From the NCBI GenBank assembly GCA_029580855.1, contig JAKPQH010000146.1:62001-126000 (forward strand): 64,000 nucleotides of DNA. The letters are read 5' to 3'. The translations under genes and the position numbers were made by a program. Each line of letters begins with the position of its first letter. Positions within the stretch are counted from its first letter, which is position 1. The notes under the pieces were generated by a model that saw only the letters and a list, made by a program, of their open reading frames with translations, searched no databases and was not told the origin of the DNA. This stretch comes from a bacterium (GTDB taxonomy: Bacteria > Methylomirabilota > Methylomirabilia > Methylomirabilales > 2-02-FULL-66-22). Positions 1 to 64,000 of this stretch are shown here, piece by piece.

Positions 1-2754
<2,754 letters not shown>

Positions 2755-2773
2755 GCGCTTTTTCAGCGGCCCG

Positions 2774-5287
2774 TCACGCCGCAGCCTCTCGGCCCAGCCA
2801 CTCTCGCACCCGCGCCCGGTACGTCGTCAAGATCTGTTCCGCGCGCGCACGCGTGGCCGCCTCCGCCAGGATGTGGAACACGGGGCGGTCCGGATCCGGG
2901 TACAGGACCGCCCAATCCCCTCCCCAGCGGATTTTCACACCGTCCACCAGTTCGACGTTCTCGTGTTTGGTGGCCTCGATCAGCGTGCGCATCACGGCGC
3001 CCTTCCGCTCCCAAGGGCAGGGCACCTGGTCCCGGGTCCGGATGCGCTCGGGGACGTGACGGATGGCCTGATGCAGTGTCAGCTGGCTGACCGCCAGCAT
3101 CTCCAAGATCTTCAGCGTCGCCAGCATGGCGTCGAAGGCCGGCTGAAACTGGGGGAAGATGAAGCCGCCGAAGGCGTCCCCCACGAAGACCACGCCCTCG
3201 CCGGTGGCAGCCTCCATCAGGGAGCGCGGCGCGATCTTGCTCCGGAGGACCTGGAACCCCCTCGGCGCGGCCAATTCCTCTACGACCCCGCTCGCCGTGA
3301 TGGGCACCCCGATGATGCCGGGGGGCTGCGTCCTGGCCACCAGGTGGGCCACCACGGCCAGGGCCAGCTCGTCCGACACCGGATCGCCTTTGTCGTCGAC
3401 CAGGAAAAGCTTCTCGGCGCCGGCGTCCAGCATGAACCCCAGGTCGGCCCCCAGGATCCGCACGATCTCGGACAGCTGCTTGAGCGACTGCTGGAACTCC
3501 TCGCCGGTCTTCACGATGCGGTCTTCGTCCATGTAGGCGTTCAGGGCGATGACCTGACAGCCCACCTTGCCCAGGATGTGGGGGAAAATGGTGGAGGCGC
3601 TGCCGTAGGCGTAATCGATCACGACCTTGGGGGCGCGGGTGCGGATGGCTGCCTGATCGATGAAACCCAGGATCCCCTCCCGGTAGTTTTCGACGTCATA
3701 TTCGGGGAGGCTCAGGCGTCCCGCATCCTCCACCTTGGCCCGGCGGAAATCCTCGCGGAAGAACAGGCGCTCGACCCCTTTCTCGCGATTGGCGGAGATA
3801 TCCATCCCCCGCTCGTCGAAGAACTTGATGTCGATCAGTTCCGGCTCGAACGGCGACCGCCGGACGTGCACCCCCGCCACGGCGCCGTGTTTGCCCATCT
3901 GATAACGGACGACGGGAATGGGTGCCACCCGGAAGTCGTGGACGTCCACGCCCGCCGAGAGGAACCCGCTGATGATGGCCCGATTGATGAGGCGGCAGGT
4001 CCGGTGCGGATCCCGGCTGGCGCACACGATGGCGTGTTCCCGGAGCGTGGCACCGAATGCCGCCCCCAATTTGGCGGCGAACTCGGGCGAGATCTCGACG
4101 TTTCCCAGCCCCGTGATGCCGTACCCGCCGAAGAGCGACCGTGCCCACCGGTTGCCCCAGATCAGGCTGGCCGAAAGGACGGCGCCGTCTTCCACGAGTT
4201 TCTGGGGCCACACCTTGACGTCGGCTTTGACCACCGAGTCCTCGCCGATGCAGCAATCGTCGCTGACGAGGGCCCCTTCGAAAAGACGGGCGCGGGCCTT
4301 GACCTCGCTGCGGCACCCGATCACGTTCTCGGTCAAGACCGCCCCGGGGCCGATGCTGACGTGGTTCCAAAGCACCGAGTCGGAGATCACGGCCCCGTCT
4401 TTCACCACACAGTCGTCACCGATGACGCTGTTGCTGATGCGCGCGTTGGCGCCGACCTGGGTGTTCTTTCCGATGAGAACCGCCCCCTTGAGCCCCGCCG
4501 TGAAATCCGCCCGGCCCCCCTCGCCGAGCCAGACGGCGCTGTCCACGCCCTCCAGCTTGCGCCCCGGGATATCGACCTTGACGGCCCCGGCCAGGATATC
4601 CTGGTGCGCGAGGCGATACTCCAAAAGGTCGCCCACGTCCCGCCAGTACCCTGCCGCCACATACCCGAAGAGTCGACGCTTCTCGCGCATCATCAACGGG
4701 AACAGGTCCTTGCTGAAATCGAACTCCCGCCGCGCGGGGATCCATGCCAGGACCGACGGCTCCAGCAAATAGATCCCGGTATTGACCGTGTCGCTGAAGA
4801 CCTCGCTCCAGGTCGGCTTCTCCAGGAAACGGCTGATCCGGCCGTCCGGCTCGGCGATCACCACGCCGTATTGCAGCGGGTTCTCCACCCGCGTGAGCAG
4901 GATGGTCAGATCGGCCCTGCGCTGCCGGTGAAAGGCGATGGCCTCGGTGAGATCGAAGTCGGTCAGGACGTCCCCGCTGATCACCAGGCACGGACCGTCC
5001 AGATGCGTCTCCGCGTTCTTGACCGCGCCGGCGGTTCCGAAATCCTCGCTGGCGGAGATGTAGGTCATCTTCACACCGAAGGACGACCCGTCTCCGAAGT
5101 GCCGTTCGATCAGTTCCGGGCGGAAGTGCAGCAGGGCGACCAGGTCGGTGATCCCGTGTCGGCGCAGCAGGTCCACGATGTGCTCCATCATGGGCTTGTT
5201 GACCACCGGGATCATGGGCTTGGGAACCGTGGCGGTCAGCGGGCGCAGACGCGTGCCGAACCCCCCGGCCATGATCACCGCCTTCAA
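2774..5287 (-). CDS. Sugar-1-phosphate nucleotidyltransferase fused to a mutase-like domain
   Basis: A protein of 837 residues with three parts. Residues 1 to about 230 form a nucleotidyltransferase opening KAVIMAGGFGTRLRPLT and carrying the PKPMIPV lysine region. Residues about 250-370 are left-handed beta-helix repeats (IGDDCVVKDGAVI-like hexads). The rest is a phosphomannomutase-like fold. In the mutase part the expected TASHNP serine loop is replaced by HVRRSPFEP, as I recall for other members of this fused family, so mutase activity is doubtful. The probable role is making GDP-mannose or another NDP-sugar for surface polysaccharide. The start chosen is TTG at 5287, preceded by GGGAGG at good spacing. 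The ORF-track ATG at 5347 would add 20 residues without homology and lies at or upstream of the predicted transcript start. Confidence 0.85.
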   Translation of the reverse strand: MKAVIMAGGFGTRLRPLTATVPKPMIPVVNKPMMEHIVDLLRRHGITDLVALLHFRPELIERHFGDGSSFGVKMTYISASEDFGTAGAVKNAETHLDGPCLVISGDVLTDFDLTEAIAFHRQRRADLTILLTRVENPLQYGVVIAEPDGRISRFLEKPTWSEVFSDTVNTGIYLLEPSVLAWIPARREFDFSKDLFPLMMREKRRLFGYVAAGYWRDVGDLLEYRLAHQDILAGAVKVDIPGRKLEGVDSAVWLGEGGRADFTAGLKGAVLIGKNTQVGANARISNSVIGDDCVVKDGAVISDSVLWNHVSIGPGAVLTENVIGCRSEVKARARLFEGALVSDDCCIGEDSVVKADVKVWPQKLVEDGAVLSASLIWGNRWARSLFGGYGITGLGNVEISPEFAAKLGAAFGATLREHAIVCASRDPHRTCRLINRAIISGFLSAGVDVHDFRVAPIPVVRYQMGKHGAVAGVHVRRSPFEPELIDIKFFDERGMDISANREKGVERLFFREDFRRAKVEDAGRLSLPEYDVENYREGILGFIDQAAIRTRAPKVVIDYAYGSASTIFPHILGKVGCQVIALNAYMDEDRIVKTGEEFQQSLKQLSEIVRILGADLGFMLDAGAEKLFLVDDKGDPVSDELALAVVAHLVARTQPPGIIGVPITASGVVEELAAPRGFQVLRSKIAPRSLMEAATGEGVVFVGDAFGGFIFPQFQPAFDAMLATLKILEMLAVSQLTLHQAIRHVPERIRTRDQVPCPWERKGAVMRTLIEATKHENVELVDGVKIRWGGDWAVLYPDPDRPVFHILAEAATRARAEQILTTYRARVREWLGREAAA

Positions 5288-5345
5288 TGGAGCATCCTCC
5301 CGCGCACACACGTGCCTCTGACCGGCTTCTCCGGCCTGAGTTCGC

Positions 5346-5375
5346 ACTATAGTTTTGGCTCGCGGGCATTGTCAA
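5346..5375 (-). promoter_or_regulatory. Sigma-70-type promoter of the nucleotidyltransferase operon
   Basis: On the minus strand TTGACA (5370-5375) is followed after 18 bp by TATAGT (5346-5351), six of six and five of six matches to consensus. The predicted start point near 5339 lies about 50 bp before the TTG start at 5287. It supports the shortened start and a transcript covering the fusion gene, the mutase-like gene and perhaps eno. Confidence 0.7.
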
Positions 5376-5416
5376 GAATGTTCAGGGCAAACGCAGCGGA
5401 CAAGAGCCCTCGGGAC

Positions 5417-6625
5417 CTATGCGGGCATCGGCGGGTCGCCCCCGCGGTAGCTCCGCGGGACCCGCGGTCCGATGCGGCAGAGGACTTCGTAGCTGATGGT
5501 ACCGGTGAGGTCCGCCACCTCGTCCGCCGTGATCTCCTCGGCCCCCTGCCGACCGATCGCGACGGCTTCGTCGCCCACGCGGACGTCGGAGACGTGGGTG
5601 ACGTCCACCATGGTCATGTCCATGCAGACGCGGCCCAGGATCGGCGCGCGACGGCCGCGGATCAGAACCTGGCCGCGCCCGGAAAGGAGACGCGCGAGAC
5701 CGTCCGCGTACCCGATGGGGAGCGTGGCGACCCGCATGTCGCGCGGAGCCACGAAGGTGCGACCATAGCTGACGCTGCCTCCCGCCGCGAGGTCCGCCAG
5801 TTGGCTGACGGCCGTGCGAAGCCGGAGCGCCGGCACAAGCGCCGGATCGCCGGGGTCCGGCGGGAGACACGGCGGGCACCCATACAGCATGATGCCGGGC
5901 CGCACCAGGTCGAGTCGCGCTTCGGGATGACGAATCAGGGCGGCGCTGTTGGCGGCGTGCCGCAGCGGGATCGGCATGCCGGCGGCGCAAAGGTCGCGGC
6001 TGACCGCCTCGAAGCGCGCGAGCTGTTCCTGCGTAAATGCCGGATCGTCCGCGTCGGCGTCGGCGAGATGCGTCATCAACCCCACCGTCTGAACCGCGGG
6101 AAGCGTCGCAATTCGTTCAGCCGCGAGGCGAACCGCCCGGGGTGGCAGCCCCACCCTGCCCATGCCGGTGTCCACTTTCAGGTGAAGCCGCTGGATGTGG
6201 CCGCGCGATGCGGCTTCCCGGCTCAGCGCCTCGGCCTGGGCGGGGTCCGAGACGCATTGGTCGAGATCGTGCGCCGCGACCAATCCCGCCTGTTCCTTCA
6301 CGATGGGGCCCAGGACCAGAATGCGTGCCCGGATCCCGGCCGCCCGGAGCGCGGCGGCTTCTTCCGGAGCAGCCACGCCGAGCCAGGTCGCTCCGGCGCC
6401 GAGCGCGGCGCGCGCCACGGGGACCGCCCCGTGTCCGTAGGCGTCCGCTTTGACCACCGCCATGACCGCCGCCGCGGTCCCGGCAAGCTTGCACGCCGTC
6501 CTCACGTTGGCGGCGATGGCGGTCAGATCGATCTCTGCGCGCGTTGGCCGCGTTGCGTCTTGCTGATAGACCACGTCCGGTTTCGCTCCGAAGAGCAAGA
6601 TAGCAGGAAGGATCCGTGGTTGCAA
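5417..6625 (-). CDS. alr: Alanine racemase
   Basis: PLP-dependent alanine racemase supplies D-alanine for peptidoglycan. The protein shows the PLP-lysine motif VVKADAYGHG about 55 residues in. It also shows KVDTGMGRVGLPP, the second catalytic tyrosine region VSYGRTFVAP with LPIGYADGL, and RVCMDMTMVDVT. The length of about 385-400 residues is normal. The track start at 6625 gives a 24-residue leader without family similarity. A GTG near 6565 (VVYQQDATRPTRAEIDL) preceded by GGAG is an alternative start. Its 5' end faces groES across an A+T-rich divergent intergenic region. Confidence 0.93.
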   Translation of the reverse strand: MQPRILPAILLFGAKPDVVYQQDATRPTRAEIDLTAIAANVRTACKLAGTAAAVMAVVKADAYGHGAVPVARAALGAGATWLGVAAPEEAAALRAAGIRARILVLGPIVKEQAGLVAAHDLDQCVSDPAQAEALSREAASRGHIQRLHLKVDTGMGRVGLPPRAVRLAAERIATLPAVQTVGLMTHLADADADDPAFTQEQLARFEAVSRDLCAAGMPIPLRHAANSAALIRHPEARLDLVRPGIMLYGCPPCLPPDPGDPALVPALRLRTAVSQLADLAAGGSVSYGRTFVAPRDMRVATLPIGYADGLARLLSGRGQVLIRGRRAPILGRVCMDMTMVDVTHVSDVRVGDEAVAIGRQGAEEITADEVADLTGTISYEVLCRIGPRVPRSYRGGDPPMPA

Positions 6626-6762
6626 ACATTTCAGGCGTCTCGGATTTTGGGTCGTAGATTTCTTAGAGGGGAGATATTCAATAAAACGGCATAATAACGA
6701 GGAATATTGCTATTTTCTCTTACAAATCCCCCAACCACTTGTATACGGCTCTAAAATAGTTC

Positions 6763-6791
6763 TTGCAAAGCCAAGGTCATTGTTCTAAAGT
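6763..6791 (+). promoter_or_regulatory. groESL sigma-70-type promoter
   Basis: TTGCAA (6763-6768), a 17 bp spacer and TAAAGT (6786-6791) give a predicted start near 6798, only a few bases before the CIRCE element. This is the usual geometry for HrcA-repressed chaperonin operons. Confidence 0.65.
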
Positions 6792-6800
6792 GCGCCCTTG

Positions 6801-6827
6801 TCAGCACTCTCTTGTGGAGAGTGCTAA
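6801..6827 (+). promoter_or_regulatory. CIRCE operator (HrcA site)
   Basis: TCAGCACTC, nine bases, GAGTGCTAA. This matches the CIRCE consensus (TTAGCACTC-N9-GAGTGCTAA) with one mismatch in the left arm. It lies at the predicted transcription start of groES-groEL, so heat-shock control by an HrcA repressor (not encoded in this window) is expected. Confidence 0.95.
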
Positions 6828-7021
6828 TAATTTGAAACCCGTATCGGAGTCTCGGAAGCCCACCCCAATAGTCAGTCTAATTCAAAAGCCAAAGCGTACC
6901 GAGGAGGACGCCGACGGATTGCCGAGCGGGCAATCCGTCCGGGTTTGTTTGCCCCCGCCGACGGGGGGTCGTGTCGAGCAACCGGGTGCTGTAACGAAGC
7001 AAACGAAAGGAGCGAAGCGCG

Positions 7022-7312
7022 ATGAAGAAGTTCAAGCCACTGCAGGACCGGATCCTGGTCAAGCGCCTGGAGGAGAAGGAAGTGAAGAAGGGCGGCATCA
7101 TCATCCCGGATACCGCCAAGGAGAAGCCCCAGGAGGGCGAGGTGCTCGCTGTGGGCCCGGGGAAGGTGACCGACGACGGGAAGCTCCAGCCCATGTCGGT
7201 GAAGGTGGGCGACAAGATCCTCTTCGGGAAGTACTCGGGGAGCGAGGTCAAGCTGGACGACGAGGAGCTGCTGATCATGCGGGAAGAGGATGTGCTCGGC
7301 ATCCTGCAGTAG
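7022..7312 (+). CDS. groS: Co-chaperonin GroES
   Basis: The 96-residue GroES forms the heptameric lid of the GroEL folding chamber. The sequence opens [17 protein letters not shown] and has the mobile-loop segment [18 protein letters not shown]. It continues with the VGPGK turn and ends EEDVLGIL, a full-length standard protein. AAAGGAG lies 8 bases before the ATG. It is the first gene of the CIRCE-controlled operon, 70 bp upstream of groEL. Confidence 0.98.
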
Positions 7313-7370
7313 GCCTCGTGGCAACGGATTCCACGGAAATCCAACGCACAAACGAATCACCCACACGTAA

Positions 7371-9008
<1,638 letters not shown>

Positions 9009-9079
9009 ACCGACCGCACCCCACAGTCGGTACCGGAGCCGGACATGGCGTGTCGACCCGCGCACGGCTCCGTGGGTAC

Positions 9080-9114
9080 AAAAGCCCCGGGCGGCGATCC
9101 CGCCCGGGGCTTTT
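9080..9114 (+). terminator. Rho-independent terminator after groEL
   Basis: A perfect 15 bp inverted repeat, AAAAGCCCCGGGCGG / CCGCCCGGGGCTTTT, with a 5-base loop CGATC. The hairpin ends in TTTT followed by CATTT. It lies 71 bp after the groEL stop. Confidence 0.92.
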
Positions 9115-9274
9115 CATTTGGATCGTTCCCGGGGCCCTGATTCGACTTGCGGGAGGGGGGGTACGGCCATGCCGCAGGATGAGATGACCCGCGCCCCGGC
9201 GCCTCCGAGGTCTGGCGGCGCATCCGATTGACCCGCCCCGAGGGTGGTGATACAGTCGGCCGCGGAGGGACGAC

Positions 9275-9541
9275 GTGAAGGGTGCGGTCGACATACCGCT
9301 CCGGGTGGAATGCTACGCCGGGTACCGTGGGGACGAGCGGCCGGACGTTTTCTGGCTGCACGCGCGCCGGATCGTCGTACGTAAGATCCTCGACCGCTGG
9401 CTCGACGAGGATCACGCCTATTTCACGGTGACCGGCGAGGACGGCGCGCGGTATCTCCTGCGGCGCGACGATCGCCGCGATCGATGGGACCTCGTCGCGA
9501 TGGAGGCGATGACGCTCCCCGGCATGGAGGCCCACGGCTGA
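9275..9541 (+). CDS. Small conserved-type soluble protein
   Basis: An 88-residue protein from a GTG start with GGAGGG upstream (VKGAVDIPLRVECYAGYRGDE). It is predicted soluble and rich in charged residues with alternating strands, for example RRIVVRKILDRWLDEDHAYF and a closing RYLLRRDDRRDRWDL. It resembles the short DUF6504-like beta proteins I know from actinobacteria and environmental genomes, but I cannot place it firmly. Its TGA overlaps the ATG of the next gene by one base, so the two are probably translated together. It opens the plus-strand block that becomes the potassium cluster. No function is proposed. Confidence 0.65.
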   Translation: MKGAVDIPLRVECYAGYRGDERPDVFWLHARRIVVRKILDRWLDEDHAYFTVTGEDGARYLLRRDDRRDRWDLVAMEAMTLPGMEAHG

Positions 9542-10203
9542 TGCGGCGGCTCCGCACCTTTCTGCTGGACGAACTCCTCCTCGCCCAAGCGACTCCGGGC
9601 TTTGTCCTCTGCGTGGGATGGGCCGTGATGTACGAGATCTACCACGAGGATGGCTCCTTCTACACGACCCTCATGCAGGAGATCCTGAGCGGCGATGGCC
9701 TATTCCCGTACTTCCTCATCTCCGCCGTTTTGATGGCGTTCCCGGTGGGCATGGTGATGGACACCGTGCGCGAGATCCTGATCGAGCGCTGGCTCACGCT
9801 GCCTCGGCGCGGTGCGGCCGCGGCCCCGGAGGCGTTCCCGTTCAAGGGGCTGCTGCCGCGTCGCCTTCCTCTGGAGCGGTTCGAGGACCGGTACGCGCTG
9901 TACCGGCACGCCCGGGTGGCGCTGCTGATCCCCGCGAAGGCGTCCGGGAACATGGCCGTCGTCCTCGTGATCCTGCTGGTGTGGTTTGTGGTCAAGATCG
10001 TTCGCATGAGCGGGTGGCACGTCTACTCCTTGGCCTTCATCATCGGCACCCCCGCCATCGGCACGGGTATCGTCGCCACGCTTGCCGTCCGATACGCCTC
10101 CGGATTGGCCGAGTACCGCCGCCTGCTCCAAGAGGCGACGGCCGCCGCGGGCGCCGACGCGCCCATCGCCCCGACGGGGGACACACCGCCGCTTCCGTCT
10201 TGA
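9541..10203 (+). CDS. Membrane protein of unknown function
   Basis: A 220-residue protein starting at the ATG that overlaps the previous stop (TGATG). The ORF-track start at 9484 lies inside the upstream gene. Hydrophobic segments occur near residues 16-32 (PGFVLCVGWAVMYEIY), 54-75 (FPYFLISAVLMAFPVGMV), 138-156 (AVVLVILLVWFVVKIV) and 165-190 (SLAFIIGTPAIGTGIVATLA), suggesting four TM helices. A basic loop with PRRGAAAAPEAFPFKG lies between helices 2 and 3. I do not recognise the family. A promoter-like sequence separates it from trkA, so it may or may not belong to the K+ block. Confidence 0.7.
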   Translation: MRRLRTFLLDELLLAQATPGFVLCVGWAVMYEIYHEDGSFYTTLMQEILSGDGLFPYFLISAVLMAFPVGMVMDTVREILIERWLTLPRRGAAAAPEAFPFKGLLPRRLPLERFEDRYALYRHARVALLIPAKASGNMAVVLVILLVWFVVKIVRMSGWHVYSLAFIIGTPAIGTGIVATLAVRYASGLAEYRRLLQEATAAAGADAPIAPTGDTPPLPS

Positions 10204-10272
10204 ACTCTGCCCCGCTCGGCCGGACGCTTTCCGCCGAAACATTCCGCTGGACGGTCGGCGCCCCCGCCTCGC

Positions 10273-10302
10273 TTGACAGGAGCCGCGGTCCGGTCGTAGC
10301 AT
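10273..10302 (+). promoter_or_regulatory. Putative promoter of the RCK-KimA operon
   Basis: TTGACA (10273-10278), 18 bp, TAGCAT (10297-10302). The predicted start near 10309 leaves an approximately 90-base leader before the trkA ATG at 10396. No riboswitch fold was recognised in that leader. Confidence 0.55.
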
Positions 10303-10395
10303 CCAGCGTTCCGTGGCTCCGGTCGTATCCGCGATGGACGGCGACGGCCGCCGACGAACCGGAGGACGAACGGTTCGAATGTGGGAGGGCGTATC

Positions 10396-11043
10396 ATGCG
10401 CGTCGTCATCGTCGGTTGCGGGCGCGTGGGGTCCAATCTGGCCAACGGCCTGTCCGCGGAACGACACGAGGTGGTGGTCATCGACAAGAGCCCCGGCTCG
10501 TTCGCCCGGCTGTCGCGGGAGTACACGGGGCGGATGCTCACCGGAGTCGGCTTCGACCGCGAGATCCTGCAGAAGGCCGACATCGAGGGCGCCGAGGCTT
10601 TGGCGGCGACGACGGACAGCGACAACGTGAACATCGTCGTGGCCGTGACCGCCAAGGAGACCTTCAAGGTGCCGCGCGTGGTGGCGCGCATCTACAACCC
10701 GCAAGCCGCGGAGATCTATCGGCGCGAGGGCATCCCGACCGTGACGCCGACCCTGTGGGCGGCAAACACCATGAAGACCATGCTGGTCACGGCCCCGCTC
10801 TCCGCGGTGGCCACGCTGGGTAGCGGCGAGGTGGAGTCGGTCTGCCTGGAGGTTCCCAAAACCTTGGCCGGGCGCCCGGTGGCCGACCTGGCCATCCCCG
10901 GCGAGATCGCGGTCGGCGCGCTGGTCCGGCGGGGCCAGGCCGTGATTCCTCTGCCGGAGACGACCCTGGAGGCCGGCGACCAGCTGCAGATCACGGCGCT
11001 GGTGTCCGCTCTCGCGAAGATCGAGAAATTGATCGCCCATTGA
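10396..11043 (+). CDS. trkA: TrkA-type RCK regulator of K+ transport, copy 1
   Basis: A 215-residue RCK protein. Residues 1-125 form a Rossmann NAD(H)/ATP-binding TrkA-N domain opening MRVVIVGCGRVGSNLANGL, with GxGxxG intact and VVVIDKSP ending the second strand. Residues about 135-215 form a TrkA-C domain. Such proteins gate membrane K+ transporters. The ATG at 10396 with GGAGGG upstream is preferred to the in-frame GTG at 10381. No TrkH/KtrB membrane subunit is present. Instead a second RCK gene (16 bp on) and a KimA-type transporter follow directly, making KimA or the nearby channel the likely partners (inference). Confidence 0.9.
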   Translation: MRVVIVGCGRVGSNLANGLSAERHEVVVIDKSPGSFARLSREYTGRMLTGVGFDREILQKADIEGAEALAATTDSDNVNIVVAVTAKETFKVPRVVARIYNPQAAEIYRREGIPTVTPTLWAANTMKTMLVTAPLSAVATLGSGEVESVCLEVPKTLAGRPVADLAIPGEIAVGALVRRGQAVIPLPETTLEAGDQLQITALVSALAKIEKLIAH

Positions 11044-11059
11044 CGGCGCGGAGGCTTCC

Positions 11060-11725
11060 ATGCTGGCAGTCATCGTTGGCGGGGGCCGCGGCGGGTCGTA
11101 TCTCGCCCAGGACCTGTAGGCCCAGGGGTACCAGGTCAAGGTCGTCGATCGCCGGCCCGAGGTCGTGGCGAAGCTCCGGCAGGAAATCGACGGCGAGGTG
11201 ATCTGCGGCGACGGCTGCAGCCCGCAGATCCTCGAACAGGTCGGCACCTCGCAAGCCGCCCTGGTCGTCGCCATGGCCCACGACGACGAGGACAACCTGG
11301 TCATCTGCCGGCTGGCGAAGCACCAGTTCAAGGTGCCGCGCGTCATCACCCGCGTGAACAACCCTCGGAACGAGTGGTTGTACACCAAAGACTGGGGTGT
11401 GGACGTCGCCATCAGCCAGGTCCACCTCACCGCCAAGGTCATCGAAGAAGAGATCGGCCTCGGCGAGCTGGTCACCCTGCTCAAGCTCAATCGGGGCGAG
11501 GCCGCCCTGGTGGAAGTGCGGCTGCCCGACGTCGCCCCGTCACTGGGCAAGGCGATCCGCGAGCTGCAGCTTCCCACGGACACCGTGATCGTCAGTGTCA
11601 TGCGAAGCGGAAAGCTGGTCATCCCGCGCGGCGACACGACCCTGCTGGCCGACGACGAAGTGCTCGCCGTGAGCACCGTGAAGGCGGAACCGGCCCTCAA
11701 GCAGGCCCTGCTCGGACCCGCGTAG
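11060..11725 (+). pseudogene. TrkA-type RCK regulator, copy 2, with in-frame amber stop
   Basis: From the ATG at 11060 the frame reads MLAVIVGGGRGGSYLAQDL, then TAG (11117-11119), then AQGYQVKVVDRRPEVVAKL and a normal RCK protein to 11725. The stop falls between the first helix and second strand of the NAD-binding fold. Everything else, including the TrkA-C half ending KQALLGPA, is intact, so decay is very recent, or the base is a sequencing error (AAG, CAG or GAG to TAG). TAG ends other genes here (ilvN, groEL, kdpE), so general recoding is unlikely. The track ORF at 11165 would give a fragment without the nucleotide-binding start. Nine bases separate it from kimA1. Confidence 0.8.
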
Positions 11726-11734
11726 GCCCCGACC

Positions 11735-13546
11735 ATGATCACCGCCCTCAAGCGACTCCTGGTTGGCAGTCCCATGGCCACCGCCCAGGCCAAGCAGGAG
11801 CGGTTGGCGAAAATCCCGGCGCTGGCGATCTTCGCCTCCGACCTCATGTCCTCCGTGGCGTACGGACCGGAAGAGATTCTCCTCGTCCTGGTCCTGGGCG
11901 GGACCGTTGCCCTCCAGTTCGCGCCCGCCATAGCCGTCTCCATCGCCGTGCTGGCCGCCATCGTGGCGACCTCGTACTGGCAGATCATCCACGCGTACCC
12001 CTCGGGTGGGGGTGCCTACATCGTCGCCAGCGACAACCTGGGGACGCTGCCGGGGCTGTCGGCCGGCGCCGCCCTCCTCGTCGACTACGTCCTCACCGTG
12101 TCCGTCAGCACCGCCTCCGGCGTGGCGGCCATAACCTCGGCCTTCCCCGCGCTCTACCCGCACCGTGTCGGCATCTGCGTGGGATGCGTGCTCCTGATCA
12201 TGCTCGCCAACCTGCGCGGCATCCGAGAGACCGGCCGGATCTTCGCGATCCCGACCTACTGGTTTATTCTCTGCATGGCGCTCCTGATCGTCGCGGGATT
12301 CTATCGATGGATGACGCAGGGACCGCCGCCGCCCCCGGCAACGGTCGCGGTGGTGGAGCCCCTCAGTGTGCTCTTGATCCTCCGGGCATTCTCGGGCGGC
12401 TGCGCCTCCCTGACGGGAACCGAGGCGGTGGCGAACGGCGTGCAGTATTTCCAACCCCCCGAGTCGCGCAATGCCGGCATTACACTGATCTGGATGGCCA
12501 CCATCCTGGCGGCCTCGGTGGTCGGTGTGACCTTCGTCGCGCACCTCTACCATATCGTGCCCCAGCCGGAGGAGACGGTGGTTTCGATGTTGGGCCGCCA
12601 GCTCTTCGGGCGAACCTGGATCTATTACATGACCCAGGCAGCGACGGCCGTCATCCTTCTCCTCGCGATCAACACGAGCCTGGCGGGTTTCCCCATGCTG
12701 GCCTCCATCATGGCCAAGGACGGCTTCCTCCCCCGACAATTGGCCCACCTGGGGGATCGGCTGGTGTACAGTAACGGCATCATCATCTGCGCGGTCGTCT
12801 CCTGCCTGCTGCTCGTGATCTTTCAGGGAAGCACGCACGCGCTCATCCCGCTGTACGCTATCGGGGTGTTTGGTGCGTTCACGCTCTCCCAGGCCGGCAT
12901 GGTCCTCCACTGGTCGCGCGAGCGCGGCCCCCGCTGGCGCCTGCACGCGGTCGTCAACGCCGCGGGAGCGGTGACCACTGCCGTTGTCGTCTCGGTGGTC
13001 GCCGTCAGCAAGTTCGTCCACGGTGCCTGGATCGTGGTCATCCTCATTCCCCTGATGGTGCTGGGCTTCCTGAGCGTGCGACGCCACTACGACACGCTGC
13101 GCGGCCAGTTGACCCTGCGCGGCTTCGTGCCGCCCAAGATCGGCCGTCATCCGGTCGTCCTGCTGGTGGGGGGCCTGCATCGCGGGGTCGTGACCGCCCT
13201 GACCTACGCACGGGCCATCTCCCCGAACATCACCGCCATCACCGTGGACCTCGAGCCGACGGCGACCGCTCGCCTCCAGCAGCAGTGGCAGGAGTGGGCC
13301 CCGGACGTCCCCTTGGTGGTCCTGGATTCTCCGTACCGCTCCGTCATGCAGCCGGTCTTGCACTACGTCGACCAGATGGAGAAGCAGCGAGACGGGGATT
13401 ACATGACGATCATTCTTCCTGAGTTCGTCCCAGCCAGGTGGTGGCAGCACCTGCTCCACAACCAGACGGCGTTGCTCCTCAAGACCGCCCTGCTCTTCCG
13501 GAAGGGTAAGGTCGCGATCAGTATCCCCTATCATCTCGATCGCTAG
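11735..13546 (+). CDS. KimA-type APC-superfamily K+ transporter, copy 1
   Basis: At 603 residues this matches Bacillus subtilis KimA (YdaO), a proton-coupled high-affinity K+ importer of the KUP/APC fold. Residues reported for K+ binding in KimA fall at the same numbers here: D36 and Y43 in SDLMSSVAYGPEE, and D117, Y118 and T121 in LLVDYVLT. The TGTEAVANG segment carries the T230/E233 equivalents. About twelve TM helices are followed from roughly residue 450 by a cytoplasmic domain with HPVVLLVGGLHRG and the end motif ARWWQHLLHNQTALL. It starts 9 bp after the RCK copy 2 and is probably in one transcript with both RCK genes. Confidence 0.9.
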   Translation: MITALKRLLVGSPMATAQAKQERLAKIPALAIFASDLMSSVAYGPEEILLVLVLGGTVALQFAPAIAVSIAVLAAIVATSYWQIIHAYPSGGGAYIVASDNLGTLPGLSAGAALLVDYVLTVSVSTASGVAAITSAFPALYPHRVGICVGCVLLIMLANLRGIRETGRIFAIPTYWFILCMALLIVAGFYRWMTQGPPPPPATVAVVEPLSVLLILRAFSGGCASLTGTEAVANGVQYFQPPESRNAGITLIWMATILAASVVGVTFVAHLYHIVPQPEETVVSMLGRQLFGRTWIYYMTQAATAVILLLAINTSLAGFPMLASIMAKDGFLPRQLAHLGDRLVYSNGIIICAVVSCLLLVIFQGSTHALIPLYAIGVFGAFTLSQAGMVLHWSRERGPRWRLHAVVNAAGAVTTAVVVSVVAVSKFVHGAWIVVILIPLMVLGFLSVRRHYDTLRGQLTLRGFVPPKIGRHPVVLLVGGLHRGVVTALTYARAISPNITAITVDLEPTATARLQQQWQEWAPDVPLVVLDSPYRSVMQPVLHYVDQMEKQRDGDYMTIILPEFVPARWWQHLLHNQTALLLKTALLFRKGKVAISIPYHLDR

Positions 13547-13575
13547 CAATCCCCGAGGCGCGTGCCCAGGACATG

Positions 13576-13605
13576 TTGACAGCGGCTCACGGCGAGGCGT
13601 ACGGT
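13576..13605 (+). promoter_or_regulatory. Possible promoter before kimA copy 2
   Basis: A perfect TTGACA (13576-13581) is followed after 18 bp by TACGGT, a weak -10. It lies in the 170 bp gap between two transporter genes that otherwise run head to tail. The -35 is convincing and the -10 is not. Confidence 0.3.
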
Positions 13606-13716
13606 CACGGAAATGCCGAGGCGGTATACGAGGTGACGGCCCGGCCGCCACGGTGCGGGTCGAGGGCCTTCCGCTGCCGCCTCCACGTGTAACGTCGAGA
13701 GTCGCGCGGAGAAGTC

Positions 13717-15534
13717 ATGCCCCTTGCGTTCAAGCGTCTGCTGATCGGCACGCCCCTCGCGACGGCGCAGGCCAAACACGAGCGCCTGGCGAAGATCCCG
13801 GCGCTGGCGATTTTCTGCTCCGACGCCATCTCGTCGGTGGCGTACGGCCCCGAAGAAGTCCGCATCTTCCTGGCGCTGGCCGGCACCGCCGCGCTGTCCC
13901 TGTCGGTCCCGGTCGCGGTCGCCATCACCTTGCTGATCGGCGTCGTCTCCACCTCGTACTGGCAGACCATCCACGCGTATCCGAGCGGGGGCGGCGCGTA
14001 CACGGTCGCACGGGAGAACCTGGGGACGCTGCCGGGCCTGATGGCGGGCGCCTCCCTTTTGGTCGGCTATGTCGTGACCGTTGCCGTGAGCGTGGCCGCG
14101 GGGGTCGCGGCGCTCACGTCGGCGTTTCCTGTGCTGTACCCGGCCCGCGTCTGGATCGGCATTTCGTGCGTGGCGTTCCTGGCCGTCGTCAATCTCCGCG
14201 GTCTGCGGGAGACCGCGCGGATTTTCGCCGTGCCCACCTACTGGTTCATCACCGGCATCTTCCTCGTGATGGCGGCGGGAGCGGCGCACCTGTGGAGAGG
14301 CGAACCGGTCCCGGACTTTCCCCCCATGGACCCGTCCGGGCTTGCGCCGCTCACGACCCTCCTGGTGTTGCGCGCCTTCAGCTCCGGGTGCACCGCCATG
14401 ACCGGAATCGAAGCGGTGGCGAACTGTGTCCAGGCCTTCAAGCCCCCGGAGGCGAAGAACGCGGGGATCACTCTCGTCTGGATGGCGTCCATCCTGGGGA
14501 TCATGGTGATGGGCCTGACGTATCTCAGCGACGCCTTTCACCTCGTCCCGCGCGTAGGCGAGACGCTCGTCTCCCAGCTCGCCGGTCAGACCCTGGGCCG
14601 CGGATGGCTGTACCTTGGGGTCCAGGCCTCCACCATGGTGATCCTCCTGCTGGGCGCCAACACCTGCTACGGCGGCTTCCCCATGCTCTCCTCGCTGCTC
14701 GCCAAGGATGGATACCTTCCCCGTCAGTTTGCCAGCCTGGGCGACCGCCTCGTGTACTCCAACGGCATCCTGATTCTGTCCGGGGTCTCCATGATGCTGC
14801 TCGTCGCGTTCCAGGGGGACACCCACTCGCTGATACCGCTGTACGCGCTCGGGGTGTTCATCTCGTTCACCCTCTCCCAGTTCGGGATGGTGGTCCGATG
14901 GACCCGCCTGCGCCAGCGCCACTGGCGTCACCACGCGGCCGTCAATCTCATCGGCGCGCTGGTGACCGCCACCGTGGTCGCGGTGGTCGGGTTCACGCGC
15001 TTCGCCGAGGGCGGCTGGATGGTCATCGTCGTGATCCCGGTTCTGGTCCTGATGTTCTACACCATCCGGCGCCACTACGTCGCCATGACGCGCCAGATCG
15101 ACGTGTACGGCTACCGGCCGCCGAAGCTCGGCCGGCACCCGGTCGTGGTCCTCGTGGGGGGAATGAACCGCGGGGTGATTGCCGCCCTGACGTACGCCCG
15201 GGCGATCTCGCCCAACGTGACCGCCTTGACGGTGGACCTGGATTCGACCAGCACGGCGCGTCTCCAGATGCGCTGGGACGAGTGGGCGCCGGACGTTCCC
15301 CTGGTGGTGCTCGACTCTCCGTATCGGTCGGTCATCCAACCCATCCTCCAGTACATCGATCAGATGGAGAAGCAGCGCGACGGCGATTACATGACCATCA
15401 TCTTGCCGGAATTCGTCCCGGCGAGATGGTGGCAACACCTGCTCCACAATCAGACGGCCCTCCTGATCAAGGCGGCCCTCCTGTTCCGGCGGGGCAAGGT
15501 CGCGATCAGTATCCCGTACCATCTGGGATCCTGA
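13717..15534 (+). CDS. KimA-type K+ transporter paralogue, copy 2, D117 replaced by Gly
   Basis: 605 residues, collinear with copy 1 over its whole length (SDAISSVAYGPEEV with D36 and Y43; TGIEAVANC; cytoplasmic domain; end YHLGS). The position equivalent to KimA D117 reads LLVGYVVT, that is Gly117, confirmed on the DNA (TTGGTCGGCTAT), while Y118 and T121 remain. In KimA this aspartate helps form a K+ site, so this paralogue may differ in ion stoichiometry, selectivity or activity (inference). The immediate upstream gap of 170 bp carries a TTGACA. The K+ channel gene follows 126 bp downstream. Confidence 0.88.
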   Translation: MPLAFKRLLIGTPLATAQAKHERLAKIPALAIFCSDAISSVAYGPEEVRIFLALAGTAALSLSVPVAVAITLLIGVVSTSYWQTIHAYPSGGGAYTVARENLGTLPGLMAGASLLVGYVVTVAVSVAAGVAALTSAFPVLYPARVWIGISCVAFLAVVNLRGLRETARIFAVPTYWFITGIFLVMAAGAAHLWRGEPVPDFPPMDPSGLAPLTTLLVLRAFSSGCTAMTGIEAVANCVQAFKPPEAKNAGITLVWMASILGIMVMGLTYLSDAFHLVPRVGETLVSQLAGQTLGRGWLYLGVQASTMVILLLGANTCYGGFPMLSSLLAKDGYLPRQFASLGDRLVYSNGILILSGVSMMLLVAFQGDTHSLIPLYALGVFISFTLSQFGMVVRWTRLRQRHWRHHAAVNLIGALVTATVVAVVGFTRFAEGGWMVIVVIPVLVLMFYTIRRHYVAMTRQIDVYGYRPPKLGRHPVVVLVGGMNRGVIAALTYARAISPNVTALTVDLDSTSTARLQMRWDEWAPDVPLVVLDSPYRSVIQPILQYIDQMEKQRDGDYMTIILPEFVPARWWQHLLHNQTALLIKAALLFRRGKVAISIPYHLGS

Positions 15535-15660
15535 ATCCTCCCGCGTGTCCCCGGCGGCTCGGATGCGCCGCTCCGCGCCCGGCCGGCGGCCGCTTCCGCT
15601 TGACACCTGGTGGGATATGCGCGATCCTCTGCCCCTGGACTCGCCGGACCGGGGAACGCC

Positions 15661-17361
15661 GTGAAATTCCTTCCGTCCCAGCTCCTCTACTTCTTCCAAG
15701 GCGCGGGAACGCGGCGAAATGTCGCGCGCCTGCTCAAGTTCATCGCCGTCCTGGTCGTGCTGGCGTCCGTTTACAGTGTCATCTTCCACGTCATCATGAA
15801 ATACGAGGGCCGAGACTACTCCTGGCTGACCGGCCTCTACTGGACGCTCACGGTCATGTCCACCCTGGGGTTCGGGGACATCACCTTTGTCTCCGACCTC
15901 GGGAAGGCCTTCTCCATCGTGGTGCTCGTGTCGGGGATGGTCTTCATTCTGGTGATGCTGCCGTTCACGTTCATCCGGTTCTTTTACGCCCCGTGGCTGG
16001 AAGCCCATTCCAAGGCGAGAGCCCCCCGGGAGCTGCCGGAGGACAGCACCGGGCACATCATCCTCACAAACCACGATCCCATCGGCGCCGCCCTCGTGAA
16101 GCGTCTGTCGCAGAACGACCGCCCCTACACCTTCCTCGTCCCGGAACTCCCCCGCGCGCTAGAGCTATCCGACCAGGACTATCGGGTCGTGTTCGGCGCG
16201 CTCGACGACCCGGAGACATACCGGCGCCTGCGGGCCGACCAGGCGGCCCTGGTCGTCGTGACCAACGATGACCTGATCAGCACCAACATCGCCTTCACGG
16301 TGCGCGAGGTCTCGGAGAGGGTCCCCATCGTGACCAGCGCCGACTCCGACGACTCGGTGGATATCCTCGGGCTCGCCGGCAGTACCCACGTCTTCCAGTT
16401 CACCAAGATGCTGGGGCGGGCCCTGGGACGGCGGGTGCTGGGCGCCGGCATGCGCGCCAACGTCATCGGACAATTCGACCAGTTGTTGATCGCGGAGGCC
16501 GTCTCGACGGGGACGGTCCTGGAAGGCCGGTCGCTGAGCGAAAGCCGGCTCCGGGAAGTCACGGGCGTCACGGTGGTCGGGTTGTGGAACCGCGGCCAAT
16601 TCCAGTTTCCGCAGGCGCACGCCCGCATCGCGCCCAACACGGTGCTCGTCCTTGCCGGTTCCGAGGCGCAGTTCCGTCAATACGACGAGCTGATGTCCGC
16701 AAAGCGGAACATGGCGCCCGTGGGCCCGGTCGTGATCCTCGGCGCGGGCCGGGTCGGCCGCGCGGCGGCGGAGGTGCTGGAGGAGCGCAAGATCGACTAC
16801 CGGATCGTGGAGAAGGACGAGCGGGCGCTCAAGCAGGATGCGCACTACATCCTCGGCAGCGCCGCAGATCGCGACACGCTGGTGTGTGCGGGCATCCGGG
16901 AGGCCCCCACCGTCATCGTCACGACGCGCAGCGACGACCTGAACATCTACCTCACCATCTTTTGCCGCCGCCTGCGGCCGGATATCCAGATCATCAGCCG
17001 GGCCACCTTGGAGCGGAATGTCACCACCCTGCACCGCGCGGGCGCCGACATGGTCCTGTCGTATGCGTCGATGGGCGCCAGCACGATCCTCGACGTGCTT
17101 CGGCCAAATCAGATGCTCCTGCTCGAGGAGGGGCTGGAGGTGTTCCGCGCCACCGTGCCTCCACCGCTCGGCGGGCTGACCCTGCGTGACACCCAGATCC
17201 GAGAAGCGACCGGCTGCAACGTCATCGCCATCAACTCCGACGGCCGCGCGACCCTGAACCCGGATCCCGCCGTCCGGCTTCGCACCGGGGACGAACTCAT
17301 TCTCATCGGCACCTCCGAGGCCGAGGAGTCCTTCGTCCGGCGCTACCCCAAGATCACGTGA
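15661..17361 (+). CDS. Two-TM potassium channel with tandem RCK domains
   Basis: A 566-residue ion channel. TM1 is near residues 25-45 (LLKFIAVLVVLASVYSVIFH), followed by a pore helix and filter TLGFGD, a K+-filter variant of TVGYGD. TM2 then follows near 80-105. The cytoplasmic part has two TrkA-N/TrkA-C units. The first lacks GxGxxG (HIILTNHDPIGAAL), and the second keeps it (GPVVILGAGRVGRAAAEVL). Tandem-RCK channels such as GsuK gate by ligand binding to this ring. The GTG at 15661 with GGGGAA upstream is preferred to the track start at 15610, which lies nearly on a TTGACA. It belongs to the K+ cluster. Confidence 0.88.
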   Translation: MKFLPSQLLYFFQGAGTRRNVARLLKFIAVLVVLASVYSVIFHVIMKYEGRDYSWLTGLYWTLTVMSTLGFGDITFVSDLGKAFSIVVLVSGMVFILVMLPFTFIRFFYAPWLEAHSKARAPRELPEDSTGHIILTNHDPIGAALVKRLSQNDRPYTFLVPELPRALELSDQDYRVVFGALDDPETYRRLRADQAALVVVTNDDLISTNIAFTVREVSERVPIVTSADSDDSVDILGLAGSTHVFQFTKMLGRALGRRVLGAGMRANVIGQFDQLLIAEAVSTGTVLEGRSLSESRLREVTGVTVVGLWNRGQFQFPQAHARIAPNTVLVLAGSEAQFRQYDELMSAKRNMAPVGPVVILGAGRVGRAAAEVLEERKIDYRIVEKDERALKQDAHYILGSAADRDTLVCAGIREAPTVIVTTRSDDLNIYLTIFCRRLRPDIQIISRATLERNVTTLHRAGADMVLSYASMGASTILDVLRPNQMLLLEEGLEVFRATVPPPLGGLTLRDTQIREATGCNVIAINSDGRATLNPDPAVRLRTGDELILIGTSEAEESFVRRYPKIT

Positions 17362-17471
17362 GCGGCGCGCCGGCGCCGCCTGTCATGGCCCGGCGGGCTG
17401 GGCGCCTCTCGGCGCTGCTCTTCTTTACGCCTTCTTGATGTTCCGCGCATCGATTCTTACGACATCTTGAG

Positions 17472-17499
17472 TTGCACTTGGGGACGCCGGACGTATATT
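17472..17499 (+). promoter_or_regulatory. Putative promoter before the 142-residue membrane protein
   Basis: TTGCAC (17472-17477), 16 bp, TATATT (17494-17499). The -10 is strong and the -35 is weak. The predicted start lies about 55 bp upstream of the ATG at 17562. Confidence 0.45.
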
Positions 17500-17561
17500 C
17501 GATCCAGCGAGAATTCGCGGGGACGTGAGTGTCTCCGTTCGACACGCGACTGGAGAGCGCC

Positions 17562-17990
17562 ATGAAATCCGCGGTGATCGAGCCCGGAGTCGTGCCGAAA
17601 ACGAGTCGGCCTGTCGTGGATGCGCCGCGACCGCGTGAGGATCGAGCGGGGCAACGACCCGTTCGCTGGGGTGCGCTGTACACCGTTCTTCCGGCGAGCG
17701 TGGCGCTGGGCTGGGCTGGAAGCCGCCTGGTCGCCGCTGTCGGGCACGCTGCGTTGATCGAGTATGGTGTCGCGCTGGCGATCCTCGGGCTCTTGGCTGC
17801 GTGGGTCCGTGCACACCGCCGGGCGTTGTCCTCGCCGGGAGCGCAGGCACGGTTCGAGCGGCCATTTGCCGTTCTGCACGTATCGTTCATGGGCAAATCG
17901 GCGCGGGCCGGTCAAGGGGTCCTCGGGGCGTCATCGCACGCCGAGCGCCAAATCGGCGTGGGCCGTCCGGCTGCCACAGCCTTCCACTGA
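17562..17990 (+). CDS. Small membrane protein in the K+ cluster
   Basis: A 142-residue protein from an ATG preceded by GGAGAG at good spacing. The GTG at 17529 in the track is less likely. After a Pro/Arg-rich N-terminus (VPKTSRPVVDAPRPRE) there are two hydrophobic segments near residues 35-55 (LYTVLPASVALGWAGSRLVA) and 60-78 (LIEYGVALAILGLLAAW), then a basic tail. I do not recognise a domain. It sits alone between the channel and kdpD1 behind its own likely promoter. An accessory role in K+ handling is only suggested by position. Confidence 0.6.
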   Translation: MKSAVIEPGVVPKTSRPVVDAPRPREDRAGQRPVRWGALYTVLPASVALGWAGSRLVAAVGHAALIEYGVALAILGLLAAWVRAHRRALSSPGAQARFERPFAVLHVSFMGKSARAGQGVLGASSHAERQIGVGRPAATAFH

Positions 17991-18077
17991 CGGACGATCG
18001 CTCGTCGTCCGCCCACTCCCATGACGTGCCGCCGGCATGTCTGCCATCCTCTGCCCTCTTGACCGCCTGCGATTGCC

Positions 18078-18106
18078 TTGCGGCGCCCAAGTCGGCTCGG
18101 TATACT
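18078..18106 (+). promoter_or_regulatory. Putative promoter of kdpDE-kimA3
   Basis: TATACT (18101-18106), a five-of-six -10, with TTGCGG 17 bp upstream. Transcription would start near 18113, 25 bases before the ATG at 18138. This shows that the longer ORF-track start at 18078 overlaps the promoter and is not used. Confidence 0.55.
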
Positions 18107-18137
18107 CCGCGCGGATTCGCACGGGAGTCACGCATCC

Positions 18138-20828
18138 ATGGCGCTTTTCTCGCTTCCCGCTGGCGAGGGCATGCCCAGCGATCCGGCAAGCACGCCTCCG
18201 CCGGGGCGAGGGAAGCTCACCGTGTTTCTGGGCGCAGCGCCGGGCACGGGAAAGACCTTCGCGATGCTGCAAGCGGCGCGGCGGCGGCAGGCGGCAGGTG
18301 CGGATGTCGTGGTCGGCGCGATCAATACTCACGGTCGGCCGGAGATGGATCGCCTGCTGGAGGGACTGGAACGCGTCTCGCGTCGTTCGACCCCACATGC
18401 TGCGGAGAGCCCGTCCGGCCCGTTCGACGTGGATGCCGTCGTCACCCGCCGGCCCTCGCTCCTGATCGCGGACGAGCTTGCCCGCGCGAACCCTCCAGGC
18501 TCCCGCCACCCTAAGCGGTGGCAGGATGTGGAGGAGGTGCTGGGGGCCGGGATCTCGGTCTTCACGACGCTCAACATCTACGAGCTGGAGAGCTTGAAGG
18601 ACGTCGCGCTTCGCATCACGGACATCGCCATCGAGGAATCCGTCCCGGATCGTTTGGTGGAACAGGCCGACGAGATCGCCCTGGTCGATCTTCCGCCCGA
18701 GGAGCTGCTCGGGCGCCTCGCCGAAGGCAAGGTCCGCCTGCCGGGATCCGACCCGGAGCGAGGCCGCCGCCTGTTCCGACCGGGCAACCTGATGGCGCTT
18801 CGAGAGCTGACGCTGCGGCGGACCGCCGATCACGTCGATGTGCGGATGCGTCGGTATATGCGCGACCAGGCCATTCCGACCACCTGGCCCGTGACCGAAC
18901 GGATCCTGGCCTGCATCAGCGCCAGTCCCCACGCGACCCAGGTGGTTCGGGCCGCCAAACGGTTCGCCGATACCCTGCGCGCGGAGTGGCTGGTCGTCCA
19001 CGTCGAGACACCCGCCACCGCATGGCGCGGGGAAGCGACGCGGGGGCGGATCATCGAGACCCTGCGATTGGCCGAACAGCTCGGGGCGGAAACCAGGGTG
19101 GTCAGCGGACCGCGCGTCGCCGACGAAATCCTGGCGTTTGCCCGCTCTCGGAACGCGAGCAAGATCGTCGTCGGCAAGCCCGTCCAGTCCTTCCCGCGAC
19201 ATTTCCTGTCCGGATCGATCGCGGATACCTTGCTGAACCGAAGCCAGGAGACAGACGTTTACGTGATCAGCGGGAAACTCGAGGTGGCTCCTCCGAGGCC
19301 GCGCTTTGCTCGCCTCCGGTGGTCGGGTTGGCCTGCCCTGGCGCGGCCGGCGTTGATGGCGGCCGTCTGCACCGCCCTGAATTGTCTGATCTTCCCCTAC
19401 GTGCCGCACGCCGCGTTGGTCCTCGTCTACCTCCTGGGCGTCGTGGCGGTGGCGGCGCGGTCGGGACCCGGTCCGTCCATCCTCGCCTGCGTCCTGAGCG
19501 TGGCGGCATTTGACTTCTTCCTCGTCCCTCCGTTGTACACGTTCGCCGTCGCGGAGGCTCAGGACCTCCTGACCTTCGGGGTCATGTTCGTCGTCGCCCT
19601 GGTCATCAGCGGCCTGACGGTCCGCATCCGCTGGCTGGCGGATTCGGCGCGCCGGCGGGAGTCGCGTACCGCCGCTCTGTACGCCATGAGCCGCGATCTG
19701 GCCGGCGCTCGCGAGGTGTCGGCGATTCTCGACGCTGCCGCCCGGCACATCGGCGAGGTCTTCCACGGCCGGGTGGCTCTGCTGCTCCCCGACACCGGCG
19801 GAAGCCTTCGGCCGCAGACGGCGGGTGGAAACAGCTATGCGCCCGCCGGGGACGAGCTGGCGCTCTGTCGCTGGGTGTACGTCCAGCGGCGGGCCGCCGG
19901 CCTGGGCACGGAGACCTCGCCGGAGGCTTCAGCGCACTATCTCCCCCTGACGGCTTCGCGCGGTACATTGGGCACCCTGGGTTTCCGCCCCCACGATCCC
20001 CGGACGATGGCCGCGCCGGAACAGATCCGCCAGCTCGAGACGTTCGGCGGTCAGGTGGCCTTGGCCCTGGAGCGGGCCCAGCTGGCGGAGGAGGCGCAGC
20101 AGGCGCAGGTTCGCGTGGAGACCGAGTCGATGCGAAGCTCGCTCCTCAGCTCCGTGTCGCACGATCTGCGGACGCCGCTGGCTTCGATCACCGGAACGGC
20201 CAGCAGTCTCCTCGAAGGGGATGCCACCTTCGACCCCTCGACGCGGAGAATGCTACTGGAAACGCTCTGCGAAGAGGCCGAGCGCCTCAGCCGCCTCGTC
20301 CGCAATCTCTTGGACATGACGCGCCTCCAGTCCGGGGCGCTCCGGGTGTCCAAGGAATGGCATCCGCTGGAGGAGGTGATCGGGGCGGCCCTGGGGCGAA
20401 TGGAAAGGTCGTTGCGGGGACGGCCGGTGGTGACGCGGGTGCCGGAGGATCTTCCGCTCGTTCCCATCGACGACGTCCTGATCGAGCAAGTTTTGATAAA
20501 TCTTCTGGAGAACGCGGTCAAGTATACGCCGCCCGGCAGCGAGATCGAGCTGAGCGCGCGCGTGGGTGACGGCGGCGTGACCGTGGCTGTGGCCGATCGT
20601 GGCGCCGGGATTCCGCCGGCCGACGAGCCACATCTGTTCGAAAAGTTCTACCGAGGTCGTTCGAGAGGTTCCCACGGCGCAGGTCTCGGCCTCGCCATCT
20701 GTCGCGGCATCGTCGAGGCCCACGGCGGTCGCATCTGGGCGGAGAATCGCCCGGGCGGCGGCGCGATCTTTCAATTCACTCTTCCCCTGACGGGCAGGCC
20801 GCCGGAGATGGAGCACCCCGATGGGTAG
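18138..20828 (+). CDS. kdpD: KdpD-type osmosensitive K+ sensor kinase, copy 1
   Basis: About 896 residues from the ATG at 18138. The order is the KdpD N-terminal domain with Walker A GAAPGTGKTFAML, a universal-stress-type domain (about 245-365), and four TM helices of the DUF4118 sensor. A GAF-like region, the H-box VSHDLRTPLASITG and an ATPase domain with NLLENAVKYTPP and GAGLGLAICRGIV follow. KdpD senses low K+ and phosphorylates KdpE. This copy departs from the family in the Walker B segment (IADELARANPPGSRH for VDELAHTNAPGSRH) and in TLNIYELESL for TLNVQHLESL. Its stop overlaps the kdpE1 start by 8 bp. No kdpFABC operon is nearby, and a KimA gene follows instead. Confidence 0.93.
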   Translation: MALFSLPAGEGMPSDPASTPPPGRGKLTVFLGAAPGTGKTFAMLQAARRRQAAGADVVVGAINTHGRPEMDRLLEGLERVSRRSTPHAAESPSGPFDVDAVVTRRPSLLIADELARANPPGSRHPKRWQDVEEVLGAGISVFTTLNIYELESLKDVALRITDIAIEESVPDRLVEQADEIALVDLPPEELLGRLAEGKVRLPGSDPERGRRLFRPGNLMALRELTLRRTADHVDVRMRRYMRDQAIPTTWPVTERILACISASPHATQVVRAAKRFADTLRAEWLVVHVETPATAWRGEATRGRIIETLRLAEQLGAETRVVSGPRVADEILAFARSRNASKIVVGKPVQSFPRHFLSGSIADTLLNRSQETDVYVISGKLEVAPPRPRFARLRWSGWPALARPALMAAVCTALNCLIFPYVPHAALVLVYLLGVVAVAARSGPGPSILACVLSVAAFDFFLVPPLYTFAVAEAQDLLTFGVMFVVALVISGLTVRIRWLADSARRRESRTAALYAMSRDLAGAREVSAILDAAARHIGEVFHGRVALLLPDTGGSLRPQTAGGNSYAPAGDELALCRWVYVQRRAAGLGTETSPEASAHYLPLTASRGTLGTLGFRPHDPRTMAAPEQIRQLETFGGQVALALERAQLAEEAQQAQVRVETESMRSSLLSSVSHDLRTPLASITGTASSLLEGDATFDPSTRRMLLETLCEEAERLSRLVRNLLDMTRLQSGALRVSKEWHPLEEVIGAALGRMERSLRGRPVVTRVPEDLPLVPIDDVLIEQVLINLLENAVKYTPPGSEIELSARVGDGGVTVAVADRGAGIPPADEPHLFEKFYRGRSRGSHGAGLGLAICRGIVEAHGGRIWAENRPGGGAIFQFTLPLTGRPPEMEHPDG

Positions 20829-21555
20829 CGGCACACCCGAACCGTCGGCGGCGGCGCCTGCCGCGGCGCATCCGGTCGTCCTGCTCATCGAGGACGAGCC
20901 CCAGATTCGGCGTTTCCTCCGCGCCGCCCTGGACACGCAGGGACTCACGCTGATAGAGGCCGCCACGGGCGAGGAGGGCCTGGCGGCCGCCGCGACGCGG
21001 CAGCCCGAGATGATCATCCTGGATCTCGGCCTGCCGGACATGGACGGCCTGGAGGTCATCCGCCGCGTGCGCGAATGGAGCGCGATTCCCATCATCATCC
21101 TCTCCGCGCGAGGCCAGGAGCGGGACAAGATCGCCGCGCTGGATGCGGGGGCGGACGATTATGTCAGCAAGCCCTTCGGCGTGGGCGAGCTGTTGGCACG
21201 GATGCGGGTGGCCTTGCGGCATAGCGCACGTGGAGCCGGCGAGCCCGGCGAGTCCAAGTTCTCCGTGGGCGATCTGCAGGTGGATCTGGCGCAGAGGCTG
21301 GTCAGCGTCGCGGGAGCGCCGGTGCATCTGACGCCCATCGAGTACCGATTGCTGGCGACCCTGGTCCGGCACGCCGGGAAGCTCCTGACGCACCATCAGT
21401 TGCTCAACGAGGTCTGGGGGCCCAGCCACACGGAGCAGGCCCATTATTTACGGGTCTACGCCGCCCAGCTACGGAGGAAGCTGGAGGCGGACCCCGCACG
21501 GCCTCGCTATCTCCTCACCGAGCCGGGCGTGGGTTACCGGCTCGCCGCCGAGTAG
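20821..21555 (+). CDS. kdpE: KdpE-type response regulator, copy 1
   Basis: A 244-residue OmpR/PhoB-family regulator. The receiver domain opens VVLLIEDEPQIRRFL, has the phospho-acceptor Asp in IILDLGLPDMDGLEV and Lys in SKPFG. The winged-helix DNA-binding domain runs from TPIEYRLLATLVRHAGKLLT to GVGYRLAAE. The ATG overlaps the kdpD1 stop by 8 bp. Its natural partner is copy 1 of KdpD. The next gene, 33 bp on, is kimA copy 3, which makes KimA the probable regulated target instead of a Kdp ATPase (inference from layout). Confidence 0.95.
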   Translation: MGSGTPEPSAAAPAAAHPVVLLIEDEPQIRRFLRAALDTQGLTLIEAATGEEGLAAAATRQPEMIILDLGLPDMDGLEVIRRVREWSAIPIIILSARGQERDKIAALDAGADDYVSKPFGVGELLARMRVALRHSARGAGEPGESKFSVGDLQVDLAQRLVSVAGAPVHLTPIEYRLLATLVRHAGKLLTHHQLLNEVWGPSHTEQAHYLRVYAAQLRRKLEADPARPRYLLTEPGVGYRLAAE

Positions 21556-21588
21556 CTGCGCCACGCCGTCTCGTGCCCGGAGCGTCGC

Positions 21589-23406
21589 ATGCCCAGCTCT
21601 TGGAAACGAATCATCGTCGGACGGCCGCTGGCCACCGCCGCCGAAAAACACGAACGGCTGGGAAAGATCACGGGCCTGGCGGTCTTCTCTTCGGATGCCG
21701 TGTCGTCGGTCGCGTACGGCCCGGAAGAGGTCCTGGTGGCGCTGGTGACCGCCGGGACGGCCGCGCTCTGGTGGTCCGTCCCCGTCGGGGTCGGCATTTC
21801 CATCCTGGTAGCCATCGTGGCCGGCTCGTACTGGCAAACGATCCACGCGTATCCATCGGGGGGCGGTTCGTACATCGTCGCGAGCGACAACCTCGGGACC
21901 CTCCCCGGCCTCGTGGCCGGCGCGGCGCTGCTCACGGACTATGTTCTCACGGTGTCCGTGAGCGTCGCCTCGGGGATTGCGGCGCTCACCTCGGCCTTCC
22001 CGACGCTGCACCCGTGGCATGTCGGCATTTGCGTGCTCTCGGTCGCCGCCATCGCTCTCGCAAACCTCCGGGGTTTGCGCGAATCTGGGCGATTATTCGC
22101 CGTCCCGACCTATTGGTTCATCGGCAGCGTCCTGCTGTTGATCCTGACGGGGTTATATCGGGTGATCGCCGGCACGGTCCGCCCCCTCCCGACCGAGGAG
22201 ATCAGCGCAACCCACGCCCTCGGTCTGTTCCTCATCATGCGCGCGTTTTCGGGCGGGTGTGCCACGCTCACCGGAACGGAAGCCGTCAGCAACGGCATCC
22301 CCGCGTTCCGTCCCCCGGAAGCCCGAAACGCCGGCGTCGTGATGATCTGGATGGCGGCAATTCTCTCCAGCACCTCCCTCGGCATCACCTACCTCGCGCG
22401 GGTCTACAACGTGACACCCAAGGAGGCGGAGACAGTCGCCTCCATCCTGGCCCGCAGCATCTTTGGCGAGAACCTCCTCTACTACAATATCCAGTTCGCC
22501 ACCATGCTCATCCTGCTCGTGGCCGCAAACACCTCCTTTGCCGACTTTCCTCGGCTGTCGTCGATCATGGCGCGGGACGGCTTCATGCCGCGGCAATTGG
22601 CCAATCGGGGTGACCGATTGGTTTTCAGTAACGGCGTCCTGATATTGGCGGGCCTTTCCATCCTGCTGCTGTTGATCTTCAACGGCGACGTGCACGCCCT
22701 CATCCCGCTCTACGCCATTGGGGTGTTTCTCTCGTTTACCCTCTCCCAGGCCGGCATGGTTCGGCATTGGCTCACGCTCAAGGACGAGCATCCGAAGCCC
22801 CACCATATCATCCTGAATGCCGTGGGCGCGGTCACCACCGGTATCGTCACGGTGGTCATCGCGGTTTCCAAGTTCATGCTCGGCGCCTGGATCGTTGTCG
22901 TGTTGATCCCGATCATCGTCCTGGGACTCCTCAAGATCCGACGACACTACGAGGAGGTCGCGAAAGAGCTGACCCTCGAAGGGGCGCGGCGACCCCGGAT
23001 CGGCAAGAACTCCGTAGTGGTCCTGGTGGCCGGCATCCATCGCGGCACGGTCGAGGCGCTGGAATATGCCCGATCCATCTCGCCCAATGTGACGGCCTTG
23101 ACGGTGGACCTGGATCCGACGCAGACCGCCAAGCTTCGGCTGAAGTGGGCGGAATGGGAGCCGGACATTCCGCTGGTAGTGCTCGAATCTCCTTACCGAT
23201 CCATCGTCCGGCCGCTTCTCGGCTACATCGACCGGATGGAACGGCAAGGCGAAGGCCGCTATCTGACCGTGGTCATCCCCGAATTCGTCCCGTCCCGCTG
23301 GTGGCAGCATTTTCTGCACAATCAGACCGCCCTGCTCATCAAGGCCGCCCTGCTCTTCCGACCGGGCAAGGTCAGCGTGAGCGTCCCGTATCACCTCGGA
23401 GAGTAA
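21589..23406 (+). CDS. KimA-type K+ transporter, copy 3
   Basis: 605 residues, the third KimA-like protein of the cluster. The binding positions are kept: D36/Y43 in SDAVSSVAYGPEE, D117/Y118/T121 in LLTDYVLT and TGTEAVSNG. The C-terminal cytoplasmic domain opens with KNSVVVLVAGIHRG and ends WWQHFLHNQTALL and YHLGE. It lies 33 bp after kdpE1 and is thus probably cotranscribed with its own KdpD-KdpE pair. It is clearly diverged from copies 1 and 2, so the three are not recent identical duplicates. Confidence 0.9.
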   Translation: MPSSWKRIIVGRPLATAAEKHERLGKITGLAVFSSDAVSSVAYGPEEVLVALVTAGTAALWWSVPVGVGISILVAIVAGSYWQTIHAYPSGGGSYIVASDNLGTLPGLVAGAALLTDYVLTVSVSVASGIAALTSAFPTLHPWHVGICVLSVAAIALANLRGLRESGRLFAVPTYWFIGSVLLLILTGLYRVIAGTVRPLPTEEISATHALGLFLIMRAFSGGCATLTGTEAVSNGIPAFRPPEARNAGVVMIWMAAILSSTSLGITYLARVYNVTPKEAETVASILARSIFGENLLYYNIQFATMLILLVAANTSFADFPRLSSIMARDGFMPRQLANRGDRLVFSNGVLILAGLSILLLLIFNGDVHALIPLYAIGVFLSFTLSQAGMVRHWLTLKDEHPKPHHIILNAVGAVTTGIVTVVIAVSKFMLGAWIVVVLIPIIVLGLLKIRRHYEEVAKELTLEGARRPRIGKNSVVVLVAGIHRGTVEALEYARSISPNVTALTVDLDPTQTAKLRLKWAEWEPDIPLVVLESPYRSIVRPLLGYIDRMERQGEGRYLTVVIPEFVPSRWWQHFLHNQTALLIKAALLFRPGKVSVSVPYHLGE

Positions 23407-23444
23407 TCCCTTCCCGGGAATAGTCCGCGGAGCGGCTTCTCGGC

Positions 23445-23519
23445 GGTCCGCCAATCTTGACACGTCTTGACACCCCGGGGCCGATTATGGACGGGTTCTT
23501 GACTTGTCCCCGGCGGGTC
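23445..23519 (+). repeat. Direct repeat unit A around TTGACA boxes
   Basis: The unit shares GGTCCG, ATCTTGACACGTCTT and, about 30 bases later, GGTTCTTG plus a GGC-GGGT end with unit B at 23983-24053. Two TTGACA hexamers occur in this copy (23457, 23467). It precedes the 35-codon ORF. Confidence 0.6.
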
Positions 23520-23618
23520 TCCGCCCTACGTTCTTACCGTACGACGTGATCCCCGCGTCGGGAGCGACATTGGAGGTCGGCGAAGACGGCTTCAAGGAAA
23601 CGAAAGGAGGGGCGAATC

Positions 23619-23726
23619 ATGTTTCGCAAGGCGCTGGCCATAGCGGAAACCCTGTCTGTCATGATGATGGCAGTGGGAATCGCCATCATGCTGAAGTTTG
23701 CATTGGTTCTAAAGATATTCCGCTAA
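23619..23726 (+). CDS. 35-residue hydrophobic peptide in the K+ cluster
   Basis: ATG TTT CGC ... CGC TAA, absent from the ORF track because of size. The peptide begins MFRKALAIAETLSVMMM and ends LKFALVLKIFR. It is a single TM segment bounded by basic residues, with an exceptionally good ribosome site (AAAGGAGGG, 8-9 bases before ATG). It lies between kimA3 and the kdpC relic, the place where kdpF (about 30 residues, one TM) would open a kdpFABC operon, but the sequence does not clearly match KdpF. It could be a small regulatory subunit of a K+ transporter. The good SD and the hydrophobic pattern are the evidence for coding. Confidence 0.6.
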   Translation: MFRKALAIAETLSVMMMAVGIAIMLKFALVLKIFR

Positions 23727-23982
23727 TGCGTTTCGTCGAGGATGCTGTGCGAATCCCAGTGCGAACCCTCGCGGGAGCCGGTTGAGAATCTCGGTTGTTC
23801 AGCGACGGGGATGCGGAGCGAAGAGCACAAGGGCGCCCTCGCGGGTCTGTTGACCGAAACTGTCCGGTGGCCTGCCTCGGTGACCGAGGGCGGACCCGGT
23901 GGCAGGGCGTCCTTTTCGACGCAAGAGGACACGCCACGGAGTGCCGGAAGATTGCCGACATGCAGGCGCCTGTCGGTTGCGC

Positions 23983-24053
23983 GGTCCGATCTTGACACGT
24001 CTTTATGGCCAAGCCGCGGTTTTTGACCGGTTCTTGTTTTGACTCGGCCGGGT
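23983..24053 (+). repeat. Direct repeat unit B around TTGACA box
   Basis: GGTCCGATCTTGACACGTCTT followed about 30 bases later by GACCGGTTCTTG and a C-G-GCCGGGT end, matching unit A about 540 bp upstream. It may be a duplicated regulatory region or the scar of a recombination that removed kdpFAB. Confidence 0.55.
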
Positions 24054-24068
24054 GGTGACCGGTATAGC
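24039..24068 (+). promoter_or_regulatory. Putative promoter upstream of the kdpC relic
   Basis: TTGACT (24039-24044), 18 bp, TATAGC (24063-24068). It lies 23 bp before the first codon of the kdpC-like frame. Confidence 0.4.
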
Positions 24069-24090
24069 TCGGGTACTATTTCCCAGGTAG

Positions 24091-24393
24091 GCAAAAAACC
24101 CCGCGCTGAAGAGGGCACTCCGGGAGCGGATCGAGACGCTCCGTGCGGCGGATCCTGAGAACAAGGCGTCCATCCCTGTGGATCTCGTGACGGCTTCGGG
24201 CAGCGGCCTTGATCCGGAGATCAGCCCCGCCGCCCTGTATCAGGTTCATCGTGTCGCCACGGTGCGCGGCCTGGCGGAGGATACGGTGAGGGACCTTGTC
24301 GCGCAGTACACGCGGGGTCGCCAATTCGGTTTCCTCGGCGAGCCGGGCGTGAACGTGCTGAAGCTGAACCTGGCCCTGGATTCGGTCAAGTAG
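24091..24393 (+). pseudogene. kdpC: kdpC C-terminal relic
   Basis: The frame from 24091 translates to [17 protein letters not shown], then [18 protein letters not shown], then [13 protein letters not shown] and [19 protein letters not shown]. These are the classic features of the KdpC C-terminal half ([17 protein letters not shown]...LNLALD). About 100 of the usual 190 residues remain. The membrane anchor and first half are missing, an in-frame TAG directly precedes the fragment, and no good start codon exists near its 5' end. kdpA and kdpB are not present. It marks a former Kdp ATPase operon now reduced to its tail, directly upstream of a KdpD-like protein and a KdpDE pair. Confidence 0.85.
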
Positions 24394-24592
24394 CGGGAGA
24401 CCCCTGCGCGGCCGGGGACGTTCCGGCCAGGACGACGCCGGGGCTGCCATGGGCCCGTGGCGCCAGCGAGACGGACGAGCCGATCCCGACCGCGGATACG
24501 CTTGAGGCGTGTTGACGCAGGCCCGATCGGTCTGTCGGGCTACGGCCTGAAGGGCACGACCGAGAGGCACGTGGCCGCGAGGAGGATGCGTG

Positions 24593-25363
24593 ATGGGCCC
24601 GCAGGAAGAGGCCCGGGTGTGGATGGTGGTAGGGGGGCTCGGGTCGATCGTTCTCGCTATCTTGCTCATCCCGCTGCGCACCCTGACCCTGGCGTCGAAT
24701 CTCGCGTTTGTCTTCTTGGCCTTCACCATTGTCGTGGCCGAGCTCGGTGGCCGATCCGCCGCGTTCGTGACGGCGCTCGTGTCCGGGATGAGTCTCAACT
24801 TCCTCCTCACGCAACCCTACCTGAGCCTGACCATGGAGAAGCGGGAGGACGTCCTCGCGTTCTTCGCCCTGCTCGGGTGTGGGCTCATTGCCGCGTGGTT
24901 CGGGAAACGGAGAGCCCGAGCATCCGAGGTCGCGAGTCGCGGACGAACCGAACTGGACGTGCTGAAGAAGGTCGTCGACCAAGTGACGGCTGGCGCCCCC
25001 CTGGACGAGATGCTGGGTGACCTGCGGACCGGCTTTGGCCTGGAGGCCCTCGTGTTGCGGGACGCGGACGGTCGCATGCTCGGCGCGGCGCCGGTCGGTG
25101 TGCCGCCGCCTTCAACCCCGACGACGCACCTGACACCGGAGACGCTCTTGCCGTCGGCCGCGGGCAGGCTGCGATACGGAGCCAAGGGCCTCCGCCTCCC
25201 TGAAGGAGGAGGGCGCCTTGTGTTCGGCGCCGGTCGCGATGCCGTGTCCCTCGATCTGTGGGAGGGAGACCCGCAGGGGTTCGCGCTGGACGAGTGCCGC
25301 ACGTTGACGATCGCGGCAGCGATTCTCGGCCTGTACTTCTCCCCGCGACGCGGTGGAGGCTAG
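24593..25363 (+). CDS. KdpD-like sensor fragment: DUF4118 membrane domain plus GAF-like region, no kinase
   Basis: A 256-residue protein with GGAGG before the start (a GTG three bases earlier is equally possible). Four hydrophobic helices lie within residues 10-115 (WMVVGGLGSIVLAILLIPL, NLAFVFLAFTIVVAEL and two more) and correspond to the KdpD DUF4118 sensor domain. A short coil and a GAF-like C-terminal region ending ILGLYFSPRRGGG follow. There is no histidine, no ATPase domain and no KdpD N-terminal domain. In some bacteria KdpD is split into such parts. Here it may be a stand-alone K+ sensor or a decayed third KdpD. It precedes kdpD2 by 112 bp. Confidence 0.75.
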   Translation: MGPQEEARVWMVVGGLGSIVLAILLIPLRTLTLASNLAFVFLAFTIVVAELGGRSAAFVTALVSGMSLNFLLTQPYLSLTMEKREDVLAFFALLGCGLIAAWFGKRRARASEVASRGRTELDVLKKVVDQVTAGAPLDEMLGDLRTGFGLEALVLRDADGRMLGAAPVGVPPPSTPTTHLTPETLLPSAAGRLRYGAKGLRLPEGGGRLVFGAGRDAVSLDLWEGDPQGFALDECRTLTIAAAILGLYFSPRRGGG

Positions 25364-25475
25364 CCCTGCCCGCTCCGAGCATGGAACAACGGTCTGGTAC
25401 AGGCCGGAACCGCTATGCTAGACTCCACCTCGCGCGTCACGTCTGTGACGCGGAGTACCCGCGGGAGCTCCCATC

Positions 25476-28160
25476 ATGTTGGAACGCCGGCCCGACCCCG
25501 ACGCGCTGCTCGACCGCGTGAAGGCGGAAGAGGCCCACGCGCGCCGCGGGCGCTTGAAGGTCTTCCTGGGCGCGGCCGCGGGCGTCGGAAAGACCTACGC
25601 CATGCTCCAGGCGGCCCATGAGCGTCGCGCCGAAGGGGTGGACGTCATGGTGGGTTGGGTCGACACGCATGGCCGCGCCGAGACCGACGCGCTGCTGAGC
25701 GGGCTCGCCGTCTTCCCTCGGTGTCCGGTCTCGTACCGCAACACGACCCTCCAGGAATTCGACCTCGATGGGGTCCTGGCCCGGCGCCCCGCCCTCGTCC
25801 TGGTCGACGAGCTCGCCCATACCAATGCACCCGGCTCGCGGCATCCCAAGCGATGGCAGGATGTGCTGGAGTTATTGGACGCGGGCCTCAACGTCTATAC
25901 CGCGGTGAATATCCAGCACCTCGAAAGCCTCAACGACATGGTCGCCAAGATCACCGGCGTCCAGGTTCGCGACACGGTGCCGGACTCCCTCCTCGAAAAC
26001 GCGGATGAGGTCGAGCTCATCGACCTTCCCCCCGACGAACTCCTGCAGCGGCTCAGGGATGGTAAGGTCTACGTCCCCGAGCAGGCCGGAGAAGCCATCC
26101 AGAGCTTTTTCCGCAAAGGCAACCTGATCGCCCTTCGTGAGCTGGCCTTGCGCCGCACGGCGGACCGCGTGGACGCGCAGATGCGCCGTTATATGCGCGA
26201 TCACGCCATCGCCACCACCTGGCCGGTCGCCGAGCGCCTGATGGCCTGCGTGAGCCCCAGTCCCCACGCGGTGGGCGTGGTGCGGGCCGCCAAGCGCTTT
26301 GCGGATACCCTACGGGCGGAGTGGATCGTGGCGTACGTGGAGACGCCGGCCGACGCGCGCCGGCCCGAGGCGGAGCGGGGGCGGGTGCGCGAGTTGCTCC
26401 GACTAGCCGAACAGCTCGGCGCCGAGACAGTCACGCTGAGCGGCCAGCGTATCAGCGAGGAGATTCTTCGGCACGCGCGCGAGCGAAACGTCAGCAAGAT
26501 CGTCCTCGGCAAATCGATTCGGCCTCTGTGGAAACGACTCTTCTTCGGCTCCATCGCCGACGCCCTGGTGCGGGGGAGCACCGAGACCGACGTCTACATC
26601 ATCAGCGAGCAAGTCCCTCCCCACCTGCCGTTCGTCGCCACCCCGCCCCGCCAACGGGGTCAATGGCCGCCCTACGGTCGTGCCGGGCTCGCTGTGGCGT
26701 TGTGCACCGGTATCGCCTGGGTGATGTTCCCCCGCTTCGAATTGGCCAACATCATCATGCTCTATCTATTGGGCGTCGTAGGCGTCTCGGCGACCTCGGG
26801 CCGCGGACCGGCGGTTGTCGCAGCCGTGATGAGCGTCGCCGCCTTCGACTTCTTTTTTGTTCCGCCCTATTTCAACTTCGCCGTTTCGGATACCCAGTAC
26901 ATCGTGACCTTCGGCGTGATGCTGGTCGTGGCGCTCGTGATCAGCGATCTTACCATCCGGATCCGGTGGCTGGCAGACTCGGCCCGGCGGCGCGAGAGAC
27001 GCACGGCGGCCCTGTACGCGATGAGCCGGGAATTGGCACGCGTCCGAGGGCTGGACAACATCCTGGACGTCGCCGCGCGGCATATTGCCGACGTCTTCCG
27101 AAGCCAGGTGGTGTTCTTGCTCCCGGATGCGACCGGTCGCCTTGCCCTTCGGAATGGCCTGCCGCGGTCTTTTGAGATCGACACGTCCGAGGTTGCGGTC
27201 GGGCAGTGGGTGTATGAGCGCCGCCGGATCGCCGGTCTCGGGACCGCGACGCTGCCGGGGTCAAGAGCCCTCCATCTGCCTCTGACGGCAGCCGGCGGAA
27301 CCCTGGGCGTCCTCGCCGTTCGGCCGGCGGAGCCGCACGCCTTCGAGGCCCCCGAGCAACTGCATCAACTCGAGACCTTCGCGGACCAGGTTGCTCTGGC
27401 GCTGGAACGGGCCCAGTTGGCTGAGGACGCTCAACGCGCCAGGGTCCGGGCAGAGACCGAGCAGTTGCGCAACTCCCTTCTCGCGTCTGTGTCTCACGAC
27501 CTTCGTACCCCGTTGGCTTCCATCACGGGCGCGATCAGCAGCTTGTTGGACGATGCGGCGCAGGACGACCCGGCGACACGGCGAGAACTTCTCTCCTCCG
27601 TGTATGAGGAGGTAGAGTGGCTGAACCGCCTCGTCAACAACCTGCTCGATATGATGCGCCTCGAGGCCGGCGCCGTCACGGTCAAGAAGGAGTGGCACGT
27701 GCTGGAGGAAGTGGTCGGCACGGCTCTTTCCCACATGGAGAAACGATTACAGAGCCGCGCGGTGGCGATTCATCTCCCGCCCGATTTGCCGCTCCTGCGC
27801 CTGGATGCGGTGCTCATTGAGCAAGTCCTCGTGAACCTTCTCGACAATGCCGTCAAGTACACGCCTGCCGACACACCCATCGACATCTCCGCCTCGCCAG
27901 AGGATGGAACCGTGCGGGTCGAGGTGGCCGATCGCGGACCGGGATTCCCGCCCAGCGATGAGCAGCGGGCATTCGAAAAGTTCTACCGGGGCCACGCCGC
28001 CTCCATCCGCGGGGTCGGGCTGGGACTCACGATCTGTCGGGCCATTATCGAGGCGCATGGCGGAAAGATCTGGGCCGAACGCCGCCAGGGCGGAGGCGCA
28101 CTGGTCCGCTTCACATTGCCGGCCGGCGAGACGCCACCGGAGGTCGGCGACCATGCCTGA
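25476..28160 (+). CDS. kdpD: KdpD sensor kinase, copy 2
   Basis: 894 residues, a canonical KdpD. The N-terminal domain has Walker A GAAAGVGKTYAML and the standard VDELAHTNAPGSRHPKRW, unlike copy 1. A universal-stress-type domain (about 245-370) and four TM helices (about 400-500, including AAFDFFFVPPYFNFAV) follow. The protein ends with a GAF-like region, H-box VSHDLRTPLASITG, N-box NLLDNAVKYTP and GVGLGLTICRAII. The ATG at 25476 has GGGAG upstream. It overlaps kdpE2 by 8 bp. Being nearer to the consensus and next to the kdpC relic, it is probably the original partner of the lost Kdp ATPase. Confidence 0.96.
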   Translation: MLERRPDPDALLDRVKAEEAHARRGRLKVFLGAAAGVGKTYAMLQAAHERRAEGVDVMVGWVDTHGRAETDALLSGLAVFPRCPVSYRNTTLQEFDLDGVLARRPALVLVDELAHTNAPGSRHPKRWQDVLELLDAGLNVYTAVNIQHLESLNDMVAKITGVQVRDTVPDSLLENADEVELIDLPPDELLQRLRDGKVYVPEQAGEAIQSFFRKGNLIALRELALRRTADRVDAQMRRYMRDHAIATTWPVAERLMACVSPSPHAVGVVRAAKRFADTLRAEWIVAYVETPADARRPEAERGRVRELLRLAEQLGAETVTLSGQRISEEILRHARERNVSKIVLGKSIRPLWKRLFFGSIADALVRGSTETDVYIISEQVPPHLPFVATPPRQRGQWPPYGRAGLAVALCTGIAWVMFPRFELANIIMLYLLGVVGVSATSGRGPAVVAAVMSVAAFDFFFVPPYFNFAVSDTQYIVTFGVMLVVALVISDLTIRIRWLADSARRRERRTAALYAMSRELARVRGLDNILDVAARHIADVFRSQVVFLLPDATGRLALRNGLPRSFEIDTSEVAVGQWVYERRRIAGLGTATLPGSRALHLPLTAAGGTLGVLAVRPAEPHAFEAPEQLHQLETFADQVALALERAQLAEDAQRARVRAETEQLRNSLLASVSHDLRTPLASITGAISSLLDDAAQDDPATRRELLSSVYEEVEWLNRLVNNLLDMMRLEAGAVTVKKEWHVLEEVVGTALSHMEKRLQSRAVAIHLPPDLPLLRLDAVLIEQVLVNLLDNAVKYTPADTPIDISASPEDGTVRVEVADRGPGFPPSDEQRAFEKFYRGHAASIRGVGLGLTICRAIIEAHGGKIWAERRQGGGALVRFTLPAGETPPEVGDHA

Positions 28161-28902
28161 GGTGCCGCTGAGTTCCACCCCGTCGGACGTCGCGGACTCC
28201 AAGGGATCCAGAGGCGGTCCGGTCGCCATCCTCGTCGAGGATGACCCGCAGATCCGGCACTTCCTTCGGAGGGCGCTCCCCAACCACGGATACCGTCTGT
28301 TCGAGGCGGCGACGGGGACCGAGGGGCTGCGGGAGGCCGAGACCCGGATGCCCGATATCATCATTCTCGACCTCGGGCTGCCGGATCTCGACGGGCTGGA
28401 AGTCATCCAGCGTCTGCGCGAATGGACCACGGTGCCGATCGTGGTGCTCTCGGCGCGCGGGCAGGAGCGCGACAAGGTTGCCGCGCTGGATGCCGGCGCC
28501 GACGACTATCTGAGCAAGCCGTTCGGAATTGCCGAGTTGCTGGCGCGGCTCCGCGTTGCGCTGCGACACGCGGCGCGCACGGACGCCCAGAAGGAAGAGG
28601 CGCCTGTCACGGTGGGGGATCTCCACATCGACCTGGTGCATCGACGGGTGACGATGTCCGACAGAGAGATCCGCCTGACACCCATCGAGTATCGGCTCCT
28701 CGCGACCCTGGCAAAGCACGCCGGGAAGGTGCTCACCCAGCGACACCTTCTCACCGAGGTGTGGGGTCCGCCCTTCGCGGAGCAGGCGCATTACCTCCGC
28801 GTGTACATGACGCAACTCCGCCGCAAGGTGGAGGCCGACCCCACCCGTCCGAAGTACTTGCTGACCGAGGCGGGCGTGGGGTATCGCCTGGTCGCAGAGT
28901 AG
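28153..28902 (+). CDS. kdpE: KdpE response regulator, copy 2
   Basis: 249 residues from the ATG at 28153, which overlaps the kdpD2 stop by 8 bp. The ORF-track line beginning at 27847 wrongly extends into kdpD2. The receiver domain has VEDDPQIRHFL, Asp in IILDLGLPDLDGLEV and SKPFG. The winged-helix domain has TPIEYRLLATLAKHAGKVLT and ends GVGYRLVAE. It is very close to copy 1, yet the two differ in their N-terminal extensions and recognition-helix surroundings. It should be activated by KdpD copy 2. Its original target kdpFABC is gone from this site. Confidence 0.95.
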   Translation: MPEVPLSSTPSDVADSKGSRGGPVAILVEDDPQIRHFLRRALPNHGYRLFEAATGTEGLREAETRMPDIIILDLGLPDLDGLEVIQRLREWTTVPIVVLSARGQERDKVAALDAGADDYLSKPFGIAELLARLRVALRHAARTDAQKEEAPVTVGDLHIDLVHRRVTMSDREIRLTPIEYRLLATLAKHAGKVLTQRHLLTEVWGPPFAEQAHYLRVYMTQLRRKVEADPTRPKYLLTEAGVGYRLVAE

Positions 28903-28994
28903 CCGAGCGGGGCGTCATCGGTGTGCGCATGAAGTCGGTGGCGCCGAACTTCATGGGGTCCACTGCGAGTTCGACCGGGGCATAGGCAGTCACC

Positions 28995-29573
28995 ATGATC
29001 ATTGTCTCCGCCTTGCTGGTGCGCGGACCGCGGCAGTGCGGGAGGGCGTCCCTCGGGCGCCGGGTCGCGTGTCTGACCGCGGCGATCCTGGCCTGCTTCG
29101 CCATGGTTGTTCCCGGCACCGTCTTTCCGGCCGAGGTCCACTTCGCGCCGGACGGCGGCATCCGCCGGCATCTCCTCGACGCCATCCGGGACTCCCGGCA
29201 GCGGATCGACGTGGCCGTCTACCAGATCACCTCCACCGCGCTTGCCAGGGCCCTCGTGGCCGCCCAGGAGCGGGGACTTCGCGTCCGTGTCCTCACCGAC
29301 CAGGAGACGGTGCAGGCGGGCGGGCCAGCCATGCGGATTTTTCGCTCGGCGGGGTTATCGGTCCGGCGCCTCGGATTTGCCGAGCAGAGCCTCATGCATC
29401 ACAAGTTCGCCATCTTCGACGACCGCCTGGTGGCCACGGGCTCGTACAACTGGACGCAGACCGCGGAGCGGGCGAACTACGAGAACCTGGTCTTCCTGGA
29501 GGACCCCAAGACGGTCGCCCGGTTCGCGGACGAGTTCCAGCGGCTCTGGCGGGCCGCCCGAGAATCGCCGTAA
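28995..29573 (+). CDS. Exported PLD-family (HKD) nuclease-like protein
   Basis: A 192-residue protein. A hydrophobic stretch at residues 20-45 (RVACLTAAILACFAMVVPG) ending near FPAEVHF looks like a signal peptide, perhaps with the true start somewhat inside. The mature part has one PLD motif, HHKFAIFDDRLVATGSYNWT, and the strands IDVAVYQITS and RVRVLTDQE. It resembles the small dimeric Nuc/EDTA-resistant endonucleases, which need one HKD per subunit. The usual role is exported DNase or phosphodiesterase. It follows kdpE2 by 92 bp and is the last gene before a cell-wall gene. It has no visible link with K+. Confidence 0.85.
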   Translation: MIIVSALLVRGPRQCGRASLGRRVACLTAAILACFAMVVPGTVFPAEVHFAPDGGIRRHLLDAIRDSRQRIDVAVYQITSTALARALVAAQERGLRVRVLTDQETVQAGGPAMRIFRSAGLSVRRLGFAEQSLMHHKFAIFDDRLVATGSYNWTQTAERANYENLVFLEDPKTVARFADEFQRLWRAARESP

Positions 29574-29692
29574 CATGTCCCGCTCCCGTACCGCCGCGCG
29601 AAAAAACCTTGCGGTCCACGCGGCGGTCTGTTACTAGAGGACACGGCGTGCTCGGGTAGCGACGAGGGAAACGGGTGACCCCGGGAGGTGGA

Positions 29693-31030
29693 ATGCGAGG
29701 TCTCGTTGGATTGTTCCCGCTGACAGCGATTCTGGCCGGCACCCTCCTCCTGACCCCGCCGCAGCCCGCCACGGCCGATGTCGGAGCCCCGCAGAATCCC
29801 CATTTCCCCAAGCCCGTGGCGCTCACGCCGAACGTCGCCTTCTGGAAACAGGTCTACACCGAGCACGGCATCGGGGACTTCGTCCTGCACGACCGTGACC
29901 ACCTGGGCGTGATCTACGACGTCGTGCGCGTGCCCGAGAAGGCCAGTCAGGCCCGGGCGGAGCAGCTGGCCAAGGCCGAGATTGACCGCGTGCGGGATAA
30001 GTACCGCGAGACGCTTCTGCGATTGGCCGATGGGATCGCGCCCGACGACCTCGGTGCGGAGGGGCGCAGGGCGGCGGAACTGTGGGGATGCCCCTGCGAA
30101 CCGGACCGTCTGAGGCGCGCCGCCGACAACATCCGCGTGCAGCAGGGGCTGCGGCAGAAGGTGGACGAAGGGCTGCAGCGGGCGCAGAAGCTCTTGCCCA
30201 AGATGGTGACCATACTCAAGCGGCACGACGTGCCGCCGGAGCTGGCGGCGCTCCCGCTGGTCGAGTCGACGTTCAACCCGGCGGCGAAATCCAAGGCCGG
30301 GGCGGTGGGGCTCTGGCAATTCATCAAATCCACGGGCAAACGGTATCTCACCATTACTCGGAAGCGCGACGATCGGCGCGACCCCTTGCGGGCAACCGAG
30401 GCCGCAGCCCGCCTTCTGAAGAATAGCCACAATTCCCTGGGCTCCTGGCCGCTGGCCATCGCCGCGTACAACCACGGCCACGCCGGCATCCAGGCGGCCA
30501 GCGAGGCGGTCGGCAGCAAGGACATCGAAGACATCGTCTCCCGCTACAACGGGCCCCGCTTCGGCTTCGCGTCGAAAAACTTCTACGCCGAGTTCCTGGC
30601 GGCCCTGGACGTCGTCCATCCGCTGCTGGGCGGCCAACGCCAGCCGCTGGATCCGAAAGACGGGCGACGCGACGTTCGGCAGGCGTCGGTTTCTGCGCAG
30701 CCACCGCCCGCGACGCCCGCTGCCGCTCCCATGCCCGTCGAGGTGCCGGCGGCAATCGAGATGCCCGCGCCGGCTCTGGATACCCAGCCGGCGGGCCCCC
30801 TCGACCGGACCCCAACCGGTCCGGATACCCCCTGGCCTCTGCCGGCCCCGTTGAGCGATTCCGCCGGGACGCCTCCGGCGGCGGACACCGCGTCGCTGCC
30901 CGAGACGGTCACCGACCCCGAACCGCCATCCCCCACCCCGCCTGTCGCCGCGCCCCCGGAGCCGCCGTCGCCGGATGCCGGCGCGGACCTGCGCGCCGCG
31001 GAAGCCTTGCCGCAGATCGAAAGGCCTTGA
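29693..31030 (+). CDS. MltD-type lytic murein transglycosylase with proline-rich tail
   Basis: 445 residues from the ATG at 29693, which has GGGAGGTGGA just upstream. The GTG at 29675 is less likely. The N-terminal signal peptide is GLFPLTAILAGTLLLTPP. The SLT domain (about 180-320) has the catalytic-glutamate motif VESTFNPAAKSKAGAVGLWQ and AIAAYNHGHAGI. The last about 115 residues are Pro/Ala/Glu-rich and lack LysM repeats, unlike E. coli MltD, so wall anchoring must differ. It cleaves peptidoglycan with 1,6-anhydro formation in the periplasm. Confidence 0.88.
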   Translation: MRGLVGLFPLTAILAGTLLLTPPQPATADVGAPQNPHFPKPVALTPNVAFWKQVYTEHGIGDFVLHDRDHLGVIYDVVRVPEKASQARAEQLAKAEIDRVRDKYRETLLRLADGIAPDDLGAEGRRAAELWGCPCEPDRLRRAADNIRVQQGLRQKVDEGLQRAQKLLPKMVTILKRHDVPPELAALPLVESTFNPAAKSKAGAVGLWQFIKSTGKRYLTITRKRDDRRDPLRATEAAARLLKNSHNSLGSWPLAIAAYNHGHAGIQAASEAVGSKDIEDIVSRYNGPRFGFASKNFYAEFLAALDVVHPLLGGQRQPLDPKDGRRDVRQASVSAQPPPATPAAAPMPVEVPAAIEMPAPALDTQPAGPLDRTPTGPDTPWPLPAPLSDSAGTPPAADTASLPETVTDPEPPSPTPPVAAPPEPPSPDAGADLRAAEALPQIERP

Positions 31031-31160
31031 CCCGCCTGGGCACCGCTGCTATGGTCCCCTTCGCGTTTCTGCGACGCGGGGGCCGGCCCGCGCCGTCGGT
31101 CCGGCCGCCGGCCGGCGGGTCCGTCCGTCGCGGGATGCCGGAGGGAGGGCATCGGCTGCC

Positions 31161-32849
31161 ATGCGGCACAGCGGCGCTGAAGTCGTCTGGGAATGTCTGG
31201 TTCGCGAAGGGGTGGATATCGTCTGGGCCTATCCGGGCGGGGCCGCTCTCCCCATCTTCGACGCCCTCGGCAAGTATCCGCAGATCCGTCACGTGCTCGT
31301 GCGGCACGAGCAGGCCGCGGCCCACGCCGCGGACGGCTATGCCCGGGCCACGGGCAAGGTCGGCGTGTGCCTGGCTACGTCGGGCCCCGGGGCCACCAAT
31401 CTCGTCACGGGAATCGCCACGGCGATGCTGGACTCCGTGCCCATCGTCGCGTTGACGGCGCAGGTGGCCGACTCCGTCATCGGCACCGACGCCTTCCAAG
31501 AGATCAACATCACCGGCATCACCCTTCCCATCACCAAGCACAACTACCTCGTGCGGCACAGCCGGGACCTGGTGCGGTGCGTGCGCGAAGCGTTCTACCT
31601 GGCCCGGACGGGCCGCCCCGGACCGGTGCTGGTGGACCTGCCCAAGGACATCCTCATCGCCCCCTGCGAGTTTCACTACCCGGAGCGGATCTCGCGGCCC
31701 GGCTACCGGCCCGTCGTGCGCTCGGCCCCTTACCAGATCCAGCGCGCCGCGCAGACCATCGCCGACGCCAACCGCCCGGTGATCCTGGCCGGCCACGGCG
31801 TGCATGTGGCCAGGGCCTGGGAGGGTCTCCGGCGGTTTGCCGAGCGGATCAGCGCGCCGGTGGCGAGCACGCTCCTCGGGCTGAGCGCCATGTCCGCGGA
31901 TCACCCCCTCTGTCTGGGTATGGCCGGCATGCACGGCGTGGCCTGGGCCAACCTGGCCGTGCAAAACGCCGACCTCCTCATCGCCCTCGGGATGCGCATG
32001 GACGACCGCTTCACCGGCGACCTGCGGCGCTTTGCGCCCCAGGCGAAACTGTTGCATGTGGACATCGATCCCGCGGAAATCGGCAAACGGGTCCCCGCGG
32101 CCCTTCCCATGGTGGGCGACGTCCGGATCGTACTGGAGGCGCTGAACGCCGAGCTCCCGGAGATGGACCATCGGGACTGGCTGGCCCAGATCGAGACATG
32201 GCGCGAGCGGCACCCGCTGGAGGTACACGCCCAGGGTCCGTTGCCGCCGCAGCAGGTCATCCGCGGGCTCTACGAGGCGACCGGCGGCGAAGGTGTCGTC
32301 GTGAGCGATGTCGGTCAGCATCAGATGTGGGTGGCCCAGCATTACCCGTTTCGCCGTCTGAACAGCTTCTTCACCTCGGGCGGCCTGGGCACCATGGGGT
32401 ACTCGCTCCCGGCGGCGCTGGGCGTCCAGGCGGGCCATCCCGACGGGCCGGTCTGGGTTGTCGTCGGGGACGGCAGCTTTCAGATGAACCTGCAGGAGCT
32501 GGCCACGGTGGCCCAGGAACGGCTCTCCATCAAGATCGTGATCATGGACAACGGGTACCTGGGCATGGTCCGGCAGTGGCAGGAGCTGTTTCACGGGGCG
32601 CGCTACATCGGCACGCCCATCAGCGGCCCGGACTTCGTCCGGCTCGCCGAAAGCTACGGCATCCCGGCGCGGCGCGTCACGGCCACGGCGGAACTCGCCG
32701 CGGCCTTCGCCGCGGCCCGCGAGAGCGCCGGCCCCTACCTCCTGGACTGCAAGGTGGAACGCGACGAGAACGTCTACCCCATGGTCCAGCCGGGGACGAG
32801 CAACACCGACTTCGTCGAGGATCCGCGCGGGAGGGCGCCGGAAAAATGA
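31161..32849 (+). CDS. ilvB: Acetolactate synthase large subunit
   Basis: 562 residues from ATG 31161. The track adds 62 non-homologous codons. The enzyme condenses pyruvate (or pyruvate with 2-oxobutyrate) for branched-chain amino acids using TPP and FAD. Motifs include AYPGGAALPIFDAL, the TPP glutamate in RHEQAAAHAADGYAR, SGPGATNLVTGIA, and GTMGYSLPAALG. The TPP/Mg2+ motif is [25 protein letters not shown] lies 13-20 bases upstream. It overlaps ilvN by 4 bp (ATGA), the usual coupled pair. Confidence 0.97.
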   Translation: MRHSGAEVVWECLVREGVDIVWAYPGGAALPIFDALGKYPQIRHVLVRHEQAAAHAADGYARATGKVGVCLATSGPGATNLVTGIATAMLDSVPIVALTAQVADSVIGTDAFQEINITGITLPITKHNYLVRHSRDLVRCVREAFYLARTGRPGPVLVDLPKDILIAPCEFHYPERISRPGYRPVVRSAPYQIQRAAQTIADANRPVILAGHGVHVARAWEGLRRFAERISAPVASTLLGLSAMSADHPLCLGMAGMHGVAWANLAVQNADLLIALGMRMDDRFTGDLRRFAPQAKLLHVDIDPAEIGKRVPAALPMVGDVRIVLEALNAELPEMDHRDWLAQIETWRERHPLEVHAQGPLPPQQVIRGLYEATGGEGVVVSDVGQHQMWVAQHYPFRRLNSFFTSGGLGTMGYSLPAALGVQAGHPDGPVWVVVGDGSFQMNLQELATVAQERLSIKIVIMDNGYLGMVRQWQELFHGARYIGTPISGPDFVRLAESYGIPARRVTATAELAAAFAAARESAGPYLLDCKVERDENVYPMVQPGTSNTDFVEDPRGRAPEK

Positions 32850-33379
32850 GGCACGTCTTGGTGGCGCTGGTGCAGGACGAGCCCGGCATGCTGGCCCGGA
32901 TGGGCAACCTCTTCGCCCGGCGCGGTTACAACGTGGAGAGCTTCACCGCCGGCGCGTCCGAGTTGCCCGGTATGACCCGGATCACCATCGTCGTCGAAGG
33001 GTCGAGCACCGCCCTCGATCAGATCGCCAAGCAGTTCCGCAAGTTGGTCGGCGCGCTCAAGGTGGCCGATGTGACCGCGGACAGGGATCAGCTCGCCTAC
33101 GAGATGCTCCTGGTCAAGGTGGGGGTGAGCGCCAAGACGCGACAGGAAGTGGTCAGCCTGGCCGACCTGTTCAAGGCGCGTATCGTCGACGTGTCCTCGA
33201 CCACCCTGATCCTGGAGACGACCGGCGAGCCGTCCAAGCTCGACAAGCTCTTGGAAGTCCTCAAGCCCTTCGGGATCAAGGAACAGGCGCGCACCGGCGC
33301 CGTTTTCATGAGCCGAGGCCCGAAGGTCCTCACCCAGCGCCCCGTCTCGCCGGTCGATCGCAAGTATCTCGCCGAGTAG
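32846..33379 (+). CDS. ilvN: Acetolactate synthase regulatory subunit
   Basis: 177 residues from an ATG that overlaps the ilvB stop (ATGA). The N-terminal ACT domain opens RHVLVALVQDEPGMLARMGNL with RRGYNVESFTAG. The C-terminal ALS_ss domain has AYEMLLVKVGVSAKTRQEV and LEVLKPFGIKEQARTG. The small subunit binds valine and activates IlvB. Length and order are standard. ilvC is not next to it, and a beta-hydroxyacid dehydrogenase follows 16 bp downstream. Confidence 0.96.
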   Translation: MRHVLVALVQDEPGMLARMGNLFARRGYNVESFTAGASELPGMTRITIVVEGSSTALDQIAKQFRKLVGALKVADVTADRDQLAYEMLLVKVGVSAKTRQEVVSLADLFKARIVDVSSTTLILETTGEPSKLDKLLEVLKPFGIKEQARTGAVFMSRGPKVLTQRPVSPVDRKYLAE

Positions 33380-33395
33380 CGACTCGGAGGCGACC

Positions 33396-34280
33396 ATGAA
33401 CGAGGTCCGCGTGGGCGTCATCGGCCTCGGGAACATGGGTCAACCCATCGCCGAGAATCTGCTGCGCGCCGGGTTTCCGACGACCGTCTACGACCTCCGA
33501 CCCGCGGCCGTGGAAGCCCTGCGCTGCGCGGGGGCCGTGGCCGCCGCGTCCCCCGCCGCGCTCGCCGGACGGTCGGAGCTTGTCCTCCTCGTCGTGCCCG
33601 ACTCGGGCGCGGTCCGGCAGGCGCTTTTTGGACGGAACGGGGCCGCGCGCGCGGCGTCCCGGGGCAGCGTGATCGTCGATATGACGACGGGCGATCCGCG
33701 TCATTCGACACGCTTTGCGGATCGCCTCGCGAAGCGGGGGATCGCTTACCTCGACTCCCCCATGACGGGCGGGGCGACGGGCGCGAAGGCCGGACGGCTC
33801 CTGTTCATGGTCGGCGGGGATCCCGGCGTGTACCGGCGCTGTCTGCCGGTCCTCGAACGGATCGGCAAGCGTGCCATCCACGTCGGGCCCGTCGGCAGCG
33901 GTCACGTGATGAAGCTCGTCCACAACCACGTCTCGCACGCGGTCTTTGCCGCAACCTGCGAGGGCGTCGCCCTCGGCGAGCGGCTGGGGTTGTCGCCGGA
34001 GAACATGCTGGAGGTCTTCAACGCGGGCAACGCGCGGAGCTACACCACAGAGGTCCGCTTCCCGAGATTCATCGTCCCCGGGACCTACGACAGCGGCGCC
34101 ACGTTCGACATCGTCCGCAAGGACATGTCCCTGGTCCGGAAGCTCGGCCGGCGCTCCGGGTTCCGTTTGCCCATCAACGACTGCACGTACCGCTACTGGA
34201 AACGGGCCGTCGACGCGGGCATGGGGAAGGAGGACTGGTCCAAGATCGTCCTCGTGCTCAAGGATTTCCTCGCCAAATAG
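33396..34280 (+). CDS. 3-hydroxyisobutyrate dehydrogenase / tartronate-semialdehyde reductase family protein
   Basis: A 294-residue NAD(P)-dependent beta-hydroxyacid dehydrogenase. The Rossmann start is VGVIGLGNMGQPIAENLLRAGF. The substrate-binding motif is SPMTGGATGAKAGRL, the catalytic Lys region is GSGHVMKLVHNHV, and DMSLVRKLGR lies near the C-terminus. The exact substrate (3-hydroxyisobutyrate, tartronate semialdehyde or a related acid) cannot be read from sequence. It is 16 bp after ilvN and so probably in the same transcript, while the sugar-acid genes converge on it from the other side. Confidence 0.88.
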   Translation: MNEVRVGVIGLGNMGQPIAENLLRAGFPTTVYDLRPAAVEALRCAGAVAAASPAALAGRSELVLLVVPDSGAVRQALFGRNGAARAASRGSVIVDMTTGDPRHSTRFADRLAKRGIAYLDSPMTGGATGAKAGRLLFMVGGDPGVYRRCLPVLERIGKRAIHVGPVGSGHVMKLVHNHVSHAVFAATCEGVALGERLGLSPENMLEVFNAGNARSYTTEVRFPRFIVPGTYDSGATFDIVRKDMSLVRKLGRRSGFRLPINDCTYRYWKRAVDAGMGKEDWSKIVLVLKDFLAK

Positions 34281-34456
34281 TCTCCCGCGCCCGTGCCGTC
34301 AGCGCCCGCAGAGGCTTGCGGACGACGGTCTCGATCTCTTGGCGGCGGGCCGTGTCCGGCGTCTTGCCCGACCCCGTCGCGATCGTCCGACGCCCGGGTG
34401 CCCTCATCGCGCCTCCCCCCTTTCCCGGGTCCGGTCGCGCACCGCCACACCGCCCC

Positions 34457-34840
34457 TCACGCCGCCCCGTACTGCCGCCGGAGCGCGGTAAACTCCGGCT
34501 CGGGCACCCGCCCGCTGGGCTCGTCGCGGTAGCTGTCCCCCTCTTCATGGTGCGTGGAGAATTCGATGATCTCGCTCGCCTCCAGCCCGGTGAAGCGGTG
34601 CTTTTGACCCGGGCGGATGTGCTGCTTCATCCCCGGGAGCAGCACGCGGGGCGCGCCGTCCACCTCCATCAGCACCCGACCCGTCAGCACATAGAAGACC
34701 TCGTCCTTGAGGCGATGATGATGCACGCTGCACCGATAGCCCTGCCGCAGAACCAGCTTTTTCCCGCAGTAGCGCTCGTTGACGATCCAGTGCTCTTCGC
34801 CCCACGCCTTGGGGTGGATCTCGATCGCGTCGTCACGCAT
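34457..34840 (-). CDS. Cupin, type II phosphomannose-isomerase-like
   Basis: 127 residues from the ATG at 34840, preceded by GGAGG. Several in-frame upstream starts in the track lie inside the previous gene. It is a single cupin barrel opening KAWGEEHWIVNERYCGKKL, with the metal motif SVHHHRLKDEVFYVL and the second histidine region PGQKHRFTGL, then STHHEEGDSYR. It resembles the stand-alone C-terminal domain of ManC-type isomerases, which interconvert aldose/ketose sugars or sugar phosphates. It is the last gene of the minus-strand catabolic array, 26 bp after the pyruvate-kinase-like gene. Confidence 0.82.
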   Translation of the reverse strand: MRDDAIEIHPKAWGEEHWIVNERYCGKKLVLRQGYRCSVHHHRLKDEVFYVLTGRVLMEVDGAPRVLLPGMKQHIRPGQKHRFTGLEASEIIEFSTHHEEGDSYRDEPSGRVPEPEFTALRRQYGAA

Positions 34841-34866
34841 ATGGCGCCCTCCGCCGCGCGGACTGC

Positions 34867-35844
34867 TCATCCCCGAAACAACGCCGCCGCGCGGCAGCTC
34901 GCGACCGGGTTGCGGCCGATCGCCGTCTCGTCGGAGAGCACGAAGCCCCCATAGCCGTCCGCGAGCGCATCGTAGGCGAAGCACAGCTCCGAACGCGTCG
35001 GCGCGGCGTGCTCCGTCATGTGCTCGAAGACCTGCCCCGCCAGCAGCACCGGCACGGGCATCGCGCGGACCGTCGCTGAAAACCCATGGACGGTCTCGGC
35101 CATGGCCTTCGCGCCCAGCTCGGCGCCGAGGTCGCCGCGGCACAGCCACAGCTCGTCGGCGGATTCGGCGATTCCCGCCGCCTCCGCCAGCGCCGGCCCG
35201 CGCTCGAGCTTGGCGATCAGATGCGCCGTAGAGCCGATCTGTTCCCGGTAATGGCCCATCTCCACCGCGTCCTTCACATAGGAGACGGCGTACCGGACGC
35301 CCACCATGCGCCGCGTGCAGCACAGAACGGCCCGATCGTTCTCGCCCAAGGACTCCTGCCGATGCGCCGACGCGGTGTAGGTGATCCCCTTGCGTGGACG
35401 GATCGCGCCGCCCGCGACAACACGGGCGCAAAGCGCCTCCCGGCCCTGCGTTTCCAGCACGAGGCGAAGCTTGGCGTCGTCGAGCACGATCTCGCCGCTG
35501 GATGCGGCGGCCGCGCGGAAAAAGTCGGGGTGCGGGACCGGAAGGGCGTCGGGGCGGTCCGACGAGGCCGCGCACACCAGCGTCACCCGTTCCCCCTCAA
35601 CCAGCACGCGCTCGCAGAATTGACCCAGGCGCCATTTGCTGCCCTGCAGGTCCAGGATCAGGGGTCGGGCGGTTTCCTGCGTGGCGAGAAAGCGGTCGAG
35701 ACGACCGACCCAGGACGCCAGCTGCGCAAGAGACAGATGCGAGGTGTTCAGGCGGAATCCGGTCGCCCCGGCGGCGAGCATGGCCCGCCACACCAGGTCG
35801 CCGTCGCTGCTGGGACCGAGGGTTGCGATGACCTGGTAGTCCAT
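34867..35844 (-). CDS. Pyruvate-kinase-like protein without the C-terminal domain
   Basis: 325 residues from the ATG at 35844 (an alternative ATG at 35865 adds 7 residues). It has the PK A-domain start VIATLGPSSDGDLVWRAML with GFRLNTSHLS (Arg and Asn kept). A B-domain-like insert follows (LDLQGSKWRLG to RPRKGITYT), then the catalytic segment IAKLERGPALAEAAGI with CRGDLGAELG, and SDETAIGRNPV. The usual ATQMLESM threonine segment reads AGQVFEHM. The allosteric C domain is missing, since PKs are normally about 470 residues. This is a divergent, probably specialised member, and pyruvate kinase activity should not be assumed. It lies in an operon with the KDPG-aldolase-like gene. Confidence 0.72.
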   Translation of the reverse strand: MDYQVIATLGPSSDGDLVWRAMLAAGATGFRLNTSHLSLAQLASWVGRLDRFLATQETARPLILDLQGSKWRLGQFCERVLVEGERVTLVCAASSDRPDALPVPHPDFFRAAAASSGEIVLDDAKLRLVLETQGREALCARVVAGGAIRPRKGITYTASAHRQESLGENDRAVLCCTRRMVGVRYAVSYVKDAVEMGHYREQIGSTAHLIAKLERGPALAEAAGIAESADELWLCRGDLGAELGAKAMAETVHGFSATVRAMPVPVLLAGQVFEHMTEHAAPTRSELCFAYDALADGYGGFVLSDETAIGRNPVASCRAAALFRG

Positions 35845-35871
35845 GGCCCCCGAGCGAGCGCGCATCGCCCG

Positions 35872-36720
35872 CTACCTGATATCCGGACCCTCGACGGGTT
35901 TCACGGGCGGCGCGGGCCGGACCGGCCGCATTCGGGCGCGGTCAATAGCCTCGACGAGCACGCGCGCTTGGCGGGTCATGGCGTCGTAGTCCCGCACCCC
36001 TCCGCCCTCCCACGCGTCATCCACCACCACCGCCGCGGCGCCCGCGCGGATGAACTCCGCGGCGTTCTCGGGCGTGATGCCCCCGGCGGCGACTACGGTG
36101 ATGTCGGGGGCCTCCCGGAGAATCTCGCGGACATATCCCGGACCCACGCGGCCCGCCGGGAAGAGCGCCACCAGGCCGGTCCCGAGACCCCACGCCTGCC
36201 CGATCTCGGTGGCGGTGAACGCCCCCGGGATCGCCAGCACGCGGCCATCCAGACAGACCCGGACCGCCTCGGGGTCCACCGTGGCCATCAGGACGAACTC
36301 GGCCCCGGCCCGGACCGCCTCGCGAACGTCCTGGGCCGCGTGGAGGCCCGCCGCGCCGATGACAACCCGGCGCGCGAACGCCGCGCGCGCGCGGCCGATC
36401 GCCTGCGGCAGCGCGCGTGTGTCCGCCTGGAGGGCCACGGCGGTTACCCCGCCGTCCCGGAGCGCCTCCACGACCGACACGGCCTCCCCCGCCTCCCGCA
36501 CGGCCACCCGGGCGACCAGGCCGGCCTTGGGGATGTGTACGATCGGATCGTCCACGACCAACCTCTCTTCGGGTGGTGGCGGCTCGGGCCGCCATCCCTC
36601 TTGAAGCGCCCACACCGCCGCCAGGGCTCCGACGGCGGCCACCGCGAACACCAGCGACGGAACCGACGCGCGGCCCGTTCGCGGCATCCGGCGCATCGCC
36701 CGCTCGACGACCCGCCTCAC
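35872..36720 (-). CDS. Membrane-anchored KDPG-aldolase-fold protein lacking the Schiff-base lysine
   Basis: 282 residues, GTG start overlapping the CoA-transferase stop (GTGA). The first 18 residues are arginine-rich, followed by one TM helix (about 21-40, LVFAVAAVGALAAVWAL), which by the positive-inside rule puts the rest outside the cytoplasm. The rest is a KDPG/KHG-aldolase barrel with AIPGAFTATEIGQAWGLG and AAGGITPENAAEFI. The Schiff-base lysine motif vKlFPA reads VALFPA, and the usual Glu in the strand after GGV is Ala (GGVTAVALQADT). It is therefore predicted to lack aldolase chemistry. A sugar-acid binding or sensing role is possible. The six-base gap to the downstream ATG at 35865 suggests coupling. 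Confidence 0.72.
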   Translation of the reverse strand: MRRVVERAMRRMPRTGRASVPSLVFAVAAVGALAAVWALQEGWRPEPPPPEERLVVDDPIVHIPKAGLVARVAVREAGEAVSVVEALRDGGVTAVALQADTRALPQAIGRARAAFARRVVIGAAGLHAAQDVREAVRAGAEFVLMATVDPEAVRVCLDGRVLAIPGAFTATEIGQAWGLGTGLVALFPAGRVGPGYVREILREAPDITVVAAGGITPENAAEFIRAGAAAVVVDDAWEGGGVRDYDAMTRQARVLVEAIDRARMRPVRPAPPVKPVEGPDIR

Positions 36721-38276
36721 GCCGCGCGCGCGAGGCCCATCCGGTCCGCCCGGAAGATCCGCGCATCCATCCGTGCGAGGTCGGGGGCGATTTTTGGCCG
36801 AAACGCCATTTGACTCAGCACGTCCTTCTCGAGGTCCACCCCGGGGGCGATCTCGGTCAACAGCAGGCCGTCCTTGGCGATCACGAGCACCGCCCGCTCC
36901 GTGATGAACTGCACGCGCTGGCCGCGCTCGGCGGCCAGGTCGCCGCTGAAAGTGATCTGCGCCACCTGCGGGACGAATTTCTTGAACCGGCCTTCCTTCG
37001 TGATGGACAGGCGGCCGTCCCCGACGGCGACCTCCAGACCGCCGGCCGTGAAGGTGCCGCAGAACGCCACGGCTTTGGCGCCCTGAGAGATGTTCACAAA
37101 GCCGCCCACGCCGGGCATCCGACCCTGGAACTTGCTGACGTTTACATTCCCGCGCTGATCGGCCTCGGCCATGCCGAGAAACGCGAGGTCCAGGCCGCCG
37201 CCGTCGTAAAAGTCGAACTGGTACCCCTGGTCCAAGACCGCCTCGGGGTTCGACGACATGCCGAACAGCACTCCCGGCGCCGGAATCCCGCCGGTGATCC
37301 CCTGCTCGATCGTCGGCGTGATCCGGTCCGCGATCCCCTCCTCGGCCGCCACCAGCGCCACACCGTCGGGCATCCCCACGCCCATGTTCAGCACCGCCTT
37401 GGGAAGACCGACCAGTTCCAGGGCAGCCCGGCGGGCGATCACCTTCCGCTCGTCCAGCGGCATGGGCGGGAGGGAGGAGACCGGGATCTTCACTTCGCCG
37501 CTGAAGGCGGGGTTATACTCGCCCGCCACGCTCTGCCACTGTTCGGGGTGGACGACGATGTAGTCCACCATCGTGTGCGGAATTTTGACCATCTTGGGGG
37601 GCAGCGTCCCGGCTTGCACCAGCCGCTTCACCTGGCAGATCACGATTCCGCCGGAGTTGCGGGTGGCCATCGCCATGGGGAGGACCTCCAGAAAAGCCGG
37701 CTCCTGCTCCAGCGTGATGTTCCCCTTCTCGTCGGCGGTCGTCCCCCGCACGAAGCACACGTTCAGCGGAAACGCGCGGTAGAACAGCCACTCGCGCCCC
37801 GCGAGGGTCACCACCTCGATCAGGTCTTCGGTGGTCCGAGAGTTGAGCCGCCCCCCCTCCACGCGGGGGTCGATGAACGTCTTGAGTCCGATGTGCGTGA
37901 CCAGGCCGGGCCGGCCGGCGGCCACCTCGCGGAGCCACTGGGACATGACCCCCTGCGGCCAGCAGTACGCCTCGATCCTGTTGTCCAGGATGAGTGTGGC
38001 GAGCTTGGGGGACATGCCGTAGTGGCCTCCGATGTCGCGGCGAATCAGACCGTCGCCCGTGAGCTGGTTGAGCCCGCTGTCCTTCCAGTCCCCGATGCCG
38101 GAGACGTGAAGCACGGTCAGGTCGCGCGGTCGGCCCGTCTCGGCGAACGCCTCGGCAAGCGCCTTGATGAGCAGATCCGGCTCCACATTGCCGCCCCCGG
38201 CCCCGTGAATGGCGAGGGTGTCGCCCGGCTTGACGAGATCGATGGCCGCGCGCGCACTGATGACCTTGTCGCTCAT
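36717..38276 (-). CDS. Family I CoA transferase, fused alpha-beta subunits
   Basis: A 519-residue protein of the acetate/3-oxoacid CoA-transferase family. The alpha-like half opens KVISARAAIDLVKPGDTLAIHGAGGGN. The beta-like half has the catalytic glutamate motif ITPTIEQGITGGIPAPG and VAFCGTFTAGGL. Such enzymes (YdiF/PCT-like) move CoA from one acyl-CoA to a free acid, probably the exit step of the catabolic array. It overlaps the KDPG-like gene by 4 bp. The acyl substrate is not predictable. Confidence 0.9.
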   Translation of the reverse strand: MSDKVISARAAIDLVKPGDTLAIHGAGGGNVEPDLLIKALAEAFAETGRPRDLTVLHVSGIGDWKDSGLNQLTGDGLIRRDIGGHYGMSPKLATLILDNRIEAYCWPQGVMSQWLREVAAGRPGLVTHIGLKTFIDPRVEGGRLNSRTTEDLIEVVTLAGREWLFYRAFPLNVCFVRGTTADEKGNITLEQEPAFLEVLPMAMATRNSGGIVICQVKRLVQAGTLPPKMVKIPHTMVDYIVVHPEQWQSVAGEYNPAFSGEVKIPVSSLPPMPLDERKVIARRAALELVGLPKAVLNMGVGMPDGVALVAAEEGIADRITPTIEQGITGGIPAPGVLFGMSSNPEAVLDQGYQFDFYDGGGLDLAFLGMAEADQRGNVNVSKFQGRMPGVGGFVNISQGAKAVAFCGTFTAGGLEVAVGDGRLSITKEGRFKKFVPQVAQITFSGDLAAERGQRVQFITERAVLVIAKDGLLLTEIAPGVDLEKDVLSQMAFRPKIAPDLARMDARIFRADRMGLARAA

Positions 38277-38309
38277 GCCCGCTCTCCGTTCATCCAGTGG
38301 TTTCCCGGC

Positions 38310-38480
38310 GCCACGCCGCCGAACCGAACCACAGATTACACAGGTTTCGCAGATGCGATCGAGACACCCACTTCAACCGTCGAATCTGTGTTGCGCACTC
38401 GCAGAATCTCGTGTCTCCGGGAATGTTTTTGCCGTTCCCCTGAAAATCGGTCAATCTGCGTAATCTGCGGATCAAGACAG
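38310..38480. repeat. Inverted pair of CAGATTAC-type intergenic repeats
   Basis: CACAGATTACACAGGTTTCGCAGAT at the left and, inverted, CAATCTGCGTAATCTGCGGATC at the right flank about 100 bp. These CAGATTAC/CRCAG units resemble short dispersed repeats seen in many environmental bacterial genomes. No gene fits in the 210 bp gap. Confidence 0.55.
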
Positions 38481-38486
38481 TCCGGT

Positions 38487-39260
38487 CTATAGGAAATACT
38501 CTAGCCGTCCGCCGCTGATGTCGAGGACCGCGCCGTTGAGGTACGAGGCGGCCTCGGAGGCGAGGAACGCCACCACCCGGCCGACTTCCGCCGGCTCGCC
38601 GATCCGCCCCAGCGGGATCTGTTGCTTGAGTTTCTCGAGCGTCTGTGGGGCCAGGATCCCGCGCAGGGTCTCCGTGCCGATGAACCCGGGGGCGATGACG
38701 TTGGCCGTGATCCCCTTGGGCCCGAGTTCCCGCGCCGCGGTCATGGTCAACGCGACGACCCCGGCCTTGGCGGCTCCGTAGTGACCCAGGGTTGGGCGCC
38801 CGCCGACCCGGCCGTGGATCGACGAGGTGTTGATGATCCGGCCCCACCCTTGCGCGATCATGTGCGGCGCCGCGTACTTGATGCAGAGGAAGGCGCTCCG
38901 GAGATGATTCCCGACCATGAAGTCCCACAACTCTTCGGGGAGGTCCACCAGCGGCTTGTTGAGGTGCGGGCCCGTCGTGCCCGCGTTGTTGACCAGGATG
39001 TCGAGACGCCCAAAGGTCTTCACGGTCGTCTGCACCAGGCGCTGGACGTCCTCGGCCCGGCTCACGTCCGCTTGGACGGAAACGGCACGGCCCCCGGTGT
39101 CGAGCAGACCCCGGACGACCCGTTCGGCCTCCGCGACGCTCTTGGCGGTCGCGACCACAACGGCCGCCCCCTCGGCAACCAACGCCTCCGCCTCCGCCTG
39201 ACCCAACCCCTTGCTCCCACCCGTCACGATCGCGACTCGGTCTCGCAGGCCTAGATCCAT
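38487..39260 (-). CDS. Short-chain dehydrogenase/reductase
   Basis: 257 residues from the ATG at 39260, which has GGAGG 6 bases upstream. The track start at 39296 is less good. It is a classical SDR with cofactor motif VTGGSKGLGQAEAEAL, LVNNAGTTGP, and catalytic Ser (INTSSIHG) with YGAAKAG providing Tyr and Lys. The end is LDISGGRLEYFL. FabG/gluconate-dehydrogenase-like members oxidise sugar acids or hydroxy acids, and specificity is unknown. It is part of the minus-strand array between a CoA transferase and a Gfo/Idh oxidoreductase. Confidence 0.9.
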   Translation of the reverse strand: MDLGLRDRVAIVTGGSKGLGQAEAEALVAEGAAVVVATAKSVAEAERVVRGLLDTGGRAVSVQADVSRAEDVQRLVQTTVKTFGRLDILVNNAGTTGPHLNKPLVDLPEELWDFMVGNHLRSAFLCIKYAAPHMIAQGWGRIINTSSIHGRVGGRPTLGHYGAAKAGVVALTMTAARELGPKGITANVIAPGFIGTETLRGILAPQTLEKLKQQIPLGRIGEPAEVGRVVAFLASEAASYLNGAVLDISGGRLEYFL

Positions 39261-39310
39261 GCTTCGCCTCCGTTTTTCTTTCGTTCGACTTTCCACAGTC
39301 TCGCGGCAGT

Positions 39311-39375
39311 CGGTTCGACTGTTCGATGGTTCGGCGGTTCACTGGTTCCCGTACCGCCGAACCGCCGCACCGTCG
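39311..39375. repeat. GGTTCGGCGG-type intergenic repeat
   Basis: GGTTCGACTGTTCGATGG, TTCGGCGGTTC and then the inverted form ACCGCCGAACCGCCG. The same heptamer-like unit (GAACCGC) recurs at 41471-41503 (CCGCCGAACCGCCGAACTG) and near 38315. These repeats mark three intergenic gaps of the catabolic array and no gene. Confidence 0.5.
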
Positions 39376-39382
39376 AGCTCTC

Positions 39383-40411
39383 CTATCCCAACACCTCCTC
39401 AATTAGAGGTGTAACCGCCACCGGCTGTCCGGTCTCCACCGACCGGATCGCGGCCTCCACCATCGCCAGCGTCCGGACGTTGTCTCCCAGATGCGTCTCG
39501 GGTTTGCGCCCCTCACGTATGGCGCTCAGGAACTCCCGCAGCGTGGCGGCCAGATCGGTGAACTGCATCACGGGGGGCGGGATGATCTCGGATCCGCCCT
39601 TCCCGCCGTACCACCGCACCTGCGAGTCGGACTCCAGACGAAGCGCGCCCCCCTCGCCCACCACGGTGATGATCCCGTCCTGCGGCGTGGCCAAACCGCG
39701 GGCGACCATGCTCCCGGTGTAGCATGCGCTCACGCCTTGTTCGAACGTGAAGAGTGCATCCACGCCGGGAACGCCTTTGTACCAGCTCCACGAGGGGCGG
39801 ACGCCGGCCGCCATGACCTTCTGGCACTCCAGGCCCGTGCAGGCGCGCAGCAAGTCGAAATGGTGGGGCGCCATGTCGTGCAGAAACGGGTGCGGCATCT
39901 GCTCGCGCCAGGCGTCGGTGGTCGTGCGGGTGATCGGCTGCCGATATTCATAACCGACCCAGCCGAGGCTCCCTACCCGCCCGGCCCGAACAGCTTCTCG
40001 CAGCGCCCTGGTCTGCGGTCGCCAGCGATAGTTCTGATCCACCATGACTACCGAGGCCGGAGTCCGGCGGGCGGCGTGGACGATCTCGGCGGCCTCGGCC
40101 ATGGTCATCGCCAGCGGTTTCTCGATCAGCACATGCAGGCGCCGGTCGAGGGCGGCCAGGACGGCCTCCTTGTGTGCCATTTCGGGCACCGCCACGACGA
40201 CCGCGTCCGCGTGCGAGCCGTCGAGTCCGTCCGCGATCGTCGCGAACCGCCGCGAAACCGGAATCCCGAACTCGTCGCCGACAGAGGTGAGCAGGTCGGA
40301 ATGCTTGGCGACCAACCCCGCCACCTCGCATTCCTGGCAGGCGGTCAGCTCTCGCAGCCAGTTCCTCCCGAAGAAACCCGCACCGAGGACGAGAATCCTG
40401 AGTTTATCCAT
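39383..40411 (-). CDS. Gfo/Idh/MocA-family oxidoreductase, copy 1
   Basis: 342 residues from the ATG at 40411. The track extends 48 codons upstream without homology. The N-terminal Rossmann domain opens LRILVLGAGFFGRNWLREL. The family motif EKPLAMTMAEAAEIV carries the conserved lysine, followed by VMVDQNYRWRP. A C-terminal beta-sheet domain contains HPFLHDMAPHHFDLLR. These enzymes oxidise sugars, inositols or sugar acids with NAD(P). It is a neighbour of a gluconate-5-dehydrogenase-like SDR and an IolB-like isomerase, consistent with inositol/sugar-acid breakdown. Confidence 0.88.
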   Translation of the reverse strand: MDKLRILVLGAGFFGRNWLRELTACQECEVAGLVAKHSDLLTSVGDEFGIPVSRRFATIADGLDGSHADAVVVAVPEMAHKEAVLAALDRRLHVLIEKPLAMTMAEAAEIVHAARRTPASVVMVDQNYRWRPQTRALREAVRAGRVGSLGWVGYEYRQPITRTTTDAWREQMPHPFLHDMAPHHFDLLRACTGLECQKVMAAGVRPSWSWYKGVPGVDALFTFEQGVSACYTGSMVARGLATPQDGIITVVGEGGALRLESDSQVRWYGGKGGSEIIPPPVMQFTDLAATLREFLSAIREGRKPETHLGDNVRTLAMVEAAIRSVETGQPVAVTPLIEEVLG

Positions 40412-40530
40412 ACCGTGTGCCCTTGGCCGTCGATCTTCAGCGATGTGCCTTCGGCGATTAGCTTTCGGTTTTCGGTGTGTTTCCCGGGAGGCACCCGTCA
40501 GCAAGTTATGGATCACTGATTCTCTGCAAG

Positions 40531-40669
40531 GCTGCTCACAATGGTCCAGATGCAAGGCGCCGCGCGATCCGCGGCGCGAGACGTCCTCGGGTACCCATTC
40601 CGATGGGTGTGTACGCCGCAGCGAGCGGCGAGGCGGACCAACGCCGCAGATAGGCCGTTTTCAGCAGCC
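40531..40669. repeat. Structured intergenic repeat element
   Basis: About 140 bp bounded by GGCTGCT (40531-40537) and its inverse AGCAGCC (40663-40669). Inside are a perfect 8 bp hairpin GCGCCGCG-CGATC-CGCGGCGC (40557-40577) and a second, ACCCAT-TCCG-ATGGGT. The left end GGCTGCTCACAATGGTCC resembles GGCTGCTGAACACGGTCC at 62260-62277. It is probably a dispersed non-coding repeat. Confidence 0.5.
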
Positions 40670-40671
40670 GG

Positions 40672-41439
40672 TTACAGCGTCGCGAGGATGCCTCCGTCCA
40701 CATAGATGATCTGGCCGGTCACGAAATCGGACGCCCGGGACGCCAGAAAAACCGCGGTCCCGACCAGCTCGCTGGGATCCGTCCACCGGCCGGCCGGCGT
40801 GCGTCCGCAGACCCACGCGTTGAATTTCGGATCGTCGATCAACGGCTGATTCATCTCCGTGAGAATATATCCGGGACCCAGGCCGTTGGCCTGGATGTTG
40901 TGCTTCGCCCATTCGACCGCCATGGATTTGGTGAGCTGCTTCACACCGCCCTTGGCCGCCGTGTAGGCGGCGACGGTCGGCCGGGCCAGCTCGCTCATCA
41001 ACGAACAGATGTTGATGATCTTGCCGGACTTCCGCGCGATCATCCCCTGCACCACCTGCTTCGTCACGAGGAAAACCGCCGTGAGGTTCGTATTCAACAC
41101 CTCCTGCCAGACCGCCTCGTCGAAATTCTCCAGCGGCATCCGCCGCTGGATCCCGGCGTTGTTCACCAGGATATCGATGTGCCCGAACTCCGCTTCGATC
41201 GCCTGCACCTGCGTCCGGACCTGATCCGGGTTGGTCAGATCGAACAGGCTTCCGGAGACCGCCAAGCCTTCCCCGGTCAGCTTCGCCACGGCCCGCTCGA
41301 GCTTCTCGGCGTTGCGGGCGTTGATGACGACCCGGGCGCCGGCTTGCGCCAGGCCGCGCGCGAGCGCAAAGCCGATCCCCTGCGTTGCGCCCGTGATCAG
41401 TGCAACCTTGCCGGTCAAGTCGAACAGGTCGGTTCCCAT
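40672..41439 (-). CDS. SDR similar to gluconate 5-dehydrogenase
   Basis: 255 residues with GAGGAG before the ATG at 41439. It is a classical SDR with ITGATQGIGFALARGL, LVNNAGIQRR, catalytic Ser in INICSLMSEL and YTAAKGGVKQLTKSMAVEW. The C-terminal GRTPAGRWTDPSELVGTAVF and ASDFVTGQIIYVDGG are the pattern of gluconate 5-dehydrogenase / 2-deoxygluconate 3-dehydrogenase (IdnO, KduD-like). It would interconvert gluconate and 5-ketogluconate, or a related sugar acid, with NAD(P). It lies 75 bp downstream of the iolB-like gene. Confidence 0.88.
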   Translation of the reverse strand: MGTDLFDLTGKVALITGATQGIGFALARGLAQAGARVVINARNAEKLERAVAKLTGEGLAVSGSLFDLTNPDQVRTQVQAIEAEFGHIDILVNNAGIQRRMPLENFDEAVWQEVLNTNLTAVFLVTKQVVQGMIARKSGKIINICSLMSELARPTVAAYTAAKGGVKQLTKSMAVEWAKHNIQANGLGPGYILTEMNQPLIDDPKFNAWVCGRTPAGRWTDPSELVGTAVFLASRASDFVTGQIIYVDGGILATL

Positions 41440-41514
41440 GTGCGTCGCTCCTCTCGCATCCCCGTCGTCCCGCCGAACCGCCGAACTGTCGAACCGCCGA
41501 ACGTTTTCGTGCTC

Positions 41515-42354
41515 TCACTTGAACTTGTTCACCATATCCTGAATACCCGGAATCCCGCGCATCAGGTGCCGGTGCTCTTCCTTGAAGTTCTGCACCAGCC
41601 CGCGCTGGGTCTTCCCCACGAGAATCGTGAAGATGTACTCCTCGTGACCGGGCGACGTCACGGTCGGATGGAACCCCCGATCCAGGAGAAACGTGTCGCC
41701 GTTCCGCGTCATGAAGCATTGCGAGGAGCCGTCCGGCTGGAAGCAGAGCTGGGCGCCGAAACCGGTCTCGGGTCGGAACCGGTAATGGTAGGTCTCTTCG
41801 TGGTTCGTCTCCGCGGTGCCCTGGTCCTCGTCGTGCTTGTGGGGCGGGTACCCTGACCAGCAGCCGTGATCGCAGTACAGCTCGCTCACCAGAAGGTTGC
41901 CCGCCCGGCCAAGCCCGTTCTGCCCGAGGAGGTGGAAGATCCGTCGGTGGGACCGCGTCTCCACCGAGCCCACGTCTACCATTTCCACCTCGCTGGGCGG
42001 CACGCGGAAGGGGGCGTACACCCGGTCGCAAAGACCGCCCGCCACGGCCACCTCGGTCCCGTCCACGTTGGCCCGCACCCGGACCGCGGCGCCGACGCCG
42101 GCGTACACGGAGTCCGCGTTTCCCGACCAGAGGTCCTTACGGCGGCCCACATCCTTGAAGGACGTTCCGCTCACCTCGATATCCACGTTCCCCGAGAGCA
42201 CCGCGTACAGCGTCTCGCATCCCTCGACCTTGGCCTGATACTCGTCGCCCCGCTGCAGGTGAACCAGATTAAAATACGTCAGGGCCATCAAGCCCTTCTT
42301 CGGAACGATGATGGGCTTATTCTTGTTGTCGTAGCGTCGAATGAGGTCCGGCAT
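41515..42354 (-). CDS. IolB-like 5-deoxyglucuronate isomerase
   Basis: A 279-residue bicupin with AGAGG upstream of ATG 42354. Family landmarks are the C-terminal SGYPPHKHDEDQG metal motif with NHEETYHYRF, FQPDGSSQC, and DRGFHPTVTSPGHEEY. IolB isomerises 5-deoxy-glucuronate in myo-inositol breakdown. The rest of a standard iol operon (iolCDEG) is not visible, so the enzyme may act on another uronate-like compound brought in by the TRAP transporter just upstream. KduI was considered, but its motifs (TMPCHTHERR) are absent. Confidence 0.85.
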   Translation of the reverse strand: MPDLIRRYDNKNKPIIVPKKGLMALTYFNLVHLQRGDEYQAKVEGCETLYAVLSGNVDIEVSGTSFKDVGRRKDLWSGNADSVYAGVGAAVRVRANVDGTEVAVAGGLCDRVYAPFRVPPSEVEMVDVGSVETRSHRRIFHLLGQNGLGRAGNLLVSELYCDHGCWSGYPPHKHDEDQGTAETNHEETYHYRFRPETGFGAQLCFQPDGSSQCFMTRNGDTFLLDRGFHPTVTSPGHEEYIFTILVGKTQRGLVQNFKEEHRHLMRGIPGIQDMVNKFK

Positions 42355-42411
42355 GGCTAACCTCTTTCCTTTGAATGACGTGGAGTGCGCGTTTGCCGAG
42401 CGTTCTTTGTC

Positions 42412-43704
42412 TCACGGACCCAGGAATCGGTGCGGAATATACGTGGCGGTCCAGGGCACGAAGGCCACCAGCAGCATGACCGCGACGAGGGCGGCAACGA
42501 ACGGGTAACTGTACCGGATCGTCTCGTCATACTTGCATCCGGCGATGCCCGTGGCCACAAAGAGAAGGACTGCCACCGGTGGCGTGACCGCGCCGATCTG
42601 GGTGGCGATCGTCATCAACAGCCCGAAGTGAAACGGGTCAAATCCATAGGCCTTGGTCACGAACATGCACACGGGAATCAGGATGATCAGCACCGCCAGC
42701 GACTCGATGAACATCCCCATGATGAAGATGACCCCGAGCAGGACCAGGAGGATCACGTTCCGATCGTTCGAGATGCTTTTGAGCAGATCCAGCACGATCA
42801 CGTTGAAGTCGAGATACGCAAGCAGCCAGCCAAACGCGCCGGCGACCGAGATGATCCCGACCACCGTGGCCGTGACGACGGCCGCATTGACCAGGATCTT
42901 TGGCAGATCGGTGAGTTTCAGCGTCTTGTACACGACGAAGGAGACGAAGAACGCGTACCAGCAAGCTACCACGCCTGCTTCCGTCGCCGTGAACACTCCG
43001 GAGAGGATGCCGCCCAAGATGATGACGGGCGCCAGCAGGGCGGACCAGACCCGCCCCAGAGCCTTGATCATTCGCGTGAAGCTGAACTTCCCCGTCGTGA
43101 CCCGGAGGGCGGGAAATTGGGGAAAGAAGGAGTGGATGTAAATCGTCACCATCAGGAAGATCCCGATGATGATGCCCGGGATCACGCCGGACAAGAAAAG
43201 CCCTCCGATGGAGGTGCCCGTCATCGAACCATAGATGATCATGGTCATGCTGGGCGGGATGATCGGCCCGATGGTTCCGGCGGCCGCCAAGATGGAGGCG
43301 GCAAAGCCGGGCTGATAGCCCCGTTCCTTCATGGAGGGGATCAGGATGGAGCCGATGGCCGACGTATCGGCGACCGACGAGCCGGACACGCCGGCGAAGA
43401 TCATGCTGCCCACCACCGAGGCATGGCCGAGCCCGCCGCGAAGGTGCCCGACCAAAGTGTCCGAGAAGGCCACCATCTTGTCGCTGATCCCGCCCCGGGA
43501 CATCAGCTCTCCCGCCAGGATGAAGAAGGGCATGGCGAGGAGGCTGAACGAGTCGAGCATGGCAAACATCTTCTGGGGAAAGATCGCCAGGACCACACCC
43601 GGACTCAGAAACATGCCGAGGAGGCCCGCGATGCCGATGGCCAGGAGCACCGGCGCTCCGCCGAACAGGAGCAAGAGCAGCGCGACGAACAAACCGATCA
43701 GCAT
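42412..43704 (-). CDS. dctM: TRAP transporter large membrane subunit
   Basis: 430 residues from the ATG at 43704. The upstream part of the track ORF is shadow. It is a highly hydrophobic 12-13 TM protein with family motifs AMPFFILAGELMSRGG, GGLGHASVVGSMIFAGVSGSS, ADTSAIGSILIPSMKE, and FMGMFIES-type loops. The C-terminus carries GAVTPPVAVLLFVATGIA. DctM is the Na+-driven permease of TRAP carriers for organic and sugar acids. It overlaps dctQ by 7 bp. Confidence 0.96.
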   Translation of the reverse strand: MLIGLFVALLLLLFGGAPVLLAIGIAGLLGMFLSPGVVLAIFPQKMFAMLDSFSLLAMPFFILAGELMSRGGISDKMVAFSDTLVGHLRGGLGHASVVGSMIFAGVSGSSVADTSAIGSILIPSMKERGYQPGFAASILAAAGTIGPIIPPSMTMIIYGSMTGTSIGGLFLSGVIPGIIIGIFLMVTIYIHSFFPQFPALRVTTGKFSFTRMIKALGRVWSALLAPVIILGGILSGVFTATEAGVVACWYAFFVSFVVYKTLKLTDLPKILVNAAVVTATVVGIISVAGAFGWLLAYLDFNVIVLDLLKSISNDRNVILLVLLGVIFIMGMFIESLAVLIILIPVCMFVTKAYGFDPFHFGLLMTIATQIGAVTPPVAVLLFVATGIAGCKYDETIRYSYPFVAALVAVMLLVAFVPWTATYIPHRFLGP

Positions 43705-44198
43705 GCTGCGCCTCTCGTCATCGTGCCCGCACGGAGCTGACAGGCGGAGGCCGCCACTCTGCGCAGTGCCACGAGTCCCAGATAGACCCCTCCCACCACC
43801 AGGCTCAGATATGCCCGATCCATTCGGAGGCCGAGCGCCGGGCTGGTCTGTTTGCTCGCTACGCCCATCACCACGGAGGTATAGACCACGATGGCAATCG
43901 CCAGCCCTACCCACAGAATATCCATCGTCAGCGTCAGAACCAGCTGCGCCTTGGGTGGCAGACCCTTGACGAAAAGATTCATGCCGACGTGGGCACCGCG
44001 ATTATACGCCACCGGGACGGCCAGAAAGACCACCCAGATGTTGGCGTACACCATGAACTCCTCGCTCCAGCTCAGCGAGTGGTTGAGGATGAAGCGATTG
44101 AAGACCTGCATCCCGCCCACGATCACGATGAGCAGGAACAGGATGAAGATGAGGATCTCGAAGGCGCGGTTCACAAGACCAAGAAGCTTGTCGAGCAT
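43698..44198 (-). CDS. dctQ: TRAP transporter small membrane subunit
   Basis: 166 residues from ATG 44198. The track start at 44291 would add an Arg-rich leader of no homology. It has four TM helices, starting LLGLVNRAFEILIFILFLLIV. The family signature is SLSWSEEFMVYANIWVVFLA with VAYNRGAHVGMNLF. DctQ couples the receptor to DctM. It overlaps dctM and lies 111 bp after dctP, the usual P-Q-M order. Confidence 0.94.
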   Translation of the reverse strand: MLDKLLGLVNRAFEILIFILFLLIVIVGGMQVFNRFILNHSLSWSEEFMVYANIWVVFLAVPVAYNRGAHVGMNLFVKGLPPKAQLVLTLTMDILWVGLAIAIVVYTSVVMGVASKQTSPALGLRMDRAYLSLVVGGVYLGLVALRRVAASACQLRAGTMTRGAAC

Positions 44199-44309
44199 CG
44201 TGTTCTCCCGACTGAAGAACGGGGGCGACGCGCGTGTCCTCGGCGACACCACGGCAGCAAGAGGCATCTCCGCCTCCCGCCGCCGCATCACATCTCCGAA
44301 CGACGACGC

Positions 44310-45311
44310 CTAATTCGTCGCCCGAATGATCTCGAGGAGATCCGACGCCCCGATCTCTTTGGCGAACTTGTCCTGAACCGCAACGGCATTCTTGCGGAAC
44401 CCGCTGGTGTCGATCTTGTGGATGGTCATCCCCTTTGTTTTCAGGAAGTCGAAGGCCTCCTGCTCGCGCAGAGGTCCCAGGCTTCGCTGAACGTCCCGAG
44501 CCATGTTGGCCCCATCCATGATGACGGCCTTTTCTTTGTCGGTAAGCCCTGACCACTCCTTCTTGGAGTAGACGAACACCAGCGGACCGAAGAGGTGCTG
44601 GGTCAGGGCGATGTACTTCGAGACCTCGTAGAACTTTTGCGCTTTGATCACGGCCGACCCGTGCTCGAGACCATCCAGCACGCCGGTCTGCATCGCGGTG
44701 TACACCTCGCCGAACGCCATCGGAGTGGCATTCGCCCCCATGGCATTGAGCGCCGCGACGTACGTCGGGGTCTGGATTGTCCGGATCTTCAGCCCCTTGA
44801 TGTCTCCCGGCGCCTTGACTTCCTTTTTCGCTGTGACGACGTTTCGGAAGCCCCAGCTGTCCATCCAGGCCAGAACCTGGAAGCCGGTCTGGTCAAGCTC
44901 CTTACCCAAGGCCTCCCCGACCTTACCATCCAGAACGTGGTGCGCATGGTCGTAGCTCTTCCACATGAACGGCAGGTCCAGAACGCCGGTCTTCTTGCTG
45001 AAGTTGTTGAGGATGGCGGTACCGCTGATCACCGCCGTGGCGCCGGAGCCGAGCTGCATTCCCTCGTACACCGCGCGCTCTTCGCCCAGGGCGTTGGCGG
45101 CATAGATCTTGACCTCAAGCGTATCCGAATTGTCTTCGATCCACTTCTGGAAAATCCAGGCCGCGGTGTGGATCTCCGACGCGAAATCCGCCTGGTGACT
45201 GTGGGACAGCTTGATGACCTTCTTGGCAGCCGAGGCAGGCGACGACGGCGCCAAGGCGATGGCCAGCGCGACTCCGAAAATGAGGACGACGAATCCGAGT
45301 GCCTTCTTCAT
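44310..45311 (-). CDS. dctP: TRAP transporter periplasmic solute receptor
   Basis: 333 residues with GGAGGG before the ATG. The signal peptide is KKALGFVVLIFGVALAIALA with cleavage near PASA-AKK. The mature protein opens VIKLSHSHQADFASEIHTAA, contains the conserved arginine segment GLKIRTIQTPTYVAALNAMG, and TPMAFGEVYTAMQTGVLDGLEHG. This Arg usually binds the carboxylate of the ligand, so a sugar acid or other carboxylate is expected. It is the first gene of the TRAP operon, and the IS110 remnant lies immediately upstream. Confidence 0.95.
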   Translation of the reverse strand: MKKALGFVVLIFGVALAIALAPSSPASAAKKVIKLSHSHQADFASEIHTAAWIFQKWIEDNSDTLEVKIYAANALGEERAVYEGMQLGSGATAVISGTAILNNFSKKTGVLDLPFMWKSYDHAHHVLDGKVGEALGKELDQTGFQVLAWMDSWGFRNVVTAKKEVKAPGDIKGLKIRTIQTPTYVAALNAMGANATPMAFGEVYTAMQTGVLDGLEHGSAVIKAQKFYEVSKYIALTQHLFGPLVFVYSKKEWSGLTDKEKAVIMDGANMARDVQRSLGPLREQEAFDFLKTKGMTIHKIDTSGFRKNAVAVQDKFAKEIGASDLLEIIRATN

Positions 45312-45356
45312 GGGTCCCTCCTATGACGGTTGTCTACCCCATCGGCTGGGTTACCC

Positions 45357-46163
45357 TCAGCCGTTCACCAGCACGAACCGAGGAAAGTCCGCAACGGTCC
45401 CGTGGTGTTTCAACATCTTGGAGATACTCCCCAAAAACGTGCGGGCCAGGGCGAGGATCGCTTTGCCAGGGCCGCGCGTCACGCCCCGTGTGGTGATGGG
45501 GCCCCTGCGCTCGGTGGCGTGCGCGTGGTGCACCCGCGGGACGATCCCGACGTAGGCCGCGCGCGTCCCCTCGCTGGGAAAGTCGGCGATGTCCCCGATC
45601 ATGGCGAGCCGGATGCTCGCCCCCACGGCCCCGAGGCCTGGGATGCGGGTGAGGTTCTCCCCCCCTGGCAGGCGCGGTCCCGGCTCCCGCAACAGCCCTG
45701 CGCGTTTCTGGATGCGCGCGTTCACGTGCCGGCTCTCCCCCAGGCTGTCCAGCTCCCGCCGATCGAGCTCGGGGACGGGGGCTGTCCGACCCGCAGCCCA
45801 GCCCTTCTCGCTCCCCAGGCTCTCCTTGCGGAGGAGGATCCCCCGGGCCGCCCGCTCGGCCGTCAGCCGCCCCTCGGGCCGGAGCCCCGTGGCGAGAACC
45901 GCCGCCGGCCCCGTCGCGTCCTGCTCATCGGTCTTCTTCATCGCGCGGCTGATCACCCCGCACTGGTGGGGGGTGACGACCACGACCCGACAGCCGCGGG
46001 CCTTTACGGCCACTGCATCAGTCGCGCGCCCCGGCTTGGCAAAGGCCGCCAGCCTCCGGCTCGCCCATTCCCGACGCTCCCCGCTGCCGTCCGCCTCGCG
46101 CGTGGAGACCGTGACGCAGTTCCGGGGCCGATCGCCGCCCCGGTCCCGGGTCTCGCGCTTCAT
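45357..46163 (-). mobile_element. Degenerate IS110-family transposase
   Basis: A 268-residue frame from ATG 46163, which has a perfect AGGAGG upstream. The N-terminal part keeps a scrambled DEDD region (CRVVVVTPHQCGVISRAMKKTDEQDA). The C-terminal transposase_20 domain is recognisable as LTRIPGLGAVGASIRLAMIGDI with AAYVGIVPRVHH and GPGKAILALA. Complete IS110 proteins have about 340-400 residues, and the EATGN-type segment is missing, so this is an internally deleted copy. It sits between the second Gfo/Idh gene and the TRAP operon, 45 bp upstream of dctP. No terminal repeats are expected for IS110. Confidence 0.75.
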
Positions 46164-46897
46164 CGTCGTTCCTCCTGTCTGGGGTGACGATGAAGTCGAC
46201 ATGCTCTTCGGCGGTCCCCAGGCTCCTCTCCCCGGTGCGCGCCCGCCTTGGGGCGGCCCTTAGGGTGGCGCCCCGGTTCCCGGGCTGCCTACTCTCCGGG
46301 GTCGACGCCTCCCGTCGCCCCTGCAGCCTGTCACCTGTCTCCTCCATCCGTTTCCGGCTGGCGTATCACCGCCGACGCCCCTCATTCATACCATCTCCTT
46401 TCGGGTTCCGGGCGGGCGCGGGTTGTGTTCTCGTGGGTGGAGTAAATCTCGTGAAGCGTTCCTCGTTCGGCTCTGTCACTATTATTTCAAACTGGGCGTT
46501 AGAGCAAGGAAAAGCGTAGCCCGTGGCAAAAGGGCACGGAAACCCGACCCGACCGGAACCGTGCGAAGATCAAGTCCAGACCGGGATACTTGCAAGGCGG
46601 AAAACCGTCGCCTCGGCCGGGGGCCGCACAACCGCTGCCTGTCGTGTCGCGTCGGATGGTCCGACTCGCCGGTCTCCGCCTCCGCCTCAGCCCCTCGCGC
46701 CACGGAGCTGCCGGGCGAGGCGTTTGTCGTGAAGCGGCGAGTGGCCCGTTCCGGGCAACGCACCTTTGGTGGAAGTGGCTGTACGTCCGGCGATGCGTAC
46801 GGAAACCGCGGAGACCTGGGTCCGACAGGCCGACTCCCGGTGCGGCGCCCGTGAGCCGGATTGATGCGACGAGGAGGATTCCGGGGCGCGCCTCGTT
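46164..46897. other. Non-coding region upstream of the IS110 frame
   Basis: About 730 bp in which I find no convincing CDS; the track ORFs are low-complexity shadows. In IS110-group elements the non-coding bridge RNA lies next to the transposase gene, often at the 5' side, so the first 200-300 bp here could be its remnant. It may also contain a promoter for the TRAP operon that I could not define. Confidence 0.45.
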
Positions 46898-47959
46898 CTA
46901 CAGCGGCAATCGCACCGTTTTTCCGGTCCGTGCGCTCTGGTAGGTCGCGAGGATCAACTCCACCGCCTTGCGCCCTTCGCGGCCGTCCACCATCGGCGGC
47001 CGGCCGGTGTTGAGTGCTGCGACAAAATCTTCGAACTGTCGCTGGTGTCCCACGAACGAGATCGCCTTCGGGTCCGCCGCTCCGCCCTTGCCGGTGTCGC
47101 GCGCGCCGAGGCGCGCCAGCAGCGCTGCGTCGCCTTTGGCAGGTTTGGCGAAGGTCCACGTCACCAGGTCGTCCTCGCGGGTGGCGACGCCGCCCCGGTC
47201 GCCGCACAGCTCGATCCGCTTGGCGTGGCCCGGCCAGACGCTCGTGGCACCCTCGATCACTCCCAGCGCGCCGTTCTTGAACCGGATGGCCGCCACCGCG
47301 GTATCCTCGACCTCGATTCGCGTGTGAGCCCGGCACGCGGTGAAAGCCCGCACCTCGACCGCCGGACCCATAAACCACTGGAGCAGATCGATGGTGTGAA
47401 TACCTTGGTTCATCAGGCATCCGCCGCCGTCCAGCTTTTGCGTGCCGCGCCAGGCCGCAGAATCGTAATACGACTGGGGTCGCCACCACTTGACGTAGGC
47501 CGAGCCCAGCGTGATGCGACCGAGGCGGCCGGCGTCCACCGCCCGCTTGATGCGCTGATACACCTCGCTCGTCCGCGACGGGAAGATCCCGCCGAGAAGC
47601 ACACGCCGGCGCCGGCAGACCGAAATCATCCGATCCAGCCGCGCCAGCGTCACCTCCAGCGGCTTCTCGCAGAGCACGTGCTTGCCGTGCTCCGCCGCCA
47701 TGACCGTCGGCTCCAGATGCGCGCCGGACGGCGTGCAGATCGTGACGATGTCAATGTCGTCCCGCTCGACCAGCGCCCGGTACGAACCCACGCCTTCCAC
47801 GCCGTACTGCGCCGCGAACTCCGCGGCCTTGGCCGCATCCCGGCTGGCCACGGCCACCAGCCGCGCCCCCTTCATCACCTGGATCGCCTTGGCGTGAAAG
47901 TGCGAAATCATGCCGAGACCGATGATCCCGAACCGGTACTCTCGCTTGGACGACGCCAT
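46898..47959 (-). CDS. Gfo/Idh/MocA-family oxidoreductase, copy 2
   Basis: 353 residues from the ATG at 47959 with GGAGG five bases upstream. The N-terminal Rossmann fold is YRFGIIGLGMISHFHAKAIQ. The motif CEKPLEVTLARLDRMI is followed by the substrate half with GGIFPSRTSEVY, GGGCLMNQGIHTIDLLQW (catalytic His) and GVIEGATSVWPGHAKRIEL. Only distantly similar to copy 1. An NAD(P)-dependent sugar or inositol dehydrogenase is expected. It probably began the catabolic operon before the IS110 copy separated it from dctP. Confidence 0.88.
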   Translation of the reverse strand: MASSKREYRFGIIGLGMISHFHAKAIQVMKGARLVAVASRDAAKAAEFAAQYGVEGVGSYRALVERDDIDIVTICTPSGAHLEPTVMAAEHGKHVLCEKPLEVTLARLDRMISVCRRRRVLLGGIFPSRTSEVYQRIKRAVDAGRLGRITLGSAYVKWWRPQSYYDSAAWRGTQKLDGGGCLMNQGIHTIDLLQWFMGPAVEVRAFTACRAHTRIEVEDTAVAAIRFKNGALGVIEGATSVWPGHAKRIELCGDRGGVATREDDLVTWTFAKPAKGDAALLARLGARDTGKGGAADPKAISFVGHQRQFEDFVAALNTGRPPMVDGREGRKAVELILATYQSARTGKTVRLPL

Positions 47960-48074
47960 GGTGTCCTCCGTTCGCACTGGTGTCTTCCGCCTGTGCGCGC
48001 GTCTGGTGTTCGATGGTCGCGACGGCTTGGCGAACCCACGAAGGATTGGGTGATACCATGGGGCTTCCCCAGCA

Positions 48075-48500
48075 CTACCGTCGCGACAGGTGCAATGTCC
48101 AATCGAGGGTCAAGAGCGGCACGACAGGCTTCATTGACTCGAAAGCTGCGTCGCAATGGATGAGGACCGCCTGGTGATTGATGGCCACCGTCGCGATGAG
48201 GCAGTCCGCCGCGGTCGGCGTGATGCCTTCCCGCCGCAACCGCGCCGCAAGATTCCACGCCTGCTTCCACCACGAGACCTCGAACGGGAGACGGACGATC
48301 GGAGCAAACCATTGCAGCATGGACTCCTTGCGCTCGGTCGTCCGCAAACCCGTCATGAGCTCCATCTGTATAGCTGTCAATTCAAGCATCTGGTTGACCG
48401 CCGGATCCGAAGCAAGGAATTCATCAACGGTCCGGACGGCGCGACATCTCGCGGCTGTGGCGCGCACGCAACAGACGACGAACGGGAGCCCGGAAATCAC
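48075..48500 (-). CDS. PIN-domain (VapC-like) protein with atypical N-terminus
   Basis: 141 residues from a GTG at 48500 that overlaps the stop of the DUF499 gene (GTGA). From about residue 35 it is a clear PIN fold: TAIQMELMTGLR (Glu), ARLRREGITPTAADCLIATVA (Asp) and VLIHCDAAFESMKPV (Asp). The first strand that should hold the initial catalytic Asp (usually VDTSVW or similar) is replaced by ISGLPFVVCCVRATAARC, so one of four acidic residues is missing. It may be an inactive or degraded RNase toxin, or the N-terminus may have been rewritten by a frameshift. The coupling suggests cotranslation with the ATPase. Confidence 0.65.
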   Translation of the reverse strand: MISGLPFVVCCVRATAARCRAVRTVDEFLASDPAVNQMLELTAIQMELMTGLRTTERKESMLQWFAPIVRLPFEVSWWKQAWNLAARLRREGITPTAADCLIATVAINHQAVLIHCDAAFESMKPVVPLLTLDWTLHLSRR

Positions 48501-51262
48501 TCCACGCTTACGTTTCCCCCTAGACCCAGATCGTCCAGCGACTGACGAATGTCCTTTTCCAGATTGGCGGCTTGGTCCTGGGTTACAGTCACCGACAGAT
48601 CGATACCGATGCGCACGTCCGTTCCCGCGCGCAGCTTCGGCAGGATGCGGGTGCCGAGGCGATTCCAGAGTTCCAGCGGGATCTGGCCGCGAATCTGGAG
48701 CGTGTGGGTCGCTGTGTCGGAAACGGGTCCAGACATTGGGCCTGGCGATGAGCCGGGCCCGACCGGCGTCGGCGCGGGTGGCGGTTCCACTATGGGACCG
48801 ACGGGCGGTTCTACGACGGCGCCGGTCTTCAAGGCTTGAGCCGTCGCTTTGGTCAACAGAAAGACCTTGGCCTCGAAGGCGATCTCGTCCGGGGATACCA
48901 ATTCCTTGAACCACACACGGTCGTAGGTGCCGTCCGGGCGGTCGCCGGAGGCCAGACCGAAATCGCCGCGACTGACGAACTCGACGATTTTGCCTCTCAG
49001 GATCGCGTCGGGATCCATAAGCCGGGTGAGTGCGCCGTTGAGGAAGCTCTGCCGCAGGCTCGCGAGCGGCCACGCCCCGGACTCCTTGAGCGCCGGCGGC
49101 CAGTTGCGCTCCAGATAGCTCGCGCCGACGGACTCGTTGAGCAGCGCCTCGGCCTTGAGTGCAGCGATTACCCGCCCGCACAGGGTCTCGCCGCTGGAGG
49201 AATGTCCCGCGCCGAGGTCGATCACCTTGAGTCCGTCCGCCTCGCGCGCGTCGGCCACGACCGCAAAACGGTAGCCGCCCCACACCTCGTCCTTGGCCGT
49301 CTCTTCCGCGTCCTTCAGTTCGGCCAAAAGATCCGCCCGATCGCTCTTCTCGAACTCGCCGCCCAGCGTCCCGTCGGCGACTTCGCGCGCCACCCGTTTC
49401 CACGCCAGCCACAGCTCGACCTTCTCGCGCAGGTCGCGGCCGGGCTTCTTCAGACACCAGACCAGCGCCCCCGGATAGAGCCGTCGCGACCTACCCCGCT
49501 GGCGCGTCCACTCCACCACCTGGGCGCGCAGCGCGCCGCCACCGGACCACTCCATCTCCGGCCCGGCCACGACCAAGGCGAGCTTGGGCCGATCCGGGAT
49601 CTCCGCCGGGTCATCTTTGAGCATCTCCACCGGGATGCGCGCCCCCCGCCGAAACTCGTCCTCGACCAGCTTCCGCAGCGCGGGCTTGACCTCCGTCTCC
49701 GCATCGAGCGACGCGCGGCGGTCGCTGACCACCTTTTTCATGGTCGGCTGGTAGCCGATCCGGAAACCGTCCGGGCCCACCTTCCGAACGAAGTAGGCGC
49801 GGTCCTCCAGCGCGAAGGCGGCCGTGTCGATGGAGGTCGTGTCCAACTCGGGCTCGCCGAGGGCAAAGCGCAGCTCCGGGAGGTGCGCCACCTTGTCCGT
49901 CTGGCCCCCCGAGGACTCGAAGAGGATGGCCGATCCGACCCGCCGGTGGATGTCTCGGAGGGGGCCTTTGGTGTCGGCGTCGAGCGCCTTCGCGTGCGCC
50001 TGCTCGCCCGCGAGGTCGGCGTCGAGCGCGGCGACCAGCCGCGACTCGCCGAGCTGGCCGAGAACTACGCTGCGAAACCCCGGCTCGTTCAGCGGGGCGG
50101 AGCCCAGCGTGATGAGCGGCTCGGTGCGGGCCTTGCGGAACGCGTCCTGGGCGGCGATGGAGATCCACTGGGCCAGCATGGCCAACGTGCCCCGGGTCTG
50201 CTGGTACTGCGGGAGCGCCTGCCACTTGCGCTGGAAGACGGAGAGCGTCCCGGGATGGAACGGGTAGCAGGTCTCGAAGCGGCGCTGGAGGAACTCGCGT
50301 GCCTTGGCCTCGGTCGCGGCCGTATCCACCGCCGTCCACTCCGGCGGGAGCTGCGCGCGTCGCTCGAAACACCAGTCGCCGAACGCTTTGGCGACGTTCC
50401 TCCGGATCTTCTCGCTCCCCAGATCCTGGAAGAGCCGCCGCCGGATGACCTCGCTGATCTCCGTCTCGTCGTTGACAAGCAACGGCTTGGCGACGGCGCC
50501 CACGATTTTCACGATCTTGTCTTGCCATTCCAGGTCCCAGCCGGTCATCTCCACCTGGCTGCGCGGGAGGCTGACGACCGCCGACCGGAACCTGGTGCCG
50601 ACAAAGCCGCGCACGATGTTGTGCAGGAACGCGTGCATGGATTCCGCGAACCGCCGATGCCGGTTGAAGAAGTTCAGTAATTCGTCGAAGAGCAAGAGGA
50701 CGGGCCCATTGGCCAACCCGATGAGGCGGTTGAGGGTCTCGGTGCCGGGCGGCGCCTCCTTCGCCGCCGGCCCGAGGGCCTTCACGCCCTCGTCGCCGCC
50801 AAGTTGTCGGGCGATGTCGATCCAGGGCGTCTCGCGAAGCGGCTGGGGGTCCCAGGCGTTGCCGACGAACACCGCCACCCGGGCGGCCGGGACCGCGCCG
50901 AGCTCCGCCTCGCGGAGCAGGGCCGCCACTCCGGGCCACGCGGCCGCCGCCGGACCGCCGTTGGCCAGGTGCCAGAGCGTCGTCAGCATGTGCGTCTTCC
51001 CGCCGCCCATCTGTGTGACCAGGGTCTGAACCGGCGCGGTGTTCTGCGTCTCGCCCGCCAGGCGCCGCAACACCAACGCGGAATTGTCGCGCAGCGCCCG
51101 CGTGAAACAGGTGCGCGCGAAGAACTGGTCGGGCGTCCGGTAGTCCTCCGGGGCCGTCCCCGCGACGACCTGTTCGAGCGCGATGGCGAACTCGTCCGGG
51201 TTGAACGACCGGCCCTCGCGGACTTCCTTGCGCGGCGTGGCGATCCTGTACCAGGGATCCAT
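48497..51262 (-). CDS. DUF499-family AAA+ ATPase of a defence-type module
   Basis: A 921-residue protein opening DPWYRIATPRKEVREGRSF. Walker A is VTQMGGGKTHMLT (near residue 85), the Walker B-like segment is GPVLLLFDELLNFFNRHRR. Next come FHPGTLSVFQRKWQALPQYQ and a long C-terminal region with a Pro/Gly linker (PPAPTPVGPGSSPG) before a last beta-rich domain. DUF499 (COG1483) ATPases typically occur with DUF1156 adenine methylases and SNF2 helicases in restriction-like phage-defence loci, as here. The ATG is 2 bp after the DUF5615 stop, so the TA pair, ATPase and PIN gene form one tight operon. Confidence 0.85.
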   Translation of the reverse strand: MDPWYRIATPRKEVREGRSFNPDEFAIALEQVVAGTAPEDYRTPDQFFARTCFTRALRDNSALVLRRLAGETQNTAPVQTLVTQMGGGKTHMLTTLWHLANGGPAAAAWPGVAALLREAELGAVPAARVAVFVGNAWDPQPLRETPWIDIARQLGGDEGVKALGPAAKEAPPGTETLNRLIGLANGPVLLLFDELLNFFNRHRRFAESMHAFLHNIVRGFVGTRFRSAVVSLPRSQVEMTGWDLEWQDKIVKIVGAVAKPLLVNDETEISEVIRRRLFQDLGSEKIRRNVAKAFGDWCFERRAQLPPEWTAVDTAATEAKAREFLQRRFETCYPFHPGTLSVFQRKWQALPQYQQTRGTLAMLAQWISIAAQDAFRKARTEPLITLGSAPLNEPGFRSVVLGQLGESRLVAALDADLAGEQAHAKALDADTKGPLRDIHRRVGSAILFESSGGQTDKVAHLPELRFALGEPELDTTSIDTAAFALEDRAYFVRKVGPDGFRIGYQPTMKKVVSDRRASLDAETEVKPALRKLVEDEFRRGARIPVEMLKDDPAEIPDRPKLALVVAGPEMEWSGGGALRAQVVEWTRQRGRSRRLYPGALVWCLKKPGRDLREKVELWLAWKRVAREVADGTLGGEFEKSDRADLLAELKDAEETAKDEVWGGYRFAVVADAREADGLKVIDLGAGHSSSGETLCGRVIAALKAEALLNESVGASYLERNWPPALKESGAWPLASLRQSFLNGALTRLMDPDAILRGKIVEFVSRGDFGLASGDRPDGTYDRVWFKELVSPDEIAFEAKVFLLTKATAQALKTGAVVEPPVGPIVEPPPAPTPVGPGSSPGPMSGPVSDTATHTLQIRGQIPLELWNRLGTRILPKLRAGTDVRIGIDLSVTVTQDQAANLEKDIRQSLDDLGLGGNVSVE

Positions 51263-51264
51263 GC

Positions 51265-51624
51265 CTAGCCTCTTGGCCTGCGGCCAATCCGAATCCTGCC
51301 GGGTTGCACGACAACGAATTTACCCACGAGGGCGTCGCCGCGCCGTCTGACCATATCGAGCATCACTCTGGGAAGATCTGCCCTGAAGCGGGCGGGGAAT
51401 CGAACGAAAATCACACCTCCCGTCGCGCGCTCTTCGGAGTACACGTACCGCCCGAAATCCTTATCTTCCGTCAGGAGGATGGCTGCCTCTTGGACGGCCA
51501 TTTCGAGAACCCGTTCGTCAGGCGCCCCTCCGGCGATCTCCGATACGGCGGTGACCAGGTGCCCCTCCGCTCGAAGTGCACGCACCACGTTGAAATCGCA
51601 GCTCTCATCCGCCAGAAAACGCAT
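51265..51624 (-). CDS. DUF5615 PIN-like toxin-type protein
   Basis: 119 residues opening MRFLADESCDFNVVRALRAEGH, with LLTEDKDFGRYVY and GVIFVRF. This is the Mut7-C/PIN-like DUF5615 pattern of a putative ribonuclease, usually paired with a DUF433 antitoxin. The antitoxin gene ends 2 bp before its ATG, and its stop is 2 bp before the DUF499 ATG. Its tight embedding in the defence operon suggests that toxin and defence proteins are made together. A basic tail RIRIGRRPRG is present. Confidence 0.85.
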   Translation of the reverse strand: MRFLADESCDFNVVRALRAEGHLVTAVSEIAGGAPDERVLEMAVQEAAILLTEDKDFGRYVYSEERATGGVIFVRFPARFRADLPRVMLDMVRRRGDALVGKFVVVQPGRIRIGRRPRG

Positions 51625-51626
51625 CG

Positions 51627-51878
51627 TTAGCGCGCAGCCCGCTTTCGGGGCTTCTCCAGCAACAGCGTTTCCTCGTTCGCCACTGTGTCCGCGGCATACG
51701 CGATGGCGGCCTGAATGTCCTCTCTCGTCAGGCGCGGATAGGCGTCGAGCAAGTCGGCCTCCGTCGCACCTTCACTCAGCTTTCTGAGGAGTAGCTCAAC
51801 CGGAATCCGGGTGCGCCGGATCACCGGCTTCCCGAGCATAATCTTGGGATTCACTTCAATTCGATCGGTGACGGCCAT
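51627..51878 (-). CDS. DUF433 antitoxin
   Basis: 83 residues with the DUF433 pattern RIEVNPKIMLGKPVIRRTRIPVELLLRKLSEG (quoted in parts: GKPVIRRTRIPVELLL) and YPRLTREDIQAAIAYAAD. Members are winged-helix-like antitoxins for DUF5615 or VapC-like partners and often repress their own operon. It is the first of four tightly spaced genes (DUF433, DUF5615, DUF499, PIN), 80 bp downstream of the methylase stop. Confidence 0.88.
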   Translation of the reverse strand: MAVTDRIEVNPKIMLGKPVIRRTRIPVELLLRKLSEGATEADLLDAYPRLTREDIQAAIAYAADTVANEETLLLEKPRKRAAR

Positions 51879-51958
51879 AATCGTCCCCCTTGTGACGCAG
51901 CCTCGTGATCAACGAACCGAACGAATGTTGCCAATTATTCGTCACCTTTGGAATGCCC

Positions 51959-54900
51959 TTATTTGGGCACAGCCAAGAGCATCGCGTCAAGCAGTCGCTT
52001 TTCCTCAGAGCCCTGAGGGTACAACGCCGATAACGCATTTGCTAGACGCAGGAAGTCCGGGCCGCGGTCCTGTTCGGCCTTGAGGAGTGCCCGCAGGGCG
52101 TTGGTGCGGCCGCCGCCCTGGAGCAGCATGGCGGCGTGGACCCGATCGAGGGTCGTGGCCTCCTTTGCACCGCTGAGGCGCGGAGTACGCAGAGACTCCT
52201 CCTCTGGATTAGCTATGCGCTTAGCCCTGTGGCCTCTGCGTCTCTGCGGTGAATCCTCCCCAACCGTTGGGAAGAGTGCGAGCTGCGAACGTACCCCGAA
52301 TGCGGCGTCCTCTTCCAACTTGGTCGCGACGGCCTGTGCTCCATCCTCACCGAAGAGTTGCCTGGCGCGCTCGGCAACGGACAGGAGCCTTACGATGCCC
52401 TTCTTGGTCTCAATCACGCGGCCTTCCCATTTGGGAAGCTCGATGCCGAGCGGCTGTGCAAAGCGGCGCACCACGTCGAACACAAGAGAGAAGCCCTTCC
52501 ACCGCTGAGGCGCAGAGGACGCAGAGTCCTCGTCCTCTTCTGAATCAGGTTCGGGTTCCTCCTCTGCACTCTCTGCGTCTCTGCGGTGATCGTCCTCGTT
52601 CGTGGCCTGCAGCGTCCACAGAAAGAGCGCCGTGAGCCGCGCGTCCTCCTCCACGGCGCCTGCCGCGCCGTTACGGGCCTTGGCCTCGGCGGTACCGAGC
52701 ACCTGCGCGAGCGCGTTCCGGCCCACGACTTCCCAGACCTTCTCCAGATATTCGGCGAGCGCGACCTCGCGCCCCTCGGCCGTCTCGACCTTCGCGTATC
52801 GGCTGAAAATCTCGAGCGCCGGGCCGATGCAAGCGAAGACAAGATCCGCGCCGCGCACCCCTTCGCCCTGCAGGCGTTCCATCCAGTCACCCACACGTTT
52901 CGGCAGCTCGCGCAGGACAACGGCCCAGTCACCAATTCCGGCATCCGCCACGCGTGGGCGGCACACCAGGTGAACACTCGTTGCTAGCGCGGCGGACTCG
53001 CGGGCGCGCAGACGCGACAGCATCTCAGTAGCGATAGGCCAAGAGCCGGTGATGGTCCAACCGCCCCGGATCAGGCCGGAAAGGAGCGCCTCCCAGCCTT
53101 CTGTGGTCTTGTGGGCGAAGACGACCGCCCCGACGCCATCTTCGTGGAGCACGCGGCGGCTCTCGGCGAAGGCTTTGGCCATCGTCTCCTCGAACCAGGT
53201 GCGGTCCTTCACTCGATCGTTTTCCTGTTTGGTTTCGTCCTGCACGGCCTCGCGCGCCTTGGGTGTGAGCGGATTTGCGGGATCAAACGGATCACACAAT
53301 AGATGGTGACCCGATAGTGTCCGCTTGAGCCAGACGAGGAAGAAGTCCGAAAGGTCGGCGTAGGGCACCGCGTCGTAGTAGGGCGGGTCGGTGAACCACA
53401 CCTGCGCCGCTTGATCGGGAAGAGGGTGCCCGCGCGCATCAGCTCCCTGCACTTGCCCTGACTGAATTGCGTCCTGGGTCCAGGCTGACAACGCATCAAC
53501 CATCCTCATTGTGTCTGTTACACGGTCTTCCCAGCTTCCGGTCGACCGCGAGAGTGCAACCGCTTCGCCGAAATCCCAGGACATCGGCAAAGCCTGACGC
53601 GCGAATACATGCTCCACTTTCTCCTGATCAGCTTGCGGTCGCCAGGTCGCAAGCACCGCGTTTCTCTCTACCACGCCGCTCAAAACAAGCCCCAGCACTT
53701 CGGGGAGATCAGAGTTACTCTGTTGCCCGACTGCGTCGCCCAAGGTCAGCATTGCCACCTTCTGCCTCGCCGTGAATAGGTCGCCCCACTGGCGCATGCC
53801 GTAGCGTTGCACGCTGAACGCACGACCGGCCCCGGAGCCTCCACCAGCGGGAGTCGGCTCATCCGGCACCGGGCAGAGGCCCTGCTTCCCGCCGCGCTCC
53901 CACTGCGCCAGCAGCTTCGCAACGCGAGCCTGCGCCTTGCGCACAGCCTCGTAGTCGCGCTCGGTCGGCAGCCGGTAGTGCCGCCCCGTCTCGCCGGGTT
54001 GGAGGGTCACAACGGCCAGCATCCGCGCCCCGCCCGTGCGCCGACCTTTGGCGTCGAAAACCACGTCGGCCCCACCGCGCTGTCCGGCAAGTTGGACTCG
54101 CACCCGCTCCGGCGGGAGGACTGCGCCGCAGCAGACGCACGTCGCCTTGGCGCGCGTCACCGTGCCGGCAGGCACGTCCTTCTCCGTCTTCGGCTCGAAA
54201 ATCTCGAACTCGACGGTGGCACAGGCATCCTGCCTGTGCCCGGGCGCCGGCGTTCTCAGGTGAAGCCAAGGGTATCCCTCCGGCTCTTTGGCCAGACCCT
54301 TCTTCACCGGATTTTGCCGGACATACTCCCTCTTCTCTTCCCATTCCGCCTCATGACGAATGATATGGTCAAAGCTCTCGTCGAGCCACACGGAGCCGCG
54401 CCGCCTCAATGCCCGGTTGATCTCCTTCGCGGAAAAACCCTTGATACTGTGAAGGATGTCTCCGAGGGGGGAGCTATCGATCACCCTGAAAATCGCGTGA
54501 GCATGATCCGCCATTACGACTGCTGCATCCAGGTCGATCCGCTTCCCGTCCCAGTGCCTCATCGCCGCCAACATCACTCCCCTGGCTTCCTCGGATAGAC
54601 TGACCCCTTTACGACAGCGAAAGGTCACGAAATATGTGGCCTGCGGGGCTTGCAGGTGAGGCAGGTTCCGTTTCTGAACGCTCAGGTCGGGTGACTTCCA
54701 GGGATTCACAGGCTGGAAGCCTGTGCCATTGGGAGTGGCCTGAACAACTTTGAGCCGCAGCGCCCGCTTGCGATTCGCCTTCTTGCACAGCCAGAACGAA
54801 CGGACGAGCGGAATCTCCGCGCCGCAGTTCGGCGACTCGCAGCGCACCGTGCGTGCCCAGAGATACGCGATGGGGGTCGCGCCGTCCGGGTCCTTCGGGT

Positions 54901-55543
54901 AAAGGTCCGCCAGCTCCTTCTCCGCCTCCTCCTTGATCTTCCTGCCAACTCTTCGGAGTTCATCCGCCAATGATTCTGCGCCCTCCGCGCCTCTGCGGTG
55001 CGCTTCTCGCGGGATATCCTCCAGCATCACTTTGAGAATCAGGCACGCGACTGGATTGAGATCGCTCGCAAAGGCTTCGCAGCCGACGCGTAGCGCCTCC
55101 AGCGGGATCGAACCACCCCCGGCGAAGGGGTCAACGACCAAAGGAGTTTCCTCGGGGTGCGCGGCCTTCACCAGGCCACGGCCCACTCTGAGATAGAGCG
55201 GGTCGGACGCGACATCCCAGTTGGCGAAATCTCCAATGAACGAGAGCAGCGACCGCCGCAACTCTTCATCCGTCGTCCCTGGCCGCGTCCAGGTTGTCAT
55301 CGCCTCCGAAAGCAGCTCTCGCGCCTTCGCCTTGAATTCGACGGGGCAGAGGGAATCGCCTGGATCGGGCAAGAGCAAAGCAAGCAGCATCGCCCGACAA
55401 GCTGCCAGCGGCCGCCGCGCCCACCAGAGGTGCAGGGTCGAGGGGTGCCCATGCCGGATGGACTTCTCCCGCGCCGCGTGCTTTGACACCACGGCGATCG
55501 GGAAGTCCACCTCGGCGAGCCGCTTGCATTCCTTCGGAATCAT
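51959..55543 (-). CDS. DUF1156 adenine-specific DNA methylase with in-frame mobile-element insertions
   Basis: A 1194-residue methylase of the DUF1156/COG1743 type. The N-terminal DUF1156 segment is [15 protein letters not shown] with [17 protein letters not shown]. The SAM motif is [17 protein letters not shown] (about residue 140), and the zinc-ribbon halves are [12 protein letters not shown] and [13 protein letters not shown]. The catalytic motif is [18 protein letters not shown] (about 720). Residues about 270-443, exactly between the two zinc-ribbon halves, are a REP-RAYT transposase element in frame with the host. Three palindromic repeat segments are also translated (near 185, 985-1014 and 1098-1125). 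Family members without these would be about 950 residues. Whether the enzyme still folds is open. It probably modifies DNA in the defence system. Confidence 0.85.
52168..52251. repeat. Palindromic repeat E1 inside the methylase gene
   Basis: CACCGCTGAGGCGCGGAGTA at the left end, and an inverted GCAGAGGC/GACGCAGAG arm ending CTCTGCGTCTCTGCGGTG at the right. It is read through in the methylase frame as [11 protein letters not shown] to RTPRLSGAK, a different frame from E2-E4. Confidence 0.8.
52501..52588. repeat. Palindromic repeat E2 inside the methylase gene
   Basis: ACCGCTGAGGCGCAGAGGAC to CTCTCTGCGTCTCTGCGGTG, inverted arms about 27 bases long around a central about 35 bases. It is translated as [13 protein letters not shown] to SASSAPQRW without breaking the frame. 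Confidence 0.8.
54218..54727 (-). mobile_element. REP-RAYT element (HUH Y1 transposase domain with flanking REP hairpins)
   Basis: A segment of about 510 bp bounded by GGCACAGGCA-TCC-TGCCTGTGCC (54218-54240, perfect 10 bp stem) and CACAGGCT-GGA-AGCCTGTG (54707-54725, 8 bp stem). Between them the minus frame encodes a REP-associated tyrosine transposase: [22 protein letters not shown] motif [41 protein letters not shown] and the tyrosine motif [13 protein letters not shown]. The translated hairpins give the familiar GTGFQPV and HRQDACAT peptides. It has no own start or stop and is part of the methylase ORF. Confidence 0.88.
54974..55000. repeat. Half-palindrome repeat E3 inside the methylase gene
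   Basis: TTCTGCGCCCTCCGCGCCTCTGCGGTG, one arm of the E-type repeat, translated as [11 protein letters not shown]. The opposite arm is missing or eroded. Confidence 0.65.
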
Positions 55544-55663
55544 GAGGTTTCCCTGACCAAGCGTTTTAGACAGGCAATGGCGCCCCGCAGACTTTCCGAA
55601 CGCGCGGCTGCCACGTTGGGACGCCAGCGCGTCTACATGGGCGAGGGGACGTTGTCACCTTAA

Positions 55664-56251
55664 TCACTTTATCTCGCTTCCCGCTCGCATGCCGGTTCGC
55701 GATCCCAGCCGTTTCACCCGGTAGACGGGCCGCGCCTCCTCGACCTTGAACCCGATGGAGCGTCGCGTCCTCTCCGGCGGTGCCATGAGCTGGCGGATGG
55801 CATCGAAGACGGCGCGAAATTGGGCGTCGTACCGCTTTTCAAGTTCTACCAGTTTCCGAGCCAGGTCCTCATGCGATGCAAGGATGCGGCGCAGCCGGAC
55901 GAACGCGCGCATGATTTCGATATTGACACGGATGGCTTGCGGACTGTTCAGGATGCTGGAGAGCATGGCGACGCCTTGTTCGGTGAAGGCGTATGGCAGC
56001 GCGCGACGGAGACCGCCCCAACTTGAAGTCACAAATTGTGACTTCAAGTTGCCGAACTCATCGCGCGAGAGCTGGAACATGAAGTCGTCGGGGAAGCGCG
56101 CCGCGTTGCGCTTGACGGCCTGCACCAGCACCTTGGGTTGGACGCCATACAATTCTGCCAGATGTGGGCTGAGCGTCACTCGCTGGCCGCGAAGAACAAA
56201 GATCCTTGTCTCGACTCTCGCAGCGAGATTCGCCGCTAGGGCTTTACTCAT
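55664..56251 (-). CDS. ORF6N-domain protein
   Basis: 195 residues from ATG 56251 ([20 protein letters not shown]). The ORF6N domain covers about residues 15-110: [36 protein letters not shown] and [17 protein letters not shown]. It continues with [16 protein letters not shown] and a coiled-coil tail ([17 protein letters not shown]). ORF6N/KilA-N-like proteins are of phage origin and are presumed DNA binders. It sits between the helicase and the methylase, transcribed in the same direction. A second, broken ORF6N copy lies directly upstream. Confidence 0.85.
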
Positions 56252-56366
56252 GCGCCGGCCTCCCGAGGACGATCGAGGGCATTGCGACCCCTTGCTCGGT
56301 GAGCGCGTAGGGCAGAAACGGCGAAAACCGGAGCGTCCTGAAGTGATCACAAACTGTGATCACCCC
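56244..56366 (-). pseudogene. Remnant of a second ORF6N gene
   Basis: The minus frame ending at 56244 reads [20 protein letters not shown] then [15 protein letters not shown] and stops. This equals the conserved core of the neighbouring ORF6N protein ([17 protein letters not shown]). Only about 40 residues remain and there is no start codon of its own. Its stop overlaps the intact copy's start, so the intact gene probably replaced or followed a tandem paralogue. Confidence 0.6.
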
Positions 56367-56448
56367 GCCCACCACCGGAGGCAGCGTACGGTGGGACCGC
56401 ATGCGCACTCCTGCCTGGCGAATTCCCTCTGCGCGAATCGTCCGGCCG

Positions 56449-59400
56449 TCAATCTGCGTCCTGCTCCATCGGACAACTACCCGGCTCTTCCCGCACTCGC
56501 ATAGGCTCGCGCGCCGCATCCACACTGAGCCAGTAGTGATCCACCTTCCTGACCTCGTGCCACGAGAGGCTCGCAGGATCACGATAGAGGTTGACGCGCG
56601 GATGGCCTCCACAATTTGTCACGACGTAGAGCCAGTAACAATCCCGCCGATCCTCGGCCACGCGGCGTTCGTTGGGAGTGAGAAGAATAGTTCCTGTTTC
56701 CGCACCGAGCCCCTTGACCTCGATGAGGCGCAGCTCACCGGAGGATAGATCGAGGCTCGTGACGTCGTAGCCGAGGTTCTTCTCATGAACGTCGTACACC
56801 TGGCGGCCCTGGGCCCGCTCGTAATCCATTACCGTCTGCATGGCGATCGCTTCGGTCTCCGGGTCCGACTGGAGGCGGCGCACTTCCGGGGCTTCCCGTT
56901 CCGGGTGCGGCAGGACAAGCACGCTGGTAAGGCGCGTGACAGCCTGGAGCGAGAGCCCGCGCTGCCGCTCCAGCTCCTGCCGGCGGCGGTCACGGCGGGC
57001 GAGCAACTCCGCATGGCGGCTCTCGGCGACGGCAAGCCGCCCTTCGGCCCCCTGGATCTTCCGCTCCACGTCCAGGGAGGCGCGGCCGATCTCCTCATCC
57101 GCCCGCTGGAGGAGTTCCGTCAGCGACACTTCCACGTGCGCGGCGATCCGCTCTACCTCGGCCAGCCGCTCCTTGCGCGTTTCGTCGAGGAAGGCGCTCA
57201 GGACCGTCTGGTGGAGCCACTCCACCGCCTCGGGCGCCGAGGCTACCGCGGGGAGGCTCGCGGGCGTGGCGGCCGGCGTGAAGTTCCCCAGGATGCCGGG
57301 CTCCACAAGATGGTATTCACCGCAGAGGCGCGGAGTTCGCTGAGCTTCAATAATGTTCTTCTCTGCGCCCTCTGTGCCTCCGCGGTGAGTCCCGATCTCC
57401 ACGGCGAAGAGGCGCTCGTGGATCGTGTTGCCCAGGCCGTCCACGACTCGGGCGCGGTAGAAATCCATCCGCGCCGGCTGCTCGTGGGCGAGGGAGTAGT
57501 AGACGGCGCCGCTCGTGAAGGGCTCGGCCGCACGACCGCTTGTGTGGCGGCGAACCGCCTCGAACAGCGGGTGGCCTGGTGTGACCCATTCGAGGGTGTG
57601 CTTTTCCGCGGTCTCCCGCTCCGTCGAGCAGCGGGGGTATCGGACGGCCAGCGCGGGGAGGCGCCAGTCCGGTTCCCGCTCATATTTTCGCAGAGCGGTC
57701 GGCGTCCGGCCCGGGTCGAAGGCGTGCGGGAGGCTCGGTACGGGTTTCAGGTCGAGGGTCGCGTAGGGGGCGGCATCGCGGAGGAACCGGGCGATGGTCT
57801 CGGGGACGACGCGGCGCTCCTGCGCCAGGGCCCGCCGCTCCACCAACATGGCCAGGTTCAGCTTCTTGGAGGCGAGGCCCTCCAGGGCGTTCTGGCAAAT
57901 GGCGCGGAACTGGCCCTCATCCACGCGGCGGAGCAGGCGATCCTCCAGGTCGGCGTCGCCGAGCTTCCCCGCGTAATAATCCCGGAGGACCCGCTCGACA
58001 TGCGCGGAGGGCAAGACCTCGCCCACGACGTTGAAAACGGCGTCGTCGTCCAGGGCGTCCCGGATCTCCTGGAGTTTCTCCAGGAGGCGCTGGAGGACCT
58101 TGCCCTCGATGGTGTTGGTCGCCACGAAGTTGAAAATGAGGCAATCCTCGACCTGGCCGTACCGGTGGATGCGGCCCATCCGCTGCTCCAGCCGGTTTGG
58201 GTTCCAGGGGATGTCGTAGTTGACGAGGATGTGGCAGACCTGGAGGTTGATGCCCTCCCCGGCCGCTTCGGTGGCCACGAGGATCTGAATCCCGCCCTCG
58301 CGGAACTGCTGCTCGGCGTGGAGCCGGGTGCCAGGATCATTCCGCGAGCCGGCCTTCATCCCGCCGTGGATACACCCGACGGTGAAACCCCAGCTCTTGA
58401 GCCGCTCCAAGAGGTAGTCCAGCGTGTCCTTGAATTCGGTGAAGATCAGGAGCCGCTTCGTCGGGTGGTCGAAGAAGCCTTCCTCCTGGAGGAGCGCCTT
58501 GAGGCGGGAGAGCTTGGCCTCGGCCCCGGCCTCTTCTGCCGCCTTGGCCTTCTCGGCGAGGGCGCGGAGGGCCTTGATCTCCTCCTGGACCTCCTGGGCG
58601 TTCCCGGCCAGGGTGATCGCTTCGATGACCGATTCCAGCCGCTCCCGCTCGGCCTCCTCCATCTCCTCCAGCTCTTCTATGTCGGGAAGGTCGGGAGGCG
58701 CCGTGCGTGCTATTTCCTGGGCGCGTTTCAGCCCTTCGGCGAGGCGCCTGGCGCGGTTCTCCAGGCTGTGGCGGAGGGCGTGGGTGCTCGAGGCCAGCCG
58801 GCGCTGGTAAAGGGCCATGAGGAAGCCGACGGCCAAGGCGCGGGGGTCGTCCCCCTGGGCGGCGGCCTTGGCGCTCTGCTGCTTCACGAAGCGGGTGACC
58901 TCGCGGTAAAGGTCGAACTCCGCATGGTCGATCTGGAACTCCACCGTCTTCGGGATCCGCTTGGTGAAGATCTTTTTGGCCGCCCAGGTCCCGTCGGTTT
59001 GCCGCTCTGGGAAGTAGACCATGGCCTCCTTGGTCCGGCGGAGGTAGAACGGAGCCCGGTTCCGCTCCATGGCCTGACGGATGGATCGGATGTCCGCATA
59101 GGCGTCGGCGTCGAGGAGCTGGAGGAAGAGGCTGAAGTTTTCTGGATCGCCCTTGTGGGGGGTGGCGGTGAGCAGGAGAAGATGATCGGCGGTTTCCCGG
59201 AGTAGCTCCCCCAGGCGGTAGCGGAGGCTCTTGTGTGATTCGTCCGAAGCGGACATCCGGTGCGCTTCGTCCACGATGACGAGGTCCCAGCGGACCTGGC
59301 GGAGGCCCGGGAGGATATCCTGGCGCTTGGCGAGGTCGAGGGAGGTGATGACGCGCTTCTGCTCCAGCCACTGGTTGACGCCGAACTGCTCCTTGATGTC

Positions 59401-59958
59401 CTGCCCCTTCAGGACGACGAACTGGGCGGTGAACTTCTCCTTCAGCTCGCGCTGCCACTGGAAGGCCAGGTTGGCCGGGCACACGATGAGAATCCGCTCG
59501 GCGAGGCCGCGCAGCTCCAGCTCGCGCAGGAGGAGGCCCGCCATGATGGTCTTGCCTGCCCCGGCGTCATCGGTGAGGAGAAAGCGGACCCGGGCGAGTT
59601 TCAGGAGGTAGTCATAGACGGCTTCCAGTTGGTGCGGCAGAGGATCAACCCGGGAGATCGAGAGGCCGAAGTAGGGATCGAACTCGTACGCGATCCCCAG
59701 GGCGTAGGCCTGGAGGCCCAGGCGCAAGAGTGTGCCGTCCCCGGTGAACGTGTGAGTGAGACCGCGGACCCGGAGCTGGGCGAGGTCTTGTGCGGTGAGT
59801 ATGACGCTGCGGAACTTCTCGGTCTGGACCCCGACCAGGCCGACCGTCCAACGATCCGAACCGGCCGGCCGGATGGTTTCGACGCGCATGGGCTCGTTGA
59901 AGAGCGCGCCCTCGACGATCTGACCGGGGTCCAGGGGGAGCGATGGAGAGGGGTTCAT
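56449..59958 (-). CDS. SNF2-family helicase with DUF3883-like C-terminus (DrmD-like)
   Basis: A 1169-residue protein. The N-terminal region is EFDPYFGLSISRVDPLPHQL; helicase motifs are DDAGAGKTIMAGLLL (Walker A), DEAHRMSA (motif II), LLTATPHKGDPENF (III) and ATEAAGEGINLQVC with RMGRIHRYGQ (V, VI). Coiled coils occur near 440-490 and 930-1010. The end resembles the nuclease-like DUF3883 domain: GYDVTSLDLSSGELRLIEVK with LLTPNERRVAEDR. Organisation and motifs match the DrmD helicase of class 1 DISARM. DrmA, DrmB and DrmC are not in the window. A translated palindromic repeat (E4) lies near residue 865. It is the promoter-proximal large gene of the island. Confidence 0.88.
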   Translation of the reverse strand: MNPSPSLPLDPGQIVEGALFNEPMRVETIRPAGSDRWTVGLVGVQTEKFRSVILTAQDLAQLRVRGLTHTFTGDGTLLRLGLQAYALGIAYEFDPYFGLSISRVDPLPHQLEAVYDYLLKLARVRFLLTDDAGAGKTIMAGLLLRELELRGLAERILIVCPANLAFQWQRELKEKFTAQFVVLKGQDIKEQFGVNQWLEQKRVITSLDLAKRQDILPGLRQVRWDLVIVDEAHRMSASDESHKSLRYRLGELLRETADHLLLLTATPHKGDPENFSLFLQLLDADAYADIRSIRQAMERNRAPFYLRRTKEAMVYFPERQTDGTWAAKKIFTKRIPKTVEFQIDHAEFDLYREVTRFVKQQSAKAAAQGDDPRALAVGFLMALYQRRLASSTHALRHSLENRARRLAEGLKRAQEIARTAPPDLPDIEELEEMEEAERERLESVIEAITLAGNAQEVQEEIKALRALAEKAKAAEEAGAEAKLSRLKALLQEEGFFDHPTKRLLIFTEFKDTLDYLLERLKSWGFTVGCIHGGMKAGSRNDPGTRLHAEQQFREGGIQILVATEAAGEGINLQVCHILVNYDIPWNPNRLEQRMGRIHRYGQVEDCLIFNFVATNTIEGKVLQRLLEKLQEIRDALDDDAVFNVVGEVLPSAHVERVLRDYYAGKLGDADLEDRLLRRVDEGQFRAICQNALEGLASKKLNLAMLVERRALAQERRVVPETIARFLRDAAPYATLDLKPVPSLPHAFDPGRTPTALRKYEREPDWRLPALAVRYPRCSTERETAEKHTLEWVTPGHPLFEAVRRHTSGRAAEPFTSGAVYYSLAHEQPARMDFYRARVVDGLGNTIHERLFAVEIGTHRGGTEGAEKNIIEAQRTPRLCGEYHLVEPGILGNFTPAATPASLPAVASAPEAVEWLHQTVLSAFLDETRKERLAEVERIAAHVEVSLTELLQRADEEIGRASLDVERKIQGAEGRLAVAESRHAELLARRDRRRQELERQRGLSLQAVTRLTSVLVLPHPEREAPEVRRLQSDPETEAIAMQTVMDYERAQGRQVYDVHEKNLGYDVTSLDLSSGELRLIEVKGLGAETGTILLTPNERRVAEDRRDCYWLYVVTNCGGHPRVNLYRDPASLSWHEVRKVDHYWLSVDAAREPMRVREEPGSCPMEQDAD
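57318..57387. repeat. Palindromic repeat E4 inside the helicase gene
   Basis: CACCGCAGAGGCGCGGAGTT at one end and GCGCCCTCTGTGCCTCCGCGGTG at the other, inverted to each other. It is read in frame as THRGGTEGAEKN to RTPRLCGEYH within the helicase, the same translation frame as E2 and E3. Confidence 0.8.
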
Positions 59959-60034
59959 CTCGCGACCACCCCTCCGGCAAGAAAACCATGCAAACGATAA
60001 ACGCCGATCCCGTTCACGAGAATCGGCGCGTCAA

Positions 60035-60193
60035 TCATCCTTGGCTCCCTCCGGACGAATCCGTTCCATCCCCTCCCGTCGTGTCCGGGGTCCCTCTGAT
60101 GTCCAGTTGCTTATACCAGAAGGCAAGGGCTGCTTCAAGCCGGTACTTGTCCAGAATCCGCACGCGAAGGATCGAAAAATCGCCCGCTCTCAC
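60035..60193 (-). CDS. Possible 52-residue ORF upstream of the helicase
   Basis: From GTG 60193 to TGA 60035 the minus strand reads VRAGDFSILRVRILDKYRLE, then AALAFWYKQLDIRGTPD and a Gly/Ser/Thr-rich end. The helical middle looks protein-like, the ribosome site (GGGAAG) is weak, and no family is known to me. It would lie 76 bp ahead of the helicase. Most of the remaining 59959-60305 gap is non-coding, with a small dyad CGCCGAT/ATCGGCG at 60002-60028. Confidence 0.3.
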   Translation of the reverse strand: MRAGDFSILRVRILDKYRLEAALAFWYKQLDIRGTPDTTGGDGTDSSGGSQG

Positions 60194-60261
60194 GGTTGAC
60201 TTCCCGTCGGGCTAACGACACACGGCTGCGCGTCAGTTATCCGTTGCCGAATGCCACCCAA

Positions 60262-60290
60262 GGTATTACCATAGCGCGTGTGGTAATACC
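60262..60290 (+). promoter_or_regulatory. Operator-type inverted repeat before the TA operon
   Basis: GGTATTACC, 11 bases, GGTAATACC: perfect 9 bp arms with centres 20 bp (two helical turns) apart. It lies directly upstream of the GGGAGG ribosome site of the AbrB gene, so the AbrB-type antitoxin is the likely ligand. Confidence 0.7.
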
Positions 60291-60305
60291 GGGAGGACGA
60301 ACGAC

Positions 60306-60581
60306 ATGACGACCACGGTGACGACTAAAGGCCAGGTGACCATTCCCAAGCCGATTCGCGATTTCCTCGGACTCGCGCCGGGAAGCCAGGTCGTGTTCGA
60401 GTACGGCCCCAGCGGGGAGGTCGTTCTGAAGCCCGCTGCCCACGCACGTCCGAAGCGGCCCGGTCCCAGCCGATTCGCACGTCTTCGCGGGACGGGAACG
60501 CGGAAGGGAATGACCACCGACGAATTGATGAACCTGCTGCGCGGCTACGATGAGGACGCGCGCGATCCGGGTCTCAGCTGA
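60306..60581 (+). CDS. AbrB/MazE-type antitoxin
   Basis: 91 residues. The N-terminal swapped-hairpin AbrB domain (residues 1-50) is TTTVTTKGQVTIPKPIRDFL with APGSQVVFEYGPSGEVVLKP. The C-terminal part, GMTTDELMNLLRGYDEDARD, is the usual toxin-wrapping tail. GGGAGG precedes the ATG. Its TGA overlaps the toxin's apparent start codon (CTGA). It is expected to bind and autoregulate through the inverted repeat just upstream. Confidence 0.92.
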   Translation: MTTTVTTKGQVTIPKPIRDFLGLAPGSQVVFEYGPSGEVVLKPAAHARPKRPGPSRFARLRGTGTRKGMTTDELMNLLRGYDEDARDPGLS

Positions 60582-60991
60582 TCCTCGCCGACAGCAACGT
60601 CCTGCTCGACGTCATCACGGCGGACCCAAAGTGGGGCCGCTGGTCTCTGGCAGCGCTGGACGAGTGGGCGCGTCGCGGCCCAATTCTCGTCAATCCCGTG
60701 ATCTACGCCGAGATAGCGCCGGCCTACGACACGCTCGAAGGGCTCGACGCGGCCATCGAGGCCGTCGGCCTCGAGCTCCGCGAGATTCCCCGTGCGGCGC
60801 TTTTTCTCGCCTCCCGGGCCTTCGTGCGATACCGCCGCCGTGGCGGGGCGCGGCGGGGCGTCTTGCCGGATTTCTTCGTCGGGGCCCACGCCGCCGTGCT
60901 CGATATCCCCCTGCTGACGCGTGACACCCACCGCTACCGCGCCTACTTCCCCACCTTACGCCTGGTCACCCCCAGACCGCACGTCGGTTGA
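60578..60991 (+). CDS. vapC: VapC-type PIN toxin with apparent CTG start
   Basis: 137 residues beginning LILADSNVLLDVITADPKWG. All four PIN acids are visible: Asp in ADSNVLLD, Glu in VIYAEIAPAY, Asp in VLPDFFVGAHA and Asp in LTRDTHRYRAYFP. After the in-frame TGA at 60551 there is no ATG, GTG or TTG before this conserved start. CTG at 60578 overlaps the antitoxin stop by four bases. A later GTG (60698) in the track would cut off the first catalytic Asp. VapC toxins cleave tRNA or rRNA when freed from antitoxin. Confidence 0.88.
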   Translation: MILADSNVLLDVITADPKWGRWSLAALDEWARRGPILVNPVIYAEIAPAYDTLEGLDAAIEAVGLELREIPRAALFLASRAFVRYRRRGGARRGVLPDFFVGAHAAVLDIPLLTRDTHRYRAYFPTLRLVTPRPHVG

Positions 60992-61014
60992 TCGCGCCGC
61001 CGTCAGCGATATTT

Positions 61015-61065
61015 GACAGGGACGGCGGGGAACTGGTCACAGCCGATCGCGCCGCCGTCCCTGTC
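61015..61065. terminator. Hairpin between convergent vapC and Ldh genes
   Basis: GACAGGGACGGCGG (61015-61028) and CCGCCGTCCCTGTC (61052-61065) form a perfect 14 bp stem with a 23-base loop. It lies between two gene ends and fits a bidirectional terminator, though no T tract follows. A 15-base direct repeat GATCGCGCCGCCGTC (60990-61004, 61045-61059) overlaps it. Confidence 0.5.
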
Positions 61066-61078
61066 GCTGCCGCTCGGA

Positions 61079-62131
61079 TCAGACTTTCACCGGCAGCGGA
61101 ACGCCGAATCGCTTCGAGGCGGCTTCCAGCTTTTGCCAGGTTCCCGTGGGCAGGGGAATGCCGTTCGTGGCCCGTTCGGCGTGCACCCGATCCTCGAGCT
61201 CGCCGGGAACCAGAACCTCCGTGAACCCCTCGGCGGCCGGTAGCGCCTTGATGCCGTCCACGATGGCGTCGGCGCTCGCCTTGTACTCGCCGAGGTCCGT
61301 GAAGGTCGCGATGTCCACCGCAGCGACGACGCTGTTCTGCCGGTGGATCTGGGCGCCGGGCTTCCCCTGAAAGACCGGAGTCAGCAGCGGGTTGGCCACG
61401 AAGAGGCTCGTGAGGCACTCGAACATCATGGCGAGACCGGACCCCTTGCCCCCGCCGGCGGGCAAGAGGACGGCGGCCTGTTTGGGATCCGTGGTGGGCT
61501 TTCCATCCTTGTCGAGGGCCCATCCCAGCGGGATGGGAATCCCCTTGTCCTCCGCGACGTCCAGTTTCCCGCGCGCCGCCACGCTGGTGGCCATGTCGAG
61601 CATCAGCGGGCGATGCTTCTGGCCCGGCACGCAGATGGCAATGGGGCTGTTGTGGACGCCGCTGGCCCGAGCGCCATGCGGGGCCATGTTGGGCGGATTG
61701 CAGACGATAGATATCCCCGCCATGCCCTCGTTGGCTGCCATCAGCGAGTAGTATCCCATCGCGCCCTGGTGCAGCGTGTTCCTGATCACGGCCCAACCGA
61801 TGCCGACCTTCCGCGCCTTCTCGATCACCTTCCGCATCGCCATGACCGTCACCACCGGTCCCGGCGCATAGTCCGCGTCGATCAGCAGGACGGCGGGCGT
61901 CTCCTTCTGCACCTGGATGTTCGGCCGGGGCTTCATATGCCCCTTGTCCACCAGCTCCAGATACCAGGCGATGCGCTGCACCCCGTGCGAATCCACTCCG
62001 CGTAGATTGGCCCACACCAGCACATCGGCCTGATTCTCGGCCCCCTCGGGCGTGAATCCCGCCTTCTCGAACACCGCCTTTGTGAAACGCTTCAAGTCAT
62101 CCGCCTTCACCCGCACATCCGTGGCTGCCAT
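61079..62131 (-). CDS. Ldh/malate dehydrogenase-2 family oxidoreductase
   Basis: 350 residues of the NAD(P)-dependent Ldh_2 family (malate/L-lactate, ureidoglycolate or sulfolactate dehydrogenases). It has the characteristic NLRGVDSHGVQRIAWYLEL, the long Gly-rich loop HQGAMGYYSLMAANEGM, and NMAPHGARASGVHNSPIAI with LDMATSVAARGKL. The family's own non-Rossmann fold is implied. ATG 62131 has an AGGAGG-like sequence upstream. Substrate is unknown. The neighbouring TctC-type receptor may bring in a carboxylate, but it is on the other strand. Confidence 0.92.
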   Translation of the reverse strand: MAATDVRVKADDLKRFTKAVFEKAGFTPEGAENQADVLVWANLRGVDSHGVQRIAWYLELVDKGHMKPRPNIQVQKETPAVLLIDADYAPGPVVTVMAMRKVIEKARKVGIGWAVIRNTLHQGAMGYYSLMAANEGMAGISIVCNPPNMAPHGARASGVHNSPIAICVPGQKHRPLMLDMATSVAARGKLDVAEDKGIPIPLGWALDKDGKPTTDPKQAAVLLPAGGGKGSGLAMMFECLTSLFVANPLLTPVFQGKPGAQIHRQNSVVAAVDIATFTDLGEYKASADAIVDGIKALPAAEGFTEVLVPGELEDRVHAERATNGIPLPTGTWQKLEAASKRFGVPLPVKV

Positions 62132-62259
62132 GATTGTCCGTTCCTCCTGTTACCGAAATGTGTGCCTCCGATGATTTGACCCGCGTCGCAGACTCAACGC
62201 GCGGGCGTAATACTATCACGCAGCGGATCGCGGCACGTACAAAATGCTGAGCCCCGGCA

Positions 62260-62277
62260 GGCTGCTGAACACGGTCC
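62260..62277. repeat. Short copy of the 40531-type repeat end
   Basis: GGCTGCTGAACACGGTCC resembles GGCTGCTCACAATGGTCC of the 40531-40669 element. It lies in the 250 bp divergent gap between the Ldh and hydrolase genes, otherwise without recognisable content except the promoter below. Confidence 0.35.
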
Positions 62278-62321
62278 ATCTCGTACCGTGAGGCAGGCCT
62301 TCACGACAACGGCCTGAGTCT

Positions 62322-62349
62322 TTGCGCGCCGGCCTGATTCGGATAGGAT
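62322..62349 (+). promoter_or_regulatory. Putative promoter of the hydrolase gene
   Basis: TTGCGC (62322-62327), 16 bp, TAGGAT (62344-62349), about 30 bases before the ATG at 62386. Both boxes are moderate matches. Confidence 0.35.
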
Positions 62350-62385
62350 ATCTTTGGACAATCAACGTCGCCACGGAGGAGCGGG

Positions 62386-63048
62386 ATGCCTATTCGACTT
62401 TCCAGCCGGACTGTCCTTGTGAGTTTCCTTTCCTCGGACGAACTCCACCTCGAAGGGCGCCTGACGCGGGGCGCCCCCGACCGGGGCGTCGTCCTCTGCC
62501 ACCCGCATCCGCTCTACGGCGGCTCGATGCTGACTCCGGTCATCATGACGGTGGAGCAGGCGTTTCAGGAGGCGGGGTACACCACGCTGGCTTTCAACTT
62601 CCGCGGGGTCGGCGGGAGCGAGGGGATCCATGGAGAAGGACGGGCGGAGCTGGCCGATGTGACGGGCGCTCTGACCTACCTCGGGGAGAGTCTGGGCGGC
62701 CGGCCGCAGAAATTCGCGGTGGCGGGGTACTCGTTCGGGAGTTTCGTGGGGGCCATGGCCGCGGCTGCGGATCGGCGCGTCGGCTTCTACCTCGGCGTGG
62801 CGCCGCCCCTCGACCACTACGACTTCGGCTTCCTCCGGCAGGCGGTCTGCCCCATCGCCCTGATCGGCGCGACCCGCGACGAGCACTGCGACGCCCGCGG
62901 GTTTGAGGCGCTCTATCTCTCACTCCCGGCCACGCCCTGGGTGCGGCGGATCGACACCGCCCACGCTTTTTCCGATGCCCTCGATCTTCTGGCCCAGGCG
63001 TGCCACGATGCCATCGGCTGGGCGGAAGGCGGTCGACGAACTCGCTGA
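62386..63048 (+). CDS. Alpha/beta hydrolase
   Basis: 220 residues. The motifs are CHPHPLYGGSM (oxyanion region), FNFRGVGGSEG, the nucleophile elbow AVAGYSFGSFVG, Asp in IGATRDEHCD and His in IDTAHAFSD. This matches the small dienelactone-hydrolase-like family often annotated as CocE/NonD or XynC-like hydrolases. It is cytoplasmic with no signal peptide (IRLSSRTVLVSF is a strand). GGAGCGGG precedes the ATG. Substrate is unknown. Confidence 0.9.
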   Translation: MPIRLSSRTVLVSFLSSDELHLEGRLTRGAPDRGVVLCHPHPLYGGSMLTPVIMTVEQAFQEAGYTTLAFNFRGVGGSEGIHGEGRAELADVTGALTYLGESLGGRPQKFAVAGYSFGSFVGAMAAAADRRVGFYLGVAPPLDHYDFGFLRQAVCPIALIGATRDEHCDARGFEALYLSLPATPWVRRIDTAHAFSDALDLLAQACHDAIGWAEGGRRTR

Positions 63049-63214
63049 CAGACTGCCGGACGAGCACGCCTGCGGCGCCGGCGCGGGGTCCAAGGTTCTC
63101 CGGCCGGGCGGCGGAAAATCCCAATGCGGGCGAAGGTCAACTCTGCTAGCATACCGCGTCGGAGTCGAGTGGCAGACTTCGGATGGCACAGTTTTATTGC
63201 AAGGAGGGGCTCGA

Positions 63215-64000
63215 ATGAAACGCATCGGAAGGATTGGGGCACTCATCGGTCTGGCAATCATTCTTCTCGTCCTGACGCACCAGTCGGCCGGAGCTGCTTT
63301 TGAGCTGAAAGGCCAGACGGAATGCATCGCGCCGTCAAACCCCGGCGGGGGCTGGGACGCGATCTGCCGAACCACCTCGGCGGTCCTGCAGAAGACGGGC
63401 ATGATCAAGGCGCCCATGTACGTCACGAACATGCCGGGCGGCAGCGGCGCGGTCGCCATCGCGAACGTGATCACCAAGCGGAAGGCCGACACGAACCTCA
63501 TCGTGGCGGCTTCCAACGCGCTTACCTTCACGATGTCCATGGGCCGGACCCCGCACACGTACCGAGATGTCATCCCCTTGGCGCAGGTCGGGGCGGAGCT
63601 CGGCGGGTTTTTCGTACGAGCGGACTCCAAGCTCAAGAACCTCGGCGATCTGGTGACCGCTCTCAAAGCGGACCCGAAGTCTGTGAACTTCGCCGGTGGA
63701 TCGGCGCCGGGCAGCCTGGATCACATCAAGGCGGCCCTTTTGGCCAAGGCGATCGGTGTGGATCCGACCAAGGTCGTCTACGTGCCGTTCCAGGGCGGCG
63801 GCGAAGCCTTGACGTCGCTGCTCGGCGGCCATACCAACGTGGCAACCCTCGACCTCTCCGAGGCTGCCGGCCAGCTGGAAGCGGGGAAGATCCGCGCCTT
63901 GGCGATCCTGTCGGAGAAGCGCTCCACCAAGTTCAAGGATATCCCCACGACCTACGAGGGCGGCGTCAAGGCCAGCCTCCCCGTCTGGCGCGGTCTCTAC
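63215..64000 (+). CDS. TctC/Bug-type tripartite tricarboxylate receptor, cut by window edge
   Basis: The first 262 residues of a periplasmic receptor. AAGGAGGGG lies before the ATG. The signal peptide is GALIGLAIILLVLTHQSAGA. The mature part has APSNPGGGWDAICRTTSAVL (the family loop that binds carboxylates through water), VTNMPGGSGAVAIANV, and FAGGSAPGSLDHIKAALLAK. It continues to the window end without a stop, and about 60 residues are missing. TctA and TctB membrane parts would be expected downstream. Confidence 0.93.
   Translation, partial: MKRIGRIGALIGLAIILLVLTHQSAGAAFELKGQTECIAPSNPGGGWDAICRTTSAVLQKTGMIKAPMYVTNMPGGSGAVAIANVITKRKADTNLIVAASNALTFTMSMGRTPHTYRDVIPLAQVGAELGGFFVRADSKLKNLGDLVTALKADPKSVNFAGGSAPGSLDHIKAALLAKAIGVDPTKVVYVPFQGGGEALTSLLGGHTNVATLDLSEAAGQLEAGKIRALAILSEKRSTKFKDIPTTYEGGVKASLPVWRGLY

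Follow-up and report, generated by a model that had tools for sequence, protein, structure and literature searches.

The window, a 64,000-nucleotide stretch from a member of the Methylomirabilota, encodes a protein that by its sequence belongs to the KDPG/KHG aldolase family (PF01081), is predicted to keep the family's barrel fold, has lost the catalytic lysine together with the other conserved pocket side chains, and carries a putative N-terminal membrane anchor. Our best explanation, held with about even confidence, is that a soluble aldolase gave rise to a membrane-anchored pseudoenzyme specific to this lineage. The features on which this reading draws are collected in Table 1.

Table 1. 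Features of the aldolase-like gene and its surroundings (window coordinates)
Feature	Position	Strand	Basis
Upstream CoA-transferase, same operon	36717..38276	-	orthologues 80-86% in three same-genus genomes
Membrane-anchored KDPG-aldolase-like pseudoenzyme ORF (putative)	35872..36720	-	282 aa, GTG, 4-base overlap
Arg-rich N-terminus, residues 1-19, predicted cytoplasmic	36664..36720	-	sequence, positive-inside rule
Single hydrophobic helix, residues 20-40, predicted signal anchor	36601..36663	-	Kyte-Doolittle 2.13, AlphaFold helix
Pro/Glu-rich linker, residues 41-58	36547..36600	-	sequence; low pLDDT at 51-54
AGAGG, Shine-Dalgarno-like, 6 bases before internal GTG	36562..36566	-	resembles site before kduI, same operon
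GTG codon 56, alternative start, aligns with start of soluble homologues	36553..36555	-	sequence comparison
(beta/alpha)8 barrel, KDPG-aldolase type, residues 59-236	36013..36546	-	Pfam, PDB sequence matches, AlphaFold, Foldseek
Ala96 replacing catalytic Glu45	36433..36435	-	alignment
Ala185 replacing Schiff-base Lys133	36166..36168	-	alignment
Ala212 replacing Thr161	36085..36087	-	alignment
Asp234-Asp235 replacing Gly183/Ser184 phosphate loop	36016..36021	-	alignment
Pro-rich C-terminal tail, residues 265-282	35875..35928	-	common with catalytic sister orthologue

Gene structure and fold

The reading frame is complete, with a GTG start at 36720 and a stop at 35872, and the start shares four bases (GTGA) with the end of the upstream CoA-transferase gene, whose stop codon is TGA. 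Residues 65-233 match the Pfam Aldolase family (E 3.7e-20; 72.6 bits against a curated cut-off of 27.8), which rules out a chance open frame as the source of the barrel. No curated NCBIfam cut-off was reached, the best score being 100.5 bits against 238, with TIGR01182 at 98 against 156. AlphaFold, supplied with 29 natural sequences, predicts an Eda-type (beta/alpha)8 barrel with pLDDT mostly 94-98, preceded by a separate helix at residues 20-40 and a loose linker. Foldseek searches with the model rank KDPG aldolases first, with a TM-score of 0.90 to the T. maritima enzyme, and by sequence the closest solved structures are those of KDPG aldolases and of nanoparticles whose design was based on these enzymes. 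The KDPG-aldolase fold proposed in the first-pass annotation, made from the DNA letters alone, is thus upheld by family match, model and structural search.

Loss of the active site

The window protein was aligned with 37 homologues, comprising E. coli Eda and 36 others; the residues replaced are given in E. coli Eda numbering. The Schiff-base Lys133 is replaced by Ala185, giving VALFPA where (v/i)K(l/v/f)FPA is usual, and the general base Glu45 is replaced by Ala96; both catalytic residues are kept in 37/37 other homologues, so that the two losses called in the first-pass annotation stand. Further replacements affect Thr73 (Gly125), Pro94 (Ala146) and Thr161 (Ala212, PTGG becoming AAGG), two aspartates occupy the phosphate loop (GG/S), and Gly72 and the R22-equivalent are also lost. 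All six conserved pocket side chains (E45, K133, T73, P94, T161 and the R22-equivalent) have gone, against 8 of the 34 other conserved columns (Fisher p 8e-4), and the scaffold invariants G40, G70, A88, G114, E120, G128, F135, P136, G142, G162 and G163 are kept.

Only two lysines are present: K65, which immediately precedes strand 1, and K274, in the tail. A Schiff-base lysine shifted to another position, an outcome that the first-pass annotation itself set against its proposal, is ruled out because neither of these lies in the barrel. With the Schiff-base lysine, Glu45, T73/P94/T161 and the GG/S loop of a functional class I KDPG aldolase all missing, the sequence excludes class I aldolase chemistry.

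Compared with the KDPG/KHG aldolases (Eda, PF01081; E. coli Eda and T. maritima TM0066, PDB 1wa3), the window protein shares the barrel fold, the FPA motif, the phosphate-site GG and E120-type scaffold residues; it differs in lacking the Schiff-base lysine, the glutamate base and T73/P94/T161, in the DD of its phosphate loop, and in the added N-terminal anchor. An engineered K133Q/T161K KDPG aldolase (PDB 1fwr), found among the Foldseek matches, likewise lacks Lys133 but carries a lysine moved to position 161, where the window protein has alanine. A second point of comparison is the class II aldolase/adducin domain, in which an aldolase fold without catalysis is widely conserved and serves a known binding role (PMC12599920). 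Fold retention with loss of catalytic residues is common to both, whereas the adducin domain derives from the other aldolase class and is set apart by that binding role and conservation.

Genomic context and the sister orthologue

The operon in the window encodes a TRAP transporter (DctPQM), KduI/IolB-like and KduD-like proteins, a GFO/IDH protein, an SDR and the CoA-transferase. The sugar-acid setting suggested at first reading is borne out by the KduI/IolB-like and KduD-like proteins and the TRAP transporter. An IS110/IS116-family transposase ORF (PF02371; 45357-46202, minus strand), possibly partial, adjoins the TRAP DctP gene. A protein of about 324 aa encoded at 34867-35841 (minus strand) comprises the pyruvate-kinase barrel only (PF00224, 116 bits), without the C-terminal domain; it has the pyruvate-kinase motifs LGPSS, RLNTSH, KLERGPAL, RGDLG and PTRSE, and its sister orthologue is 67% identical.

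The sister genome, from the same genus, matches Ca. Methylomirabilota LacPavin_0419_WC70L_MAG_65_10; as far as the CoA-transferase its operon has the gene order of the window, at 71-89% identity. There the CoA-transferase is followed, in order, by a second TRAP transporter, a soluble aldolase of 232 aa that has every catalytic residue and lacks a helix, and a DsbA gene. The second TRAP transporter between CoA-transferase and aldolase is missing in the window. Both aldolase-family proteins end in a Pro-rich C-terminal tail followed by the stop (RPVPSAPPIKPIEGPDTR in the sister, RPVRPAPPVKPVEGPDIR in the window). The sister aldolase is the likely orthologue of the window gene because of the shared tail, the highest identity and the synteny; the tree gives no supported grouping of the two. 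The pair share the tail, the operon region and about 43% identity, whereas the sister protein is soluble, has a full active site and stands beside a second TRAP transporter.

Elsewhere in the window's genome, no close copy of the second-TRAP DctP or of DsbA was found, in searches that lacked one positive control, the query's source genome lying outside those searched. At 34303-34371 (minus strand), a short ORF with no Pfam match contains a 23-residue match (70%) to the sister DsbA/ScsC-like protein, probably a relic of a lost DsbA gene. In a third same-genus genome, the stretch just past the CoA-transferase (L080, G005:C30, 8509-8700, minus strand) resembles by eye the C-terminus of a TRAP DctM, FPGIVLLVPRLLVPTWV, and is possibly a relic of the second TRAP transporter at the same spot. 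The window's genome keeps two Lys-bearing PF01081 proteins, a classic Eda and one adjoining a KDG-kinase-like gene, and aldolase function is therefore probably covered.

Rate of evolution

Identity between the window protein and the sister aldolase is about 43% (40-44%), compared with 63-89% for the neighbouring genes: DctP 89, DctM 89, SDR 86, CoA-transferase 86, KduD 82, KduI 82, GFO 71, pyruvate-kinase-like 67 and lytic transglycosylase 63. With the majority of informative outgroups, relative-rate counts assign 48-53 private changes to the window protein against 12-21 (chi-square 11-24). No other branch of the tree is as long as its own (1.94 vs 0.55), and the tree does not settle its nearest neighbour. 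Differences from the sister reach 31% at codon position 2, against 6-16% in the neighbours, and roughly 36% at position 1. In every gene the fourfold sites are close to saturation (p about 0.42-0.51), so dS is not usable. GC1 and GARP content are higher than in the orthologue. These comparisons indicate a strongly accelerated gene, and we take the pattern to mean that constraint was relaxed and redirected on a protein whose frame is still maintained, or was so until recently.

A different reading, which we regard as possible if clearly not the more probable, is that the gene is in decay: its catalytic function would have been lost recently with the transporter, little or no selection would act on it, and the frame would be open through short time and high GC. 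The strong acceleration, the raised GC1 and GARP, the missing second TRAP transporter, the reduction of DsbA to a 23-aa match and the presence of the form in one genome only are all consistent with decay. Against it stand 282 codons without a stop or frameshift, the retention of fold-defining residues and of a non-catalytic tail, the four-base overlap with the upstream gene, the ordered signal anchor and linker, and a divergence by codon position that is still ordered 3 > 1 > 2. In simulations of 100-200 neutral substitutions, no stop arose about half the time (P about 0.5 at this GC), which makes a lack of stops by itself a weak argument; frameshifts would be expected over the same span, under an indel:substitution ratio that was assumed, not measured.

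Membrane anchor and start codon

The hydrophobic segment has a mean Kyte-Doolittle value of 2.13 over 19 residues and follows an N-terminus of net charge about +6, as in a bitopic signal anchor with one N-terminal hydrophobic helix and a positive flank. Under the positive-inside rule, a positive N-terminal flank places the following domain, here the barrel, outside the cytoplasm. The window protein is therefore predicted to be anchored, probably in the inner membrane, with an external barrel; cleavage of the helix as a signal peptide, instead of its staying as an anchor, is possible. The Arg-rich start and single transmembrane helix of the first-pass annotation are recovered as a predicted N-in/C-out helix.

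The origin of the helix was considered in several ways. Among random open 55-codon stretches, matched for length and dinucleotide make-up, equal hydropathy occurred in 2.5e-4, and in 5e-5 together with a comparable positive N-terminus, which makes a chance helix unlikely. Derivation from the C-terminus of TRAP DctM was rejected, the alignment being no better than shuffles; in the sister genome, DctM2 and the aldolase lie in the same frame, 24 bases apart. Comparison with other proteins of the genus gave chance-level matches only, and no anchor is present in the sister orthologue or in any other locus inspected. By codon usage, the true frame is the best of six for the first 55 codons, narrowly, with the antisense close; the stretch is too short for this to prove translation.

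Two candidate starts are available: GTG1, coupled to the upstream gene, and GTG56. Export, as first proposed, stands as an orientation predicted by helix and charge, but a protein initiated at GTG56, a codon preceded by a good ribosome-binding site, would be soluble and cytoplasmic. On this account, which we consider unlikely though, with decay, one of the two serious rivals, the upstream codons would be a leader or yield a minor product, and the dead barrel might, for example, form mixed trimers with active aldolase. The AGAGG six bases ahead, as before kduI, and the match of GTG56 to the start position of soluble homologues fit such a product; KDPG aldolases form trimers, and the genome has two Lys-bearing paralogues. 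Yet the upstream stretch is open and coupled to the gene before it, the anchor that it encodes is a textbook one with a chance of about 5e-5, and the paralogues, at about 25% identity, are too distant for mixed trimers to be likely. We infer translation from the first GTG.

Distribution and possible roles

Across 95 genomes of the class, a threshold of E <= 1e-20 leaves two matches only, the sister aldolase and an aldolase from the same order (33%), and neither is anchored. Two peptide patterns, run against 84,980 species genomes in a scan that is not exhaustive, returned 29 loci, one of them in the sister genome; the other 28, on inspection, lack an N-terminal hydrophobic helix and all keep the lysine and glutamate. 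The combination of a transmembrane helix with a lysine-less KDPG-aldolase domain, for which the first-pass annotation had proposed a database search, was thus found neither among the relatives at E <= 1e-20 in the 95 class genomes nor among the 28 loci inspected. Viral contigs contained no relatives of the window protein, and a search of the literature on KDPG-aldolase pseudoenzymes or membrane-anchored forms found nothing relevant. The anchored dead form is known so far from one MAG.

That the barrel, moved outside on its anchor, was recruited without catalysis to the neighbouring system for sugar-acid uptake, as its periplasmic domain for binding or docking, is improbable in our assessment. 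We rate as highly improbable the proposal of the first-pass annotation, an exported protein that senses or binds KDPG, keto-deoxy acids or uronates. The retained barrel, the predicted outward orientation and the operon with KduI/IolB-like and KduD-like proteins and a TRAP transporter are compatible with it; however, the idea is weakened because the carboxylate and phosphate ligand residues have gone along with the catalytic pair (R22-equivalent, T73, P94, T161 and the GG/S loop, now with two aspartates). Moreover, no conserved new pocket is demonstrable, the anchored form has no orthologues, the genomes searched yielded no family of this kind, and the gene exists as one rapidly evolving copy. 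Scarcely credible is an active enzyme of another kind: barrels of the KDPG-aldolase superfamily host many activities and there are weak local matches to ThiE, PRAI and NanE, but these fall below cut-off and do not extend beyond the common GG phosphate-site region, and there is no conserved candidate catalytic cluster.

Other features of the window

A Hma-type defence locus was identified by PADLOC at 48497-59958 (minus strand), comprising an HmaC-like ATPase, an HmaB-like DUF1156 adenine methylase, a PDC-S05-type protein and an HmaA-like SNF2 helicase. The HmaB-like ORF (51959-55543, minus strand) contains, at residues about 290-430, an in-frame REP/IS200-type transposase-like stretch, with Y1_Tnp just under cut-off at residues 333-410. 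The methylase ORF remains open at 1194 aa despite this stretch, which is possibly an in-frame insertion or domain capture.

Proposed origin and implications

We propose that the ancestor of the membrane-anchored pseudoenzyme was a soluble class I KDPG/KHG-type aldolase, the catalytic form of which would survive in the sister genome beside the second TRAP transporter. This aldolase may have lost its job once that transporter was lost; the pocket residues would then have eroded, with the barrel scaffold and C-terminal tail staying, and a signal-anchor helix and Pro-rich linker would have come before the domain, in frame with the operon. The sequence losses, the intact frame, the predicted fold, the synteny and the acceleration are documented above; we infer the topology and this order of events, and likewise a continued importance of the protein to the cell. 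The product would sit in the inner membrane with its barrel outside the cytoplasm and would perform no aldol chemistry; any remaining role would be non-catalytic, as an oligomeric scaffold or in partner binding. Weighing against this explanation are the lack of a second genome with the anchored form, the well-placed ribosome-binding site of GTG56, and the raised GC1 and GARP, which fit drift.

If the gene is merely decaying, it matters little. If the protein is translated and proves stable, it would offer a clean natural example of how an aldolase of central metabolism becomes a membrane-anchored pseudoenzyme, and the catalytic ancestor kept at the same locus in a sister species would make the evolutionary steps reconstructable. 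A PF01081 match alone should not lead to the annotation of the window gene as an aldolase.
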